Positions 1 through 64,000 of a stretch of 64,000 nucleotides of DNA are shown here, in pieces (the stretch's first letter is position 1; every line of letters begins with the position of its first letter). This DNA comes from Comamonadaceae bacterium (GTDB lineage: Bacteria > Pseudomonadota > Gammaproteobacteria > Burkholderiales > Burkholderiaceae_C), in NCBI GenBank assembly GCA_947443645.1, contig CANEXF010000009.1, forward strand, positions 62,001 to 126,000. Direction: 5' to 3'. Below the pieces are notes generated by a model that had not been told where the DNA came from, made no database searches, and was given only the letters and a program-made list of their open reading frames with translations. The position numbers and the translations under genes were made by a program.

Positions 1-500
1 TCGGACAAGGCCGTGCGCGCCAGCAAATAGACATAGGGGTAAAGCGCGACGGTGAATACCAGCACCGCACCGCTCAGACTGCGCACCTCCGGCAGCAGCC
101 GACCCTGCAGGCCAAAGCTGGCCCGCAACCAGACTTGCAATGGCCCGGCGTATTGCAGAAAGTCGGTGTAGGCGTAGGCCACCACGTAGGCAGGCATCGC
201 CAGCGGCAGCAGCAAGGCCCACTCAAATACCCGCCGTCCGGGAAATTCAAACAATGTCACCGCACAGGCTGTACCCATGCCAAGCGCAGACACACCCACG
301 GCCACGCTCAGGCACAGCAGCAAGGACGTCAGCGCATAGTCGGGCAGGACCGTCTGCAGCATCTGGCTCAGGATCGCAAAGGCTTGCTGATTGAAATCCA
401 GCCAGGACAGCGTCACAGCCAGCACCGGCAAGGTCAACAGCAAGACGAGCAGCAGCAAGAAAGCTGAGCCAAAAAGGCGACGAAGGGGGTGGCTAGGCAT
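1..500 (-). CDS. fbpB: Iron(III) ABC transporter permease, FbpB type (partial)
   Basis: This is the N-terminal part of an inner-membrane permease; the gene runs off the left edge, leaving about 166 codons from the ATG at 498-500. The visible protein has a hydrophobic first helix (about residues 11-33), further membrane segments, and the stretch LPLAMPAYVVAYAYTDF, which is very characteristic of FbpB/SfuB-type Fe3+ permeases. It would form the channel for the ATPase encoded divergently at 629. The usual arrangement is a co-directional substrate-binding protein, permease and ATPase operon, so the divergent layout is unusual. The binding-protein gene is not in the window and may lie to the left. 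Substrate assignment is from family resemblance; thiamine or another metal chelate cannot be excluded. Confidence 0.85.
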   Translation of the reverse strand, partial: MPSHPLRRLFGSAFLLLLVLLLTLPVLAVTLSWLDFNQQAFAILSQMLQTVLPDYALTSLLLCLSVAVGVSALGMGTACAVTLFEFPGRRVFEWALLLPLAMPAYVVAYAYTDFLQYAGPLQVWLRASFGLQGRLLPEVRSLSGAVLVFTVALYPYVYLLARTALS

Positions 501-598
501 GTCTTGCAGCAAGGCGGAGTTTGGAGGCCACGAAGGAGTGTTTAGAAAGCGAAACTGGAGCTGTTGGCGAACGACCGTGCATCCAGATCAATCGCAAA

Positions 599-613
599 TG
601 AGAATTGTAAGCA
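599..613. promoter_or_regulatory. Possible Fur box between the divergent iron transport genes
   Basis: The 15 bases TGAGAATTGTAAGCA resemble the 7-1-7 Fur consensus TGATAATNATTATCA, matching 6 of 7 positions in the left half and 4 of 7 in the right half. The site ends 15 bases before the fbpC start and lies in the only intergenic space shared with fbpB, so it could repress both genes when iron is plentiful. This is consensus comparison by eye, with no score. Confidence 0.45.
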
Positions 614-628
614 TCTACAATCGTCCCC

Positions 629-1723
629 ATGTTTCTTGAAGTCTCACAGCTCGGTGTGCACTACCCAGGGCGCTCAAAACCGGCCGTCAATGGCGTTTGC
701 CTGAGCCTGCAAACGGGAGAAATCGGCGTCTTGATTGGGCCCTCCGGCTGCGGAAAAACCACATTGCTGCGCGCAGTTGCAGGGCTGGAGCAGGCGCATG
801 CAGGCAGCATACGGCTGGCTGGGGACATCGTCAGCAGCGCCGACGTGCACGTTCCCGCCGAGTCGCGCCGCATCGGCATGGTGTTTCAGGACTACGCGCT
901 TTTCCCGCACCTTGATGTCGCACGCAATGTCGGCTTTGGCCTTCAACACCTGACGGCCAGGCAGCGCGCGCTGCGCGTGGCTGAGGTGCTTGCGCTGGTC
1001 GGCATGCCGGACGCAGACCGGCGTTTTCCCCACGAGCTGTCGGGCGGACAACAGCAACGCGTGGCCCTGGCCCGTGCGCTGGCGCCGTCGCCGCGCCTGC
1101 TGCTGCTGGACGAGCCGTTTTCAAACCTGGATGTGGATTTGCGCGAGCGTCTGGCCCACGAAGTGCGCGCCATCCTGAAGGCTGCCGGCGCAACCGCCCT
1201 GTTTGTGACGCACGACCAACTGGAGGCATTTGCCATTGGCGACCGGATTGGCGTGATGCATCAGGGCCAGCTGCAGCAGTGGGATGACGCCTACGCGCTC
1301 TACCACCGCCCGGCCACCCGCTTTGTGGCCGACTTCATTGGTCACGGCGTGTTCATCCCGGCCCGGCTGGAGCTGGGCAGTGGCAACGTGGTGGTGCATA
1401 CCGCGCTGGGTGAGCTGACGGATCTGCAGGAATGCCCGCTGCCCAATGCCTATCCAGGCGGCCTGTGCGACCTGCTGCTACGCGCAGACGACATCGTGCA
1501 TGACGACCAAGCAACGGTCAAAGCGCAAATCACGCGCAAGGCGTTTCGTGGCTCGGAATTTCTCTACACCCTGAAGCTTGCCAGTGGTGAAACCTTGATG
1601 GCGCACGTGCCCTCGCACCACGACCATGCGATCGGTGAGTGGATAGGCCTGCGCGCCGAAGTTGACCATGTGGTGACCTTTCCTCGGGAAGCCGCACCAT
1701 CCGCGGAACTGGTGCCCGCCTGA
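629..1723 (+). CDS. fbpC: Iron(III) ABC transporter ATP-binding protein, FbpC type
   Basis: ATPase subunit (364 aa) that would power Fe3+ uptake with the divergently encoded permease. Visible motifs are Walker A GPSGCGKTT at about residues 37-45, the Q-loop in VFQDYALFPHL, the signature LSGGQQQRVALARAL near residue 137, Walker B LLLLDEPF near residue 157, and the H-loop in VTHDQLEA. The C-terminal third resembles the TOBE-type regulatory region of the FbpC/PotA group. The ATG at 629 follows the putative Fur site closely and gives the standard N-terminus. The assignment as an iron transporter rests on the FbpB-type partner and the Fur-like box; the ATPase alone could serve other substrates. 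Confidence 0.85.
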   Translation: MFLEVSQLGVHYPGRSKPAVNGVCLSLQTGEIGVLIGPSGCGKTTLLRAVAGLEQAHAGSIRLAGDIVSSADVHVPAESRRIGMVFQDYALFPHLDVARNVGFGLQHLTARQRALRVAEVLALVGMPDADRRFPHELSGGQQQRVALARALAPSPRLLLLDEPFSNLDVDLRERLAHEVRAILKAAGATALFVTHDQLEAFAIGDRIGVMHQGQLQQWDDAYALYHRPATRFVADFIGHGVFIPARLELGSGNVVVHTALGELTDLQECPLPNAYPGGLCDLLLRADDIVHDDQATVKAQITRKAFRGSEFLYTLKLASGETLMAHVPSHHDHAIGEWIGLRAEVDHVVTFPREAAPSAELVPA

Positions 1724-1740
1724 AGCAAGACAGCTGGGTT

Positions 1741-2508
1741 TCAGCTTGAATGCGCCTGGCGTTTGCCGGCCTGTTCTTGACGCAAGTCTTCAATTTCCTG
1801 CCGGAAGACCAGCGCCAGCTCGCGCCGGGACCGGCCATCGGTCCATTGCGCTTGCCCAAAAGTGATGTGAACCGCTATCCCCGGCGTGCACAAGGTTCGC
1901 CAAACCGAGCCTGCGAGCGAATCGTCGCCGACGTAAATCGGCGCTGGGCTGGCCAAGCCGCTAGCGCGGTCAACAAACTGCAGCGCCACAGGCTGCACCA
2001 GCGCATTGGCAGCGATCGCCGCTTCAAACAGGTTGGCGTGAAAAGGCAGCAGACTCACGCCGTTGCTGGTCGTGCCCTCGGGAAACACGGCCAGTACATC
2101 ACCAGCCCGCAGGCTTTCAGCCATGTGGTGCACCACGCGCATGGCGTCCCGCCGTGATTCGCGTTCAATGAAAAGTGTGCCGATTCCCGCAGCCAAGGCA
2201 CCAATCACCGGCCAGCGCTTGATGTCGGCCTTGGACACAAAGCGGCAAAAACGCGCAGCATGCAGCGAAGTGATGTCCAGCCAGGATACATGGTTGGCCA
2301 CCAACAACACTGGTCCGATCAACACCGGCGTCCCGTGTACTACCAATTTAATAGCAATACATTCAAGCATCTGGAGCGACCAGACCTGAACTCTGATTTC
2401 TCTTTGGGCTTGGGTCAGGCGCGGAAAAACCAGCAGTATCGTGAGCAGACCCGACAGAATGTGGACCAGGGCGCGCGCAAGCTTGCCCAAGGCCTTGAGC
2501 ATGTTCAT
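1741..2508 (-). CDS. plsC: 1-acyl-sn-glycerol-3-phosphate acyltransferase (PlsC family)
   Basis: Predicted membrane-associated acyltransferase (255 aa) that adds the second acyl chain to lysophosphatidic acid in phospholipid synthesis. It has an N-terminal hydrophobic segment (about residues 15-30), the catalytic HX4D motif NHVSWLD (H73, D78) and the second acyltransferase block FPEGTTS (142-148). It lies downstream of pyrC' on the same strand with a 35-base gap and may be the last gene of the yqgE-to-plsC run. Codons around residues 49-57 (roughly 2338-2362) are AT-rich and resemble the family's short intergenic repeat; the protein length is still normal. PlsC-fold enzymes include paralogues with other acyl acceptors, such as ornithine lipid enzymes, so the exact substrate is inferred. 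Confidence 0.85.
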   Translation of the reverse strand: MNMLKALGKLARALVHILSGLLTILLVFPRLTQAQREIRVQVWSLQMLECIAIKLVVHGTPVLIGPVLLVANHVSWLDITSLHAARFCRFVSKADIKRWPVIGALAAGIGTLFIERESRRDAMRVVHHMAESLRAGDVLAVFPEGTTSNGVSLLPFHANLFEAAIAANALVQPVALQFVDRASGLASPAPIYVGDDSLAGSVWRTLCTPGIAVHITFGQAQWTDGRSRRELALVFRQEIEDLRQEQAGKRQAHSS

Positions 2509-2543
2509 GGCCGTCCGTTCAGGCTCGCGCCGGCAATCGACAC

Positions 2544-3857
2544 TCAGGCTTCAGCCTTGGACTGGTAAGCCAGCTGCCCGCCAACCAGCGTGCAGCGCAC
2601 CCGGCCCGGCAACTGGTAGCCCGAAAACGGTGTGTGCTTGCCCTGGCTGCGCAATGCGTCGGCTTGCACCGTCCACTCAGCGGCTGGATCAAACACACAG
2701 ATATCGGCAACCCCACCAGCAACGAGCCGGCCAACGCTGGCCTCAAGCGTACCCAGCGAAGCACCCAGAACACGCGCTGGCGCACTGGTCAGCACAGCCA
2801 GTGCGCGCATCAGATCGGCACCGCCTTCACCGCCGTCAAGGCTCCACTTGTAAGCCAGTGACAGCAACAGCTCCAGACCCGTCGCACCGGGCTCTGCCTC
2901 GGCAAAAGGCAGTGTCTTGGCGTCTTCATCGACCGGGGTATGGTCAGACACCAAGGCGTCAATGGTGCCGTTGGCCAGCCCCAGGCGAATCGCGTCGCGG
3001 TCGCGCTGCTGGCGCAGCGGCGGCTGAAGTCGCATACGACTGTCAAAGTAGCCAATGTCCGTATCGGTCAAATGCAGGCTGTTGATACTGACATCGCAAG
3101 TCACATTCAAGCCTTCGGCCTTAGCCTGGGCGACCAGCGCCACACCGGCCGCGCTGCTGATGCGGCACAAATGCACGCGCGCACCGGTCGAGCGAACCAA
3201 CTCAAAAATCACATGCAGCGCAATCGTTTCCGCGGCCACCGGCACGCCGCTCAAACCCAGCCGGGTCGCCAAAGCGCCGCTGGCGGCCACGCCCTTGCCC
3301 AGATGTATTTCCTGCGGCCTGAGCCAGACGCTGTAACCAAAGCTGGCCGCGTACTGCATTGCCCGCATCAACACCAAAGTGTTGGCCAAGGGCACTTCAG
3401 CCTGACTGAAACCCACGCAACCTGCCTCGGTCAACTCGACCATCTCGGTCAGCGCTTCGCCCTTCAAGGCGCGCGTCAGCGCACCCAGCGGGAAGACGCG
3501 GGTTTGATGCAGTTTCTCGGCGCGGAACTTGAGCATCTCCACCAAGCCAGGCTCGTCCAGCACCGGATCGGTATCGGGTGGGCACACCAGGCTGGTGACG
3601 CCGCCGGCAACAGCAGCGGCCAGTTCGCTTTCAAGCATGCCTTCATGTTCATGGCCCGGTTCGCGCAGCCGGGCGGACAGGTCAATCAGTCCCGGCAATA
3701 CCAGGCAGCCTGCAGCGTCTATGACCTTGTTGGGCGAAAAGTCAGCTGGCGATGACCCCAGCGAAACAATACGTCCGCCCGCGATGGCCACGTCACAAAC
3801 CGCGTCCAGCCCAGAAGCAGGATCCATGACCCTGCCGTTTTTAATCAATATCTTCAT
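2544..3857 (-). CDS. pyrC': Dihydroorotase-like protein PyrC' (non-catalytic, ATCase partner)
   Basis: Amidohydrolase-fold protein (437 aa) with the overall type I dihydroorotase layout, but the metal site is gone. The usual D-x-H-x-H is D59-L-S61-A-R63, the FSDDG segment reads FSQAE, the H-V-S-T histidine is R232 (CRIS), and the TPHH histidine is N259. Only D305 (SDHTP) of the expected ligands remains. In Pseudomonas and relatives such a PyrC' is an inactive subunit needed for assembly of the PyrB aspartate carbamoyltransferase dodecamer. Position directly after pyrB supports the same role here. A true dihydroorotase must then be encoded elsewhere. It is separated from pyrB by 125 bases that carry a dispersed repeat. 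Confidence 0.9.
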   Translation of the reverse strand: MKILIKNGRVMDPASGLDAVCDVAIAGGRIVSLGSSPADFSPNKVIDAAGCLVLPGLIDLSARLREPGHEHEGMLESELAAAVAGGVTSLVCPPDTDPVLDEPGLVEMLKFRAEKLHQTRVFPLGALTRALKGEALTEMVELTEAGCVGFSQAEVPLANTLVLMRAMQYAASFGYSVWLRPQEIHLGKGVAASGALATRLGLSGVPVAAETIALHVIFELVRSTGARVHLCRISSAAGVALVAQAKAEGLNVTCDVSINSLHLTDTDIGYFDSRMRLQPPLRQQRDRDAIRLGLANGTIDALVSDHTPVDEDAKTLPFAEAEPGATGLELLLSLAYKWSLDGGEGGADLMRALAVLTSAPARVLGASLGTLEASVGRLVAGGVADICVFDPAAEWTVQADALRSQGKHTPFSGYQLPGRVRCTLVGGQLAYQSKAEA

Positions 3858-3930
3858 GTTGTTTCCACCGCTAGCTCAAATTGGCCGGAAGAGAGTGTTT
3901 TTCCGCCGGGCCGTCCCAAGGAAAAATGCA

Positions 3931-3976
3931 CCCCCTCGGGGGGCAGCGCAGTACGCGAAGCGACAAGCGTGGGGGC
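3931..3976 (-). repeat. Dispersed GC-rich repeat, copy in the pyrB-pyrC' gap
   Basis: Read on the minus strand this starts GCCCCCACGCTTGTCGCTTC, continues through a CGCGTACTGCGCTG segment and ends CCCCCCGAGGGGG. A copy matching at almost every base occurs inside the mpl coding region at 57819-57864. The element lies in the untranslated space of the pyr transcript. Similar sequences are common between genes in Comamonadaceae (family knowledge); a function is not known to me. Confidence 0.85.
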
Positions 3977-3982
3977 TATTGT

Positions 3983-4945
3983 TCATGCTTCATTCCCGGC
4001 AACGATGCTCATCACCGCCATGCGCACGGCGATGCCAAAAGTGACTTGCGGCAAGATGACGCTTTGCGCGCCATCGACCACCGCTGAATCGATTTCCACA
4101 CCGCGGTTGATGGGGCCGGGGTGCATCACAATCGCGTCCGACTTGGCGAACTGGAGCTTTTCATTGGTGAGACCGAAGCTCTTGAAAAATTCCTGACTAC
4201 TGGGCAGCAGCGCGCCCGACATGCGTTCATTCTGCAAACGCAGCATGATGATCACGTCCGCGCCTTTGATGCCCTCTTCCAGCGTGTGACAAACGCGTAC
4301 GCCCATTTGCGCCATGTCGGCGGGCACCAGGGTCTTGGGGCCGACCACGCGCACTTCAGCGCAGCCCAAGGTGGTCAGCGCGTTGATGTCGGAGCGCGCC
4401 ACGCGCGAGTGCAGCACGTCGCCAACGATGGCGACTGTCAGATTGCTGAAGTCTTTCTTGTAATGCCTTATGGTGTACATGTCCAGCAAACCCTGGGTCG
4501 GGTGGGCATGGCGACCGTCGCCCGCATTGATCACGTGTACGTGGGGTGCAACATGCTGCGCAATCAGGTGGGGCGCGCCGGACTCGCTGTGACGCACCAC
4601 AAACAGGTCAGCTGCCATGGCGCTCAAATTGGAGATCGTGTCGAGCAGCGACTCGCCCTTGGACGCCGATGAACGCGCAATATCAAGGTTGATCACATCG
4701 GCTGACAGCCGTGTTGCCGCGATCTCGAAGGTCGTACGGGTACGCGTGGAGTTTTCAAAAAACAGGTTGAAAACGCTTTTGCCGCGTAGCAGGGGCACCT
4801 TCTTGACTTCGCGGTCGCTCACGCTCACAAAGTTGGCAGCGGTGTCCAGAATCTGCGTCAGCGTGGCCTTTGGCAGACCCTCGATGGACAGCAGATGAAT
4901 CAGCTCGCCGTTTTTATTGAGTTGTGGATTTCGTCGGTACAACAC
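3983..4945 (-). CDS. pyrB: Aspartate carbamoyltransferase catalytic subunit
   Basis: Catalyses carbamoyl phosphate + L-aspartate to N-carbamoyl-aspartate, the first committed step of pyrimidine synthesis. The 320-residue protein has the carbamoyl-phosphate site [13 protein letters not shown] (about residues 62-74), the HPTQGLLD block and the C-terminal [11 protein letters not shown]. The start is a GTG at 4945, chosen because AGGAG sits about 9 bases upstream and the N-terminus then matches the family. No pyrI regulatory subunit is present; the downstream pyrC' suggests a class A-type PyrB-PyrC' complex. It follows pyrR by 52 bases. Confidence 0.96.
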
Positions 4946-4997
4946 GCTTTAAGCTCCTGACCCGTTAGGTGTATTTTTTTGCATCATCGCCCTTGCG

Positions 4998-5516
4998 CTA
5001 CCTGTCCTGGACCTGAAAACTGAACTGCCCGTTCTCAAGACGAGCCAGCTCCAGACTCTGCGAGGCCGGCAAAGCCACGCGCGCCATTGCCAGATCGGCC
5101 TGCACCGGCAGCTCGCGTCCACCACGGTCGACCAGCACCACGAGCTTGACGCTGGCTGGCCGGCCATAGTCAAACAACTCATTGAGCACGGCACGCAGGG
5201 TCCGCCCGGTGTAGAGCACATCGTCAACGACCACCAGATGCGCGCCATTGACGTCAAAAGGCAGCCGGGTCTGGCCGCTGGAAGCCAGCCCACGCCTGGA
5301 AAAATCATCGCGGTGCATGGATGAAGACAACGTTCCGGCCTCGCCGGGCAGACCCAGATCAGTCTGCAGGCGCTGCGCCAGCCAGGCGCCGCCCGAGGCT
5401 ACACCGACCAAAAAAGGCGCTTGTCTGTAAAGGCTGTCGTAGCTCGCGATCAGCTGCTGCATGCTTGTCAGCAGCTCACTGTAAAGCGCCTCGGCGTTCA
5501 GGGTTAGGCTGCTCAT
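4998..5516 (-). CDS. pyrR: PyrR, pyr regulator / uracil phosphoribosyltransferase
   Basis: Phosphoribosyltransferase-fold protein of 172 aa with the PRPP loop VVVDDVLYTGRT at residues 95-106, the hallmark of PyrR. In Gram-positive bacteria PyrR binds pyr mRNA to cause attenuation and also converts uracil + PRPP to UMP. In beta-proteobacteria it keeps the pyrB neighbourhood but its regulatory mode is less certain. Its ATG overlaps the end of ruvX by 4 bases, so the two are translationally coupled. I did not find an obvious anti-terminator/terminator pair in the short pyrR-pyrB gap, so RNA control here is unproven. Confidence 0.9.
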   Translation of the reverse strand: MSSLTLNAEALYSELLTSMQQLIASYDSLYRQAPFLVGVASGGAWLAQRLQTDLGLPGEAGTLSSSMHRDDFSRRGLASSGQTRLPFDVNGAHLVVVDDVLYTGRTLRAVLNELFDYGRPASVKLVVLVDRGGRELPVQADLAMARVALPASQSLELARLENGQFSFQVQDR

Positions 5517-5929
5517 GGAAGACTCCTTAAAAACTGCTCCAGAATTATGCAGGCTGAAGCAGCGTCCGCATCCCGGGCGCCAGCGGCCAGCGCTTCCGTG
5601 GTGCTGTAGCGCTCGTCAACCTCGAACACCTGCAGGCCAAAGCGGCCGCGCAACTGCCGCGCGAACTTCAAGGCCCGCGCAGTATTTTCATGGCTTGCGC
5701 CATCTGGATGAAACGGAATACCGACCACCAGCGCGTCAGGCTGCCATTCCTTGAGCCTGCTTTCGACTGCGGCAAAGCGCGCGTCGCCCACAGCTGCAAT
5801 GCTGGCCTGCGGCGTTGCTGTGCGTGTCAGGCTGTTGCCCGTCGCCACCCCGGTGCGTTTGAGACCGAAGTCGAAAGCCAGAAATGTTTGCAGGCCCTGG
5901 GCCGAAGATGGCATGGCCGCGAGGCTCAT
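5513..5929 (-). CDS. ruvX: Holliday junction resolvase-like RuvX/YqgF
   Basis: Small RNase H-fold nuclease (138 aa) with the N-terminal block LAFDFGLKRTGVA (catalytic Asp about residue 20) and a distal DER segment (EVDERYSTTEA). The family is implicated in pre-16S rRNA processing and Holliday junction processing. It overlaps yqgE upstream and pyrR downstream by 4 bases each, indicating one tightly coupled operon. The yqgE-ruvX(-pyrR) order is common in beta- and gamma-proteobacteria. Confidence 0.9.
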   Translation of the reverse strand: MSLAAMPSSAQGLQTFLAFDFGLKRTGVATGNSLTRTATPQASIAAVGDARFAAVESRLKEWQPDALVVGIPFHPDGASHENTARALKFARQLRGRFGLQVFEVDERYSTTEALAAGARDADAASACIILEQFLRSLP

Positions 5930-6513
5930 GCGTGCCCAGCCTCGGGAGACAACATCCAGCTTTGCAGGCCAAGCAGCAGCAGCGCTTTGTCGTAACGTTG
6001 CTCGAAGGGCGTATCAAAAATAAGTGCAGGATCAGCGGCAACTGTAAGCCAGCTGTTGTCAGAAATTTCAGACTCCAGCTGACCTTCGCCCCAGGACGAA
6101 TAGCCCAGCGAGACAAAAATCCTGCGCGGCCCGGCACCCGTTGACAGTGCCTCCAGCACGTCCTTGGACGTGGTCATCTCCAGACCGCCAGGAATCGACA
6201 TGGTTGAGGCATAGACCGACTCGCTGCCTGGCATCATGGATTCGTGCAGCACAAAGCCTCTTTCGGTCTGCACCGGACCGCCCTGAAAAACCGGCGCCTG
6301 CGTCAGATCTGTGCGGTGCAGGGGCAGCTCCACCTTGTCAAACAAATGCTTGAGCTTGATGTCGCTGGGTTTGTTGATGACCAAGCCCAGTGCGCCGCGC
6401 TCGCTGTGCTCGCACAAGTAAACCACACTTTTCGCGAAAGTCTCGTCATTCAGACCGGGCATGGCGATCAGAAAGTGGTGCGTAAAGTTGATCGGTGAGG
6501 AATCCAGAGGCAT
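5926..6513 (-). CDS. yqgE: YqgE/AlgH family protein
   Basis: Conserved soluble protein of 195 aa. It contains the family signatures NFTHHFLIAMPGLND near the N-terminus, CEHSERGALGLVINKP around residues 33-48, FQGGPVQTERGFVLH around 75-89, and SLGYSSWGEGQLE about two thirds along. The biochemical role is not established; in Pseudomonas the homologue AlgH was linked to alginate gene expression. It is the first gene of the yqgE-ruvX-pyrR-pyrB-pyrC'-plsC run, whose promoter should lie in 6514-6660. Confidence 0.9.
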   Translation of the reverse strand: MPLDSSPINFTHHFLIAMPGLNDETFAKSVVYLCEHSERGALGLVINKPSDIKLKHLFDKVELPLHRTDLTQAPVFQGGPVQTERGFVLHESMMPGSESVYASTMSIPGGLEMTTSKDVLEALSTGAGPRRIFVSLGYSSWGEGQLESEISDNSWLTVAADPALIFDTPFEQRYDKALLLLGLQSWMLSPEAGHA

Positions 6514-6630
6514 GTTTGAATTTTACGCGCACTGGCGCTGCACGCGCATGCCTTCCTATGGATTGAAACCTTTCGGGGCTGCAGGTCGCGGCACATCATC
6601 AGCTCCCAACGCAGTTTTTGCTTTGGCGTG

Positions 6631-6650
6631 CTTAGGTACCCTTAGGTACC
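6631..6650. repeat. Two tandem copies of a 10-base unit upstream of the photolyase gene
   Basis: The unit cttaggtacc occurs twice in perfect tandem, and each copy contains the palindrome GGTACC. It ends 9 bases before the photolyase ATG, where a ribosome binding site would be expected, and no good Shine-Dalgarno sequence is visible. It could be an operator or simply a small duplication. Confidence 0.8.
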
Positions 6651-6659
6651 ATCAGGCCC

Positions 6660-8138
6660 ATGCAAAAGAAATACCAGACCGGCCTGATGTGGTTCAGGCG
6701 CGATTTAAGGCTCCAGGACAACGCCGCGCTCCACCACGCACTGAAATCCTGTCGCCAGGTATTTTGTGTTTTTGTCTTTGACAGCGAAATTCTCGATGTG
6801 CTACCGACCGCGGACAGACGGGTCGAGTTCATTCGCGAGTCGCTGATTGAGCTTGACGCCGAGTTGCGCGCTATGGGCCAGTTGCACCGGATCAGCGACG
6901 CCGGACTGATCGTTGTGCACGCCAAAGCCAGAGATGCGCTGCCCCGGCTGGCCGGCCAGCTCAATGCGAACGCCGTTTTCTCCAACCACGACTATGAGCC
7001 ACAGGCAGCCGCCCGTGACGCCGAGATCCAGGCAGGTCTTGAGATGGCCGGCATAGGATTTCACAGCTTCAAGGACCAGGTCATTTTTGAGCGTTCGGAG
7101 CTGCTGACTCTGGTCGGCAAGCCCTACAGCGTATTTACACCTTACAAGAATGCCTGGCTAAAAAAGGTTGACGACTTCTACCTCAAGCCTTATGCCGTGG
7201 ACCCTTACGCGGGCGCGCTCGCAGAACGTCCCGTGGCGCACAAAGCAGGTGTTCCCGAACTTGAAGCCATAGGCTTCACGAAAACCAATCTGCACGCGCT
7301 GAAAATACCAACCGGCGCTTCTGGCGGTAAACGGCTTTTTGAGGACTTTCTGGAACGTATCCAGGACTACCAAAAAACGCGAGATTTCCCGGCCGTCAAA
7401 GGTCCGAGCTACCTGGGCGTACACCTGCGTTTTGGAACAGTTTCAATCCGCAGGCTTGCGGCGGCGGCCTGGGAGCAGCAAAAAATCGGCGACGACGGCG
7501 CGGCCATCTGGCTCAGTGAATTGATCTGGCGCGATTTTTATGCGCAGATTCTTAGCAATTTTCCGCATGTCACCCAAAAGGCTTTCAAGCCGGACTATGA
7601 CTTGATCGACTGGGAGAAGGGCCAGAATGCCAAGGCCTTGTTCGAGGCATGGTGTGAAGGACGTACCGGTTATCCGCTGGTCGATGCGGCAATGGCGCAA
7701 ATCAACCAGACGGGCTATATGCATAACCGGCTGCGCATGGTGGTCGCGAGTTTTCTGGTCAAGGATCTGGGTCTGGACTGGCGCTGGGGCGAAGCCTATT
7801 TCGCTGAAAAGCTCAACGATTTCGAGCTGGCGTCGAACAATGGCGGCTGGCAATGGGCAGCCAGCAGCGGCTGCGACGCACAGCCCTATTTCAGGATATT
7901 CAACCCAGTCAGTCAAAGTGAAAAGTTTGATGCCCAGGGGAAATTCATCCGCAAATACCTGCCGGCACTTGAAAAAATGAGCGCTAAAGCCTTGCACAGC
8001 CCGTGGCTGGCGACACCGATAGAGCTCGCTGCCGCAGGTGTGGAGCTGGGAAAAACCTATCCAAGACCCATCGTCAAGCACGATGAGGCCAGAGCTCTAA
8101 CGCTGACGCGCTATGCGGTGGTCAAAAAAACGGCCTGA
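6660..8138 (+). CDS. phrB: Deoxyribodipyrimidine photolyase
   Basis: Light-driven flavoprotein (492 aa) expected to split UV-induced cyclobutane pyrimidine dimers. The N-terminal antenna domain begins LMWFRRDLRLQDNAAL. The C-terminal FAD domain has WSELIWRDFY-like text (WLSELIWRDFYAQ), TGYPLVDAAM, MHNRLRMVVASFLVKDL and the NNGGWQWAASSGCDAQPYFR region that contacts FAD and the dimer. The length fits class I CPD photolyases. It stands alone between the yqgE operon and the pil-chp cluster and shares a bidirectional terminator with chpA. A cryptochrome-like function cannot be excluded from sequence alone. Confidence 0.94.
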   Translation: MQKKYQTGLMWFRRDLRLQDNAALHHALKSCRQVFCVFVFDSEILDVLPTADRRVEFIRESLIELDAELRAMGQLHRISDAGLIVVHAKARDALPRLAGQLNANAVFSNHDYEPQAAARDAEIQAGLEMAGIGFHSFKDQVIFERSELLTLVGKPYSVFTPYKNAWLKKVDDFYLKPYAVDPYAGALAERPVAHKAGVPELEAIGFTKTNLHALKIPTGASGGKRLFEDFLERIQDYQKTRDFPAVKGPSYLGVHLRFGTVSIRRLAAAAWEQQKIGDDGAAIWLSELIWRDFYAQILSNFPHVTQKAFKPDYDLIDWEKGQNAKALFEAWCEGRTGYPLVDAAMAQINQTGYMHNRLRMVVASFLVKDLGLDWRWGEAYFAEKLNDFELASNNGGWQWAASSGCDAQPYFRIFNPVSQSEKFDAQGKFIRKYLPALEKMSAKALHSPWLATPIELAAAGVELGKTYPRPIVKHDEARALTLTRYAVVKKTA

Positions 8139-8190
8139 CTACCAGCGCGAAAACCGGGATGCGATGGACTAAAAACCACGTATTCAGCAT

Positions 8191-8218
8191 AAAAAAAGGG
8201 GCCTAGGCCCCTTTTTTT
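8191..8218. terminator. Bidirectional intrinsic terminator between phrB and chpA
   Basis: A 28-base perfect palindrome: seven A, GGGGCC, TA, GGCCCC, seven T. It gives a GC stem followed by a U-run on both strands. It sits between the convergent stops of phrB (8138) and chpA (8236), so it can end both transcripts. Confidence 0.93.
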
Positions 8219-8235
8219 ATCTCGTTACGCCTGAC

Positions 8236-11200
8236 TCAGACCAGCACTTCTGCGTTGCAATAATGACGAACCAGGTTCATCAATTCGTCTTCTGAATACG
8301 GCTTGCCTAGGTAATGGTCTACGCCAAGCTCCTTGGCATGCTCACGGTGCTTCTCGGCAATACGCGAGGTGATCATGACAATTGGCAAATCCTTCAGCCG
8401 GGCGTCCGCCCTGATGTTGCGCGCCAGGTCAAAGCCATCCATACGCGGCATCTCGATGTCAGAAAGCACAACTGCTGGCCGCTCTTCCTGCAAGCGCTCC
8501 AGAGCCTGCAGGCCATCTGCTGCCATGGACACACGGTAACCCTCGCGTTGCAGCAGACGCTGGGTAACGCGCCGCACAGTAATGGAGTCGTCGACTACCA
8601 ATATCAGTGGAATTATTGGCGCCGATGGCGTCAACGCAGCCTGTTGGGGTACTTCACTGACTTGCGCCCCGAGCATGTGCGGCTCGGCACTGTCTGCGCT
8701 CAGAGCACGCGCCTGTTCGCCATAAATCGATGCCAGGGCAACGGGGTTGTAAATCAGCACGACGGCACCGGACGCAAGAACCGACATGCCGGCCAGACCG
8801 GCCAAACGGGACAACTGCGGACCGAGATTTTTAACCACAACCTCCTGGTTGCCCAAGACCTCGTCCACATGCAGGGCGATACGCTGCGCCGCGCTGCGGA
8901 AAATAACGATAGGCGTTGTCTTGGTTTGTGTCTCGCTGGAGCGGCGGGATGCCTGAAGCAAGGCACCTGACCAGAAGAAAGGAATGCCTTCCCCTGCGAC
9001 ATCAAGAACACCTGTGTTGTAGGCTTGCTGCAATTCTTTCGCCGAGGCACGACGCACGGTTTCCACCACGTTGGCAGGAACACCCACCGTCAAATTACCC
9101 GCCCGCACCATCACCACCTGCGTAACTGCAGTTGTCAGGGGCAACACGAGTTTGAAGCGGGTTCCCTTGCCTGCGACTGTAGTGGTCTCAATCCTGCCGC
9201 CAACGCCGTTGACTTCTGAGCGCACTACATCCATGCCGATGCCTCGACCAGCCAGCTCGGTTACCTGAGATGCAGTAGAAAAACCGGGCATGAAAATCAG
9301 ATTGGCGGCTTCCTGGTCGTCCATGGGCTGATCGACGGCCAATACCCCAAGCGCCATGGCTTTTTCACGAATGCGCTTGAGATCAAGCCCGGCGCCGTCA
9401 TCGCTGAACTCCACAGAGACGTCGTTGCCTTCCTGGCGCAGGTGCACGGTGATCAGCCCAATCGGGTCCTTGCCGGCAAGGGTCCGTGCCTCGGGGCTTT
9501 CGATGCCGTGCGCCACACAGTTACGCAGCAAATGCTCGAATGCCGGCGTCATGCGGTCCAACATGCCGCGGTCCATCTCTATGGTGCCGCCCAGCAGATC
9601 AAGCCGCACCTGATTTCCTGTTTCCTTGGAGGCCTGCCTGACAACCCGGTAGAGACGGTCAGAAATGCCCTCGAACTCCACCATGCGCGTACGCAGCAAG
9701 TCGCGTTGCAACTCGCGTGTCTGGCGGGCCTGGGCAATCAAATCGTCCTCGGTCGCCTCGACTGTACGCTGCAAGGTGCGCTGCACGGTCGCCACGTCAT
9801 TGACCGACTCCGCCATCATGCGGGTCAGTTCCTGCACGCGGGTAAAACGGTCAAACTCAAGTGGGTCAAAGCCAGCCTGAAGCTCCTTGGCCTGCGCCAG
9901 ACGCGATTGCATCTGGGTTTCAGCCTGCAGCTCGATGTCGCGCAGTTGCAGGCGAAGTCGGTTCAAGTTGCCGTTCATGTCGAGGAGTGAGCCGCGCAAC
10001 TGGCCAAGCTCCACTTCCAGACGTGAACGGGTGATCATGACCTCGCCGGCCTGGTTGACCATGCGATCGAGCAGCTGTGAACGCACCCGGATGGATGCCG
10101 ATGCAGCTTGCCGCAAGGGCTGCATGGCCATGGCCTGAGGCGCAGGAACCATTATTTTTCCGACTGCAGGCGTGCTTGCAGCCACTGGCGTTGCGGCATC
10201 GGTAGTCGCGGAAATGACCGGCTTGACGACATCCTGGGCAACCGGCAACGACGGCATCTGGCTGGCCACAGAGCCGGTTGCCAGGGCCTCGTCCACCGTT
10301 GCAGCACCCCCTTGACGCAAATGCTCCAGCGTGTGCTGCATCGCGTCAAAGCGGGTCAACAGGGGGTCAAAATCCTGCGCCGTCGCCCCTTCAGATCCAA
10401 GAAACTCAATTTCGGATTCAATCCTGTGCGCCATCTCTCCAAGGCGCAAAGCACCGGCCAGACGCGCGCTGCCTTTGAGGGTATGCAAGGCACGCAGAAC
10501 CTCCATGCGTGCGCCCTGATTTTCAGGTCTTGCCGACCATTGCCGCAAGGCCCCTCCCAGCTGGGGCATAAGCTCTGACGCTTCTTCGTCAAAGATGGGA
10601 AATAGGTCCGGATCAATCGCATCCTGTGCATCTATCTCGTCATCGGCGTCGCTGGAAAATATTTCAGCAGCCCGATAGGCAGGAGCCGCAAACACCGGGG
10701 CAACGGGCGCCACCGGTACGCCTTTAGCAATGCCATTCGGCGCAGCCGCTAACGGTGGTGTGACATTCCTGTCCGCGTCTTCGACCGGCAACACAGACAT
10801 CGCCTCGAAAAATTCAAGATCCCTGAGCCGTTCGAGCAGCCCATCAGCAGGCGACTTCAGAAAGCCCGCAGCAAACTGATGCAGGAGGCGCCGTATATCG
10901 TCAGCAGTTTCAACAAATAGTCCAGCGTAGGCAGTTGCCGCGCTCTGGCTGTAATGCGCATGAGACTGCTGCAAAGCGTACTCGAACGCGCGGGCAACCT
11001 CGGACAAGGCGTCAAAGCCGACGGTCGCAGAACTGCCGGCCAGCGAATGGGCCAGTGCGATCGTGGAGTCGCCAATCGGTTCGTGAAGCTCAATGGCCCA
11101 CTCGGAAACTTCAGTCACAAGACGGCGAGACCATTCATCAGCTTCATTGAGATACACGTTGTAAAGCGGAATGCCTATGCGCAAACCGCCAATCACTTTG

Positions 11201-14178
11201 ACCTGATCGTCTATGCCGGCCCCAGAAGAAGTACCAAGCTCTGGATTGGCGGACAAACTGGTGACATCGGTTGGTGAGGCAATCTCGGGCTCCTCCAAAA
11301 ACTGGGCCTCGAAGTCAGCCGCCGACATGGTTGTCATTTCAACGCTGTCAGGGACGGCATCCGCCAGCATGGCAGGATCAGGAACATCGACTTCATCAAG
11401 TTCAACGGACGGCTCTGGAGCGTCCATGCTTTCAAAAGCTGGGAGCGTCGGTTCAAGCGATGGCGCAGCGGATAAGCCGGACAAGGCTGCAACGCTTTCA
11501 AAATCTATACCGCGTATTTCCATCGGTTCCGCTGCTGGTGCCGGTGCAGCAAGCGTATCGACGGCGAAAAATTCATTCAGATCCAGCGACAGTTCAACGA
11601 CCGCCTGTACTGACTCGCCCGTCTCGGCAAGCACCACAAGCGCATCCAGGTCGGTCGCAGCCGGCTCAAACCTGACCGCGTCCAATACGGCTTCACCAAC
11701 GGGCACAGGCAAAATCAGAGGAATCAAACGCCCATCGGTGCGCATGGCGTCGGCACTGATGCGAAAAGCCGAAGCGCTCCACGCGCCGTCCTGATTAGAT
11801 GCAATATCTTCAATCCAGGCCGCAAATCCCCGCAAGGCGTCAGCCGACAAGGTCATCAGTTCCTCGCTCGCCGGTTTCTGGTCAGCCAGCCAGCTGTTGA
11901 ACAGCTGCTCCACCGACCAGGCGGCCTCGCCAAATTCATTGAGTCCGACCATGCGCGAACTGCCCTTGAGCGTATGGAACACGCGGCGCAGAATTGTCAG
12001 CTGACTGATGTCAGCTGGATCACTTGCAAGAGCCAAGATCGCTTCCTGGCCATTACCGGCAACTTCTCGTGCCTCCTCCAGAAAAATATCACGCAGGTCG
12101 TCTTCTTCAAATTCCAGCATTTCAGTCGCGCTGGCAGCAGCTACAACGGGCACGACAGCAGAGACCAGGATGCTCAAGGTGCTGGCAGACGCCTCCGGGT
12201 TATGAGACACGGCGACTGAAGCATCATGGACAGTCTTGGCGAGTTCAGATTGCCCTGCAAGCGCAGCTTGCGCGGCCAAGGCATCGAGCTTGCCCGTCAG
12301 GTCTTGCTGTGAACTGCCGGCGCTTGCGTCCTGCGCCAATGAAATTAGTTCTTCAGCCACAATACCGCCGCTGGTGCTTGCTCCTGCCACGGCATGACTT
12401 GGCTTTTGCGTGCGACCCATCAGCGGCCTGAGCTCGCCCTTGACATCGTCGTAGACGAAAAGCTTCTTCGCCAGCACCGGCTGGTAATTGAGCATGTCAA
12501 TCAGGAAGCTCAGGGCGCCCAAATTATTTCCGAGCTGGTCAAATGTTCCTGCAGCCCGGGCCAGTTGCTCATCAACCTCGGTCACCAGCATTTGTTCGAC
12601 CGTATCGCGCATGCGCAATACCGCTTGAGATGCTTGATCGAGGCCCAATACCGACAACACACCGCGCATCTGCGACAGCTGGCTCGGCACGTCGCCCAAA
12701 GCTGACTTGTCTTGAGGGTTACGGAAAAACAGATCCAGAGACTTTTCAAGCTCGCCAAGTGACAGCCTTAGTTCACCGACAACACTGCCCATGGTTTGCT
12801 TGTCGCTGACACGCCGGTAGAGCTCTTCCATCCACGGCTCCAGCGGCTGCGGCTGTCCGCCAATCCTCACACCTTCGAGACGGTCGGCGAGGCGCTTTGT
12901 ACGCGCTGCCAATTGCGGGTCATTGGGGTCAAGGTCGTCAAACACGGCTTCCAGATACAGCACCGAGGTGGCGACTTCCATCGCCAGCTCTATCGCAGGT
13001 GGCTGGCCTGAGCGCACCGTCATGTCAATTGCCCGGGAAAGCGCCAGGGCCAGCGGCTCACTTTGCGGGTGCAGCTTCACAAGGGAATCGGAGACCAGAC
13101 TGAATTGGTCCACAACCAGCTTGAACTTGTTCGCATCACCGGCTGACAAGGAGGACCAGGTTTCCTTGGCCGAAACAATCCGCTTACGCGCCTGCGCCAG
13201 CAAAGCAGGGTCAAACCGGCCAAACTGCGCCGCGTGGTAATCGACCGGCTTGTAGCGCGCAAGGCCATAAGCGGCGCGCACAGCAAACAGCACCGGTGTA
13301 TCAACCGGACTCGCTGAAGCGGCCTGAGAGCAAAAGAAAAGCAGGTCCTGCGCCAATCTCTCGGAAATACTGGTGTCGCCTTTGCTCAGCGTCGCATATT
13401 GCAAAAGAATGCGGGAAGCCGCGCGTCGCACGTAGAGATCGGACGCGATCAAATCGTGTGCCAGCGCCTCAAAGTAGGCCGCCACAATTTTCCAGAAGAT
13501 GCGCGGCTGTCGGTCCGTCTGCCTGGCTGCAAAACCGAGCGTTAAATCCCGCAGCGTCTGCGCAGCAGGCTGGGCCTTGCCCTTCATGATCTGAAGCACC
13601 GAGTGGTCGAGCGCAGTACGAGCGCTGTCACCGTAATTTTGTGGTGCGACCGTCAACGCCAGCTCCGGATCAAGCCAGCGCCACTCGGAGATCCAGAGGT
13701 CAGCTGGATGTATGCGATCGGCACGCACCAGTTCCTGCACTTCACGATATTGTGGAAACAAGGAAACTGCAGAAACAGGCTTGCCAGCCAACACACCTTC
13801 AAGATATTCTGTCAGCGCAAAGCTGGCGCTTTCAATCTTGGCCGCAGCGTCCTGGCTGCACTGCTCGGGTTGCTGCACAAACTTTTGTACCGCAGCCTCC
13901 ATGGCACGCAATACCAGCGCCGGAGCGGTCAGTCCAACCATCTCGAGCGCGCCCACTGCCTGGTGTAGCTGCTGCCGGGCAATGCGCAGTTGACTTGCGT
14001 CCAGCGCCGCAAGATCGGAGCCTCTGGCTGCTTCGGCGTCACGGACAAAGCGTTTGAGCGCTTTGGCCGCACCTTCCAGCGATTTACGGAGTTCGTCCAG
14101 AACCCAGGCTAGGGGTCCAAGATCGTTGACAGCGATATCGGGGTCGGCGGCTGTTGTGTTCTGAGCGTTGAATTGCAT
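8236..14178 (-). CDS. chpA: ChpA/PilL hybrid chemotaxis histidine kinase of the type IV pilus system
   Basis: Very large CheA-like kinase (1980 aa) of the Pil-Chp pathway that controls twitching motility and pilus-linked cAMP or virulence output in relatives. Visible histidine phosphotransfer motifs are HTLKGSSRMVG (near residue 733), HSLAGSSATVG (near 1041) and HTLKGSARLAG (near 1229). They are followed by a CheA dimerisation/ATPase region (LLRNCVAHGIE, DDGAGLD, GRGIGMDVV), a CheW-like domain, and a C-terminal receiver (VVDDSITVRRV, phospho-Asp in LSDIEMP near 1905). Pseudomonas ChpA has more Hpt-like domains (2472 aa), so this one is shorter. It is last in rubredoxin-pilG-pilH-pilI-pilJ-chpA, 57 bases after pilJ. 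Confidence 0.93.
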   Translation of the reverse strand: MQFNAQNTTAADPDIAVNDLGPLAWVLDELRKSLEGAAKALKRFVRDAEAARGSDLAALDASQLRIARQQLHQAVGALEMVGLTAPALVLRAMEAAVQKFVQQPEQCSQDAAAKIESASFALTEYLEGVLAGKPVSAVSLFPQYREVQELVRADRIHPADLWISEWRWLDPELALTVAPQNYGDSARTALDHSVLQIMKGKAQPAAQTLRDLTLGFAARQTDRQPRIFWKIVAAYFEALAHDLIASDLYVRRAASRILLQYATLSKGDTSISERLAQDLLFFCSQAASASPVDTPVLFAVRAAYGLARYKPVDYHAAQFGRFDPALLAQARKRIVSAKETWSSLSAGDANKFKLVVDQFSLVSDSLVKLHPQSEPLALALSRAIDMTVRSGQPPAIELAMEVATSVLYLEAVFDDLDPNDPQLAARTKRLADRLEGVRIGGQPQPLEPWMEELYRRVSDKQTMGSVVGELRLSLGELEKSLDLFFRNPQDKSALGDVPSQLSQMRGVLSVLGLDQASQAVLRMRDTVEQMLVTEVDEQLARAAGTFDQLGNNLGALSFLIDMLNYQPVLAKKLFVYDDVKGELRPLMGRTQKPSHAVAGASTSGGIVAEELISLAQDASAGSSQQDLTGKLDALAAQAALAGQSELAKTVHDASVAVSHNPEASASTLSILVSAVVPVVAAASATEMLEFEEDDLRDIFLEEAREVAGNGQEAILALASDPADISQLTILRRVFHTLKGSSRMVGLNEFGEAAWSVEQLFNSWLADQKPASEELMTLSADALRGFAAWIEDIASNQDGAWSASAFRISADAMRTDGRLIPLILPVPVGEAVLDAVRFEPAATDLDALVVLAETGESVQAVVELSLDLNEFFAVDTLAAPAPAAEPMEIRGIDFESVAALSGLSAAPSLEPTLPAFESMDAPEPSVELDEVDVPDPAMLADAVPDSVEMTTMSAADFEAQFLEEPEIASPTDVTSLSANPELGTSSGAGIDDQVKVIGGLRIGIPLYNVYLNEADEWSRRLVTEVSEWAIELHEPIGDSTIALAHSLAGSSATVGFDALSEVARAFEYALQQSHAHYSQSAATAYAGLFVETADDIRRLLHQFAAGFLKSPADGLLERLRDLEFFEAMSVLPVEDADRNVTPPLAAAPNGIAKGVPVAPVAPVFAAPAYRAAEIFSSDADDEIDAQDAIDPDLFPIFDEEASELMPQLGGALRQWSARPENQGARMEVLRALHTLKGSARLAGALRLGEMAHRIESEIEFLGSEGATAQDFDPLLTRFDAMQHTLEHLRQGGAATVDEALATGSVASQMPSLPVAQDVVKPVISATTDAATPVAASTPAVGKIMVPAPQAMAMQPLRQAASASIRVRSQLLDRMVNQAGEVMITRSRLEVELGQLRGSLLDMNGNLNRLRLQLRDIELQAETQMQSRLAQAKELQAGFDPLEFDRFTRVQELTRMMAESVNDVATVQRTLQRTVEATEDDLIAQARQTRELQRDLLRTRMVEFEGISDRLYRVVRQASKETGNQVRLDLLGGTIEMDRGMLDRMTPAFEHLLRNCVAHGIESPEARTLAGKDPIGLITVHLRQEGNDVSVEFSDDGAGLDLKRIREKAMALGVLAVDQPMDDQEAANLIFMPGFSTASQVTELAGRGIGMDVVRSEVNGVGGRIETTTVAGKGTRFKLVLPLTTAVTQVVMVRAGNLTVGVPANVVETVRRASAKELQQAYNTGVLDVAGEGIPFFWSGALLQASRRSSETQTKTTPIVIFRSAAQRIALHVDEVLGNQEVVVKNLGPQLSRLAGLAGMSVLASGAVVLIYNPVALASIYGEQARALSADSAEPHMLGAQVSEVPQQAALTPSAPIIPLILVVDDSITVRRVTQRLLQREGYRVSMAADGLQALERLQEERPAVVLSDIEMPRMDGFDLARNIRADARLKDLPIVMITSRIAEKHREHAKELGVDHYLGKPYSEDELMNLVRHYCNAEVLV

Positions 14179-14235
14179 AGGTAACAGACCGGTTCAAATA
14201 ACGGAATTCACAATCAGGCGCGAAAACAGGGCTTG

Positions 14236-16524
14236 TCAGGCGATCTTGAATCGAGACACCGACTGGCGAAGCTCTTCAGCCATACGCGAAAGATCACGCA
14301 CCTGCTGAGCGGTGGAGCGCGTTCCCTCTCCGGTCTGCTCTGTCACTGCGAAAATGTGTTGGATATTGCCCGCAACAACGTTGGCAGACTCGGCTTCCCT
14401 GGATGCAGAATTGGAAATCTGCTCAATCAGATCCGCCAGGCGGCGCGACACAAGGTCAATTTCCGACAGTGCCGTACCGGCGTTGTCTGACAGCTTGGCA
14501 CCTTCCACCACACCCTGCGTGGAGCGCTCCATAGCGGCAACAGCGTCCTGGGTATCGGTCTGAATGGCCTTCACGAGCGCCGAAATCTGACGCGTCGCAT
14601 CAGCCGAGCGCTCAGCCAGTCGCTGCACCTCTTCAGCCACCACAGAGAACCCTCGGCCGGCCTCACCGGCAGAAGCGGCCTGAATGGCGGCGTTGAGCGC
14701 CAGCACGTTGGTCTGCTCGGTAATGTCGGAAATCAGCTCAGTGATCTCGCCAATTTCCTGCGAAGACTCGCCCAGGCGTTTGATCCGCTTGGAAGTTTCC
14801 TGAATTTGATCGCGAATCGAGTTCATACCGCCAATGGCGTTCTGCACAGCTTGCAGGCCAGACTCGGCGGCCGTTAGCGATTGCCGCGCCACTTGGGAAG
14901 ATTCCTGCGCCTGCGCCGACACCGCATTGATTCGTGACGCCATATCCAGCACCGACTGACCGGTTTCACGAATTTCGCGCAATTGTTCCGTTGATGCCGC
15001 AAGCAATTCGGTCGACGTACTTTCAACTTGAGCTGTCGTCTGGGCAACCCTGGTCGCCGTGTTCTGCACGTTGCCCACCAGCTGACGCAGTTCTTCAACC
15101 GTGTAATTCACCGAGTCGGCAATGGCGCCGGTAATGTCTTCGGTCACCGTGGCTTCCTGGGTCAAATCACCCTCAGCTACCGTCTGCAACTCGTTCATCA
15201 AACGCAAAATAGCGGCCTGATTGGCGTCATTGACGCGTTTGGCATCCCGCTCCTGGCCGCGGGCCTCAAGCTGCTGCTTTTCTGCAAGGCTTTGCCGCTG
15301 GCGGCTGTCCTGCAACTGAATTCGGGCAATGCCCACGGCGCAGGTCAAACCAAACAATGCAGCAATAATCAGCGCCGCGACGGACCCGGCACTCAAACCC
15401 GACCGGGACGACAGCTTGCCTTGCAAGTCCTCCAGCCCGCGGCGCAGTGGCTCGCTGTCGGCAATGATGGAGGCTTGTGCTTCGCGGGCTGACACCAGAC
15501 CCTGCAGATTGCCCAAAATGGCACCCGCCTGAACCCGGGTTTGCTCATAAAGCGCCATCAGCGCTTCAAGCCGCTCGCGGGTCTGCGGGTCTTTGGAACT
15601 CGCAAGCCGCAACTCCGAGCTGCCGTCCTGAAGGCCCTGTGCAATTTCCTTGAACGAATTCAAATCCTTACCGAGCAAAAATACGGCCTCTGGGCTCACG
15701 CCTTCCATGGTCAGGAATTCATTGGCTGATTTACCAATCCGCTGCGTCAACATCACCAGTTGACCAGCGGCAGAAATCTCGGCCGCCGCAGCATTTTGCT
15801 GAAGCTTCAGTGAAGACACCGTTTCGGCGATTTCCAGCAGGTCAGAAGACTGGCGGTTAATGGTTCGCAGCGCGTTGCCCACCTGGGTCAGAATGTTCTG
15901 CTGCCCCATCACGGTCGCGGCGTTTTTCTCGGCGCGCTCCATCAAGGGGGTGACTTTTTCCACGTCAGGCAGAAGCTCCTGGTTTACCGCAGCAAGGCGC
16001 AAGCTGGGTTCGCCTGATTTCAGGCCGCGTATGGTTTTAGCCAGCACATCGGAACTTTCACGCACATCGGGAAAGGCCTTGGCGCTGCCCACCAGCGCCT
16101 GCGATACAGACTTGGCCAAACGCTGCGACTGCATCAAGGACTGACCGGTTGCAGCCACCTGCTGGGCCACTGTATCGGCTTGGGTCAGGGCGCGGTAGGC
16201 CACTACCGCCAAAACCAGCACCGACATACCGAGCAAGATCAACAACGTCCGCTGGTGCTTGGCAATTGTGCCCTTGCCCAAAATCGGCAAGGTCAACTGG
16301 TCTTGGGTCTCAATCACCATGGCCTCTTCCGAGGCCACCAAACGACTCGCTTCAAAGCCGCCCTCATCAGACTCAGATGGCGCACCAAGGTCGGGATGAT
16401 TCGCTGCGCGATCCAGGCCCGAAAATGGATCGGCAGGAGAGCCTACCGAAGCCATGTCCATGCTGTCCTCCGGCTGGGGGGACTTCGAGTTGAACAGGTT
16501 CTGGATTCTTTTTGTAACAGACAT
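14236..16524 (-). CDS. pilJ: Methyl-accepting chemotaxis protein PilJ
   Basis: Inner-membrane receptor (762 aa) that feeds signals to ChpA through PilI. A first membrane helix lies at about residues 88-110 ([20 protein letters not shown]) and a second near 380-400 ([18 protein letters not shown]), bracketing a periplasmic PilJ-type sensing region of two repeats. These are followed by HAMP-like coils and the signalling hairpin, whose tip reads [23 protein letters not shown] with [15 protein letters not shown] after it. It carries an unusually long cytoplasmic N-terminus before the first helix, as other PilJ proteins do to a lesser degree. It is 29 bases downstream of pilI. Confidence 0.94.
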
Positions 16525-16553
16525 GGTGAGCCTTCCGGAGAAAACGTTACGCG

Positions 16554-17084
16554 CTAGGCGCCGATAGTCAAAAAATGGGCTTGCTGAGCCAACAACTGCA
16601 GGTTGATTTCCTGCCAGGCTTGGCCGTTTTGGTCTATGTAGCGATGACCAAAAAACACCGGCGCGTCGGAGGGCCTTTCAGAAAAATCACTGAAGGCCTG
16701 CTGATTGCGCAGACCAGCCAGCCGGTCAATCAGCAAAGCACAGTTGACGTCCAGCGCGCTGTTGAGCGCGACCAGGCTGGACTCCTTGCGGGCCAACTCG
16801 GTCTTGGGTGTTATCGCTTGCCCGGTGACATAACTGGCGAGGTCAACCACGCCATACAGTCCACCTCGCAAATTGGCCACACCCAAAAACCAGCTCTGTG
16901 TATAGGGGACGGCTTGCATTGCGCCCCAGGGGAAAATCTCACCAGCTTGGGCCATGGGAAACAGGTAGTTCTTGCCACCAGCCTCAACGGCCAGCCATGA
17001 GGGCGCCACCCCCTGGGTTCGTGCAAGCTGCAACCTGTCGGCCAAACGGCTCTGCAAATCTCTGAGGGCTTGTCTATTCGCCAT
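16554..17084 (-). CDS. pilI: CheW-like coupling protein PilI
   Basis: CheW-domain adaptor (176 aa) expected to link PilJ to ChpA. Visible CheW features include [33 protein letters not shown] in parts (the V-x-N-L-R-G motif reads [17 protein letters not shown]). It lies between pilH and pilJ with short gaps (21 and 29 bases), which matches the conserved pilGHIJ order. Confidence 0.92.
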
Positions 17085-17105
17085 ATGTTGGTTCGAGAGC
17101 CCGCT

Positions 17106-17471
17106 TTAGCCGAGAGCTTTGATCTTCGCCATCAATTCATCTGAATCCACCGGCTTGGTGATGTAGTCACGCGCGCCCTGCCGCATACCCCAAACACGGT
17201 CTGTTTCCTGATTCTTGCTAGTGCACATGATGATGGGGATGTCGGAGTAAAGCGGATCACGCGTAATCGCGCGTGTCAGCTGAAAGCCATTTTGACCGGG
17301 CATCACCACGTCCATCAAAATAAGCTCGGGTTTTTCCTCTGCCAATCGACGAAAGGCATCCTCCGCGTTCTCAGCGGTCTTCACGGTGAAGCCAAGCTTG
17401 ACCATCAGGTCGGTCAGATGCATCAACTCGGTTTTCGAATCATCGACCACCAGAACTTTTTTAATCGCCAT
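17106..17471 (-). CDS. pilH: Response regulator PilH
   Basis: Single-domain receiver (121 aa) of the Pil-Chp system. It has the acidic pair VVDDSK, the phospho-Asp in LILMDVVMPGQNGFQ, the conserved Thr/Ser in IIMCTSKNQETD and the Lys in YITKPVDSDEL. An upstream extension is open, but the ATG at 17471 overlaps the pilG stop (TAATG) and gives the normal CheY-like length, so it is preferred. In Pseudomonas PilH opposes PilG and is linked to pilus retraction. Confidence 0.94.
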   Translation of the reverse strand: MAIKKVLVVDDSKTELMHLTDLMVKLGFTVKTAENAEDAFRRLAEEKPELILMDVVMPGQNGFQLTRAITRDPLYSDIPIIMCTSKNQETDRVWGMRQGARDYITKPVDSDELMAKIKALG

Positions 17472-17869
17472 TACGCTACTCCTTGATTTGTGTTGCCCAG
17501 CGCCTGAACAGTTTGAAGCAGCTGGTCTTTGGTAAAAGGCTTGGTCAGGTAGTCTTGAGAGCCCACCATACGCCCCCTGGCCTTGTCGAAGACGCCATCC
17601 TTGGAGGACAGCATCACGATGGGAACGTTTGAAAAACGGGGGTTGCGTTTGATGATGGCGCAGGTCTGGTAGCCATCGAGCCTGGGCATCAGGATGTCGC
17701 AAAAAATCAGGTCGGGCTGGTAGTCATTGACCTTGGCCAAAGCATCAAACCCGTCGTCGGCCAGAAGCACATCGTGGCCGCCCTGCTTTAAAAAAATCTC
17801 GGCGCTGCGCCGAATAGTGTTGCTGTCATCGATAACCAGGACCTTAAGTCCCGAAGAGGTAATACTCAC
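17471..17869 (-). CDS. pilG: Response regulator PilG
   Basis: Single-domain receiver with VIDDSNTIRRSAE, the phospho-Asp in LIFCDILMPRLDGYQ, VMLSSKDG and YLTKPFTKDQ. It is the CheY-like output of Pil-Chp that promotes pilus extension in relatives. No ATG is available. Two in-frame GTG codons exist, at 17878 and 17869. AGGGAG directly abuts the first but is 8 bases from the second, so I prefer 17869 (132 aa; 135 aa from the first). A 30-base inverted repeat lies just upstream in the leader. Confidence 0.93.
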   Translation of the reverse strand: MSITSSGLKVLVIDDSNTIRRSAEIFLKQGGHDVLLADDGFDALAKVNDYQPDLIFCDILMPRLDGYQTCAIIKRNPRFSNVPIVMLSSKDGVFDKARGRMVGSQDYLTKPFTKDQLLQTVQALGNTNQGVA

Positions 17870-17886
17870 TGACTTCACTCCCTATA

Positions 17887-17916
17887 GGAAAGTTAGTATT
17901 TGCACACTAACTTTCC
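17887..17916 (-). promoter_or_regulatory. Perfect 11-bp hairpin in the pilG leader
   Basis: GGAAAGTTAGT and ACTAACTTTCC form a perfect inverted repeat around an 8-base loop. It is in the short gap between the rubredoxin stop (17949) and pilG. No U-run follows on either strand, so a plain intrinsic terminator is unlikely. It could be an mRNA processing or stability element or a dyad operator. Confidence 0.75.
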
Positions 17917-17948
17917 GTTATTTCGATGACCTAAATGTATCAAATTGT

Positions 17949-18110
17949 TTAAATTTGAACCATCTCGAAGTCTTCCTTTCGAGCCCCACATTCAGGGCAG
18001 GTCCAGTTCATCGGAACCTGCGCCCAAGGCGTGCCGGCTGCTATGCCATGCTCTGGCGCACCGGTTGTCTCGTCATAAATCCACCCACAAATCAAACACA
18101 TCCAGGTCAT
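17949..18110 (-). CDS. Rubredoxin
   Basis: Small iron protein of 53 aa. The two metal-binding pairs are C5-x2-C8 (MCLICGWIYDE) and C38-x2-C41 (WTCPECGARK), which bind one Fe in an FeS4 site. Conserved aromatic and Gly residues of the rubredoxin fold (Y12, G17, W36) are present. It starts at the ATG at 18108-18110 and would act as a cytoplasmic one-electron carrier. It is on the same strand and 70-80 bases upstream of pilG, and divergent from thiD. In many Burkholderiales rubredoxin sits between thiD/hemL and the pil cluster, so the linkage may be historical rather than functional. Confidence 0.95.
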   Translation of the reverse strand: MTWMCLICGWIYDETTGAPEHGIAAGTPWAQVPMNWTCPECGARKEDFEMVQI

Positions 18111-18205
18111 TGTTTCGGTCTCAGCTTAAGTCGCCTTCAAATAGAATGCAACAGTTGTATCGAGGCAGCGTTGCTTATTCGCTTACAAGGCAAAATTGCA
18201 ACCTT

Positions 18206-19174
18206 ATGGCAAACACCACCTCTCCTGTAATAGACAGTCGCCAAATATTAGCCGATCCGAGCGACAGCTCTCCAGCTTGCGTGATGACCTTTAACGCCAA
18301 TGATCCCAGTGGTGCGGGCGGTCTCACGGCCGACGTCACAGCCATCGCATCAGCGGGTGCTCATGCACTGGCCATCGTCACAGGCGCCTACGTCAGGGAC
18401 ACCACGGAAATTTTCAATCATTTTTCGATGGATGAGGAATCCGTCACGGAACAAGCCAGAACTGCACTTGAGGACGTACCAGCCGGCGCAATTAAGGTAG
18501 GGTTTGTCGGCAGCCCTGAAAACATCAGCGCAATTGCCGAGATCGCATCAGACTACGCGGACGTTCCGCTGGTTGCCTACATGCCCAATCTGTCGTGGTG
18601 GCAGGACAGCGAAATCGACAGCTACCTTGACGCTTTTCGCGAACTGATGCTGCCGCAGACCACACTGCTCGTTGGCAACCACAGCAGCCTGTGGCGCTGG
18701 CTGCTACCGGACTGGTCAGGTGAGCGCAACCCTTCCGCCAAGGACATAGCCAAAGCGGCCGCTGAACTGGGCGTGCCCTACACGCTGGTCACCGGCATCC
18801 CTTTGCCTGATCAGTTCATTGACAACGTACTGGCCACGCCGCAAGCTGTGTTGTACAGTGAAAAATTCGAACGCTTCGAAGCCATTTTCGCAGGCGCAGG
18901 TGACACCCTGACGGCCGCGCTCGCAGCATTGCTTGCCAATGGGCACGACCTGCAGGCCGCCACGGCAGAAGCCCTGACTTATCTGGACCACAGCCTTGAC
19001 GCCGGCTTTCACCCCGGCATGGGCCATATCGTGCCGGATCGCCTGTTCTGGGCGCAGGCCGATGTCGACGATGAAGATACCGATATTGAAGACAATGCAC
19101 CAGGCGACGACGCCGCATTGACTCCCTTGCCTTTTTTTGATTTGCCGCCCCCCAATGGAACAACAAAACACTAA
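18206..19174 (+). CDS. thiD: Hydroxymethylpyrimidine / phosphomethylpyrimidine kinase
   Basis: Ribokinase-fold kinase (322 aa) expected to phosphorylate HMP and HMP-P in thiamine synthesis. Signatures are [25 protein letters not shown] in parts near residues 33-57, the family glycine-rich entry, and a later [19 protein letters not shown] block that holds the catalytic Asp. The frame is open further upstream, but the ATG at 18206 is preferred because the rubredoxin gene occupies the divergent strand just before it. It overlaps hemL by about 20 bases. The acidic C-terminal tail ([17 protein letters not shown]) is an extension. No other thi genes are nearby. Confidence 0.85.
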
Positions 19175-20483
19175 GCCCATCACCAACGATCAGTCACGCA
19201 ACCAGGCACTGTTTGAACGCGCCAAAAAGCTGATCCCTGGCGGGGTGAATTCCCCGGTTCGCGCCTTCAAGGCGGTGGGCGGTACACCGCGTTTCGTGCA
19301 GCGCGCCAAAGGCGCGTACTTCTGGGATGCCGACGGCCAGCGCTACATCGATTACATAGGCTCCTGGGGCCCCATGATCCTCGGTCATGGTCACCCGGCC
19401 GTTCTGGAGTCCGTCCAGCAGGCCATGCAGGAAGGCTTTTCCTTCGGTGCGCCGACCGAACGCGAGGTTGAGCTGGCCGAGGAAATCGTGCGGCTGGTGC
19501 CATCGATTGAAATGGTGCGGCTGGTGAGCTCAGGCACGGAAGCCGCCATGAGCGCCCTGCGCCTGGCCCGCGGCGCAACCGGGCGCAGCAAGATCATCAA
19601 GTTCGAAGGCTGCTACCACGGCCATGCCGACGCGCTGCTGGTCAAGGCCGGCTCTGGCCTGGCAACCTTCGGCAACCCGACCAGCGCAGGCGTGCCGCCC
19701 GAGGTGGTGCAGCACACCCTGGTAATTGAATACAACAATTTATTACAGCTTGAAGAGGCTTTTTCACTTCACGGCAGCAGCACTGCCTGCCTGATGATGG
19801 AGCCTATTTGTGGAAATATGAATTTTGTGCGCGCCAGCGTGCCTTTCATGAAGCGCTGCCGCGAACTCTGCACGCAATACGGCGTACTGCTGATATTTGA
19901 CGAAGTCATGACCGGCTTTCGGGTCGCGCTGGGCGGCGCGCAAAGCGTCTACGCCAAAAGCATTCCAGGCTTCAAGCCAGACATGACCGTGCTCGGCAAG
20001 GTGATTGGCGGCGGCATGCCGCTGGCGGCTTTTGGCGGTACACGCGAGGTGATGGAGCAGCTGGCCCCGATGGGGCCGGTCTACCAGGCCGGCACGCTGT
20101 CCGGCAACCCGGTGGCTACCGCCTGTGGCCTGGCAACCCTGCGCGAGGTTCAAAAGCCCGGCTTTTACGAAGCCCTTGGCGAGCGTACCCGCAGCCTGGT
20201 CTCAGGCCTGACCGCCGCAGCGACCCAGGCCGGCGTGCCGTTTTGTGGTGATAGCGAAGGCGGCATGTTTGGTTTTTTCCTGATGCCCGAGTTGCCGCAA
20301 AACTACGCCAAGGTCATGACGACGGACAGCCCGGCGTTCAACCGCTTTTTCCACGCCATGCTGGACCAGGGCATCTACTACGCGCCCGCCTTGTACGAAG
20401 CCGGCTTTGTCAGCGCAGCGCACAGCGCGGCAGACATTGAAGCCACGGTAGCGGCTGCAAGCCGGTTCTTCGCGCAGCGCTGA
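19155..20483 (+). CDS. hemL: Glutamate-1-semialdehyde 2,1-aminomutase
   Basis: PLP enzyme (442 aa) that converts glutamate-1-semialdehyde to 5-aminolevulinate in the C5 route of haem synthesis. It shows [24 protein letters not shown] at the N-terminus in parts, [17 protein letters not shown], the [14 protein letters not shown]-binding Asp block, and the Schiff-base Lys in [16 protein letters not shown]. The ATG at 19155 overlaps the end of thiD and gives the normal family N-terminus; six codons of further upstream frame are disfavoured. A short AT-richer patch at about 19725-19765 is still in frame and length-neutral. Confidence 0.96.
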
Positions 20484-20872
20484 GCCATATTTCTGTAGTC
20501 TTTTAAGCCTTTAGCGCTCTGGATACGGGCGCGGGCAGCTATTTATTTTGTAGCTGATTGCCCTTTGCTGCCAGGCCGGGCTTCGCCTTGGGTTTTTAAA
20601 CCCTTGGAGAGGAGCCGAGAAGCACAGGGCCAGACGGATCGGGGCTGGAACTTGTCTGAGCGCAGCGAGTTGTTCCAGACCCCGGCTGGACCGAGCATCG
20701 CAGGGTGCCCCGAAGGGGACGACGAACAGGGTCGCCTTTTCTTTGGTTACTTTCTTTTGGCGAAGCAAAAGAAAGTGACTAGCCGCCGGGCTACCCCGGC
20801 TTGGCAGCAAAGGGCAATCCGCTACAAAATAAATAGCTGCCCGCGCCCGCCACCATTAGCCAAAAATCACTT
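20484..20872. repeat. Composite intergenic repeat block A (hemL-purH gap)
   Basis: No gene is seen here. The block is bounded by inverted arms: about 20530-20577 (gggcagctatttattttgta ... gccctttgctgcca) and its reverse complement at about 20803-20850. Inside are segments related to block B (37978-38600), including a perfect 11-bp hairpin at 20749-20776 (ACTTTCTTTTG, loop gcgaag, CAAAAGAAAGT) followed by 'agccgccgggctacccc'. The architecture resembles a non-coding, MITE- or REP-like unit. It lies between the convergent stops of hemL and purH. Confidence 0.85.
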
Positions 20873-22444
20873 TCAATGCCTGAAGTGCCTGACGCCAGAC
20901 AACACCATCACGACACCGCGCTCGTTGGCCGCAGCGATCACTTCCTCGTCGCGCATGCTGCCACCCGGCTGAATCACGCAGCTCGCGCCGGCATCGACCA
21001 CGACGTCCAGGCCATCGCGGAAGGGAAAGAAAGCGTCGCTTGCCACGGCTGAGCCATCCAGCGTCAAACCGGCATTTGCGGCCTTGATGGAGGCAATGCG
21101 GGCCGAATCGATGCGGCTCATCTGGCCTGCGCCCACGCCCAGCGTCATGCCGCCCGAGCAGAAGACGATGGCATTGGACTTGACGTATTTGGCGACTTTC
21201 CAGGCAAAGAGCAGATCTTGCAACTGCTCGGGCGTAGGCCGCAGCTTGCTGACGATTTTCAGATCGGCCAGCGCCAGTTCATGGTTGTCGGCGGTCTGCA
21301 TCAGCAGGCCTGAGCCCACGCGCTTGAGGTCCACCGCGTTGCGACCCTGCTTCCAGGCGGTATCGCCGCCTGGCGGAAGATCAATCTGCAAAATCCGCAC
21401 ATTGACCTTGGACTTGAACACTTCAAGCGCTTCTGGCGTGAACGCAGGCGCCATCAGGACTTCCACAAACTGCTTGGAAATTTGTAGCGCAGCGCGCTCG
21501 TCCAGCGGGCAGTTCAGCGCAATAATGCCGCCAAAAGCAGAGGTTGGATCGGTCTTGAAGGCCTTGCTGTATGCCTCCAGCGCATCAGTGCCTACCGCCA
21601 CGCCGCAAGGGTTGGCGTGCTTGACGATCACGCAGGCGGCTTCAGAAAAGCTCTTGACGCATTCCCAGGCGGCGTCAGCATCGGCGATGTTGTTGTACGA
21701 CAGTTCCTTGCCCTGCAACTGCTTGGCTGTGACCAGCGAGCCAGGCGCGGGGTTCAGATCGCGGTACAGCGCCGCTTGCTGGTGCGAGTTCTCGCCATAG
21801 CGCAAATCCTGAACCTTGATGAAGCGGCCATTGGCCTGGCCCGAAAACAGCGCATGGCTGCCATCGGGCTCGATGCTGGACAGGTAATCACTGATGGCGC
21901 CGTCGTACTGGCTGATGCGGTTGAATGCCGCGACCGACAGCGCGAATTTGGTCTTGTCTGTGAGCTTGCCGTCGGCCGTCAACTCTGCCAGAACGCCAGC
22001 GTATTGCGACGCGTCGGTCAGCACGCCGACGTCTTTCCAGTTCTTGGCGGCAGAGCGCACCATGGCCGGCCCGCCTATGTCTATGTTCTCAATCGCGTCT
22101 TCCAGCGTGCAGCCGGGCTTGGCCACGGTCGCTTCAAACGGGTAGAGATTGACCACCAGCAGGTCAATGGTGTCGATCTGGTGCGCCTTCAGGGCCGCCA
22201 TGTGCTCGGGCAGGTCACGCCTGGCCAGCAGGCCGCCGTGGACCTTGGGGTGCAGGGTTTTGACCCGGCCGTCCAGCATTTCAGGAAAGCCGGTGAGCTC
22301 GGCCACTTCGGTCACGGGCAGGCCGGCGTCAGCCAGTAGTTTGGCCGTGCCGCCGGTGGACAGCAGCTTGATGCCCAGCGCATGCAGGGCTTGCGCAAAT
22401 TCAAGAATGCCGGTTTTGTCGGATACGGATATCAATGCGTTCAT
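20873..22444 (-). CDS. purH: Bifunctional AICAR transformylase / IMP cyclohydrolase
   Basis: Catalyses the last two steps of IMP synthesis (523 aa). The N-terminal MGS-like cyclohydrolase domain shows [31 protein letters not shown] and [15 protein letters not shown]. The C-terminal transformylase domain shows [26 protein letters not shown] and [12 protein letters not shown]. It follows fis on the same strand with an 84-base gap, giving the order dusB-fis-purH. Length is normal. Confidence 0.97.
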
Positions 22445-22528
22445 GGTTCTCTTTTGATTTTGAATTTGAATTTTTGCAATTCAGTTTGAGGGCTACTGAA
22501 GGCGCGTTCCAGACGCCAGCCAGTGGCC

Positions 22529-22765
22529 TTACTTGATGAGCTTGTGCTCGACCAGCTTCTTGCGCAGGGTGTTGCGGTTCAGGCCCAGCCATTCGGCGGC
22601 GCGCGACTGGTTTTGCTCGGCGTGCTGCATCACCACTTCCAGCAAGGGCCTTTCAACAGCGTTCACCATCATGTCGTACATGCCGTCGGGCTCGGTGCCG
22701 CGCAAGTCCTTGAAATAACCTTCCAGGCTGGTGCGTATGCACTCTTCTATGTGTTTTTTGCTCAT
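22529..22765 (-). CDS. fis: Fis family DNA-binding protein
   Basis: Nucleoid-associated regulator of 78 aa. The C-terminal helix-turn-helix is clear (QNSQ-type: QNQSRAAEWLGLNRNTLRKKL at about residues 51-71). As in other beta-proteobacteria it is shorter than E. coli Fis and lacks part of the N-terminal beta-hairpin arm. Its ATG overlaps the dusB stop by 4 bases; dusB-fis is the classic arrangement and implies co-transcription and growth-rate control in known cases. Confidence 0.95.
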   Translation of the reverse strand: MSKKHIEECIRTSLEGYFKDLRGTEPDGMYDMMVNAVERPLLEVVMQHAEQNQSRAAEWLGLNRNTLRKKLVEHKLIK

Positions 22766-23838
22766 GCAGCAGCTTCCTCTTGTTTCTTATCTTTGTTGAG
22801 CCCGGCTTGCGCCGCCTCTGGCCCATGCTTGTTGCTGGCGACTGCCGGAATCCGGTCCATCTGTTCGCCCAAAGCGTCAAAAAAATCAGCCACAGCCGCA
22901 AGCTGCGCCTGGCAGTCCTGCAGCAGATTCATTTGCGCGCGAAACGCCTCGCCCCCCGGCAAAGACTTGAGATACCAGCCAATGTGTTTGCGCGCGCTGC
23001 GCACACCCGTGAACTCGCCATACAGCGTGTAATGGTCCAGCAGGTGATCCAGCAGCAGGCGTTTGACTTCGGCCAGCAAAGGCGGCGCAAGATGCGTACC
23101 GGTGGCCATGAAATGCGCGATCTCGCGAAAAATCCAGGGCCGGCCCTGCGCCGCCCGGCCAATCATCAGCGCGTCTGCGCCGGTGTAGGCAAGCACTGCA
23201 CAGGCTTTTTCCGGACTGTCGATATCCCCATTGGCGACCACCGGAATACGCAGGGCGGCCTTCACTTCGGCGACCGTGTCGTACTCTGCCCATCCCTTGT
23301 AGCCCTGCTCGCGCGTGCGGCCATGCACTGTGATCATCTGCACGCCGGCCGATTCAAAGGCACGCGCCAGCACCAGCGCGTTCTTGTGACTCTGGCACCA
23401 GCCGGTGCGCATCTTGAGCGTGACAGGCACCTGGCGCGGCGCGCAGGCGGCGACCACGGCCTCGACAATCTGCAGCGCCAGCGTTTCGTCCTGCATCAGC
23501 GCCGAGCCGGCCCATTTGTTGCAGACCTTCTTGGCCGGGCAGCCCATGTTGATGTCAATGATCTGAGCGCCCCGGTCTATGTTGTAGGCGGCGGCATCGG
23601 CCATCATCTGCGCGTCGGTGCCGGCGATCTGCACCGCAATCGGTGCGGCCTCACCTTCGTGGTTGGCGCGGCGCGAGGTTTTCAGGCTGTCCCACAGATC
23701 GCGCCTGGACGTCACCATCTCGCTGACGGCGTAACCGGCGCCCAGCTTTTTGCAAAGCATGCGAAACGGCCGGTCCGTCACACCAGCCATGGGCGCGACA
23801 AACAGATTGTTCGCCAAGGCGTAAGGGCCGATATTCAT
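22762..23838 (-). CDS. dusB: tRNA-dihydrouridine synthase B
   Basis: FMN enzyme (358 aa) that reduces specific uridines in the tRNA D-loop. Signatures are LFVAPMAGVTDRPFRMLCKKLG (residues 12-33, in parts), INMGCPAKKVCNKWAGSAL with catalytic Cys100, TVHGRTREQGYKG and VVANGDIDSPEKA. It is first in the dusB-fis-purH run and is transcribed away from the yqaA gene. About 35 C-terminal residues (Lys/Glu/Ala-rich) extend past the core. Confidence 0.96.
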   Translation of the reverse strand: MNIGPYALANNLFVAPMAGVTDRPFRMLCKKLGAGYAVSEMVTSRRDLWDSLKTSRRANHEGEAAPIAVQIAGTDAQMMADAAAYNIDRGAQIIDINMGCPAKKVCNKWAGSALMQDETLALQIVEAVVAACAPRQVPVTLKMRTGWCQSHKNALVLARAFESAGVQMITVHGRTREQGYKGWAEYDTVAEVKAALRIPVVANGDIDSPEKACAVLAYTGADALMIGRAAQGRPWIFREIAHFMATGTHLAPPLLAEVKRLLLDHLLDHYTLYGEFTGVRSARKHIGWYLKSLPGGEAFRAQMNLLQDCQAQLAAVADFFDALGEQMDRIPAVASNKHGPEAAQAGLNKDKKQEEAAA

Positions 23839-24003
23839 GGAGTTGGGGAGGGTCTGGCTGCCGGAAATGAGAACGCGAAAGGAATGCGATTGTAGCTGCC
23901 TAAAATTTCAGCAATTGAAAAGCGCCCACGGTACTTACCCGCTGATTTGTAAGCGTCCATTGCAATCGGGCCGACACATGCCGCTGCCTATACTCGGGCT
24001 GTC

Positions 24004-24501
24004 ATGGACGAGTGGATCAACCCCCTGCTAAAACTGCTGGCCCTGCCCGAATACGGCCTGAGCACGGTATTTTTGGTGTCCTTCATCTCGGCCACCTTGC
24101 TGCCCATGGGCTCGGAGCCGGTGGTGTTTGGCCTGGTCAAGCTCAACCCCGCGATGTTCTGGCCCGCCGTGCTGGTGGCCACGGCCGGCAACACACTGGG
24201 CGGCGCGCTCGACTGGTGGATGGGCATGAGCGCACACAAAGTGACAGAAAAAATTGCTGAAAAACGCCATCGCTCGCCGCACCACAGCCGCGCGGCAATC
24301 TGGCTTGAAAAGCTCGGCCCCAAAGCCTGTCTGCTGGCCTGGCTGCCAATGGTCGGAGACCCGCTCTGCGCCGTGGCCGGCTGGCTCAAGCTGCCGTTTT
24401 GGCCCTGTCTGTTCTATATGGCCATAGGCAAATTCTTGCGCTACTTCATGATGACGGGCAGCCTGATCTGGGCCTTCCCGGGCGTGCTGGGCGGCGTTTG
24501 A
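24004..24501 (+). CDS. YqaA-type inner-membrane protein (DedA/SNARE-like superfamily)
   Basis: Small integral membrane protein of 165 aa with several hydrophobic segments. The text FLVSFISATLLPMGSEPVV, ATAGNTLGGALDWWMG and LPMVGDPLCAVAGWLKLPFWPCLFYMAIGKFLRY matches the YqaA branch of the DedA-like family. Members are thought to act in membrane homeostasis or lipid translocation, but this group is uncharacterised. It is divergent from dusB and convergent with the next gene (stops one base apart). Confidence 0.8.
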   Translation: MDEWINPLLKLLALPEYGLSTVFLVSFISATLLPMGSEPVVFGLVKLNPAMFWPAVLVATAGNTLGGALDWWMGMSAHKVTEKIAEKRHRSPHHSRAAIWLEKLGPKACLLAWLPMVGDPLCAVAGWLKLPFWPCLFYMAIGKFLRYFMMTGSLIWAFPGVLGGV

Positions 24502-24502
24502 A

Positions 24503-25291
24503 TTAAAAGCGCTCGTGCGGCAGCAGGTAGCGCCACTGGCCAGGCTGCAAGTTGCTCAGGGGCAGGCGGCCAATTCTTATGCGTTTCATGGCCTGAACGC
24601 TGAGTCCAACGCACTCACAGAAATAGGCAATCTGACCGGGCCGCTCGCCTTTGAGCGCAAAGCGCAGGCGGTTCTCACTTTGCCAGCTGACCTTGGCTGG
24701 CGGCAGCAGCGCGCCATTGAAGGTAAAGCCGTGGTCGATGCGGTTCAGGCGCTCCAGCCCGCCGGGCTTGATCTCGCCTGCGACCTCAACCACCACCTCG
24801 TGCTCCAGCACCGCAGCGTCTTCGCGCAGCTTGCGCGCCACGCGCCAGTCACCGGTGAAGACCACCAGGCCGCTGGCCGGCGTGGCCAGCGGTGTCACCA
24901 GCTCGGACGCAGAGAAATGCTTTTTAAGTGGCCGGATGCCGGAGCGGTCATCTGGCGACTGCGTGGCGAGCGACAGCAACTGAGCCACCGCCATGCCAGC
25001 CTCGCCAGACCTGGCGGGGGGTGCACGCGGGTCTGGCGCAGCGGAAAAATCGGCCAGGTAGCCTGCGGGTTTGTGCAGCAGCAACGTGACCGGCGTCAGG
25101 CCCAGCAGGCTGGCATCCTCTTCAAGCACAATGCGCTGGTCCTGCACCCGAAATTGCGGCTCTTCCACCACCACGCCATCAACAGTGACCCAGCCACCTT
25201 CAATGTACTGCTCGGCCTCACGGCGTGAGCAGTTGAGCATCTCGGCCAGGCGTTTGGCCAGGCGTACGGGTTCGGTCATATCGGTGTGCAT
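24503..25291 (-). CDS. RsuA/RluF-like pseudouridine synthase homologue lacking catalytic motifs
   Basis: Protein of about 262 aa with an N-terminal S4 RNA-binding domain (RLAKRLAEMLNCSRREAEQY) and the RsuA/RluB/E/F fold. The usual catalytic block G-R-L-D-x-x-T-x-G-L reads TPLATPASGLVVFTGDW here, with Ala where the catalytic Asp should be. The second motif N-R-Q-I-R-R-M-C reads RPGQIAYFCE, losing the conserved arginines. The C-terminal LKRIRIGRL-like and GQWRYL segments are kept. It probably binds RNA but is unlikely to isomerise uridine by the known mechanism. The upstream in-frame codon at 25297 is TTG, so I start at the ATG at 25291; an ATG at 25279 is also possible. Confidence 0.75.
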   Translation of the reverse strand: MHTDMTEPVRLAKRLAEMLNCSRREAEQYIEGGWVTVDGVVVEEPQFRVQDQRIVLEEDASLLGLTPVTLLLHKPAGYLADFSAAPDPRAPPARSGEAGMAVAQLLSLATQSPDDRSGIRPLKKHFSASELVTPLATPASGLVVFTGDWRVARKLREDAAVLEHEVVVEVAGEIKPGGLERLNRIDHGFTFNGALLPPAKVSWQSENRLRFALKGERPGQIAYFCECVGLSVQAMKRIRIGRLPLSNLQPGQWRYLLPHERF

Positions 25292-25322
25292 CTTCAAAAG
25301 TCAACTGGAATGCCAGCTCATT

Positions 25323-25352
25323 GCTACAAAACAAGTAGCTGCCAGCGCCCGT
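25323..25352. repeat. Short dispersed repeat (tagctgccagcgcc type)
   Basis: GCTACAAAACAAGTAGCTGC followed by cagcgcccgt. The AT-rich first half is a near-palindrome (GCTAC...GTAGC). The same unit recurs at about 57217, 63598, 20530, 36569 and 50520 in this window. It lies between the ychF stop and the pseudouridine synthase-like gene. Confidence 0.8.
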
Positions 25353-25395
25353 CTTTATGGGCTCACAGCACAAAAACACATCAGGCCCGGGGCCA

Positions 25396-26487
25396 TCAGG
25401 AGCTGAACAGAAAGTTCATCACGTCGCCATCCTTGACGACATAGTCCTTGCCTTCGCTGCGCATCTTGCCGGCATCCTTGGCGCCCTGCTCACCTTTGTA
25501 AGTGATGAAGTCGTCAAAGGCAATGGTCTGGGCGCGGATGTAGCCCTTTTCGAAGTCGGTGTGGATCACGCCTGCGGCCTGCGGGCCGGTGTCGCCGACG
25601 TGAATGGTCCAGGCGCGCACTTCCTTGACGCCGGCCGTGAAGTAGGTCTGCAAGCCAAGCAGCTTGTAGGCCGCGACGATCAGCCGGTTCAGGCCGGGCT
25701 CGTCCTGGCCAATCTCGGCCAGGAACATCCTCTTGTCATCTTCCTCCATGTCGGCCATCTCGGCCTCCATCTTGGCGCAAATGGCCACCACAGGCGCATT
25801 TTGCGCAGCCGCATAGACCTTGAGGCGGTCCAGAAAGGGGTTGTTCTCAAAACCATCTTCAGCCACGTTGGCCACGAACATGGCAGGCTTTGCAGTGATC
25901 AGAAAGAACTGCGCCAGCAGCGGCTGCTCTTCCTTGCTGAAGTCTATGCTGCGCACAGGCTTGGCTTCGTTGAGCGCCAGCTGGCATTTTTCAAGAATCG
26001 CCACCAGTTTGGCCGAATCCTTGTCGCCCGAGCGCGCCAGCTTGGTCACGCGGTGCAAGGCCTTTTCAACTGCGGCCAGATCGGCCAGGCAGAGTTCGGT
26101 CTGAATCACCTCAATGTCGGAGATCGGATCGACCTTGCCGGCGACGTGAATCACGTTGTCGTCTTCAAAGCAGCGCACCACGTTCACCGTGGCGTCGGTT
26201 TCGCGGATATGCGCCAGAAACTTGTTGCCCAGGCCCTCACCTGTGCTGGCGCCGGCGACCAGGCCGGCGATGTCGACGAACTCGACAATCGCGCGCTGGA
26301 CCTTTTGCGGACTGACGATCGCCGACAGCGCGTCCAGCCGCGGATCCGGCACTTCGACGATGCCGACGTTGGGCTCTATGGTGCAAAACGGGTAGTTCTC
26401 GGCCGCAATGCCAGCTTTGGTCAACGCGTTGAACAGGGTCGATTTACCGACGTTGGGCAAGCCCACGATGCCGCACTTCAAACTCAT
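25396..26487 (-). CDS. ychF: Redox-regulated ATPase YchF (OLA1 family)
   Basis: Obg-family P-loop protein of 363 aa that prefers ATP and associates with ribosomes. It has [15 protein letters not shown] (P-loop at about residues 9-17), [18 protein letters not shown], the G3 region [22 protein letters not shown], and a C-terminal TGS domain ending in [12 protein letters not shown]. The frame begins 7 codons earlier, but [12 protein letters not shown] is the standard N-terminus. Downstream and upstream genes are not related in function. Confidence 0.96.
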
Positions 26488-26770
26488 GAAAATATCCTTA
26501 GAAATCAATAGCCCAATTGCATCATCGCGCCGAATGTCGGCATCGTTGAGGTGCCGGGTACGCCCAATCAGCCTATGGCGCGACCAGCAAGCAAACCCGT
26601 AAAGCGGGTGGGAAACCGCAGGTTTTGCGAGGATTTGGTCCTCGTTTTGCCTGGTGTGAACTGGTGGTGATTGTACTTATCAGCGAAGCCCTGCAGCTTC
26701 CCAGCAGGGTTTTCGATAGGCGCATCCTGAGGGATTGGGTTTCCAGCACGCACTGCCCTGACAATCACGC
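26488..26770. other. Intergenic stretch with a ychF-like fragment on the plus strand
   Basis: No intact gene is supported. At 26518-26565 the plus strand encodes [16 protein letters not shown], clearly similar to [16 protein letters not shown] in ychF, yet at the DNA level it differs at several synonymous positions. It therefore looks like a remnant of a diverged ychF copy in inverted orientation. The rest (26566-26770) has short open frames on both strands that I do not recognise. Confidence 0.6.
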
Positions 26771-26992
26771 ATGAACAAGCTAAGCCCCAAAAAACTGTTG
26801 CTAACCAAATGGACGGCCGTTCAGCCCTTAAGCAAAGAAAAACATTTCTTGGTCGCCAAGGTCATCGAACCAGACCCTCCTGAAGCGCCGTTGGAATGGG
26901 TCGAGCTGGAGTCTGTTTTTTCCAAATCGCGTTACCGTATCGCTTGGCGTGATCTGAAAGACTCGGCTATTTGGCTTCAGGGTTGGGTATAA
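26771..26992 (+). CDS. Small Trp-rich protein, TIGR02450 family
   Basis: Protein of 73 aa that matches my memory of the TIGR02450 Trp-rich family: NKLSPKKLLLTKWTAVQP, EKHFLVAKV, WVELESVFSKSRYRI and a terminal WLQGWV. Function is unknown. It stands alone, followed by an exported protein on the opposite strand. It may be part of a small accessory patch up to about 28400. Confidence 0.8.
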   Translation: MNKLSPKKLLLTKWTAVQPLSKEKHFLVAKVIEPDPPEAPLEWVELESVFSKSRYRIAWRDLKDSAIWLQGWV

Positions 26993-27037
26993 AACCAACA
27001 TTCGTATCTGGTCAACTCGGCGGCGGTGGGTAAGTCC

Positions 27038-27607
27038 TTATTTCATCATGCCTTCAAAATGCGCATGGCCTTGCACCGCATCTTTTCCGTGGTCGTGAAG
27101 CTGGGCATCAAACCACTTGTGCAAGGCCGACACAAGGGCAATGTCTGATGTTTTGTAGCTCAACTTGGCTCCGCCCTTGACTTCTTTGTAGGCGATGTCA
27201 ATTTGCCCCGGTTTAGCGAGTTTCAAGTCGGCTAGGCCGGGCATGTCTTGACCATGAATGTGGCTTGGTCCTGAAAAATCACCTTTCAGAAACTGCTCAC
27301 AAATTTCCTTGAGGTGCTGTCGTACCAGTTTGATCTGAGCTGTATCCGAAGACTTTTTGGCCACCACCAGTTGAACGCCACCCTCGGCATCTTTGGTGAA
27401 GATGTGTGTCGTCGAAGCCAGCGTGAATGGCATCACGTCTTTGCCTCGCTGGGACACTTGGGCTTGCCGCTGCTGATCAGCCATCATTGCCATGTGCGCG
27501 GCATGGTCCATTGTCGAGTGGTCCATCAACTTCGAAGCGTTGTCTTGAGCCGGTGTAAGACCAGCGAATACGGAAAGAATGAAAGAGATGACCACAAATT
27601 TGAACAT
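27038..27607 (-). CDS. Conserved exported His/Met-rich protein of unknown function
   Basis: Protein of 189 aa starting at MFKFVVISF. A typical signal peptide (hydrophobic core FVVISFILSVFAGLTPAQ) is followed by a His/Met-rich spacer (DHSTMDHAAHMAMMAD), reminiscent of periplasmic metal-binding segments. The body (VMPFTLASTTHIFTKDAEGG, VRQHLKEICEQFLKGDFSGP, SHIHGQDMPG, LHKWFDAQLHDHGKDA) resembles a conserved family that is often found near heavy-metal or redox genes and sometimes mislabelled by automatic annotation. I do not know its function. The frame is open 16 codons upstream, but a signal peptide is only sensible from the chosen ATG. It lies next to a rhodanese gene on the same strand. Confidence 0.75.
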   Translation of the reverse strand: MFKFVVISFILSVFAGLTPAQDNASKLMDHSTMDHAAHMAMMADQQRQAQVSQRGKDVMPFTLASTTHIFTKDAEGGVQLVVAKKSSDTAQIKLVRQHLKEICEQFLKGDFSGPSHIHGQDMPGLADLKLAKPGQIDIAYKEVKGGAKLSYKTSDIALVSALHKWFDAQLHDHGKDAVQGHAHFEGMMK

Positions 27608-27694
27608 GTACTTTTCCAAGTTTGCTACTGGCTCGATGCTGTGCCTGGGTGGCACAAGTTCAAAATAATTAATTTGGTAATTTCAGGATATGGT

Positions 27695-28057
27695 TCAGGA
27701 TTTGTCCAAAAACTTGTCCCATGTTCCGATGTTGTGAACTTTCTTGTAGCCATTCTTCTTGAGCAAAAGTCTGGCCATTCCACTGCGTGTTCCGCTTGCA
27801 CAGCAAAGAACCACCGGCGAAGACTTTGGTATTTCACTTAGTCTGCGGCTCAACTCTGTAAGTGGAATATTTACAGTTCCCGGAGCGCTCCCGCTTGCAA
27901 ACTCGCTTGCCGACCTGACGTCGACAAGCATTGCCCCATTTTTCTTAAGTTGCGGCAGCATCGCGATGACTCTTTGTGAGTTCAAGCGCTTGTACGAGAA
28001 CCACAAAACCAGGACCAAGAATGGCCAATATTGTTCAAAAATATTTGTGAAATTCAT
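27695..28057 (-). CDS. Membrane-anchored rhodanese-like protein
   Basis: Protein of 120 aa with one N-terminal membrane helix (YWPFLVLVLWFSYK) and a single rhodanese domain. The active-site loop reads LCCASGTRS, so the sulfur-carrying Cys is present and the loop is of normal length. The domain start LVDVRSASEFASGSAPGTVNIPL is also typical. It would transfer sulfane sulfur or act as a thiol sensor at the membrane. It is visibly AT-richer than the surrounding genes, which suggests recent transfer, and lies 87 bases upstream of the exported His/Met-rich gene on the same strand. Confidence 0.9.
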   Translation of the reverse strand: MNFTNIFEQYWPFLVLVLWFSYKRLNSQRVIAMLPQLKKNGAMLVDVRSASEFASGSAPGTVNIPLTELSRRLSEIPKSSPVVLCCASGTRSGMARLLLKKNGYKKVHNIGTWDKFLDKS

Positions 28058-28394
28058 AGCAACTTTTTTAAGTCTGAGTTAGTGGGTTTTCAAACGGTGA
28101 CGGCACTTTTCGTCAACCTTGAATCATGATATCTACTGCGACTAAGAACAAAGGCCATACCAAGATGGCCCTTAGCTGGTGAAGCGTCTTTCAGGGGCGC
28201 TCTTTGTTTTGGCTTTGCCAAAAATCGTTTACGTATTATCCGAAGTCCTTGAGGCTAAAGGACTTTCTATTTTGTCCAGCCTGCGGGATGGTTTTCGGCC
28301 GTAATGCCATCGCTGCCCAAGACCTTGATGCGCTGTATCCCACTCCAACGCATGTCCAGCCCAAACCGCGCCGCAGTGAAGGTCCGGCCCGGCC
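28058..28394. other. AT-richer intergenic stretch with no recognised gene
   Basis: Upstream region of the rhodanese gene. It holds small hairpins, such as GGCCAT/ATGGCC at 28153-28170 and TTTTGGC/GCCAAAA at 28207-28223. A plus-strand frame (28204-28440) runs into the MFS gene and matches no family I know. I see no RNA gene. Confidence 0.6.
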
Positions 28395-29732
28395 TCAGAT
28401 ATGGAGGTCTGCGCCCCGGGTTTCAGGCAGGGAAAAATAGCCTGTGACCAGCGCGACGAGCAGCAGCGCTGCCGGATAGCACAGGCCCACCAAGGCGCTG
28501 CCGGACTTTTCTGCCACCAGCGTCACCATATAGGGCGAGAGGCCCCCTATCCAGCCCGCAGCCAGGTTGTGTGGCAACCCCACTGCGGTGTAGCGGGTAC
28601 GCGCAGTGAACAGCTCGGACAGCAAGGCGGTTTGCGGCCCGGTCACCAGCGCAACGGCCAGCACCGGGATCAGCAGCAGCAAAAAGATCAGCCACGGCTC
28701 ATGCGAAAACTGCTGCAGTCCGGCATACACCGGCAAGATGGACAGCGTGCCCAGCAACAAGCCGGCCAGCACCACAGGGCGCCGACCTATGCGGTCCGAC
28801 AGCGCGCCACAAGCATAGGTGAGCGGGAAAAGGCAAAGCGTGGCGGCCAAGGTGAGCCAGCCGACCAGCACCGGGTTCATTTTCACCACGGTTTTCAAAA
28901 AGACCGGCGCGTATACCTGCGAGCAAAAGAACAACAAACCACCGCCAGCCGAGATGCAAAAAAACAGCAAGGCCATGCGTGCCCGCGTTTGCCTGTCCGT
29001 CAGGCAGTCACGCAGCGGGGTGCTGCTCGTGTGGTGTTGCTGGCTCAGCTGCTCAAACACCGGGGACTCTTGAAGCGCAAGACGCGCCTTCACACTCGCC
29101 AGCAACAACAGGGCTGACAGCAGAAAAGGAATGCGCCAGCCCCAGCTTTTGAAATCGGCCTCGCTAAGCCAGGTCTGCAAGAGCACAAGCTGCAAGGTCG
29201 AGGCCAGAATGCCGAGACCGCCCATCCACTGCAGCACGCTGGTCATGGCGCCGCGCCGCTCGACCGGTGCGTGCTCGGCCAGATAGACATTGGCACCGCC
29301 TATCTCGCCGCCCATGGCCAAGCCCTGGATCAGCCTGAGCGCCAGCAGCATGCCGGTGGCGGCCCATCCCCACTGGGCATGCGTGGGCAGCAAGCCAACC
29401 GCAAAAGTGGCCAGGCCCATGATGCCAATCGTGGCGATGAACACCTTGCGCCGTCCATAGCGGTCACCAAAAGAGCCAAACAAAGCCGCGCCCAGGGGCC
29501 GCACCACAAGCCCCAAGCCAAAGGTGGCCAGGCTATAGAGCAGTCCAGCGACCGGGTCGTCCGTTGGAAAAAACAACACCGCGAAATGAACCGCAAGGGT
29601 CGCGAAAGTCAGAAAGTCGTACCACTCGATGAAGGTACCAAAACAGGCTGCCAACGCAACCTTTCTGTAAGCTACGGACTCGGCGTCAAAAAAGGACGGG
29701 GTGCTGGAGCGGGATGAGGAATTCGTGGGCAT
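28395..29732 (-). CDS. MFS transporter, metabolite:H+ symporter (MHS) family
   Basis: Twelve-helix inner-membrane transporter (445 aa). Family marks are GTFIEWYDFLTFATLAVHF near the N-terminus, RPLGAALFGSFGDRYGRRKVF (the MFS loop 2-3 motif), a LRLIQGLAMGGEIGGANVYLAEHAP block, and RIGRRPVVLAG in the second half. MHS members move organic acids, osmolytes or dicarboxylates with protons; the substrate cannot be told here. The ATG at 29732 is preferred over the open frame upstream because it yields the usual short polar N-terminus. No catabolic genes are adjacent. Confidence 0.88.
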   Translation of the reverse strand: MPTNSSSRSSTPSFFDAESVAYRKVALAACFGTFIEWYDFLTFATLAVHFAVLFFPTDDPVAGLLYSLATFGLGLVVRPLGAALFGSFGDRYGRRKVFIATIGIMGLATFAVGLLPTHAQWGWAATGMLLALRLIQGLAMGGEIGGANVYLAEHAPVERRGAMTSVLQWMGGLGILASTLQLVLLQTWLSEADFKSWGWRIPFLLSALLLLASVKARLALQESPVFEQLSQQHHTSSTPLRDCLTDRQTRARMALLFFCISAGGGLLFFCSQVYAPVFLKTVVKMNPVLVGWLTLAATLCLFPLTYACGALSDRIGRRPVVLAGLLLGTLSILPVYAGLQQFSHEPWLIFLLLLIPVLAVALVTGPQTALLSELFTARTRYTAVGLPHNLAAGWIGGLSPYMVTLVAEKSGSALVGLCYPAALLLVALVTGYFSLPETRGADLHI

Positions 29733-29798
29733 GCGCTCAAGTATCCGTGAACGCACAGATCTCATCGAGAAATACCTGCCCCAGCATCGGCAGCGGTA

Positions 29799-30692
29799 TC
29801 AGTCAAAGCAATAGCTGGCGGCCACCGCCTGACCCACTTTCAGGAGCTGGTCAGTGCCCGCCAGCACCACGGCGTTCATGCCAAAGCTGATCGCGCCATT
29901 GAGCCGCGCGTCCTGCCTGTAGGTCTGCAGCATGTCGCCGACCGCGCTGCTGCTGATGGCGGTGAGCGGGTCAATGTTCGGAATCGGGCAACGCGGGCAG
30001 GGTTTGACGGGCTGCAGGCGCACCTCACCTTGCCCGGTTGCAATGTCCAGCGGCCCCAGCCGGTCTTCATCGTGGGCCGCCCAATCGCTGCCGGCAAGAG
30101 CGCCGAGCACAATGTTCGGGCGAAAGCGCTCCATGCCAACCGCGGCTTGCCCGTTGGCCTGCAGTTTTTCGTTGAGCTGGTCTAGCGAGGCCTGGCTGAC
30201 CAACAGCAGCGGATAGCCGTCGCTGAACTGGTTCAGGGCCTCGAGCTCACCGGTCCATTGCCGGCTGCTGACGCGTTTGTGCTCCGGATCAAAGCGCACT
30301 AGGCGCGCCTGCATGCCCAGAAAATCGCTGAACCACTGCGCCGCGATCGCGCCCATGTCGAAGGCCGGCACCTCATCGCCCCAAACCCTCACCCGCAGCG
30401 GCGCCTCCACTTCATCAAGCTTGATGTGCAGGGCCAGCATGCCGGGCGCGCGCAAGACCATCTCGTAATGCTTGAGCTGGGGCCGTATCAAGGCCATGCG
30501 CGGCAGTTCGCGCTGGTTCAGGAATTCTCCCTGCGCGTTCACGACCATCCAGGCGCGGTCAAACTCCAGGCCAGTCTCGGTCAGCAAGGCCTCCTGGACC
30601 TCCACTCCGGCACAAGACTTGATCGGGTAGACAAAAAGTCTGGAAATCGCAAGCTGGACATGGGCCGAGTCGGCGCTGAATAATTGGCTCAC
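29799..30692 (-). CDS. MOSC domain-containing protein
   Basis: Protein of 297 aa with an N-terminal MOSC_N beta-barrel (ISRLFVYPIKSCAGVEV) and a C-terminal MOSC domain containing VKPCPRCPIPNIDP, whose Cys is the conserved residue linked to sulfur or molybdenum cofactor chemistry. Homologues include YcbX, which helps detoxify N-hydroxylated bases. No suitable ATG exists; I choose the GTG at 30692 (GTG AGC CAA), with AGGA about 11 bases upstream. Unlike YcbX there is no C-terminal ferredoxin domain. The gene is divergent from the UbiH-like gene. Confidence 0.85.
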   Translation of the reverse strand: MSQLFSADSAHVQLAISRLFVYPIKSCAGVEVQEALLTETGLEFDRAWMVVNAQGEFLNQRELPRMALIRPQLKHYEMVLRAPGMLALHIKLDEVEAPLRVRVWGDEVPAFDMGAIAAQWFSDFLGMQARLVRFDPEHKRVSSRQWTGELEALNQFSDGYPLLLVSQASLDQLNEKLQANGQAAVGMERFRPNIVLGALAGSDWAAHDEDRLGPLDIATGQGEVRLQPVKPCPRCPIPNIDPLTAISSSAVGDMLQTYRQDARLNGAISFGMNAVVLAGTDQLLKVGQAVAASYCFD

Positions 30693-30772
30693 TTGATGGC
30701 TATCCTGTTGGGTTGCTGGGGTCTGAAAATTCACAAACTGCGGCAATTTTGCGCCGCCTCCTAAAATGCGAC

Positions 30773-31903
30773 ATGTCCCAGCATTTTGATGTGTGTATTC
30801 GCGGCGACGGCGTGGTCGGTCGCACCTTGGCATTGTTGCTGGCGCGCGAACGTCTGCGCGTGGCCCTGGTGGCCAAGCCTTCGTCCCTTGAGACCGCGCC
30901 AACGGCCGCTGCCAGCACAAGCGATGTCCGGGCCTACGCGCTGAACAGCGCATCGAAAAATCTGCTTGAGAGCCTCAGAACCTGGCCAGATGAGGCGGCC
31001 GCAACACCGGTGCTTGAAATGCAGGTCTGGGACGCCGATGGCGCAGGCAGCGAGCCGCTGACCTTCAAGGCGCAAAGCCTCGCGCAGCCAGCGCTGGCCT
31101 GGATTGTCGATGTCCCCGCGCTTGAGCAGCAGCTGGGCCAGGCCATGCGCTACCAGGGCCTGATCGAGGTCGTGCAAGCACCCGTCAAGGCTGCATTGCA
31201 GGTGGTTTGCGAAGGCAAGCACAGCAGCAGTCGCCAGGCCTTTGGCGTCAGCTGGACCAGCAAGCCCTATGGTCAAAAAGCCATTGCGGCGCGGCTGCAC
31301 TCTGACCGGCCCCATCAAGGCGTGGCCAGGCAGTGGTTTGATAGCGGCGAAATACTCGCGCTTTTGCCCATATCGGGCGCCAGCGGGAACGCCCTTGCGC
31401 TGGTCTGGTCAGTCTCTACTGCGCGCGCTGAAGCGCTTGAAAAGCTTTCGCCAGATGATTTTTGCGCCGCCCTGCAAGCGGCCTGCGGCGACCAGCCCGG
31501 GCGCCTGACGCTGATCAGCGAACGCTCGAGCTGGCCCTTGACGCTGGCCAGCGCCAACCATTGGGTCGGTCCCGGCTGGGCACTGGCAGGCGACGCCGCC
31601 CACGCGGTGCATCCGCTGGCCGGTCAGGGTCTCAACCTCGGCCTGGCAGATGTGCTGGCACTGAGCGAAGTCATCAAGCAGCGTGAATACTGGCGCAGCT
31701 TGGGTGACGAGCGCTTGCTGCGCCGCTATGAACGGGCGCGCCGCGCGGATGTTGCTGCCATGAGCCGGGTCACGGATGGCTTGCATGGTTTGTTTTCGCA
31801 AACGGACGCGCGCTGGCAAGCCTTGCGCCACTGGGGCATGAAGAGTTTTGCGCACAGCGGCCCGCTCAAGGCCTGGCTGACACGCCGGGCTGCAGGTTTA
31901 TAA
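30773..31903 (+). CDS. UbiH/UbiF/COQ6 family FAD-dependent hydroxylase
   Basis: Flavoprotein monooxygenase (376 aa) likely to hydroxylate the aromatic ring of ubiquinone precursors. It has an N-terminal dinucleotide fold, here GDGVVGRTLALLLARE (family G-x-G-x-x-G with Asp at the second position), and the second FAD motif GDAAHAVHPLAGQGLNLGLAD. The start MSQHFDVCIRG aligns with family N-termini; 20 codons of upstream open frame are disfavoured. Which ring position it hydroxylates (UbiH, UbiF, UbiI type) cannot be decided by eye. Confidence 0.88.
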   Translation: MSQHFDVCIRGDGVVGRTLALLLARERLRVALVAKPSSLETAPTAAASTSDVRAYALNSASKNLLESLRTWPDEAAATPVLEMQVWDADGAGSEPLTFKAQSLAQPALAWIVDVPALEQQLGQAMRYQGLIEVVQAPVKAALQVVCEGKHSSSRQAFGVSWTSKPYGQKAIAARLHSDRPHQGVARQWFDSGEILALLPISGASGNALALVWSVSTARAEALEKLSPDDFCAALQAACGDQPGRLTLISERSSWPLTLASANHWVGPGWALAGDAAHAVHPLAGQGLNLGLADVLALSEVIKQREYWRSLGDERLLRRYERARRADVAAMSRVTDGLHGLFSQTDARWQALRHWGMKSFAHSGPLKAWLTRRAAGL

Positions 31904-31929
31904 ATTTTTTTACACGACGGGAACTGAGC

Positions 31930-32658
31930 ATGTCACCACTGAAATCAAGCTGGACCCTGGGCCTGCTGCTGCTGGGCCTGGCCACATTGAGTCCTGCAAG
32001 CGCCTGGGCGCAGGAATCAGCGATACGCAAAAACCTGGCCGACAGGCTGCCCGCGTTTTCAAAAATTGATGAGGTCAGCAAAACCCCCATGAACGGGCTG
32101 TACGAGGTCAGGGTCAATGACAGCGATATTTTCTACACCGATGCAGAAGGCAACTTCCTGCTGCAAGGCAACCTGATTGATACCCGGGCCAAGCGCAATT
32201 TGACTGAAGAACGCATGGACAAGCTCAATGCGATTGACTTTAGCGCCCTGCCCCTGAAAGACGCCTTCGCCGTGGTGCGCGGCAATGGCAAACGCAAGAT
32301 GGCGGTGTTCGAAGACCCCAACTGCGGCTACTGCAAGCGCTTTGAGCGCGACCTGCAAAAAGTCACGGACGTCACCGTGTACATGTTTTTGTTTCCCATC
32401 CTGAGCCCCGATTCAGGCGACAAGGCCAGGAACATCTGGTGCTCAAAGGACCGCGCCAAAGCCTGGCTTGACCTGATGGTCAAAGACCAGCCAGTGGCCA
32501 AAGCCAGCTGCGACGCCAGCACGCTGGAGCGCAACCTGGAATTCGGCCGCAAGCACAAGATCACCGGCACACCGACGGTCTTTTTTGTTGACGGCTCCCG
32601 GGTTCCCGGCGCCATCAGCGCGCAGCAGGTCGAAAAATTCCTGGCCGACGCGCGCTGA
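31930..32658 (+). CDS. dsbC: Thiol:disulfide isomerase DsbC
   Basis: Periplasmic disulfide isomerase (242 aa). A signal peptide with likely cleavage after SAWA (about residue 26) is followed by the DsbC dimerisation domain and a thioredoxin domain with the CGYC active site at about residues 132-135 (FEDPNCGYCKRFERDL) and a cis-Pro loop (ITGTPTVFFVDG). It would correct wrong disulfides with electrons from DsbD. It follows the UbiH-like gene by 26 bases. Confidence 0.94.
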   Translation: MSPLKSSWTLGLLLLGLATLSPASAWAQESAIRKNLADRLPAFSKIDEVSKTPMNGLYEVRVNDSDIFYTDAEGNFLLQGNLIDTRAKRNLTEERMDKLNAIDFSALPLKDAFAVVRGNGKRKMAVFEDPNCGYCKRFERDLQKVTDVTVYMFLFPILSPDSGDKARNIWCSKDRAKAWLDLMVKDQPVAKASCDASTLERNLEFGRKHKITGTPTVFFVDGSRVPGAISAQQVEKFLADAR

Positions 32659-32773
32659 TCGGCAGCGCAACAGCGCTTGACGCTTGACTTTCGACACATC
32701 GATTTGCAGACACCAAGGCCGCGCCCAGCGCAAGCCTGTCCACTTCAGACCAAAACAAAAACACAAAACCCGC

Positions 32774-33205
32774 ATGACGCCTTCGATTGAAAAAACCATA
32801 CAAAAACTGGGCTACGCTGGTTTGATTCCCTTTGCATTGCTGGCGCTGCTGATGTGGCTGGTTGACGAGGACCTTTTGCCTTTTGTCGCCGTGGCACTGG
32901 CCGGCTACGGCGCGGTAATCGTGTCTTTTCTGGGCGGCATCCACTGGGGTCTGGGCTTTGTGCGCGGCGACGACAGCGCGCGCCTGCATTTCGTCTGGGG
33001 CGTCGTGCCTTCGCTGCTGGCCTGGCTCAGCCTGCTGATGCCGCCGCATGCGGGTTTGCCGCTGATCGGACTGCTGCTGCTGGCCTGCTATGCGGTCGAC
33101 AGAAAGGTTTACCCGACCGCCGGTCTGGCGCAAGTCCTGCCCATGCGACTGCAACTGACGGTTGTGGCGACGCTGAGCTGCATGCTGGGCGCCGCTGCCA
33201 TCTGA
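32774..33205 (+). CDS. DUF3429 family membrane protein
   Basis: Protein of 143 aa with four or five hydrophobic helices. The text LGYAGLIPFALLALL, YGAVIVSFLGGIHWGLGF and WGVVPSLLAWLSLL is typical of DUF3429 (yeast/bacterial TMEM69-like) proteins. Function is unknown. The ATG at 32774 gives the family N-terminus; the open frame continues upstream without support. Confidence 0.8.
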   Translation: MTPSIEKTIQKLGYAGLIPFALLALLMWLVDEDLLPFVAVALAGYGAVIVSFLGGIHWGLGFVRGDDSARLHFVWGVVPSLLAWLSLLMPPHAGLPLIGLLLLACYAVDRKVYPTAGLAQVLPMRLQLTVVATLSCMLGAAAI

Positions 33206-33229
33206 TACCCCCCGTTTGAGAGCGAACGC

Positions 33230-35056
33230 ATGACCCACATTGCCCCCATCCACTACTGCGTGGAAATCGCCGACGCCAACGCCCACCTGTTCAGCGTCAC
33301 GCTGACGATTGCCCAGCCCTCGGCGCAGCAGCGTGTGTCGTTGCCGGTGTGGATTCCAGGCAGCTATCTGGTGCGCGAGTTTGCCAAAAACCTGTCTGGC
33401 CTGCAGGCGCGCCAAAGCCGCCGCCTGCTGAGCGTTGAGCAGCTGGACAAATGCAGCTGGCAGATCGCTTGCGCGCCGGACAAGCCGCTGGTCTTGCGCT
33501 ACCAGGTCTATGCCTGGGACAACTCGGTGCGCAGCGCCTGGCTGGACAGCACGCGCGGCTTTTTCAACAGCACCAGCGTCTGTCTACGGGTTGAAGGCCA
33601 GGACCAGTCACCACACGAGCTTGAGCTGCCAGCGGCCAAAGCCAGCGCCGGCTGGTCGGTGGCCACAGGACTGCCGCCGCAAAAAATAAACAAGCAGGGC
33701 TTCGGCAGCTATCTGGCCGCCAATTACGACGAACTGGTGGACTGCCCCGTCGAGATGGGCCTGTTCTGGAGTGGCAGCTTCAGCGCCTGCGGCGTAGCCC
33801 ACCGTTTTGTGGTGAGCGGCGCGCCACCCAGCTTTGATGGCGAGCTGCTGCTGGCCGACGTTAAAAAAATCTGCGAGACCCAGATCCGCTTTTGGCACGA
33901 GAGCCCGCGTGGCGCAAAAAAACCACCGTTTGCCAGCTACCTGTTCATGCTCAACGCGGTGGACGATGGTTATGGCGGACTGGAACACCGCAACTCCACC
34001 GCGCTGATCTGCAAGCGCCAGGACCTGCCGCGCCTGGCCGAAAGCCCGGCCAAACCCTTCAAGCCGACCGAGGGTTACATCACGCTGCGCGGCTTGATCA
34101 GCCACGAATACTTTCACAGCTGGAACGTCAAGCGGCTGCGCCCGGCAGAGTTCGAGCGCTACAACTACGCGCAGGAAAACCACACCCAACTGCTGTGGTT
34201 TTTTGAGGGCTTCACCAGCTACTACGACGACTTGCTGCTGCGCCGCGCAGGCCTGCTGGACAACGCCGGCTACCTCAAGCTGCTGAACAAAACCATCAAC
34301 CAGGTCATGCAGGCGCCGGGACGGCTGGTGCAGTCGGTGGCCGAGGCGAGTTTTGACGCCTGGGTCAAGTATTACCGACAGGACGAAAACACACCCAACG
34401 CCACGGTGAGCTACTACACCAAGGGCGCGCTGGTGGCACTGTGTCTGGACCTGACGCTGCGCGCTGAGCGCCAGGCTGGTGAGACCACCAGTCTGGACCA
34501 GGTGATGCGCGCGCTCTGGCTGCGCTGCAAGGCCGGCCCGATGCAAGAAGCCGATTTGGCCGCTGTGCTGCAGCGGCTGGGCAAACGCTCGTTTGCGCCC
34601 GAGCTGGCGCGCTGGGTGCACGGCCGGGACGAGCTGCCGCTCAAGGCCTTGCTGCAGCAGCAAGGCGTGGCCGTGCATGAAGACCCGGCGCAACTGGCGC
34701 AGTCTCTTGGCCTGCGGGTCAGCGAAAGCCAGAGCCTGCAGATCAAGACCGTGCTGCGCGGTGGCCCGGCCGAGAAAGCCGGCTTTGCCGCTGGCGATGA
34801 ATGGCTGGGCTTGGAGCCGGCCGGCAAGGCCGCTGCCGGTAGCTGGCGCATGAGCCGGCTCGACGACCTGCTGCTGTATGCCGGCAAGGCGAAAAAAGTC
34901 ATCGCTCTGGTTGCCCGAGACAAACGCCTGCTGCGGCTGGAGCTAGCCATACCGACGCCCGCCACCACCTGGCGCCTGACGGTGCAGGATGCGGACAAGG
35001 TTCAGCAGTGGCTAGCCCCTGTTGCCCCGCTTGCATCTGTTTCGCCTGCAAATTGA
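33230..35056 (+). CDS. M61 family metallopeptidase with PDZ domain
   Basis: Predicted zinc aminopeptidase related to glycyl aminopeptidase (608 aa). The zinc motif is [14 protein letters not shown] at about residue 292, with a downstream Glu-containing [16 protein letters not shown] ligand segment. The N-terminal beta domain ([20 protein letters not shown]) and a C-terminal PDZ-like region (about residues 480-560; [20 protein letters not shown]) fit the family. No signal peptide is seen, so it is probably cytoplasmic. Physiological substrates are unknown. Confidence 0.9.
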
Positions 35057-35082
35057 CATCAACCACCTCACGAGGACTTCCC

Positions 35083-35871
35083 ATGAGCTACAACATGATC
35101 TTGACCAGCACCCAGGGCCCTGACACACGTCAGGTCGGTATCATCACGCTGAACCGGCCCAAGCAGCTCAATGCGCTGAATGACCAGCTGATGGACGAGC
35201 TGGCCAGCGCGCTCAAGGCTTTTGATGCCGACGACAGCATTGGCTGCGTGATCCTGACCGGCAGCGAGAAAGCCTTTGCCGCCGGTGCCGACATTGGCGC
35301 CATGGCCGGCTACAGCTTTGCCGACGTCTACAACAAGGACTACATCACGCGCAACTGGGAACAGATTCGCGGCATACGCAAACCCGTGATTGCAGCGGTC
35401 AGCGGATTCGCGTTGGGCGGCGGTTGCGAGCTCGCCATGATGTGCGACTTCATCATCGCAGCCGACAACGCCAAGTTTGGCCAGCCTGAAATCAAGCTGG
35501 GCATCATTCCCGGCGCCGGTGGCACGCAGCGCCTGCCGCGCGCCGTTGGCAAGGCCAAGGCCATGGACCTGGCGCTGACCGGCCGCATGATGGATGCGCT
35601 TGAAGCAGAACGCGCAGGTCTGGTGAGCCGCGTGGTGCCACTGGACAAGCTAATGGACGAAGCGCTGGGTGCAGCACTGATGATTTGCAGCTACGGCCAG
35701 CCCAGCGTGATGGCGGCCAAGGAAGCCGTGAACCGGGCGTTTGAAAGCGGCCTGAGCGACGGCGTGATGTTCGAGCGGCGCCTGTTCCACGCGCTGTTTG
35801 CCACTGACGATCAGAAGGAAGGCATGGACGCTTTTGTGAACAAACGCAAAGCTGTATTCACACATCGTTGA
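35083..35871 (+). CDS. Enoyl-CoA hydratase
   Basis: Crotonase-fold enzyme of 262 aa expected to hydrate trans-2-enoyl-CoA in beta-oxidation. The oxyanion-hole segments are [12 protein letters not shown] and [17 protein letters not shown]. The two catalytic Glu positions appear in FALGGGCE and [20 protein letters not shown]. The ATG at 35083 has GAGGA about 9 bases upstream; 25 codons of earlier open frame overlap the M61 gene and are not needed. It could belong to short-chain, phenylacetate or butyrate metabolism; no partner genes are adjacent. Confidence 0.92.
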
Positions 35872-35902
35872 GGTCTTTGCCGAAAACGCCGCGCCGAGTC
35901 GC

Positions 35903-35908
35903 TATAAT
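35903..35908 (+). promoter_or_regulatory. -10 element of the tRNA promoter
   Basis: A perfect TATAAT lies 11 bases before the tRNA 5' end. No strong -35 hexamer is visible at 16-18 bases upstream, so the rest of the promoter is uncertain. Confidence 0.6.
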
Positions 35909-35919
35909 GCGTGCCTAAC

Positions 35920-35996
35920 GGTGATATAGCTCAGTTGGTTAGAGCGCAGCATTCATAATGCTGATGTCGGTGGTTCAAATCCACCTATCACCACCA
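35920..35996 (+). tRNA. tRNA-Met (anticodon CAU)
   Basis: A 77-base cloverleaf: acceptor GGTGATA/TATCACC, D arm GCTC...GAGC, anticodon stem CAGCA/TGCTG with loop TTCATAA (anticodon CAT), T arm GGTGG-TTCAAAT-CCACC, discriminator A and encoded CCA. First base pair G-C rules out initiator tRNA, which normally has a 1-72 mismatch. Elongator Met is most likely; the lysidine-modified tRNA-Ile2 with the same CAU anticodon cannot be fully excluded. Confidence 0.93.
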
Positions 35997-36061
35997 CATT
36001 TTTGAAGCGGGGCTCAGACAACCCCCCTCTTCTGCCCCGTTACAGCCTCTGGACAAATACC

Positions 36062-36526
36062 ATGAACCGCTGCACACGTCGTCTGATGGCCACACTGCCC
36101 ACGCTACTCTTGCTGGCCGCATCGACAGGCCTGCTTGGTCTGCCTGTCCTGGCCCAGACCGAAGACAGCAAACCAGCAGTCCGGGAATTTCCCAAAGCCG
36201 CGCTCCGAGGCGAACTCATGGTGTTGATGACGCCCGAGATCACGCTGGACGGCAAGCCCGAGCGCCTCGCGCCAGGCGTGCGCATTCTCGATCCGCAGAA
36301 CCAGCTGGTGCTGTCAGCCACGCTGACCCAGCAGCCGCTGCTGGTCAACTACCTGCGCGACAACACCGGCCAGGTCCAGCAGGTCTGGCTACTCAGCAGC
36401 GAAGAAGCCCGGCTAAAACGCCCTGGCCAGAAGCGCAACAGTTTTTTCTTCGGTTCTGACACGGCCAGTACGCCTGCAGACGACGGCAAGACGCCCTACG
36501 ACCAGCTGCCGCGCTACCAGCGCTGA
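36062..36526 (+). CDS. Small exported protein of unknown function
   Basis: Protein of 154 aa with a clear signal peptide (RRLMATLPTLLLLAASTGLLGLPVLAQ; likely cleavage after VLAQ or nearby). The mature part contains LRGELMVLMTPEITLDGKPERLAPGVRI and LVNYLRDNTGQVQQVWLLSSEEA in pieces, followed by a basic and then low-complexity tail. I know homologues only as hypothetical proteins of Burkholderiales. It lies between the tRNA gene and miaB on the same strand. The ATG at 36062 is the one that starts the signal peptide. Confidence 0.75.
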   Translation: MNRCTRRLMATLPTLLLLAASTGLLGLPVLAQTEDSKPAVREFPKAALRGELMVLMTPEITLDGKPERLAPGVRILDPQNQLVLSATLTQQPLLVNYLRDNTGQVQQVWLLSSEEARLKRPGQKRNSFFFGSDTASTPADDGKTPYDQLPRYQR

Positions 36527-36568
36527 GGCGCACCAAGCCCCGCCAACAGCCGGGGATTTCAATCAAAA

Positions 36569-36608
36569 AGTAGCTGCAACCCAATAGAATCGGGCGTAAG
36601 CAGCTACT
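36569..36608. repeat. Short dispersed repeat forming a hairpin in the miaB leader
   Basis: AGTAGCTGC and GCAGCTACT form a perfect 9-bp stem around a 22-base loop, ending 16 bases before the miaB start. It is a member of the same repeat family as 25323 and 63598 and would be transcribed in the miaB 5' region. Confidence 0.75.
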
Positions 36609-36624
36609 GATTCAATAGCAAATC

Positions 36625-37977
36625 ATGAGCAAAAAAGTATTTATCAAGACCTTTGGCTGCCAGATGAACGAGTACGACTCGGACAAGATGTCAGATGTGC
36701 TGCACGCCGCGCAGGGCTACGAAGCGACGCAAAACATGGAAGAGGCCGACCTGATTTTGTTCAACACCTGCTCGGTGCGTGAAAAAGCCCAGGAAAAAGT
36801 CTTCAGCGACCTGGGCCGCGTCAAACACCTGAAAGAAAAAGGCGTACTGATAGGCGTGGGCGGCTGCGTCGCCAGCCAGGAAGGCGCGGCCATCATCGCG
36901 CGCGCGCCCTACGTCGACGTGGTGTTTGGCCCACAAACCCTGCACCGTCTGCCCGATCTGCTGGAAAAGCGCGCGCGCCTGGGCAAGCCCCAGGTCGACA
37001 TCAGCTTTCCGGAAATCGAGAAGTTCGACCACCTGCCGCCAGCCCGCGTCGAAGGCGCAAGCGCCTTTGTCAGCATCATGGAAGGCTGCTCCAAATACTG
37101 CAGCTACTGCGTCGTGCCCTACACGCGCGGCGAGGAAGTCTCACGGCCGTTTGAAGACGTGCTGGTCGAAGTCGCCGGGCTGGCCGACCAGGGCGTGAAA
37201 GAAATCACGCTGCTGGGCCAGAACGTCAATGCCTACCGCGGCAAGATGGGTGACACGGCAGACATTGCCGACTTCGCCACGCTGCTTGAATACGTGCACG
37301 ACATTCCCGGCATAGAACGCATCCGCTACGTGACCAGCCACCCCAATGAATTCACGCAAAGCCTGATCGACGCCTATGCCAAGCTGCCCAAGCTGGTCAA
37401 CCATCTGCACCTGCCAGTGCAGCACGGCTCGGACCGCATTCTGATGGCCATGAAGCGCGGCTACACAGCCATGGAATACAAGAGCACGATTCGCAAGCTG
37501 CGCGCGATCCGCCCCGATCTGGCCATGAGCAGCGACTTCATCGTCGGCTTTCCGGGCGAAACCCAGGACGACTTCGACAAGATGATGAAGCTCATTGACG
37601 ACGTCGGCTACGACACCTCCTTTAGCTTCATCTACAGCCCGCGGCCGGGCACACCCGCGGCCGCACTGCATGACGACACACCGCACGACGTCAAACTCAA
37701 GCGCCTGCAGCAGCTGCAAGCCAGGATTGACGAGAGCGTGAGCGCCATCAGCGCCAGCCGCCTTGGCACGGTGCAGCGCGTGCTGGTCGAAGGCCCGGCC
37801 CGCAAGACGCCCAACGCCCTGTTTGGCCGCACCGAATGCAACCGCGCCGTGGTCTTCGAAGGCCCGGAGCGCCTGATAGGCCAGCTGGTCGACATCAAGA
37901 TCACCGAAGCACCGATGCGCTCACTGCGCGGTGAGGTGCTGATGCGGGATCAGCTGGAAGCACTGCCCGCGGCTTGA
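36625..37977 (+). CDS. miaB: tRNA-2-methylthio-N6-dimethylallyladenosine synthase
   Basis: Radical-SAM methylthiotransferase (450 aa) that modifies i6A37 in tRNAs reading UNN codons. The N-terminal domain holds three cluster-binding Cys (C12 in [10 protein letters not shown]49 in FNTCSVRE, about C82 in GVGGCVAS). The radical-SAM motif is C155-x3-C159-x2-C162 ([14 protein letters not shown]). A C-terminal TRAM domain follows. Length and motif set are complete. The gene stands between an exported protein gene and a large repeat block. Confidence 0.97.
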
Positions 37978-38600
37978 TGAGACTTAATCAAATAGGCCTG
38001 TAGCGCTTTGCGGACGAGCGCTGGCAGCTACTTATTTTGTAGCGGAGCGCCCTTCATCACCATGCCGGATTTCGCCCCGGTGGCGACTCACTTTCTCTTG
38101 CTTCGCCAAGAGAAAGTAAGCAAAGAGAAGGCGACCCTGTTCTTCGTCCCTTCGCTACGCTACGGGCATCTTGCGGTGCTCGGTCAAAGCGGGGTCTCGC
38201 TCGAACTCGCCTGCGGCTCAGACAATCGCGAGCCCTGATCCGCTTTGCCCTGTGCTCCTCAGCTCATCTCCAAGGGTTTGAATAGCCAAGACCCAAGGCG
38301 AAGTCCACAAATCGGTATTTCTCCCAAACCCGTCCTGGCTGGGCTGAGCAGCGCAGCAGCAGGTGGACAAGGGCAGGCGATTGTCTGAGGCTTTAGCCGA
38401 GTTCGAGCCTGACCCCACCTGCTGCGAGCCGCGCAAGGCAAAGTTATTGGGGCCAGACCCCAAAAACTTCCCAGACTGCGGGTCGCCTTTTCTTTTGCTT
38501 ACTTTGCTTTTGGCGAAGCAAAAGAAAAGTAAGTAGCCGCCGGGCTACCCCCGGCCGAGTCGGTGAAACCTAACTCACACCCAAGCACGCAAAACCGCGC
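37978..38600. repeat. Composite intergenic repeat block B (miaB-ffh gap)
   Basis: No gene is seen in these 623 bases. The left end carries the short repeat (ggcagctacttattttgtag, about 38023-38042). A perfect 11-bp hairpin follows at 38090-38117 (ACTTTCTCTTG, loop cttcgc, CAAGAGAAAGT). A related sequence lies in opposite orientation near 38480-38546, ending 'agccgccgggctaccc'. The two inverted copies enclose about 360 bases. Block A (20484-20872) shares the hairpin, the 'gtcgccttttctt' segment and the 'agccgccgggctacccc' end. It sits between convergent genes. Confidence 0.85.
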
Positions 38601-39959
38601 CTAGAACTTGGGCATGCCCTTCATGCCGCCCATGCGCTTCATCATCTTCATCATGCCGCTGCCCTTGAGCTTTTTCATCATGCCCTGCATCTGCTCGAAC
38701 TCATTGAGAAGGCGGTTCACCTCCTGCACGTGAACACCCGAGCCTGCGGCGATGCGGCGCTTGCGGGTGGCCTTGATGAGTTCGGGCTTGCGGCGCTCGA
38801 GTGGCGTCATGCTCTGGATGATGCCTTCCTTGCGCTTGATGTCTTTTTCAGCCTTGTCCATGTCGACCTGGCCCGCCTTGGCCGCCATCTGCGCGGGCAT
38901 CTTGTCGAGCAGGCTGGACAGGCCACCCATGTTTTTCATCTGTTGCAGCTGGCTCAAAAAGTCTTCCAGATCAAAGCCGCTGCCTGACTTGAGTTTGGCG
39001 GCCAGCTTCTGGGCGGCGGCCACGTCGACGCCGGCCGTGACCTGCTCGACCAGCGCAACGATGTCGCCCATGCCCAGAATGCGGCCGGCGTGGCGTTCGG
39101 CGTCAAAGACTTCCAGGCCGTCGAGCTTTTCGCTGGTGCCCGAGAACTTGATGGGTGCGCCTGTGATTTGTCGCACGCTTAAAGCGGCCCCGCCGCGCGA
39201 GTCGCCGTCGGTCTTGGTCAGGATGATGCCGGTCAGCGGCAACGCGTCCTTGAAGGCCTTGGCGGTGTTGATCGCATCCTGACCCTGCATGGCGTCCACC
39301 ACAAACAGCGTCTCCACCGGGTTGAGCACGGCATGCAGCTCCTTGATCTCGGCCATCAGGGCTTCGTCAATTGCCAGCCGGCCGGCGGTGTCGACCAGCA
39401 GCACGTCAAAGAAATGCCGGCGCGCGTAATCAATGGCGGCCCGCGCAATGTCAACAGGCTTCTGGTCTGGCGTACTCGGGAACCACTCGGCGCCGGCCTG
39501 CGCGGTCACGGTCTTGAGCTGTTCGATGGCGGCTGGCCGGTAAACGTCACCCGAGACGGTCAGCACTTTTTTCTTGCGCTTTTCAATCAGGTGCTTGGCC
39601 AGCTTGGCGGTGGTGGTGGTTTTGCCCGCGCCCTGCAGGCCGGCCATCAGGATCACCGCCGGCGGCTGCGCTGCCAGATTGATATCGCTGACGCCCTCGC
39701 CCATGGTGGCGGCGAGCTCGCGACTGACAATGCCCACCAGCGCCTGGCCGGGTGACAGCGAGCCCAGCACTTCCTGGCCCAGAGCCTTGTCCTTGACGCG
39801 GGCAATGAAGTCGCGCACCACCGGCAGAGCCACGTCGGCCTCCAGCAAGGCCATGCGAACTTCGCGCAGCATGTCCTGCACATTGGCCTCGGTGATGCGG
39901 GCCTGGCCACGCATTTCCTTGACGAGGCGGGAGAGTTTGTCGGTAAGTGCTGAGGCCAT
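38601..39959 (-). CDS. ffh: Signal recognition particle protein Ffh
   Basis: GTPase (452 aa) that binds 4.5S RNA and signal sequences of nascent membrane proteins. It has the N domain, GTPase motifs GLQGAGKTTTTAKLA and DTAGRLAIDEALM, the TKTDGDSRGGAALS block and a Met-rich M domain ending in runs of Met and Lys (MMKKLKGSGMMKMMKRMGG). The ATG at 39959 gives the canonical MASALTDKLSRL start; 33 upstream codons are not conserved-looking. It is divergent from the CcsA-like gene. Confidence 0.97.
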   Translation of the reverse strand: MASALTDKLSRLVKEMRGQARITEANVQDMLREVRMALLEADVALPVVRDFIARVKDKALGQEVLGSLSPGQALVGIVSRELAATMGEGVSDINLAAQPPAVILMAGLQGAGKTTTTAKLAKHLIEKRKKKVLTVSGDVYRPAAIEQLKTVTAQAGAEWFPSTPDQKPVDIARAAIDYARRHFFDVLLVDTAGRLAIDEALMAEIKELHAVLNPVETLFVVDAMQGQDAINTAKAFKDALPLTGIILTKTDGDSRGGAALSVRQITGAPIKFSGTSEKLDGLEVFDAERHAGRILGMGDIVALVEQVTAGVDVAAAQKLAAKLKSGSGFDLEDFLSQLQQMKNMGGLSSLLDKMPAQMAAKAGQVDMDKAEKDIKRKEGIIQSMTPLERRKPELIKATRKRRIAAGSGVHVQEVNRLLNEFEQMQGMMKKLKGSGMMKMMKRMGGMKGMPKF

Positions 39960-40086
39960 GGGCAGGCTCCACGAACATGGAGCAATTAGTGGACGCGCCT
40001 GGAATTCATTTCCAGATGCACCCGGGGGTAGAAAAGAAGACTTGCGATGCCCGAGCAAAACCAGGTGCTCAAGCTAAACTGTGAGC

Positions 40087-40887
40087 ATGATTTTAGCTTT
40101 GAGTGCTTGGTGGGGTCTGGCGATGGCAATGGGCGCGGCTGCAAGCTATGGCGTGCTGGCGCTCACAACGCAGCGCCTGAGCCAGAAAACAATGCGCGCC
40201 GTGTTGTTTGCCGCCTGGCTGCTGCATGGCTTGATGCTGGCCGAAGGCCTGCTCGGCGAGCCGCCGCGCTTTGGTTTTGCGCCCGCACTGTCCATGACAG
40301 TCTGGCTGGTGGTGACGGTGTACGCGGTTGAAAGCCGTTTTTTTCCGCAGCTGCAAGCGCATTGGGCGCTGGCTGGCGTAGGCAGCGCGGCCGTGGTGCT
40401 GGCCGTGTTTTTCCCGGGCACGAGCTACCACATGATGGCCTCGCCTTGGCTGCCCCTGCACTGGGCGCTGGGGATTGCATCCTACGGCCTGTTTGCCGCT
40501 GCCGTGGTGCATGGCTGGTTGATGACGCGATCAGAACGCGCCATCCGGCTGGCTGCACCCAACGACGCCGGGGTTCCGCTGTTGACACTTGAGCGCCTGA
40601 CCTTTCGCCTGGTGGAGGCCGGCTTTGTGCTGCTGTCTGCCACCTTGCTGGTCGGCTGGCTGTTTGCAGAGCAACTCTATGGGCCCGGGCTGGCCTGGAC
40701 CTGGAACCACAAGACGGTTTTCTCAGTGCTGGCCTGGCTGACCTTTGCCGGCTTGCTGATAGGCCGGGCCAAGCTGGGCTGGCGCGGGCGCCAGGCCGTG
40801 CGGGTCTTGTATCTGGGGTCGGGGCTGCTGCTGCTGAGCTATGCGGGCTCGCGCTTTGTACTGGAAGTGGTTCTCAAGCGCATATGA
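40087..40887 (+). CDS. CcsA/YpjD-like cytochrome c assembly family membrane protein
   Basis: Multi-spanning inner-membrane protein (266 aa) with about eight hydrophobic helices. It includes the CcsA/CcmC-type text WLPLHWALGIASYGLFAAAVVHG and WTWNHKTVFSVLAWLTFAGLL, holding conserved His residues that could bind haem. In E. coli the homologue next to ffh is ypjD, whose role is unclear. I choose the ATG at 40087; a GTG at 40081 is possible. Its stop overlaps the start of the next gene by 4 bases, linking it to the PP0621-like gene and pilSR. Confidence 0.82.
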   Translation: MILALSAWWGLAMAMGAAASYGVLALTTQRLSQKTMRAVLFAAWLLHGLMLAEGLLGEPPRFGFAPALSMTVWLVVTVYAVESRFFPQLQAHWALAGVGSAAVVLAVFFPGTSYHMMASPWLPLHWALGIASYGLFAAAVVHGWLMTRSERAIRLAAPNDAGVPLLTLERLTFRLVEAGFVLLSATLLVGWLFAEQLYGPGLAWTWNHKTVFSVLAWLTFAGLLIGRAKLGWRGRQAVRVLYLGSGLLLLSYAGSRFVLEVVLKRI

Positions 40888-41123
40888 AATACCTGCTCAT
40901 CATCAGCCTGGCGCTGGTCGTTTTCTGGTTGTGGCGCAACAAACGGCGAGACGAGTTCAGCGAGAACGCAAGAAATTCGGCGTCCAAGCGCCAGCCGACG
41001 CTTGCAGCCACTGAAATCGTGGCCTGCGATGTGTGTCATGTGCATCTGCCGCGCACTGAAGCCTTGATGGGCCCGGACGGCGTGTACTGCTCCGCCGCGC
41101 ACCGGCAACAAGCTGACCGATAA
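40884..41123 (+). CDS. PP0621-family small protein
   Basis: Protein of 79 aa with one N-terminal membrane helix (YLLIISLALVVFWLW) followed by a short cytoplasmic domain holding a possible zinc-binding pattern: C-D-V-C-H (VACDVCHVHLPRTEA) and a later YCSAAHRQ. It matches the PP0621 family as I remember it. It is translationally coupled to the CcsA-like gene upstream, and its stop directly touches the pilS start. A role in pilus regulation is possible but only by position. Confidence 0.8.
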   Translation: MKYLLIISLALVVFWLWRNKRRDEFSENARNSASKRQPTLAATEIVACDVCHVHLPRTEALMGPDGVYCSAAHRQQADR

Positions 41124-42851
41124 ATGAGCGACGTTTCCAGTTCCTGGTTTGGATCTCTGGACAACTACTCTAGCGTCTGGGGTCCGCCAGACGGCGAACG
41201 CAAGCTGGGCTCTTTTGACCGACTTTGGCGCGCATTCATGACGGCACGGCTCGTCATTGCCAGCGTTCTGCTGGTTTTGCAGGGCTTCATCTTTGCACTT
41301 GGCACCGCCAGCAATGGCTGGTCAATCGCCGTATGCATCGCCTACCTGGGGGCCACGCTGGCCGTGCGTTTGTGGGCCAGACCCAAACCGCCAGGCAGCA
41401 CATTTGACGCGCAGTGGTTGTCCACCATAGGCGTCGATGTGGTGGCGTTTTCGGCGCTCAACTTTTTACTCTCCAGCGGCATCAACTACACGCCGCTGTT
41501 TGCCCTGCCAGTGTTGCTGGCCTCGGTCCTTGGGCCGCTGCTACTGGCCCTGGGCACAGCCGCAACGGTGACGCTGCTGCTGCTGTTTGACGCCTGGTGG
41601 ATATCGCTGCAGTCCATGGGGGAGCTGACCTCCAGGTATCTGCAGGCTGGCCTTAGTGGCTCGGGTTTTTTTGCCGTAGCCCTGCTGGCCAACCAGCTGG
41701 CTTTGCGGCTGGTGCGCGAGGAGCAACGCGCCAAAAGCAGCCAGTCGGTCGCGCGCATGCAGACCCAGGTCAATGAGCTGGTGATAGAAACACTGACCGA
41801 CGGCGTCCTGGTGATTGATGCCAATGGCATTGTGCGTTCGGCCAACCCGGCGGCCAGACGCATGCTGGAAATGCGCGTCAGCGCAAGCATGGCGCCCTTT
41901 TTTCTGGCGGGCGAGAAAGCCTGGCAATCGCTGGTCGAGATCATGCACGGCACCTTCATGCTGGGCGAGCCGCAAGAAGCCGATGTGAGCCTGGACTACC
42001 CGTCGGGCAACGCGCGACGACTGCATGTGCGCACCCGGCTGGCCAACTCGCATGACAACACGCATGAAAGCATGTGCGTGATGTTTCTGGAAGACCTGCG
42101 TGAGATGGAAGCGCGCGTGCGCACCGAAAAAATGGCCGCCATGGGCCGCATGTCGGCCGCTGTGGCGCATGAAATCAGAAACCCGTTGGCCGCCATTTCC
42201 CAGGCCAATGCCTTGCTTGAAGAAGATTTGCAGGAAGCCGGCCACCGGCAACTCACCGGAATGGTCAGGCAAAACGCGCAGCGCCTGGCGAAAATTGTCG
42301 ATGAAATCCTGAATATTTCGCGCGCCCAGGCGCTGGGCCCAGAGCAGCAGGAATCGTTTTTGCGTCTGGACGACACCGTCTCGCGCATCACCTCGGACTG
42401 GAGCCGGCAGACCGCGTCGACGCAGCTGACGCGGATCGCGACTGGCGCTGCCAATGCGGCCGTGGTCTTTGAGCTTGAGCACTTGCGCCGTCTGCTGATC
42501 AATCTGCTGGACAACGCCTTGCGTTATGCCAGCAAGTCCTTCGGCGCCATTGAAGTGGCAACAGAGATCACAGCCAGCGAGCAGGCCAGGCTTTGCGTCT
42601 GGAGTGACGGTCAACCACTTGAAAAATCTGTTCAGGCCCATTTGTTTGAGCCCTTCTTTTCATCCGAAAGTCGCTCCAGCGGACTGGGTCTGTATATTTG
42701 CAGGGAGCTTTGCGAGCGTCATGGGGCGCTGATTGGCTACCAGCGCACCACACGCCGAGGCCGGCAAGGCAATGAATTTTTTGTGATTTTCAAACCCATG
42801 GCGCCGTCCGCCGGCGTCAGCCCATCTTATTTTGATGCCCTGCCGCGCTGA
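41124..42851 (+). CDS. pilS: Sensor histidine kinase PilS
   Basis: Membrane sensor (575 aa) of the PilS-PilR pair that controls the sigma-54 promoter of the major pilin. The N-terminal third contains about six membrane helices; a PAS-like domain follows (ETLTDGVLVIDANGIVRSANPAA). The kinase core has the phospho-His in VAHEIRNPLAAISQA (about H349), an N-box NLLDNALRYASK, and SSGLGLYICRELCERHG. The pilS-pilR gap is 4 bases, so they form an operon. In Pseudomonas PilS senses PilA levels in the membrane. Confidence 0.94.
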   Translation: MSDVSSSWFGSLDNYSSVWGPPDGERKLGSFDRLWRAFMTARLVIASVLLVLQGFIFALGTASNGWSIAVCIAYLGATLAVRLWARPKPPGSTFDAQWLSTIGVDVVAFSALNFLLSSGINYTPLFALPVLLASVLGPLLLALGTAATVTLLLLFDAWWISLQSMGELTSRYLQAGLSGSGFFAVALLANQLALRLVREEQRAKSSQSVARMQTQVNELVIETLTDGVLVIDANGIVRSANPAARRMLEMRVSASMAPFFLAGEKAWQSLVEIMHGTFMLGEPQEADVSLDYPSGNARRLHVRTRLANSHDNTHESMCVMFLEDLREMEARVRTEKMAAMGRMSAAVAHEIRNPLAAISQANALLEEDLQEAGHRQLTGMVRQNAQRLAKIVDEILNISRAQALGPEQQESFLRLDDTVSRITSDWSRQTASTQLTRIATGAANAAVVFELEHLRRLLINLLDNALRYASKSFGAIEVATEITASEQARLCVWSDGQPLEKSVQAHLFEPFFSSESRSSGLGLYICRELCERHGALIGYQRTTRRGRQGNEFFVIFKPMAPSAGVSPSYFDALPR

Positions 42852-42855
42852 AAAA

Positions 42856-44349
42856 ATGTCTCTACAAACGCCCAGTACGCACCCACAGCCGCCACGCATC
42901 CTCGTAATTGACGATGAGCCGGATTTGCGCACCCTCTATGAGCTGACTTTGCTCCGCGAAGGCTATCGGGTGGAAGCCGCGGAGGATTTGGCGCAAGCGC
43001 GCCAGCAGCTGCAGGAAAACCGCTTTGACGCGGTGATTACCGACATGCGCTTGCCCGACGGCCTGGGCCTGGAGCTGCTGCGCGAGTTGCTGGCGCAGCA
43101 AAGGCCTGAGCGCTGCGTGGTCATCACGGCGCATGGTTCGGCCGAAAATGCCGTCGAGGCACTGAAGGCCGGCGCATTCGACTATCTGACCAAACCGGTT
43201 GATCTGAAACAGTTCAGAAACGTGGTCGCTTCGGCCATACAAGGCTCCAAGGTAGCTGCAGCTGCCGCAGAAGCCGAAGGCACCGGACTGGCGGCCACCC
43301 CGGGCGAGCAAGGCAGCCCGGGAACGTCTGAAAACCAGCCACGCAGCGGCAAATCGAGTCTGGCTGCCAGCGTACTGCAGCGCCTGGTCGGACATTCTGC
43401 GGTCATGCAGGCCGTCAAGTCGCGCATTGCCAAAGTGGCCGGCAGCATGGCGCCGGTGTTGATACAGGGCGAGTCCGGCACAGGCAAGGAACTCGTCGCA
43501 CGGGCGGTGCATGCATGCAGCCACCGCGCCAACGGACCGTTTATCGCTGTCAATTGCAGCGCCATACCGGAAAATCTGCTGGAAGCCGAGTTTTTCGGCG
43601 CACGCAAAGGCGCTTACACCGGTTCGGCACAAGACCGGCTCGGTTATTTCCAGGCGGCCAAAGGCGGGACCTTGTTTCTCGACGAGATTGGCGACCTGCC
43701 GCTGGCCATGCAGTCCAAGCTGCTAAGGGCCATCCAGGAGCGTGTGGTCAGGCCCCTGGGGTCATCGCAGGAGGAGACAGTTGATGTCAGGATTCTGAGC
43801 GCCTCCCACAAGGAGCTTGGCGCGGAGGTTGAGGCCGGACGGTTTCGCCAGGACCTGTACTACCGGCTCAATGTCATCGTGATCGAAGTCCCCCCGCTGC
43901 GCGAGCGCCGGGAAGATTTGCCCGAGCTCTGCGCGGCGCTGCTGGCCAGAATCTGCCAGGAGTCGGGTTTTAAGCTTCCGGTGCTCACGCCAGCCGTGCT
44001 GGAGCAGCTTGGCGACCACCCGTTCAGCGGCAACGTGCGGGAGCTGGAAAACATTCTGCACCGCTCGGTTGCCCTGAGCGAACACGGCGAGCTGGTGCTG
44101 GACGCAGCGCAAGCGCCATTGTCCAAAGGCCAGGAAACTGCGCTTGCGCCTACGCCAGCAGGCGTGCCTGACAATCTGCAGGACTACCTTGACGCGCAGG
44201 AACGGGACATCCTCTGCCAGGTGCTGCGTGAGACGCGCTTTAACCGCACTGCAGCCGCAGCCAAATTGGGCTTGAGCCTGCGCCAGATCCGCTACCGGAT
44301 TGCACGATTGAACATCACCATGCCCGATGGCGCGGAAGACCATGGCTGA
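42856..44349 (+). CDS. pilR: Sigma-54 response regulator PilR
   Basis: Three-domain activator (497 aa): receiver with IDDEPD and phospho-Asp in AVITDMRLPDG (about residue 61), AAA+ domain with Walker A GESGTGKE (about 205) and DEIGDLPL Walker B, and a C-terminal Fis-type HTH (RTAAAAKLGLSLRQIRYRIARL). The sigma-54-contacting loop reads GAYTGS instead of the common GAFTGA; the critical Thr is kept. The ATG at 42856 follows the pilS stop closely and gives a normal N-terminus. Its end overlaps ampD by 8 bases. Confidence 0.94.
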   Translation: MSLQTPSTHPQPPRILVIDDEPDLRTLYELTLLREGYRVEAAEDLAQARQQLQENRFDAVITDMRLPDGLGLELLRELLAQQRPERCVVITAHGSAENAVEALKAGAFDYLTKPVDLKQFRNVVASAIQGSKVAAAAAEAEGTGLAATPGEQGSPGTSENQPRSGKSSLAASVLQRLVGHSAVMQAVKSRIAKVAGSMAPVLIQGESGTGKELVARAVHACSHRANGPFIAVNCSAIPENLLEAEFFGARKGAYTGSAQDRLGYFQAAKGGTLFLDEIGDLPLAMQSKLLRAIQERVVRPLGSSQEETVDVRILSASHKELGAEVEAGRFRQDLYYRLNVIVIEVPPLRERREDLPELCAALLARICQESGFKLPVLTPAVLEQLGDHPFSGNVRELENILHRSVALSEHGELVLDAAQAPLSKGQETALAPTPAGVPDNLQDYLDAQERDILCQVLRETRFNRTAAAAKLGLSLRQIRYRIARLNITMPDGAEDHG

Positions 44350-44926
44350 AACTGGCGCCGCCGCGCTCTGGCAGCAGGGCTGGTACCGCTATGCCAGGGC
44401 CATGGCCTCGCCCAACTTCGGCGCGCGACCCGATCAGGCCAGTATTGACCTGCTGGTGCTCCACTCGATCAGCCTGCCGCCTGGAGAATTCGGCAACGGC
44501 CAGGTGCAGCGCCTGTTCACCAACCAGCTGGACTGGGACGCCCATCCCTACTTTCAGGGCATACGCGGCTTGCAGGTCTCTGCCCACTTTTTCATCACCC
44601 GCACTGGCGAGCTTTGGCAGTTTGTCAGCTGCCAGGACCGGGCCTGGCATGCCGGGCAGTCAAGCTACCGGGGCCGGAGCAAATGCAACGACGACTCGAT
44701 TGGCATTGAGCTGGAGGGACTAGAAGGCGGTCTTTTCGAAGCGCCGCAGTATGAAACCCTGACGGCGCTGTGCGCAGCCGTCATGGCGCACTATCCAATT
44801 GCGCACATTGCGGGACACGAGCACATCGCAGCGGGTCGAAAGCAGGACCCGGGCCCAGGTTTTGACTGGCCTTTGCTGAAGCAGGCGCTGGCGGCACCCG
44901 AGCCTTTTTTTCCGCCGTCAACGTAA
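44342..44926 (+). CDS. ampD: 1,6-anhydro-N-acetylmuramyl-L-alanine amidase AmpD
   Basis: Cytoplasmic zinc amidase (194 aa) of peptidoglycan recycling; in relatives it also sets the level of inducers of AmpC beta-lactamase. Zinc and catalytic residues are visible in LVLHSISLPPGEF, SIGIELEGLEG and IAGHEHIAAGRKQDPGPGFDW. The N-terminus (GWYRYARAMASPNFGARP) is typical. The start at 44342 overlaps pilR, suggesting read-through from the pilSR operon. Confidence 0.95.
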   Translation: MAETGAAALWQQGWYRYARAMASPNFGARPDQASIDLLVLHSISLPPGEFGNGQVQRLFTNQLDWDAHPYFQGIRGLQVSAHFFITRTGELWQFVSCQDRAWHAGQSSYRGRSKCNDDSIGIELEGLEGGLFEAPQYETLTALCAAVMAHYPIAHIAGHEHIAAGRKQDPGPGFDWPLLKQALAAPEPFFPPST

Positions 44927-45185
44927 CAAGCTCCTACAAAAAGCGGCCTGCTCACGCGCGCGGAAACAGGACTTTTGCGCAAGTTTTGCCGGCTAATCCA
45001 GGATTGGCGGGCATTGACAAACCAAAGCCTGCGCCAAGGCGCATAAACACTGCATATCGCCTACAAGATCCAAGCCCAGCAAGGCCCGCAGGGCTGTCAG
45101 CGGAAGGCCGCTTGGTCCGGCGCTCAAATGCACCTATTTGGACCTCGGCGTAACTAAAAGTTCTAGGTAAAAATACAGGGTCAAA
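44927..45185. other. Intergenic stretch upstream of the nrd control region
   Basis: No gene, RNA or known repeat is seen between the ampD stop and the nrd promoter region. It has no obvious terminator for ampD. Confidence 0.6.
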
Positions 45186-45201
45186 ACACTACCTGTAGTG
45201 C
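45186..45201. promoter_or_regulatory. NrdR box 1
   Basis: ACACTACCTGTAGTGC closely resembles the NrdR consensus (ACACWATATATWGTGT). It lies just upstream of the -35 hexamer. NrdR is a zinc-finger/ATP-cone repressor of ribonucleotide reductase genes that binds paired boxes. Confidence 0.85.
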
Positions 45202-45230
45202 TTGAATTCACATCAGACCCTAGGTATAGT
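45202..45230 (+). promoter_or_regulatory. Sigma-70-type promoter of nrdA
   Basis: TTGAAT at 45202-45207 and TATAGT at 45225-45230, spaced by exactly 17 bases. The -35 follows NrdR box 1 directly and the -10 is inside box 2, so NrdR binding should block polymerase. The nrdA ATG is about 205 bases downstream, giving a long leader. Confidence 0.75.
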
Positions 45231-45232
45231 GT
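45217..45232. promoter_or_regulatory. NrdR box 2
   Basis: ACCCTAGGTATAGTGT is the second NrdR-like box. Its start is 31 bases after that of box 1, about three DNA turns, which is the characteristic tandem spacing. It overlaps the -10 hexamer. Confidence 0.85.
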
Positions 45233-45434
45233 GCAGACCCGCTCAGGTTTGGTGTCAATCAGACGCTCAAAAAGTGCTCTTCTGGTCAACGTTGAGCCCC
45301 TGGCTTCAACGATCAACAGCAAATGAGCCGGTGTTCCAAGTGCCTTTGAAAGTCTTGCGTACCACGTCAAACCAGCCGAATACACGCGTCACCGATCAGC
45401 AGAACAACGAATAGAAAAAGTCAAGAGGAAGCCC

Positions 45435-48359
45435 ATGCAAACAGCTCAAAACACCGCCCTCGCCGGCACCGGCGCGGTAGCCGTCAACCTGCACAGCAGC
45501 GACAGCGCTGGCCAGACAAACCCCTTCAGCAACTACCAGATCATCCGCCGCAATGGCTCGGTGGTGCCTTTCGAACCCAACAAAATTGCGGTTGCCATGA
45601 TGAAGGCATTCCTTGCCGTGCATGGCACGCAGGGTGCGGCTTCAGCCAGTGTTCGCGAGACCGTGGACGAGCTGACCCAGGCCGTCATGCGCGCCCTGAT
45701 GCGCTCGCGACCAGGCGGCGGCACCTTTCATATTGAAGATGTGCAGGACCAGGTTGAGCTCGGCCTGATGCGCGGCGGTCACCACGAAATTGCCCGGGCC
45801 TACGTGCTCTACCGCGAAAAGCGCACCCAGGAGCGCGCGCGCCAGCCGCAAGCCCAAACACCGGCGCCGGTGCTGATTCACGTGATGGACGGTGGCAAAA
45901 AAGTTGCGCTCGATATCCGCAATCTGCAAGCACTGATCGAGGCTTCCTGCGCCAATCTGGGCGCTGATGTCAAAGCCGACCCTATCGTGGCGGAAACCAT
46001 GCGCAACCTGTACGACGGCGTACCGATTGACGAGGTTTACAAGGCGTCCATTCTGGCGGCTCGTACCCTGATCGAAAAAGATCCGGACTACACCTACGCC
46101 ACCGCGCGCCTGCTGATGCACACCATACGCCGCGAAGTGCTGGGCGAAGAAGTCGCACAGGAAGAAATGGCGACCCGCTACGCCGAATACTTCCCGAAAT
46201 TCATCGCCAAGGGCGTTCAAAACGACTTGCTCGACGAGAAACTCCAGCAGTTCGACCTGGCCCGTCTGGGCGCTGCGCTCAAGCCGGAACGCGACCTGCA
46301 GTTTGACTACCTCGGTTTGCAGACCCTGTTTGACCGCTACTTTCTGCACGTGCGCAAGCAGCGCATCGAACTGCCGCAGGCTTTCTTCATGCGCGTGGCC
46401 ATGGGCCTGTCGCTCAACGAGATCAACCGCGAAGAGCGGGCCATAGAGTTCTACGAAATCCTGTCCTCGTTTGACTTCATGTCCAGCACGCCCACGCTGT
46501 TCAATGCCGGAACACTGCGTTCACAGCTGTCTTCGTGCTACCTGACCACGGTGGCTGACGATCTGGGCGGCATCTATGACGCCATCAAGGAAAACGCGCT
46601 GCTGTCGAAATTTGCCGGCGGCTTGGGCAATGACTGGACACCTGTGCGTGCACTGGGCGCACACATCAAGGGCACCAATGGCGAATCCCAGGGCGTCGTG
46701 CCTTTCCTGAAAGTGGTCAATGACACCGCCGTGGCGGTCAACCAGGGCGGCAAACGCAAGGGCGCGGTTTGCGCCTACCTGGAAACCTGGCACCTCGACA
46801 TCGAAGAGTTCCTGGAGTTGCGCAAGAACACCGGCGACGACCGCCGCCGTACGCACGACATGAACACCGCCAACTGGATCCCTGACCTGTTCATGCGCCG
46901 CGTGATGGAAAAAGGTACCTGGACGCTGTTCTCGCCCAACGACACGCCGGATCTGCATGACAAGTTCGGCAAGGAATTCGAAGCCATTTACACCGCTTAT
47001 GAAGCCAGAGCGGCGCGTGGCGAGATCAAGCCCTCGCGCACCCTGCAGGCGACCGACATGTGGCGCAAGATGCTGTCCATGCTGTTTGAGACCGGCCACC
47101 CCTGGATCACCTTCAAGGATGTCTGCAACATCCGCTCGCCACAGCAGCATGTGGGCGTCGTTCACTCCTCCAACCTGTGCACCGAGATCACGCTCAACAC
47201 CAGCGAGACCGAAACGGCTGTCTGCAATCTGGGCTCGGTCAATCTGGTCCAGCATTTGAAGAAAACGCCTGAGGGCGTCATGGTGCTCGACCACGCGAAG
47301 CTGCAAAAGACCATCACCACGGCCATGCGCATGCTGGACAACGTGATCGACATCAACTACTACGCCGTCAAGAAAGCGCGTGACTCCAACATGCGCCACC
47401 GCCCTGTGGGCCTGGGCATCATGGGCTTTCAGGACTGCCTGTACGAGCTGCGCGTACCCTACGCTTCCCAGGAAGCTGTCGAGTTCGCCGACAAATCCAT
47501 GGAAGCGGTCTGCTACCACGCCTACTGGGCGTCCACCGAACTGGCCAAAGAGCGCGGCAAATACGCCAGCTACAAGGGCTCGCTTTGGGACCAGGGCATC
47601 TTGCCGCTGGACACCCTGGACATGCTGGAAAAGGAGCGCGGCGGCTACGTTGAAGTCGACCGTTCCATCACGCTGGACTGGGAAGTGCTGCGCAAGAAAA
47701 TTGCACAGGACGGCATGCGCAACTCCAATTGCGTGGCGATTGCGCCCACCGCCACCATCTCCAACATCATTGGCGTGGATGCCTGCATTGAGCCATGCTT
47801 TGGCAATCTGTCGGTGAAGTCCAACCTGTCCGGCGAATTCACCGTCATCAATCATTACCTGGTGCGTGACCTCAAACAGCTGGGTTTGTGGGACGAAGTG
47901 ATGGTTGTGGACCTCAAGCACTTCGACGGCTCGCTGCGTCCGATTGACCGCGTACCGCAGGAAATCAAGTCGCTGTATGCCACCGCTTTTGAAGTCGAGA
48001 CTTCGTGGATTGTGGAAGCTGCAGCACGGCGCCAGAAATGGATTGACCAGGCGCAATCGCTGAATATCTACATGGCAGGCGCATCTGGCAAAAAGCTCGA
48101 CGAGACCTACAAACTGGCCTGGTTGCGCGGCCTGAAAACGACTTACTATCTGCGCACACAAAGCGCTACGCACGCAGAAAAATCAACCGTTACCGCAGGC
48201 AAGATGAACTCGGTCTCGTCAAGCACGGCAACAGCCTCCAGCGGCATGAGCGCACTGGACGCAGCCGCCGCTGCGGCACAAGCGCAAATGAATGCCGTGC
48301 CTGCAACCGACATCAAATTCTGCGCTATTGATGATCCTGGTTGCGAGGCCTGCCAGTAA
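45435..48359 (+). CDS. nrdA: Ribonucleoside-diphosphate reductase alpha subunit (class Ia)
   Basis: Catalytic subunit (974 aa) that makes dNDPs for DNA synthesis. An N-terminal ATP-cone (about residues 33-125; IIRRNGSVVPFEPNKIAVAM) gives allosteric activity control. The barrel has SSCYLTTVADDLGGIYDAI, NLCTEITLNTSETETAVCNLGSVNL in parts (active-site Cys), RPVGLGIMGFQDCLY and IAPTATISNIIGVDACIEP. The C-terminal redox pair reads CEACQ. It is longer than E. coli NrdA (761 aa), partly from the N-terminal tail and inserted segments. RBS AAGAGGAAG precedes the ATG. nrdB follows after 132 bases. Confidence 0.96.
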   Translation: MQTAQNTALAGTGAVAVNLHSSDSAGQTNPFSNYQIIRRNGSVVPFEPNKIAVAMMKAFLAVHGTQGAASASVRETVDELTQAVMRALMRSRPGGGTFHIEDVQDQVELGLMRGGHHEIARAYVLYREKRTQERARQPQAQTPAPVLIHVMDGGKKVALDIRNLQALIEASCANLGADVKADPIVAETMRNLYDGVPIDEVYKASILAARTLIEKDPDYTYATARLLMHTIRREVLGEEVAQEEMATRYAEYFPKFIAKGVQNDLLDEKLQQFDLARLGAALKPERDLQFDYLGLQTLFDRYFLHVRKQRIELPQAFFMRVAMGLSLNEINREERAIEFYEILSSFDFMSSTPTLFNAGTLRSQLSSCYLTTVADDLGGIYDAIKENALLSKFAGGLGNDWTPVRALGAHIKGTNGESQGVVPFLKVVNDTAVAVNQGGKRKGAVCAYLETWHLDIEEFLELRKNTGDDRRRTHDMNTANWIPDLFMRRVMEKGTWTLFSPNDTPDLHDKFGKEFEAIYTAYEARAARGEIKPSRTLQATDMWRKMLSMLFETGHPWITFKDVCNIRSPQQHVGVVHSSNLCTEITLNTSETETAVCNLGSVNLVQHLKKTPEGVMVLDHAKLQKTITTAMRMLDNVIDINYYAVKKARDSNMRHRPVGLGIMGFQDCLYELRVPYASQEAVEFADKSMEAVCYHAYWASTELAKERGKYASYKGSLWDQGILPLDTLDMLEKERGGYVEVDRSITLDWEVLRKKIAQDGMRNSNCVAIAPTATISNIIGVDACIEPCFGNLSVKSNLSGEFTVINHYLVRDLKQLGLWDEVMVVDLKHFDGSLRPIDRVPQEIKSLYATAFEVETSWIVEAAARRQKWIDQAQSLNIYMAGASGKKLDETYKLAWLRGLKTTYYLRTQSATHAEKSTVTAGKMNSVSSSTATASSGMSALDAAAAAAQAQMNAVPATDIKFCAIDDPGCEACQ

Positions 48360-48362
48360 AAA

Positions 48363-48406
48363 AATTGCATCGTGTCGTGAAGCTTCGCACACGATTCGAT
48401 GCAATT
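48363..48406 (+). repeat. Hairpin 1 in the nrdA-nrdB gap
   Basis: AATTGCATCG and CGATGCAATT form a perfect 10-bp outer stem, with partial pairing inside. It starts 3 bases after the nrdA stop. There is no U-run downstream, so it more likely stabilises or processes the mRNA than terminates it. Confidence 0.7.
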
Positions 48407-48423
48407 GAGCAACACTAATTTGA

Positions 48424-48459
48424 AGCGATATGAATGAACACTTTTCATTTTGTATCGCT
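48424..48459 (+). repeat. Hairpin 2 in the nrdA-nrdB gap
   Basis: AGCGATA and TATCGCT form a perfect 7-bp stem, with an inner ATGA/TCAT pairing. It ends 32 bases before the nrdB ATG. Confidence 0.65.
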
Positions 48460-48491
48460 GCTTTCATAATCACGAAATATTGGAAATCTTT

Positions 48492-49733
48492 ATGCTGACC
48501 TGGGACGAAGAAGTCAAACCATCATCGCAACAATCACTCAACAGCGGCATGCTCGATAGCCGCTCGATGGAACTTCCGCTGCCATCTTCTGTGCAGCCCC
48601 AAGCGCAAATGCGCATGCTCAATGACGGTGCCTTCGCTCCGTCGGCTACCGCGCCAAACAGCCCTGCTGCGCCAGCCGCTGCAAAAATTGACAATGCAAT
48701 CGCGACACCTGGCGCCAGGCGCGTCAAGGCGTCCGACAAACGCATCATCAACGGCCAGACCGACGTGAACCAGCTGGTTCCGTTCAAATACAAATGGGCT
48801 TGGGAAAAATACCTGGCCACCTGCGCCAACCACTGGATGCCGCAGGAAGTCAACATGACCCGCGACATTGCACTCTGGAAGGACCCCAATGGCCTGACAG
48901 AAGACGAGCGCCGTCTGGTCAAGCGCAACCTGGGCTTTTTTGTGACCGCAGATTCACTCGCGGCCAACAACATCGTTCTTGGTACCTACCGCCATATCAC
49001 CGCGCCAGAATGCCGCCAGTTCCTGCTTCGTCAGGCGTTTGAAGAAGCGATTCACACCCACGCCTACCAGTACATCACCGAGTCACTCGGTCTGGACGAG
49101 GCCGAGATCTTCAACGCCTACAACGAAGTGCAGTCGATCCGCGACAAGGACCAGTTCCTGATTCCCTTCATTGCCGTCATCTCAGACCCCAACTTCAAGA
49201 CCGGCACACCCGAAGCGGACCAGACCCTGCTCAAGTCACTGATCGTTTTTGCCTGCCTCATGGAAGGTCTGTTTTTCTACGTTGGCTTCACGCAGATTCT
49301 TGCCCTGGGTCGGCAAAACAAGATGACCGGTGCGGCCGAGCAGTACCAGTACATCCTGCGGGACGAGTCCATGCACTGCAACTTCGGCATCGACCTGATC
49401 AACCAGCTCAAGCTGGAAAATCCGCATTTGTGGACAGCAGAGTTCAAGGCTGAGATCATTGCGTTGTTCATGCAGGCCGTCGAGCTCGAGTACCGTTATG
49501 CCGAAGACACCATGCCACGTGGCGTGCTTGGGCTGAACGCGTCCATGTTCAAAGGCTATTTGCGCTATATCGCCAATCGCCGCGCTACGCAGATTGGTCT
49601 GGAAGCCCTGTTCCCCAATGAGGAGAACCCGTTTCCGTGGATGAGCGAAATGATTGACTTGAAGAAGGAACGCAACTTCTTTGAAACCCGTGTGATCGAG
49701 TACCAATCAGGCGGCGCTCTGTCCTGGGATTGA
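48492..49733 (+). CDS. nrdB: Ribonucleoside-diphosphate reductase beta subunit (class Ia)
   Basis: Radical-generating di-iron subunit (413 aa) that partners NrdA. Key helices are [50 protein letters not shown] (metal-ligand Glu and His), [19 protein letters not shown] and [17 protein letters not shown] variable N-terminal region of about 80 residues, Ser/Ala/Pro-rich, precedes the core. The ATG at 48492 (MLTWDEE) is preferred over an in-frame ATG 14 codons earlier, which lies inside hairpin 2. Confidence 0.96.
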
Positions 49734-49917
49734 TTGATTTATCCACAACATGATTTCTAGACTTGCAATGACCAGTGACGCTTACCAAAGAGTACGCATT
49801 GGGCTTTGCTCCTGTGTTCGCGGCGCTGGGCCCGGTTATCCGTTGGCCCAACGCCGTGAATCGCTTTGCGTACTCCAAACGTGAAGTGCTCTTTGCAACG
49901 TGATCAAGGAGAAAACT

Positions 49918-50433
49918 ATGGCAACTGCGAAAAAAACCGTAGCTAAAAAAGCTGCACCAAAGAAAGCACCGGCTAAAAAAGTAGCCGTTAAGAAAGTCGC
50001 TGCGAAGAAAGTCGTTGCTAAAAAAGCACCGGCCAAAAAAGTAGCTGCAAAGAAAGTCGCTGCTAAAAAAGTCGTCGCTAAAAAAGCACCGGCCAAAAAA
50101 GTAGCTGCTAAAAAAGTCGCGGCCAAGAAAGTTGTCGCGAAAAAAGTCGTTGCTAAAAAAGCACCGGCTAAAAAAGTAGCCGCCAAGAAAGTTGCTGCCA
50201 AGAAAGCCGTCGCTAAAAAAGCACCGGCCAAAAAAGTAGCCGCCAAGAAAGCCGCTGCAAAAAAAGCGCCAGCAAAAAAAGCTGCCGCAAAGAAAGTAGC
50301 GAAAAAGCCCGCTGCCAAGAAAGCCGCGAAAAAACCCGCTGCGAAGGCACCTGCCACACCGGCTGCCCCTGCGGCTCAGACAACTCTGAACCCGCAAGCT
50401 GCTTGGCCGTTTCCAACTGCCAGCAAGCCTTAA
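49918..50433 (+). CDS. Histone H1-like DNA-binding protein (KAAPAK repeats)
   Basis: Very basic low-complexity protein of 171 aa built from repeats such as [17 protein letters not shown] and KKPAAKKAA, ending in an Ala/Pro-rich tail. It resembles histone H1-like proteins of Bordetella, Burkholderia and Pseudomonas (BpH1, AlgP). It should bind and condense DNA. The repeat tract is prone to slippage, so length may vary between strains. Start ATG at 49918 ([11 protein letters not shown]); the 6 codons before it lie over the ribosome binding site AAGGAG. A terminator follows. Confidence 0.93.
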
Positions 50434-50456
50434 GCAGACAGTCCTTGTTGCTTGAA

Positions 50457-50487
50457 AGCCCGGCGTCACAGACGCTGGGCTTTTTTT
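50457..50487 (+). terminator. Intrinsic terminator of the histone-like gene
   Basis: AGCCCGGCGTC / GACGCTGGGCT stem with an ACA loop (one mismatch), followed by seven T. It starts 24 bases after the stop codon. Confidence 0.92.
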
Positions 50488-50519
50488 ATGGGCCCAGCGT
50501 TCTCTGAAAAACGGAATCT

Positions 50520-50561
50520 GCTACCAAATAAGTAGCTAATTACGCCCGCCGAATGGGCGTA
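50520..50561. repeat. Short dispersed repeat with TACGCCC/GGGCGTA hairpin
   Basis: GCTACCAAATAAGTAGCT belongs to the window's short repeat family and is followed by TACGCCC gccgaat GGGCGTA, a perfect 7-bp hairpin. It lies between the convergent histone-like and PfkB genes. Confidence 0.7.
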
Positions 50562-50570
50562 TCCACGACT

Positions 50571-51473
50571 TTAGTTGCTCAAACCCAGGGATTCCAAGGT
50601 GTAGTTCTGTCCGCCGCGAAAGGCAATCTTGTGCGCGCCTACCCGGTTGCCAAGCTCCGCGCAGCGAACCAGAGGCCAGCCTTTTTCCAGGCCAAACAGC
50701 AATGCGCCGCGAAACGCATCGCCGCAGCCGGTCGGATCCACCACTTCCTTGGCCAGGACCGGCGGTACCAGTGTTTTTTCACCAGCCACCCAGACTTCGC
50801 AACCCTGAGCGCCCAGTGTGACGATCAGCCCCTGCACGCGCAGTGACAACTCTGCGCTGGACAAACCGGTGCGATCACTGAGCAACTTCGCTTCGTAGTC
50901 GTTGACAGTCACCCAGCTGGCCAGGTCAACGAAATGGCTGAGTTCCTGGCCGTCAAACATGGGCAGACCCTGACCCGGATCGAACACAAAGGGAATCGCC
51001 GCGTCCTTGAACTGTTGGGCATGCTGCAGCATGGCATCACGCCCGTCCGGGGAAATAATGCCCAGCGTGATGTCGCTGCGCGCCGCGACTTCGGTGATGT
51101 GCGCCTGGGCCATCGCGCCTGGGTGAAAGGCCGTGATCTGGTTGTTGTCGCGGTCCGTCATGATCATGGCTTGCGCGGTGTAGCTGTCGCCGACCTCGCG
51201 CACAAACTCGGTGCTGATGCCCATGGTCTGCATGCGCGCGGCATACTCCGCGCCGTCGCTGCCGACAGTCGCCATCGGTAGCGGGTTGCCGCCAAGTTGC
51301 TTGAGCGCGTAGGCAATGTTGCCGGCGCAGCCGCCGAACTCGCGGCGCAATGCGGGCACGAGAAACGACACATTCAGGATGTGCAGCTGGTCGGGCAGGA
51401 TTTGCTCGGAAAACCGGCCCTCAAAGCTCATGATGGTGTCAAAGGCCAGGGAACCACAAATTACAGCAGACAT
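50571..51473 (-). CDS. PfkB-family carbohydrate/nucleoside kinase (adenosine kinase-like)
   Basis: Ribokinase-fold kinase (300 aa). Features are the N-terminal substrate block (ICGSLAFDTIM; EFGGCAGNIAYALKQLGG), VTVNDYEAKLLSD, and the PfkB signature 2 with catalytic Asp: DPTGCGDAFRGALLFGLEKG. The N-terminal GGCAGNIAYAL pattern is closest to adenosine kinase-like members. Substrate (adenosine, ribose or other) is not settled. It follows the DUF3426 gene by 32 bases on the same strand. Confidence 0.88.
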   Translation of the reverse strand: MSAVICGSLAFDTIMSFEGRFSEQILPDQLHILNVSFLVPALRREFGGCAGNIAYALKQLGGNPLPMATVGSDGAEYAARMQTMGISTEFVREVGDSYTAQAMIMTDRDNNQITAFHPGAMAQAHITEVAARSDITLGIISPDGRDAMLQHAQQFKDAAIPFVFDPGQGLPMFDGQELSHFVDLASWVTVNDYEAKLLSDRTGLSSAELSLRVQGLIVTLGAQGCEVWVAGEKTLVPPVLAKEVVDPTGCGDAFRGALLFGLEKGWPLVRCAELGNRVGAHKIAFRGGQNYTLESLGLSN

Positions 51474-51505
51474 TAATTTTTTCTCAATTCACAAAAGTCA
51501 GGGAT

Positions 51506-52615
51506 TCAAGGATAAAACGCCAGCAAGCGGTAGCCCGCCACTGCCGTGGGCGAAAAGTTGCCGGGAGCGATTGAAGCACCGGACGCTGGGGCCGCAGCAG
51601 GCACGGTTACCGCCAACACCTGCATGAATACCAGGCCGCTGGACTCAGCGCCCGCAAGGAGCGCGCTGCGCGTCTCGCCAAGCTGCGCCGGACTGAGCAC
51701 GCGCCGCACCAGGGCTTGATCCCGGGTGTCTGTGAGCGTTACCTCAAGCGATGGCATGGCGACCGCGACTGCGCTTGTATTTTTGATCGTAAAACTCAGG
51801 CGATAGGTGTCAGCATTGACCTTGTTGAATGCGGAGCTCTCTATCACGACAGCTTCAATACTGCGCGGCGCGTCTACCCTGCACTGCAGTTGCACGCACA
51901 ACATCTGCAGCCAGGGCTTGAGGCTGGGCTCGCGTGCTGCGACATCGTCTCTTTGCTGGACCACCACCTGTAGCAGCAGCAAGAGCGCCAGCAGCAGACT
52001 GAGAAAGCCCAGCCCGATTCGCACGGCCGGTTGACGCCAGCGCGCTTGCCGCCGCGCGTCTTTGACAAAGGAGACCTCGTCGGACACCAGGGGCAGGTCC
52101 GTCAAGGCAGGAATATCCGGCGCCTCAGAAATGCCCGCAAGGCGTGCACCTGGCAGCTCGGGCGCGACAGGCATGCTGGAGCTGTCGAAGTTGTCTGGAG
52201 GGCGCAAGCGCTCCAAGGGCTCGGACGCAGGCAGCTCTGCAACCGGCATAGGCGCTTGTAGCGGCTCGCTCGCTACCTGACTATTCACCGGCGCCACACG
52301 CACGGCCTGACCGTGCGCATCCAGGCGCAAGGTGCCGGATTCGTCGAGCAGAACTGCACGCTGGTCCTGCTGCCATTGGCCCGGATCAAAAACGCTGTGC
52401 GCGGGATCGGGCGGGCTCTGCCAAGCCGACTCGGCTTGAGGAGAAGGGGGCGCGGAGTAAAGAGCACTAGGGGTCTGCGGGATCTGCAGATGCTGGGACG
52501 CATCAAAAACATCAGCACAATGCCCACATCGCACCCAGCCTTGGGAGACTTTGAGTTGGTCGGTCACGACTTTGAACATCGTGCCGCATGCGGGGCAGCG
52601 CGTAATCAGGCTCAT
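51506..52615 (-). CDS. DUF3426 protein with MJ0042-type zinc ribbon
   Basis: Protein of 369 aa. The N-terminus carries the zinc ribbon (TRCPACGTMFKV ... WVRCGHCADVFDA; four Cys). A Pro/Ser-rich linker follows, then one membrane helix (GLGFLSLLLALLLLLQVVV, about residues 198-216) and the periplasmic DUF3426 beta domain. Function is unknown. The gene commonly follows prmA in Burkholderiales, as here, with a 90-base gap. Confidence 0.9.
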   Translation of the reverse strand: MSLITRCPACGTMFKVVTDQLKVSQGWVRCGHCADVFDASQHLQIPQTPSALYSAPPSPQAESAWQSPPDPAHSVFDPGQWQQDQRAVLLDESGTLRLDAHGQAVRVAPVNSQVASEPLQAPMPVAELPASEPLERLRPPDNFDSSSMPVAPELPGARLAGISEAPDIPALTDLPLVSDEVSFVKDARRQARWRQPAVRIGLGFLSLLLALLLLLQVVVQQRDDVAAREPSLKPWLQMLCVQLQCRVDAPRSIEAVVIESSAFNKVNADTYRLSFTIKNTSAVAVAMPSLEVTLTDTRDQALVRRVLSPAQLGETRSALLAGAESSGLVFMQVLAVTVPAAAPASGASIAPGNFSPTAVAGYRLLAFYP

Positions 52616-52705
52616 CTAGCGCTGTATTGTAGGTTGTGCCTGAGGGCGGGCCGCGGCAGCCCGAGCCCGGCAAGCGGCTTGATGCACGCCAGGCCGTCAG
52701 CAGGT

Positions 52706-53590
52706 TTAAAGCTTGGCGACCATCAGAATCCAGCCGTCTTCTTCATCCTGCACCTGCAGCTGGCAATAAGGCAGATAAGCCGCCTTGAGCTCGTCGGCCT
52801 GACGCGCCAGAATGCCGGCCAGCACCAGATGACCGCCTTTTTCAACGTGCGCGCAGAGCAGTGGCGCCAGCACCTTCAAAGGTGTGGCCAGAATATTTGC
52901 CAGCACAGTATGGTATTGACCGCTGGCTTTGTCCGGCAGTCCCGCATTGAGCCGCACATGGTTGGCTTCAGCATTGGCCCGCGTGGACTCGACTGCAGCC
53001 TCATCGATATCGACCGCATCAATATCCAAAGCGCCGAACTTGGCCGCACCTATTGCAAGAATGCCCGACCCACAGCCGTAATCCAAAGTCCTGCCAAGCG
53101 TGGGCGCACCAGCAATCCAACGCAAGCACATGCGCGTGGTCGGGTGGGTACCGGTGCCGAAAGCCAGACCCGGGTCAAGACGAATCAGCTGCCTGGCTTG
53201 CGCTGGCGGCTCATGCCAGGTCGGCACAATCCAGAACTCAGGTGTGATCTCGACCGGCGTGAACTGCGACTGCGTCAGTCGAACCCAATCCTGCTCGGGC
53301 ACGGGCTGAACCGCGATCAGCGCGCAGTCATCAAAGAAATCCTGCGCCTGCAGCAAGGCCAGCGCCTCGCGCGCCAAAGCCTCGGTGGCAAACAGGGAAA
53401 CCACCCGTGAGCGCTCCCAGCCAGCCTTGGGCGGCGGCATGCCGGGTTCGCCAAAAAGCGCCTGCTCGGCAGGCGTCTCGGCGTCGGCGTCCTCGACCGA
53501 AACGCTGAGCGCGTCGAGCGCGTCCAGTGCCTCGCTAAGCGTTTCAACGCCATCGGCAGGCACCAGCAAAATCAACTCAAACATGCTCAT
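52706..53590 (-). CDS. prmA: Ribosomal protein L11 methyltransferase
   Basis: SAM-dependent enzyme (294 aa) that trimethylates L11. The N-terminal L11-binding domain is followed by the Rossmann domain with LDYGCGSGILAIGAAKFGA (motif I), DIDEAAVESTRANAEAN and VLANILATPLKVLAPLL (NPPF-like motif). PGLAFGTGTHPTTRMCL is the family hallmark. An in-frame ATG two codons in (53584) is an alternative start. It lies between accC and the DUF3426 gene. Confidence 0.96.
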   Translation of the reverse strand: MSMFELILLVPADGVETLSEALDALDALSVSVEDADAETPAEQALFGEPGMPPPKAGWERSRVVSLFATEALAREALALLQAQDFFDDCALIAVQPVPEQDWVRLTQSQFTPVEITPEFWIVPTWHEPPAQARQLIRLDPGLAFGTGTHPTTRMCLRWIAGAPTLGRTLDYGCGSGILAIGAAKFGALDIDAVDIDEAAVESTRANAEANHVRLNAGLPDKASGQYHTVLANILATPLKVLAPLLCAHVEKGGHLVLAGILARQADELKAAYLPYCQLQVQDEEDGWILMVAKL

Positions 53591-53728
53591 AAAACCTGGC
53601 TCCCTGTGCTCGCCTTGTTAATCCTGTCGTCCTGAGCCTGCCTGAGGCGGCACCCAGAGTGGGCGATGCGTGCTTGGAACGGCGCAGCGCAGCGCTCGGT
53701 CATGCCCTGCAGCGCACCGGAGTTCGAA

Positions 53729-55078
53729 CTAGCGCACACGTTTGGACAACCATTCTTCAAGGTAGTGGATATTGGTGCCACCGTCCATGAATTTGGCGTC
53801 GACCATCAACTCGCGGTGCAGGGCGATATTGGTGTTGATGCCTTCGACCACGGTCTCGGCCAGCGCCGTGCGCATACGGGCCAGCGCCTGTTCGCGCGTG
53901 TCGCCATGCACAATGATCTTGCCAATCATGGAGTCGTAATTCGGCGGCACAAAGTAGTTGGCGTAAATGTGCGAATCCACCCGCACGCCCGGTCCACCCG
54001 GCGTGTGCCAGGTCGTGATGCGCCCCGGAGAAGGCGTGAATTTGTACGGGTCTTCGGCGTTGATGCGGCATTCAATCGAATGGCCCTTGAGCTCGATGTC
54101 ACGCTGTGCAAAGGGCAGCTTTTCGCCGGCTGCCACCATGATTTGCGTCCTCACGATGTCAATGCCCGTGATCCACTCGGTCACCGGATGCTCGACCTGC
54201 ACGCGGGTGTTCATCTCTATGAAGTAGAACTCGCCGTTTTCATACAGAAACTCAAAGGTTCCAGCGCCACGGTAGCCAATTTTCTTGACAGCAGCGACAC
54301 AGCGCTCACCGATGCGCTCTATAAGCTTGCGCGGGATGCCAGGCGCTGGCGCCTCTTCAATGACTTTTTGATGGCGGCGCTGCATGGAGCAATCGCGCTC
54401 ACCGAGCCAGACCGCATTTTTATGCTGGTCGGCCATGATCTGGATTTCAATATGCCGGGGGTTCTGCAGGAATTTCTCCATGTAGACCTCGGGATTGCCG
54501 AAAGCCGCACCGGCCTCGGCCTTGGTCGTCTGCACCGCATGCAGCAGCGCCGCCTCGGTGTGCACCACGCGCATGCCGCGACCACCGCCGCCACCTGCAG
54601 CCTTGATGATGACCGGGTAACCCACCTGCTTGGCAGTGCGCTTGATGAAAGCCGGATCATCAGGCAACGCGCCTTCGGAGCCAGGCACGCAGGGCACACC
54701 CGCCTTGATCATGGTCTGCTTGGCAGACACCTTGTCGCCCATGGTGCGTATGGAGTCCGGGCTCGGACCAATGAACTTGAACCCGCTTTTTTCAACCCGT
54801 TCTGCAAAATCGGCGTTTTCGCTCAAAAAACCATAGCCCGGGTGAATCGCCTCGGCGTCGGTCACTTCAGCGGCCGAAATGATGGCCGGCATGTTCAGGT
54901 AGCTGTGAGCCGACGCTGCGGGCCCGATGCAAACTGACTCATCCGCCAGCTTGATGTATTTCGCCTCGCGATCAGCCTCCGAGTACACCATCACAGCCTT
55001 GATGCCGAGTTCACGGCAGGCGCGCTGGATTCGCAGGGCGATCTCTCCGCGGTTGGCAATCAGTATTTTTTTAAACAT
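53729..55078 (-). CDS. accC: Biotin carboxylase subunit of acetyl-CoA carboxylase
   Basis: Carboxylates biotin on AccB using ATP and bicarbonate (449 aa). It begins [24 protein letters not shown] in parts, has the ATP-grasp glycine loop [34 protein letters not shown] and [13 protein letters not shown]. Length is normal. It is 57 bases downstream of accB in the conserved accB-accC-prmA order. Confidence 0.98.
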
Positions 55079-55135
55079 GCGTCTGGTAACTCAGTCTTTT
55101 GGGAAGTCTGCGGATGGGCCGGCGTGGCGCGGTCC

Positions 55136-55573
55136 TCACTCGATCATGAACAACGGCTGTCCGTATTCAACGGCCTGGCCGTTTTCGCAAAGTATCTTGG
55201 TGATCGTGCCGGACTTGTCGGCCTCGATTTCATTGAGGATCTTCATCGCCTCGATGATGCAGATGGTTTCGCCTTCCTTGACTACGTTGCCAACTTCGGC
55301 AAAAGGCTTGGCACCTGGACTGGCCGAGCGGTAAAAAGTCCCAACCATGGGTGACTTCACGGCGTGTCCAGCGGGCACAACCGGCGCCTCGACGACGGGT
55401 GCGGCAACGGCAACTGGCGCGGCCACCATGGCGACTGCAGGCTGCTGCATCACAAGGGGAGCTCCACTGGATTTGACAATGCGTACCTTGCCTTCGGCTT
55501 CGGTAATCTCCAGTTCGGACACATTGGAGTCCGAAACGAGGTCAATCAGTGTCTTGAGTTTTCTTAAATCCAT
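55136..55573 (-). CDS. accB: Biotin carboxyl carrier protein of acetyl-CoA carboxylase
   Basis: Carrier of 145 aa: an N-terminal helical part ([23 protein letters not shown] in pieces), an Ala/Val/Pro-rich linker, and a C-terminal biotinyl domain with thumb-bearing [17 protein letters not shown] and the biotinylated Lys in EAMKILNEI. The frame is open 55 codons upstream, but MDLRKL is the family start. In many Burkholderiales aroQ precedes accB; it is not here. Confidence 0.97.
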
Positions 55574-55944
55574 GGGGTCTCTCCAATGACGGTAGATGCT
55601 GGCGCGAGGATTGCAGCACACAGCTTTTAATGGTCTGGAAGCGGGCCTGCATGCTCCAGGAGCATCAAGCCAACGCGGTCTTCCTTGCTTTATTTCACTT
55701 ACGCTCAGCTTTTGCGCTTTAAAGCGCTCATCAGTCACTTAATGCCGATTTCCACGCACGCAAGGCTGACGATCAGTCGGGGAAAGCGCAGAGTGTACCT
55801 CAAGCCCGAAGCTTCCAAGCGGCGAAAAAGCCATGCACAGGAACTGAAAAAAGGAGGAAATAAGACTTAGTTGGTCACCAATTGACTCATTTTAAAAACA
55901 GTAGCTTATTAAAGAGCACGGACCGCACCGCATGGCTATTTTTA
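55574..55944. other. Intergenic region upstream of accB
   Basis: No gene is seen. It should hold the accB promoter. A perfect 14-base palindrome GCGCTTTAAAGCGC occurs at 55714-55727 and could be an operator. The left part (toward tlpA) contains an AT-rich stretch but no clear terminator. Confidence 0.6.
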
Positions 55945-56487
55945 TTAGACCTGCGCCCATAGCGCCAGGTCTTCGCTTGAAACCTTGCCGGCTTTGCGAT
56001 GCAGCAACTGGCCTGACGCGCCAAACACCGCAGAAAAAGGCAAACTGCCGGCCGAATTACCCAGCGACTTGCTCAGCTCGGTGCCACCCAGGCCGGCCAT
56101 GGCAACCGGGAAACTCAGCGGCCTGGCCTGCAGCCATTTGCGCACCGCGCTGGGCTGGTCCACAGCCAGGCCCAGCACCTGCCAGTTTTTGCTCTGCTTG
56201 TTTTTGTGGAAGCTGTCCAGCAAGGGCAACTCCTCGACGCAGGGCGGGCACCAGGTCGCCCAGAAATTCACCAGCAGCGGCTTGCCGCGAAAGCTGCTCA
56301 TGGGCAAGGCCTTGCCGTCGGGCGTGTCAAAGCTCAAGGCCCAGAAGGCTACATCCATCGCCGCATCGGCCGACGAGATCGGCGCTGCCAAGCCGTCCTG
56401 CGGCCGGTTTTTCCACCAGGCCACGCCAGCGCCCGCAAGGCCGGCCGCTGCGGCAACACTGCCGTAAAGAAGGTTTCTGCGCTTCAT
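55945..56487 (-). CDS. TlpA-family thiol:disulfide oxidoreductase
   Basis: Envelope thioredoxin-like protein of 180 aa. An N-terminal signal/anchor (LLYGSVAAAAGLAGAGVAWW) precedes the AhpC-TSA/TlpA domain. The active site is CPPC in VNFWATWCPPCVEELPLLD. It would reduce disulfides or metal-binding thiols in the periplasm, for example in cytochrome maturation. Its start overlaps the preceding gene's stop by 4 bases, so it is co-translated with the nucleotidyltransferase-like gene. Confidence 0.92.
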   Translation of the reverse strand: MKRRNLLYGSVAAAAGLAGAGVAWWKNRPQDGLAAPISSADAAMDVAFWALSFDTPDGKALPMSSFRGKPLLVNFWATWCPPCVEELPLLDSFHKNKQSKNWQVLGLAVDQPSAVRKWLQARPLSFPVAMAGLGGTELSKSLGNSAGSLPFSAVFGASGQLLHRKAGKVSSEDLALWAQV

Positions 56488-57086
56488 TTTTCGAGTTCCG
56501 CATCAAGCATAAGCAATTTCTGCACGGCCGCCAGATCACCGCGCGGTGTGCGGCCCTTGGCATCGGGCCGCAAAGCGCCGCGTAAATCATCATGGTCGTA
56601 GACCATCAGGTGCACGCCAACCATTTCGCCCAGCGGCTTGCACAGGCTGCTCAAGCTGAGCGCCTCAACGCTGCCGCCGGTAAAGCCTGTCACGGTGCGC
56701 GGTTCGTAGTCGACATTGTGTTCAATCAAGGCAATTTCGGCAGATTTTGGATCGTCACAAAACAGCTGGATATAAATATCAGACAGCCGCGTTGCCGTGC
56801 CGTGCCAAACCGCGCCCGCCAGGTAGGGGCGAAAGGCCTGCATGCGCTCCATCCAGACCACCGCCAGGCCCCTGAGGGCGGCCAACTCGGCCGGCTGGGT
56901 GTCGGCGCAGAACAGCTCGATGTACTCGCGCACCGCGTCTTCCAGCTCACCATTGTCCGGCAGCTCGCTGCGCGCAGGCAGCCCCATCTGCTTGAGCGCG
57001 CGGCGTTTGGCCGGACCGTATTCCAGCCCCTCTTCAACGACCAGCGCGGCAGCGGTCGCCGCAATTTCAGATTTAAGGGTGTGCAA
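56484..57086 (-). CDS. Nucleotidyltransferase-fold-like conserved protein, function unknown
   Basis: Protein of 200 aa found in my memory as a hypothetical of Burkholderiales near mpl. The segment GAVWHGTATRLSDIYIQLFCDDPKSAEIALI has the look of the nucleotidyltransferase G-S-x(n)-D-x-D strand, with D-I-Y-I-Q in place of D-x-D, so catalysis by that fold is doubtful. The start given is TTG at 57086, the first codon of the conserved-looking frame; no ATG is near and no clear ribosome site is seen, so it may begin elsewhere. It overlaps tlpA by 4 bases and is divergent from mpl. Confidence 0.65.
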   Translation of the reverse strand: MHTLKSEIAATAAALVVEEGLEYGPAKRRALKQMGLPARSELPDNGELEDAVREYIELFCADTQPAELAALRGLAVVWMERMQAFRPYLAGAVWHGTATRLSDIYIQLFCDDPKSAEIALIEHNVDYEPRTVTGFTGGSVEALSLSSLCKPLGEMVGVHLMVYDHDDLRGALRPDAKGRTPRGDLAAVQKLLMLDAELEK

Positions 57087-57216
57087 GGTGCTTGGGCCAG
57101 GTGAGCGAAGACCGGTTTGAAACCAACGTTTAACAATATAGAGCTTCAGTTTAGGCCAGCGCGACTGGCCATGCCAGGCGGCGGGATTTAGCGTCAGGTC
57201 GAACGAGCGCCAAAAT

Positions 57217-57248
57217 GCTATTAATTAAGTAGCTGCCAGCGCCGGTCC
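57217..57248. repeat. Short dispersed repeat (tagctgccagcgcc type)
   Basis: GCTATTAATTAAGTAGCTGC followed by cagcgccggtcc. Another member of the family seen at 25323 and 63598. It lies in the divergent space upstream of mpl. Confidence 0.8.
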
Positions 57249-57344
57249 ATATTGCGCCACCGGCACTTTGTATCTGAAATATCGGTCAAGTCAGAGCTCA
57301 CAGCCGGTTTTTGGCCGCTTCGCGCTGCTCCTAAAATACCTGCC

Positions 57345-58895
57345 ATGCACATACATATTCTTGGAATCTGCGGCACCTTTATGGGCGGCCTGGCCGCATT
57401 GGCCCGCGAAGCTGGCCACAAAGTCACGGGCTGCGACACAGGCGTCTATCCGCCCATGAGTGACCAGCTGCGCGCCCTGGGCATTGAGCTGATTGAAGGC
57501 TACGGCGCAGACCAGCTCGCGCTCAAGCCAGACATGTATGTGGTCGGCAATGTGGTCTCGCGTGCCCGGCTGGCCGACGCCAGCCCAAAATACCCCTTGA
57601 TGGAGGCCATCCTCAACGGCGGCCTGCCTTACACCAGCGGCCCGCAATGGCTGGCTGAGCATGTCTTGCAAGGCCGCCATGTGCTGGCGGTGGCGGGCAC
57701 GCACGGCAAGACCACCACCACGGCGATGCTGGCGTGGATACTCGAACACGCCGGCCTGCAGCCAGGCTTTCTGATCGGCGGCGTGCCGCTCAATTTCGGC
57801 GTCTCTGCCCGGATAGGTGCCCCCACGCTTGTCGCTTCGCGTACCGCGCTGCCCCCCGAAGGGGCCGCTGCGCCTGCGGTCCTGCAAAGCCGGCCCCGCG
57901 GCCCCGGCTTGCAGGAAGATACGGACAGCGGATTTTCCACTTCGACGAAAACGCCATCACGCGCTCCGATGGCTCCATTTGTTATAGAGGCTGATGAGTA
58001 CGACACCGCCTTTTTCGACAAACGCAGCAAGTTTGTCCATTACCGGCCGCGCACGGCGATATTGAACAACCTGGAATTCGACCACGCCGATATTTTTGAC
58101 AACCTCGCAGCCATTGAGCGCCAGTTTCACCATTTGCTGCGCACCGTGCCCTCGCAAGGTCGCGTGGTCGTCAATGCACATGAAGCCAGCCTGCAGCGCG
58201 TGCTGGCCCAGGGCTGCTGGAGTGAGCGTGTACTCTTCGGAAGTGATCCGTCAAACCTGGATGGCTTTACTGCAGAAGGTGAGCCGCAAGACTTCAAGGT
58301 GCTCAAGGCCGGGCAGATCGTCGCCCATGTGCAGTGGGCCGTGTCCGGCGTGCACAACCAGCTCAATGCGCTGGCAGCGATTGCTGCAGCCGAGCATGTG
58401 GGTGTCCCGCCCGAGGTCGCGGCAGCGGCACTGGCGAGCTTTCAGAACGTCAAGCGCCGCATGGAGGTGCGCGGCGTGCTTGCGCGGGATGGCGGCGAGA
58501 TCACGGTGTATGACGACTTTGCGCATCACCCCACCGCCATACACACCACGGTGGACGGCCTGCGCCGCCAGCTCAACAGCAGCGGCAAAAGCGCGGACCG
58601 TATCCTGGCCATCTTTGAGCCGCGCAGCAACACCATGAAGCTGGGCAGTATGACCGCGCAACTGCCCCATGCGCTGGAAGTCGCCGACCTGGCCTTTTGC
58701 CATGCGGCTGGCCTGGACTGGGACGCCCGCGCGGCGCTGGCGCCCATGGTTGACCGAGCGCACGTCGCAGACAACATCGAGCAGCTGGTGGCGCAGGTCA
58801 AAGCCTTGGCCAGACCCGGCGACCATTTGCTGTGCATGAGCAATGGCGGCTTTGGCGGCATACACGTCAAGCTGCTGGACGCGCTGAAAGCCTGA
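57345..58895 (+). CDS. mpl: UDP-MurNAc:L-Ala-gamma-D-Glu-meso-DAP ligase Mpl, with repeat-derived insertion
   Basis: Peptidoglycan recycling ligase that joins recovered tripeptide to UDP-MurNAc. The 516-residue protein has IHILGICGTFMGGLAALAREAGH, the P-loop VAGTHGKTTTTAML, EADEYDTAFFDKRSKFVHY, ILNNLEFDHADIFDN and DDFAHHPTAIHTT. It is longer than E. coli Mpl (457 aa). The excess is about 50 residues between SARIG (ending about residue 158) and PFVIEADEYD, where E. coli has only three. The DNA there (from 57819) matches the dispersed repeat at 3931-3976 and remains in frame. Start ATG at 57345 fits the family. Confidence 0.95.
   Translation: MHIHILGICGTFMGGLAALAREAGHKVTGCDTGVYPPMSDQLRALGIELIEGYGADQLALKPDMYVVGNVVSRARLADASPKYPLMEAILNGGLPYTSGPQWLAEHVLQGRHVLAVAGTHGKTTTTAMLAWILEHAGLQPGFLIGGVPLNFGVSARIGAPTLVASRTALPPEGAAAPAVLQSRPRGPGLQEDTDSGFSTSTKTPSRAPMAPFVIEADEYDTAFFDKRSKFVHYRPRTAILNNLEFDHADIFDNLAAIERQFHHLLRTVPSQGRVVVNAHEASLQRVLAQGCWSERVLFGSDPSNLDGFTAEGEPQDFKVLKAGQIVAHVQWAVSGVHNQLNALAAIAAAEHVGVPPEVAAAALASFQNVKRRMEVRGVLARDGGEITVYDDFAHHPTAIHTTVDGLRRQLNSSGKSADRILAIFEPRSNTMKLGSMTAQLPHALEVADLAFCHAAGLDWDARAALAPMVDRAHVADNIEQLVAQVKALARPGDHLLCMSNGGFGGIHVKLLDALKA
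57819..57864 (+). repeat. Dispersed GC-rich repeat inside mpl
   Basis: GCCCCCACGCTTGTCGCTTC, a CGCGTACCGCGCTG segment and CCCCCCGAAGGGG. It matches the pyrB-pyrC' copy at all but about two positions. It is translated as APTLVASRTALPPEG. The flanking bases up to about 57970 also encode residues absent from E. coli Mpl and may be part of the same or a second element. Confidence 0.88.
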
Positions 58896-58951
58896 AAGCC
58901 CTAAAACGGGCGCGGCAGTTTTCCAGCCGGCCGTGAAAAGCGTGGGCTTGC

Positions 58952-59263
58952 CTAGTAGCTGATGCTCAGGGAGGCCACATCAATGTGCACCACCGGCTTG
59001 CCCAGTGCAGCGCTGGCGGCGCGAGCAAACGCCTGCGCCCATTGGGGTTCAAGAAATTTTTCAGCGCCTGCGGCCTCGGCCACCACCACGACCTTGTCGG
59101 CCGTCAGTAGCTTGCCGGTAGGTCGCAGTGGCTCGCAAGCCATGCGTGTGAACTGCTCATCAAGCCAGGCCCGGGCGGCCTCGTGCGGCATGGGCTGCAC
59201 TTCATTGAGGTCCAAGCGCAGCGGCGCGCTGCCCTTGAAGGTCACACTGACTTCGCTGCGCAT
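58952..59263 (-). CDS. Small conserved protein of unknown function
   Basis: Protein of 103 aa starting MRSEVSVTFKGSAPLRLDL, with a ribosome site AGGAG about 8 bases before the ATG at 59263. The frame runs open further upstream into the aroG region, but the composition there is that of an antisense shadow. No domain is recognised; the C-terminal part (AAGAEKFLEPQWAQAFARAASAALG) is Ala-rich. It is convergent with mpl. Confidence 0.65.
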   Translation of the reverse strand: MRSEVSVTFKGSAPLRLDLNEVQPMPHEAARAWLDEQFTRMACEPLRPTGKLLTADKVVVVAEAAGAEKFLEPQWAQAFARAASAALGKPVVHIDVASLSISY

Positions 59264-59363
59264 GGTTTGACTCCTGATAGTGGCAAGCTGGATCGCCACA
59301 AGCCAATAGTCTGCGAATGAGCCCCTCAGGCGCAATTCGCAGAAACCCGCAGCGGCTAGAGGC

Positions 59364-60506
59364 TTAGGCCAGCGCGCGGCGTGCCAGCACGGCATCCGAC
59401 AAGGTTTGCAGCACGGCCAGCGAGTCGTCCCAGGCCAGGCAGGCATCGGTGATGCTCTTGCCGTATTCGAGTGCGCGGGCGTCATCCTTGCCGGGCGTGA
59501 ATTTTTGCGCACCGGCCTGCAAGTGGCTTTCAACCATCAGGCCAAACACCTGACGCGAGCCGCTGGCTACCTGGCCGGCGATGTCGCGCGCGACCTCGAT
59601 CTGCTTTTCGTGCTGCTTGGAACTGTTGGCGTGGCTGCAATCGACCATCAGTGTCGCGGGCAGCTTGGCCGCAGCCAACTCTTTGCAGGCAGCGGTGACA
59701 CTGGCCACATCGTAATTGGGCGCCTTGCCGCCGCGCAGAATCACGTGGCAATCCGGATTGCCGTTGGTTTGCACAATCGCCACCTGGCCATTTTTGTGCA
59801 CCGACAAAAAGTGATGTCCGCGTGCGGCGGCCTGGATCGCATCGGTGGCAATGCGAATATTGCCATCCGTGCCATTTTTGAAGCCTATGGGCGCAGACAG
59901 ACCAGAGGCCAGCTCGCGGTGCACCTGACTTTCGGTGGTGCGCGCACCAATCGCGCCCCAGGCGATCAGGTCGCCAATGTATTGCGGGGAGATCACATCC
60001 AGAAATTCGCTGCCTGCGGGCAGGTCCAGGCGGTTGATTTCAATCAACAGCTGGCGCGCGATGCGCAGACCTTCATCAATGCGGTAGCTTTCATCGAGGT
60101 AAGGGTCATTGATCAAGCCTTTCCAGCCCACGGTGGTGCGCGGCTTTTCAAAGTACACCCGCATCACGATCTCCAGCGTGCCAGCGTATTTTTTACGCTG
60201 AACCGCCAGCTTGCGCGCGTACTCGAGCGCAGCGGCCGGGTCGTGAATCGAGCACGGACCAATCACCACCAGCAGGCGGTCGTCCGTGCCAGCGATGATG
60301 TTGTGAATGTTGTGGCGGGTCTGCGTGATCAGCGATTCGACGGCGGTGCCGCGTATCGGGAAAAAGCGTATCAAATGCTCTGGCGGAGGTAACACGGTGA
60401 TGTCCTTGATGCGTTCGTCGTCGGTCTGGCTGGTTTTATCGACGCTCGCATACCAGCTGTCGCTGGCGGGTTTCGGCTGGGATTCAGACTGGGCAGGTGT
60501 ATTCAT
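59364..60506 (-). CDS. aroG: 3-deoxy-7-phosphoheptulonate synthase, class I (DAHP synthase)
   Basis: Catalyses PEP + erythrose 4-phosphate to DAHP, the entry to aromatic amino acid synthesis (380 aa). Family marks are VVIGPCSIHDPAAALEYA, RVYFEKPRTTVGWKG, LDVISPQYIGDLIAWGAIGARTTESQ in parts, GFKNGTDGN and MVDCSHANSSKQ. This is the Phe/Tyr-sensitive AroF/G/H type. I choose the ATG at 60506 (AGGA about 8 bases upstream); a GTG sits one codon before it. The transcript leader encodes an aromatic-rich peptide and an attenuator (see 60561-60692). Confidence 0.97.
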   Translation of the reverse strand: MNTPAQSESQPKPASDSWYASVDKTSQTDDERIKDITVLPPPEHLIRFFPIRGTAVESLITQTRHNIHNIIAGTDDRLLVVIGPCSIHDPAAALEYARKLAVQRKKYAGTLEIVMRVYFEKPRTTVGWKGLINDPYLDESYRIDEGLRIARQLLIEINRLDLPAGSEFLDVISPQYIGDLIAWGAIGARTTESQVHRELASGLSAPIGFKNGTDGNIRIATDAIQAAARGHHFLSVHKNGQVAIVQTNGNPDCHVILRGGKAPNYDVASVTAACKELAAAKLPATLMVDCSHANSSKQHEKQIEVARDIAGQVASGSRQVFGLMVESHLQAGAQKFTPGKDDARALEYGKSITDACLAWDDSLAVLQTLSDAVLARRALA

Positions 60507-60560
60507 CACAGACGTCCTTTTAAGATTTCAAAAATTCAGGAAAAAGAAACTAAATATGGC

Positions 60561-60592
60561 AAAAAAAAACCGCCGGGTGTCCGGCGGTTTTT
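60561..60592 (-). terminator. Attenuator terminator in the aroG leader
   Basis: Read on the minus strand: CCGCCGG, loop ACAC, CCGGCGG, then nine T. The 7-bp GC stem is extended by A-T pairs. It lies about 55 bases before the aroG start and 30 bases after the leader-peptide stop codon, in a position to stop transcription before aroG. It is also the only clear terminator downstream of tldD, so it may serve both. Confidence 0.9.
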
Positions 60593-60617
60593 GAAAAATT
60601 TCTTGTGCTGTTTCAGC

Positions 60618-60692
60618 TTACAGAAAGATCTCTCTACCGCCGAAGGCGCTTGAGAACCAAAAGTAAGCAAAATAAAACCTTGCAGTTTGCAT
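60618..60692 (-). CDS. Aromatic-rich leader peptide of aroG (attenuation)
   Basis: Open frame of 24 codons from the ATG at 60690-60692 to TAA at 60618-60620. Residues 6-13 read FYFAYFWF, and in all the peptide has six Phe, two Tyr and one Trp. Codons after this run (SSAFGG) cover a stretch whose RNA can pair either with itself (CGCC/GGCG) or with the 5' arm of the terminator: bases 60636-60644 pair with 60580-60588 over nine contiguous positions. This is the layout of classical ribosome-mediated attenuation by charged tRNA-Phe/Tyr. No clear ribosome site precedes the ATG. A TGCTACATT extended -10-like sequence just upstream would put +1 near the ATG, so translation might be leaderless. Confidence 0.82.
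   Translation of the reverse strand: MQTARFYFAYFWFSSAFGGREIFL
60636..60644 (-). promoter_or_regulatory. Antiterminator segment of the aroG leader
   Basis: RNA UUCGGCGGU lies within leader codons 16-19. It can pair with ACCGCCGGA (60580-60588), the 5' arm of the terminator, to form an antiterminator. Alternatively CGCC (just before) and GGCG form a small hairpin that would free the terminator. Confidence 0.75.
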
Positions 60693-60727
60693 GGATTCGA
60701 ATGTAGCACAGGTCGAAAACAGCCTTC

Positions 60728-62263
60728 TCAGGCGGTTCCGCCCACGGTCAGCCCGTCAATGCGCAAGGTCGGCTGGCCGACGCCGACAGGAACGCTCTGG
60801 CCTTCCTTGCCGCAGGTGCCCACACCGCTGTCGAGCTGCATGTCGTTGCCCATCATGGTCACGCGTGTCAGCGCGTCAGGGCCGTTGCCGACAATCGTCG
60901 CGCCCTTGACCGGGTAAAGAATCTTGCCGTTTTCCACCCAGAAGGCTTCGCTGGCAGAAAACACAAACTTGCCCGAGGTGATGTCGACCTGGCCGCCGCC
61001 AAAGTTGGTGGCGTACAAGCCCTTCTTGATGCTGGCCACAATCTCTTCAGGCGCCTTGTCGCCGCCCAGCATATAGGTGTTAGTCATGCGCGGCATCGGC
61101 ACATGGGCATAGCTCTCGCGCCGGCCATTGCCTGTGGGCTTGACCTTCATCAGGCGCGCATTGAGCGAGTCCTGGATGTAGCCCTTCAAAATGCCGTCTT
61201 CAATCAGCACATTGCGCTGGCTGGCGTTGCCTTCGTCGTCCACATTGAGCGAGCCGCGGCGGTCGGCAATCGTGCCATCGTCCAGCACGGTGACGCCCTT
61301 GGCCGCCACGCGCTGACCGATCTTGCCCGAAAACGCACTTGACCCCTTGCGGTTGAAGTCGCCTTCCAGGCCGTGACCAATCGCCTCGTGCAGCAGAATT
61401 CCGGGCCAGCCCGAGCCCAGCACCACGGTCATCTCACCGGCCGGTGCCGGCCGCGCTTCGAGATTCGTCAGCGCCGCCTTGACGGCATCGGCCACGTACT
61501 GCGCAATCTGCGCGTCGTCAAAATAAGCCAGGCCAAAGCGGCCACCGCCACCACCCGAGCCCACTTCACGGCGCACCTTGCCGCCTTCTTTTTTCTCTGC
61601 AATCACGGTGACGCTCAGGCGCACCAGCGGCCGCACGTCGGCGGCCAGCGTGCCGTCAGCGCGCGCCACCATCACCACGTCGTATTCACTGGCCAGTCCG
61701 GCCATCACCTGCACAATGCGCGGGTCCTTGGCCTTGGCGAATTTTTCAACCTTCTCCAGCAGCTTGACCTTGGCCGTGCTGTCCAGCGTGGCAATTGGGT
61801 CCAGGCCGCTGTAAAGCGAGCGGCTGCTGGCGATTTTTCGCGCAGGTGTTTTCACGCGTCCCGATTGGCTGGCCGCCGAAATACTGCGCACGGTGCGCGC
61901 AGCGTCGAGCAGCGAAGCATCGGAAATATCGTCCGAGTAGGCAAAAGCGGTTTTTTCGCCGCTCACAGCGCGCACGCCCACGCCCTGGTCAATGCTGAAA
62001 GAGCCGGTTTTGACAATGCCTTCTTCCAGGCTCCAGCCTTCGCTGCGGGTGTATTGGAAATACAAATCCGCGTCGTCCGCACCGTGTGAGGTGATTTCAC
62101 CCAAGGCACGGCTCAGGTGCGCTTCCGTCAGGCCAAAAGGCGCAAGCAGCAGCGCCTTGGCAATCTCAAGTCGCCCGGCAGTGGAAGCAGCCGTCGGTCG
62201 GGCTTTGGATGATGCGGTAGACGTGTTCAACGCTGAGGCAGGGGAAGATCGGAGTGAGGTCAT
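60728..62263 (-). CDS. tldD: Metalloprotease TldD
   Basis: Zinc protease subunit (511 aa) that acts with TldE/PmbA on unfolded or modified peptides and on CcdA in E. coli. The zinc-binding helix reads LLHEAIGHGLEGDF, and the family text SGEKTAFAYSDDIS, GGRFGLAYFD and TNTYMLGGDKAPEEI is present. The chosen ATG at 62263 avoids a 26-codon upstream extension without conservation. About 25 residues at its N-terminus are Ser/Ala-rich and extra. It follows rodA by about 90 bases. Confidence 0.95.
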   Translation of the reverse strand: MTSLRSSPASALNTSTASSKARPTAASTAGRLEIAKALLLAPFGLTEAHLSRALGEITSHGADDADLYFQYTRSEGWSLEEGIVKTGSFSIDQGVGVRAVSGEKTAFAYSDDISDASLLDAARTVRSISAASQSGRVKTPARKIASSRSLYSGLDPIATLDSTAKVKLLEKVEKFAKAKDPRIVQVMAGLASEYDVVMVARADGTLAADVRPLVRLSVTVIAEKKEGGKVRREVGSGGGGGRFGLAYFDDAQIAQYVADAVKAALTNLEARPAPAGEMTVVLGSGWPGILLHEAIGHGLEGDFNRKGSSAFSGKIGQRVAAKGVTVLDDGTIADRRGSLNVDDEGNASQRNVLIEDGILKGYIQDSLNARLMKVKPTGNGRRESYAHVPMPRMTNTYMLGGDKAPEEIVASIKKGLYATNFGGGQVDITSGKFVFSASEAFWVENGKILYPVKGATIVGNGPDALTRVTMMGNDMQLDSGVGTCGKEGQSVPVGVGQPTLRIDGLTVGGTA

Positions 62264-62353
62264 GCTGGCATTGTAGGCAGAGCGCTGCGGCCCTGGCTGC
62301 GCGGGGTTATGGCTGGTACAGGGCGGCCAGCCGGCCCCCAATGGGCCAGGCAG

Positions 62354-63508
62354 CTAGGACTGCACCAGCCGTTTGCCCTTGGCAATCGCCATCAGTATGC
62401 CCACTGCCAGGCCCAGGGTCACCATGGCGGTTCCGCCGTAGCTGATGAAAGGCAGGGGTACGCCCACCACTGGCAAGATGCCGCTCACCATGCCCATATT
62501 GACGAAGGCATAAGTGAAAAAGATCATCGTCAAGGCCCCTGCCAGCAGGCGTGAAAACAAAGTCGGCGCCTCCATCGCAATGGTCAGGCCGCGCAGGATC
62601 AGAAAAATGAAGCCGGCAATCAGCAGCAAATTACCAAGCAGACCGAATTCCTCGGAAAAAGCCGCAAAGATGAAGTCTGTGGTGCGCTCTGGAATGAACT
62701 CCAGGTGCGTCTGGGTGCCGGCCATGAAGCCCTTGCCAAAGACGCCGCCAGAGCCAATCGCGATCATGCCCTGAATGATGTGAAAGCCCTTGCCCAGCGG
62801 GTCACGCGACGGGTCCAGCAAGGTGCAGATGCGCTGCTGCTGGTAGTCATGAAGCACTGGCCAGCGCATGCCATCGGCGCACAGCTGCGGCTCAAACCAG
62901 ACCACCAGAAAAACACCCAGCAGGCCCAGCAGCACCGGCGGCGCGATCAACTTCCAGCTCAGGCCGGCAAAGAAAATCACCGCCATGCCGGCAGCCAGCA
63001 CCAGCAGCGAGGTACCCAGGTCGGGCTGCCGCATGATCAGTCCGACCGGCACAAAGAGCAAGACGCCGGCGACCATGAAATCGAGCGGGCGCATCTGCCC
63101 TTCGCGCTTTTGAAACCACCAGGCCAGCATCAAGGGCATGGCGATCTTGAGAATTTCACTGGGTTGAATGACCACGCCGACGTTGAGCCAGCGCCGCGCG
63201 CCCTTTTTGGTGACACCAAAAATCGCCACCGCGACCAGCAGCGCCAAACCGACGGTGTAAAGCGGCACGGCAAAAGCCATCAGCCGCTGCGGCGGGATCT
63301 GGGCCACCACGAACATGATGACGCCCGCAATCGCCATGTTGCGCCCATGGTCGACAAAACGGGTGCCATGGTCATAGCCCGACGAATACATGATCAACAG
63401 GCCGGCGCAGGCCAGCAGGAAAACGGCAAAAGCCAGCGGACCGTCCAGGCCTTCAAACAGCGGTGCGGTGCGCTTGAAAAGAGAGGGTTTGTCAAAAACT
63501 GCGGCCAT
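62354..63508 (-). CDS. rodA: Rod shape-determining protein RodA
   Basis: SEDS-family peptidoglycan glycosyltransferase (384 aa) of the elongasome, with about ten membrane helices. Visible family text includes MYSSGYDHGTRFVDHGRNM, GARRWLNVGVVIQPSEILKIAMPL, MRQPDLGTSLLVLAAG, TDFIFAAFSEEFGLLGNLLLI and VGVPLPFISYGGTAM. The ATG at 63508 (MAAVFDKPSLFKRT) is preferred; 29 upstream codons overlap repeat sequence. In many beta-proteobacteria mreBCD and mrdA precede rodA, but here a short repeat and a divergent gene do. Confidence 0.96.
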   Translation of the reverse strand: MAAVFDKPSLFKRTAPLFEGLDGPLAFAVFLLACAGLLIMYSSGYDHGTRFVDHGRNMAIAGVIMFVVAQIPPQRLMAFAVPLYTVGLALLVAVAIFGVTKKGARRWLNVGVVIQPSEILKIAMPLMLAWWFQKREGQMRPLDFMVAGVLLFVPVGLIMRQPDLGTSLLVLAAGMAVIFFAGLSWKLIAPPVLLGLLGVFLVVWFEPQLCADGMRWPVLHDYQQQRICTLLDPSRDPLGKGFHIIQGMIAIGSGGVFGKGFMAGTQTHLEFIPERTTDFIFAAFSEEFGLLGNLLLIAGFIFLILRGLTIAMEAPTLFSRLLAGALTMIFFTYAFVNMGMVSGILPVVGVPLPFISYGGTAMVTLGLAVGILMAIAKGKRLVQS

Positions 63509-63597
63509 GGCGAGGATTATCGACCAGCTTGGGCGCAAGCCGTGCCCGCAAGGCCAAGCCAGGCCGTGCAGCGACCGGCGACAGCAGAGCGCCATGC

Positions 63598-63640
63598 ACT
63601 ATTTATTTGATAGCTGCCAGCGCCCGTCCAGATTGCGCTT
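63598..63640. repeat. Short dispersed repeat (tagctgccagcgcc type)
   Basis: CTATTTATTTGATAGCTGCC followed by agcgcccgtccagattgcgc. It is the clearest copy of the family and lies in the divergent rodA/esterase space. Confidence 0.82.
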
Positions 63641-63734
63641 AAGCCGTAATTCGCGCCTGAAATTTTGCCTGGGACTACATTTTGGACAACAGCGCTGGCA
63701 GCCTGCTTCGGCTCAGGCTCGTACGATAAGGCGC

Positions 63735-64000
63735 ATGCGCACCACCCATTTGCTTTATCTGCACGGCTTTCGATCATCGCCACAGTCCATCAAGGCCCGC
63801 AAAATGGCCGCGCTGCTGGCCAGTGACTACCCGAAGGTGCGCTGGTTCTGTCCGCAGTTGCCGGCTTCGCCCCGGCAGGCCATGGCCGAGGTGATGGCCA
63901 CCGTAGCAAGCTGGCCGGCCAGCCCGGGGTTTCAGTCCATGGCCGTCGTCGGTTCCTCTTTGGGCGGCTTTTATGCCACCTGGGTGGCTGAACAAATGCA
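63735..64000 (+). CDS. YqiA/YcfP-type alpha/beta-hydrolase (partial)
   Basis: The first 88 codons of a gene that runs off the right edge. It begins MRTTHLLYLHGFRSSPQS, with the HGF oxyanion segment, and has the nucleophile elbow GSSLGGFYATWVAEQ at about residues 73-87, which identifies the YqiA/UPF0227 esterase family. Substrates are short acyl esters in E. coli YqiA. The rest of the catalytic triad is outside the window. Confidence 0.9.
   Translation, partial: MRTTHLLYLHGFRSSPQSIKARKMAALLASDYPKVRWFCPQLPASPRQAMAEVMATVASWPASPGFQSMAVVGSSLGGFYATWVAEQM

Follow-up and report, generated by a model that had tools for sequence, protein, structure and literature searches.

The window (the whole stretch of 64,000 nucleotides analyzed here) carries a class I DAHP synthase gene on its minus strand, downstream of tldD (60728-62341, minus strand; NCBIfam PRK10735). 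The 218-nt intergenic region between the two genes contains a short open reading frame rich in aromatic codons, beginning 35 nt after the end of tldD, and an intrinsic terminator. The features of this region and the gene that it is predicted to regulate are the following.

60700..60708, minus strand: extended −10-like element TGCTACATT, seen in the sequence, ending 7 nt before the leader ATG and placing a predicted transcription start at or beside the A of that ATG
60618..60692, minus strand: leader open reading frame of 24 codons plus stop, MQTARFYFAYFWFSSAFGGREIFL, seen in the sequence, with no Shine-Dalgarno-like sequence before it
60654..60677, minus strand: candidate regulatory codons 6 to 13, Phe Tyr Phe Ala Tyr Phe Trp Phe, seen in the sequence
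60652..60656, minus strand: segment 1, UUCUC, pairing with GAGAG of segment 2 in the predicted fold; comparative support mixed
60636..60644, minus strand: segment 2 core UUCGGCGGU, predicted 5′ strand of the antiterminator (sequence, fold, GGYGG conservation)
60629..60632, minus strand: segment 2b, GAGA, predicted second antiterminator helix, also able to pair with segment 1 (fold, permutation)
60593..60596, minus strand: segment 3b, predicted to pair with 2b, immediately 5′ of the terminator (fold, permutation)
60580..60588, minus strand: segment 3, ACCGCCGGA, 5′ arm of the terminator and predicted 3′ strand of the antiterminator (sequence, fold, pair counts)
60561..60592, minus strand: intrinsic terminator, a 12-bp hairpin followed by a U tract (sequence, fold, alignment)
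59364..60506, minus strand: class I DAHP synthase gene, the predicted regulated gene (open reading frame, NCBIfam), with AAGGA at 60519-60515 upstream of its ATG

The enzyme scores above the cut-offs of NCBIfam models TIGR00034 (aroFGH), NF009395, and NF009396 (the Trp-sensitive AroH subfamily), while its top score is to the AroG equivalog NF006723 yet lies below the cut-off of that model (535.5 versus 568). These scores make the assignment as DAHP synthase firm and leave the isoenzyme letter unsettled. The nearest solved structures by sequence are of the AroG type, and several of them are named as Phe sensitive or Phe regulated. A search of the window's own genome gave no class II DAHP synthase match, and the second PF00793 match in that genome is a 285-aa frame adjoining a CTP-synthase-like frame, which from its sequence we take to be KdsA. 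Because of these two results, the gene at 59364..60506 seems to be the only DAHP synthase of its genome.

The leader frame was reproduced at 60692-60618 on the minus strand exactly as initially annotated, with FYFAYFWF at residues 6 to 13 and seven aromatic residues in these eight positions. In such T-rich DNA, 13 of 3,000 dinucleotide shuffles of the 218-nt intergenic region gave a frame reaching 7 or more aromatic residues in 9, so that a single aromatic run is unusual without being decisive, and the question is settled by comparison. For this purpose, 80 DAHP synthase loci were taken from named genomes. Runs of at least 6 aromatic residues in 9 were present in 53 of 78 upstream regions, compared to 0 of 1,466 control tiles from the same loci (the two remaining loci, with less than 200 nt upstream, were left out). 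When 79 loci were scored for both leader and terminator (L011, with hardly any upstream sequence, L081, and L082 were skipped), 56 had an aromatic frame (at least 5 in 9) followed by a terminator, and two more (L055 and L058) had the frame with no terminator found in the stretch used. No aromatic leader was found in the other 21 of the 79, which include Polynucleobacter, two Cupriavidus loci, Thauera, Azoarcus, and Methylotenera.

Several of these exceptional loci can be described individually. In three from Polynucleobacter (L026, L027, and L028), about 37 nt separate the end of the tldD match from the start of the DAHP synthase match, and neither an aromatic leader frame nor a terminator was found between the two genes, so that the attenuator seems to be absent there despite the same gene order. 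At L021, the frame in the leader position reads YHFWHFH and precedes a terminator-like hairpin, and is possibly a leader with His codons in place of several aromatic codons. The leader is missing from two Cupriavidus loci whose DAHP synthase is Comamonadaceae-like (L030 and L032), while a Cupriavidus lacunae locus encoding a more distant DAHP synthase (L066) has one. Within Cupriavidus, different DAHP synthase genes thus seem, from their upstream sequences, to differ in regulation.

Codon content gives an indication of what the leader would sense. Of 56 leaders, those of the window and of 55 relatives, 55 contain Tyr codons and 44 contain Trp codons. The initial annotation had proposed coupling to charging of tRNA-Phe and tRNA-Tyr; the codons for both are present, and the frequency of Trp codons widens the predicted specificity, making the signal probably Phe/Tyr/Trp rather than Phe/Tyr. 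UUU supplies 67% of the Phe codons in the leaders of the 55 relatives versus 18% in the DAHP synthase gene bodies, a bias that may raise sensitivity or may only leave the RNA unstructured.

Downstream of the aromatic codons, the nine-base pairing of 60644-60636 with the terminator 5′ arm at 60588-60580, a central element of the initial annotation, is contiguous and includes one G.U pair. Folding of the leader RNA gave −46.7 kcal/mol (z = −3.8), a value equaled by none of 200 dinucleotide shuffles. A terminator scan returned only an overlapping, weaker site rather than the 12-bp hairpin, which is plain in the fold.

The pairing is conserved together with the frame. A GGYGG core complementary to the terminator arm is present in 55 of the 56 relatives' leaders (the exception is L067) and in the window; as background, the motif occurs in 36% of length-matched control stretches and in 31% of 60-nt stretches. 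Relative to the leader codons, the core of the 55 relatives and the window lies in frame 0 in 25 cases, frame 2 in 30, and frame 1 in 1, with at least 4 changes of frame on a quick DAHP synthase tree, and the peptide past the aromatic run varies accordingly in sequence (GGREI, PLADREG, NPKAVE, or TAAGEA). Finding the same core in three codon frames argues that the RNA is conserved rather than the peptide. Pairing within a locus is also favored over permuted pairing: the mean energy of own segment 2 with own segment 3 was −20.5 kcal/mol, versus −18.2 (standard deviation, 0.33) for permuted partners, with none of 5,000 permutations reaching the own value. Segment 2 of the Burkholderia type pairs equally well with segment 3 of Comamonadaceae (−22.4) and with that of its own group (−21.7). 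For the second antiterminator helix, formed by GAGRG and pyrimidines directly 5′ of the terminator, permuted partners reached the own value in 2 of 5,000 cases. With 56 of 79 loci carrying frame and terminator, the initially annotated arrangement proved to be conserved in relatives.

Covariation was assessed in an alignment of 55 rows (A1), consisting of the window and 54 of the 55 relatives with a core (L060, a near copy of L053, was left out). Terminator pairing (3:4) is maintained in 96.8% of cells across the 55 rows. Cells with both sides changed numbered 22 for 3:4 versus 7.1 in shuffled alignments and 18 for the antiterminator (2:3) versus 6.9, neither figure being reached in 500 shuffles, although relatedness of the sequences inflates such shuffle-based values; slid controls for both helices had far fewer paired cells. 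Two other 2:3 measures were not above shuffles (reached by 232 and 50 of 500), and the 2:3 percentage is lowered by seven rows whose GGCGG core sits one column off and was left uncorrected. Most of the 2:3 covariation comes from a single column, for which the tree implies 3 to 8 changes, and a tree-aware test had only 2 independent pairs, too few to reach significance, on a quick tree with 18 of 53 inner branches open. The 2:3 covariation thus reflects few evolutionary events.

The small upstream hairpin (1:2), which in the initial annotation completed a 1:2, 2:3, 3:4 scheme, does appear in the fold, with mixed comparative support. Its paired percentage and covariation score were matched by 76 and 137 of 500 shuffles, two tallies (of pairs and of pair types) were reached in 13 and 14 of 500, and permuted partners attained the own energy in 295 of 5,000 cases. 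This hairpin is the least supported part of the scheme.

To describe the distribution of the element, a covariance model (R1) built from A1 was searched against 300 genomes of Burkholderiales at E values up to 0.001, with filters that are strict for such numbers. This gave 77 matches, one in each of 77 genomes, spanning 45 of 135 genera and 14 family groups. DAHP synthase genes in these genomes were located independently, by protein search, with 17 of the R1-positive genomes covered by a second search. All 77 matches lie directly upstream of a DAHP synthase on the same strand, 5 to 144 nt from the start of homology; R1 was trained on sites upstream of DAHP synthase, yet nothing in the model forces a lack of matches elsewhere. 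R1-positive genomes with two DAHP synthases have one element each. In two genomes (G022 and G152), two tandem DAHP synthase genes stand behind a single leader element, and one attenuator may drive both copies. Because 156 of the 233 genomes of the order with a DAHP synthase match carry no R1 match, the element, as detected by this model, is common in the order and not universal. Over 369 genomes of the class, R1 gave 7 matches, of which 4 were outside the order, all 4 beside DAHP synthase, and the element is also present in two family groups outside the order. In the window's own genome, this site scored an E value of 7.7e−16 and the next best 0.968.

A further property of the leader concerns how it is transcribed and translated. 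Transcription starts about 7 nt downstream of a −10 element, a spacing that here falls on the leader ATG. Among close relatives (the 32 leader loci in L001 to L041, without L039 and L040), TGNTANNNT, mostly as TGCTACATT, ends 6 to 8 nt before the leader ATG in 31 of 32, as it does in the window; the extended −10 was first spotted by eye and then compared with controls, where the same pattern preceded 0 of 5,933 control ATGs of those loci (about 1.9 expected from the frequency of the pattern itself). Within the 16 nt preceding the leader ATG, no Shine-Dalgarno-like motif occurs in any of the 32, and a promoter scan returned no −35/−10 pair. Because the −10 spacing puts the start on the ATG and no Shine-Dalgarno-like motif precedes it, translation of the leader probably takes place on a leaderless RNA in the window and its close relatives. 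Leader loci outside this set nearly all lack a −10 at that distance; in Burkholderia-like and Oxalobacteraceae-like loci, a likely −10 (TATAAA or TATAGT) lies mostly about 25 to 40 nt upstream, again without a Shine-Dalgarno-like motif.

These features indicate that the element is very probably a ribosome-mediated transcription attenuator of the classical kind, located before the DAHP synthase gene. The leader frame, its aromatic codons, the terminator, the alternative pairing, and the conservation of all four before DAHP synthase genes can be read directly in the sequences. An aromatic leader frame is present, an intrinsic terminator stands before the gene, and the antiterminator has its 5′ strand downstream of the regulatory codons, an arrangement by which attenuators are recognized. 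At the level of sequence, the attenuator interpretation of the initial annotation is thus supported by the leader and terminator in 56 of 79 loci, the core in 55 of 56, and R1 matches before DAHP synthase in 77 of 77.

In the mechanism that we propose, the start site, leader translation, and stalling are predictions, as are the magnitude of the response and the amino acids that elicit it. RNA polymerase would begin on or next to the leader ATG, trailed through the leader frame by a ribosome. With charged tRNA-Phe, -Tyr, and -Trp plentiful, the ribosome would reach the stop codon and cover segment 2 (GGCGG...GAGAG), allowing the terminator to form and transcription to stop ahead of the gene. 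With any of these tRNAs short, the ribosome would halt within FYFAYFWF, its leading edge masking segment 1 and leaving segment 2 free to pair with the terminator 5′ arm, so that RNA polymerase would continue into the DAHP synthase gene. The geometry is compatible with this sequence of events: in all 56 leaders (55 relatives plus the window), 3 to 6 aromatic codons are so placed that the leading edge of a ribosome on them, taken as 13 nt, would fall between segment 1 and the core.

Folding with a masking ribosome stalled at codon 7, 10, 12, or 13 gave the antiterminator as the best fold at a transcript length of 113. The same fold was best at this length with no ribosome, whereas the terminator was the minimum-energy state of the full-length leader in every state tried. 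The antiterminator being favored at 113 even without a ribosome, and the terminator at full length, the switch must be kinetic.

Other explanations of the same features were weighed against this attenuator. The proximity of tldD, a gene on the same strand whose end is 35 nt from the leader, and the appearance of a 7-of-9 run by composition in 13 of 3,000 shuffles could suggest that the hairpin merely terminates tldD and that the aromatic frame is a chance T-rich stretch. However, tldD is missing from the examined flank in 17 of the 56 leader loci (including 4 with a flank of less than 2.9 kb), and its match ends more than 600 nt away in 12 others, while R1 finds the element only before DAHP synthase and aromatic runs separate upstream regions from control tiles (53/78 versus 0/1,466). 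We regard chance and tldD termination together as very improbable; leader loci without tldD rule out a tldD terminator as the sole explanation, and the hairpin may terminate tldD as well. A functional micropeptide, with the downstream gene a bystander, has a precedent in the trans-acting leader peptide peTrpL of Sinorhizobium meliloti, as described in the accessible part of that report (PMC7298713), but here the peptide is unconserved beyond the aromatic run, with the core in three frames and C termini such as GGRE.., PLADREG, and NPKAVE, and the position before DAHP synthase is constant (77/77). This reading appears just as improbable as the one based on tldD.

Slightly more room, within what is still a very small probability, is left for a leader that works mainly on translation or via Rho instead of through an intrinsic terminator. 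Leader-peptide systems of both kinds exist, and the folding used here gives no measure of termination efficiency. Against this, the 55 aligned rows retain a G+C-rich hairpin with U residues after it, the 5′ arm of this hairpin takes part in the antiterminator pairing, and the AAGGA and ATG of the gene lie about 40 to 55 nt past the hairpin, outside the predicted switch. Control by a T-box or an amino acid riboswitch is the least probable explanation of all. T-boxes do control tyrosine genes elsewhere, according to the consulted portion of one study (PMC1262725), but neither a T-box nor any other Rfam family was found at gathering score in 19 relatives or in window positions 59500-61800, and what is conserved consists of codons and an overlapping pairing.

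A ribosome-mediated attenuator at this position would act at a key step, since DAHP synthase determines the inflow of carbon to aromatic synthesis. In Escherichia coli, three isoenzymes and two repressors, TyrR and TrpR, are described as sharing this control (PMC5343134). The genome of the window, with apparently one DAHP synthase, seems from its sequence to rely instead on one RNA switch responsive to all three products. As a tentative extension, which we consider possible but somewhat short of probable, the leaderless leader RNA could make one attenuator the integrator of Phe, Tyr, and Trp for entry into the shikimate pathway in Burkholderiales: the single DAHP synthase would be released when any of the three is short, as a halted ribosome loaded at the 5′ end would expose the same two-helix antiterminator at whichever codon it stops, and the released RNA of about 130 nt and the aromatic peptide might also act in trans, as in S. 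meliloti. The element provides a regulatory annotation for many genomes, is a candidate new RNA family, and offers a proteobacterial case where attenuation on a leaderless RNA is directly testable.

Among described RNA families, the nearest is a leader-peptide element of enteric bacteria. RF01859 (Phe_leader) gave a weak whole-model match in the window (30.1 bits, E = 0.02; gathering score, 55), and two further Rfam matches were unrelated and weaker; no family reached its gathering score in window positions 59500-61800 or in the 19 relatives. Enteric Phe_leader controls pheA, so the likeness is that of a leader-peptide family, and the differences are the gene, here DAHP synthase and not pheA, and a score below gathering.

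Attenuators for the same enzymatic step have been predicted computationally in gamma-proteobacteria. The accessible portions of PMC2659441 and PMC1173090 list predicted attenuators in Shewanella and Vibrio before aroF or an aroF-type gene and tyrA, with the Shewanella entry referring to an older E. coli paper (Camakaris 1980). These share the enzyme step and the computational nature of the prediction, and differ in their gamma-proteobacterial hosts and in that those portions give no aromatic leader peptide for these genes. Among the matches listed by a full-text literature search, as far as their displayed text extends, no report of a beta-proteobacterial DAHP synthase attenuator was found, and the main text of Naville 2010 (PMC2965389), in the form available, contains no word beginning with "phe," one beginning with "aro," and nothing found on DAHP synthase.

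A transcript that starts on the leader codon itself also has a counterpart. In S. meliloti trpL-trpE(G), according to the available sections of PMC7298713, the leader transcript begins with the ATG of the leader frame, and the released RNA and peptide (peTrpL) act in trans. The shared trait is a transcript starting at the leader ATG, which is predicted here; the S. meliloti leader differs in being a Trp leader before another gene.

The closest known system in function is aroR-aroF of Corynebacterium glutamicum, and the kind of element is in this respect already known. Attenuators of C. glutamicum are reportedly leaderless transcripts, a description attributed to Neshat et al. 2014; in the window, a leaderless leader is predicted from the position of the extended −10. 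In the accessible parts of PMC11802643 and PMC4046766, a Phe-Tyr-Phe leader precedes the DAHP synthase gene, transcription rises on Phe limitation, and Tyr availability is without effect. Both systems have an FYF leader directly before DAHP synthase (residues 6 to 8 in the window), and they differ in that C. glutamicum belongs to another phylum and the window leader additionally has a Trp codon. The known attenuators named in the initial annotation therefore need to be extended by this described DAHP synthase case, while it names no well-described aroG case in beta-proteobacteria, in agreement with the literature found. Compared with aroR-aroF, what appears to be new, from the sequences compared here, is a broad and well-conserved family of DAHP synthase attenuators across Burkholderiales, with members in a few further groups of the class.
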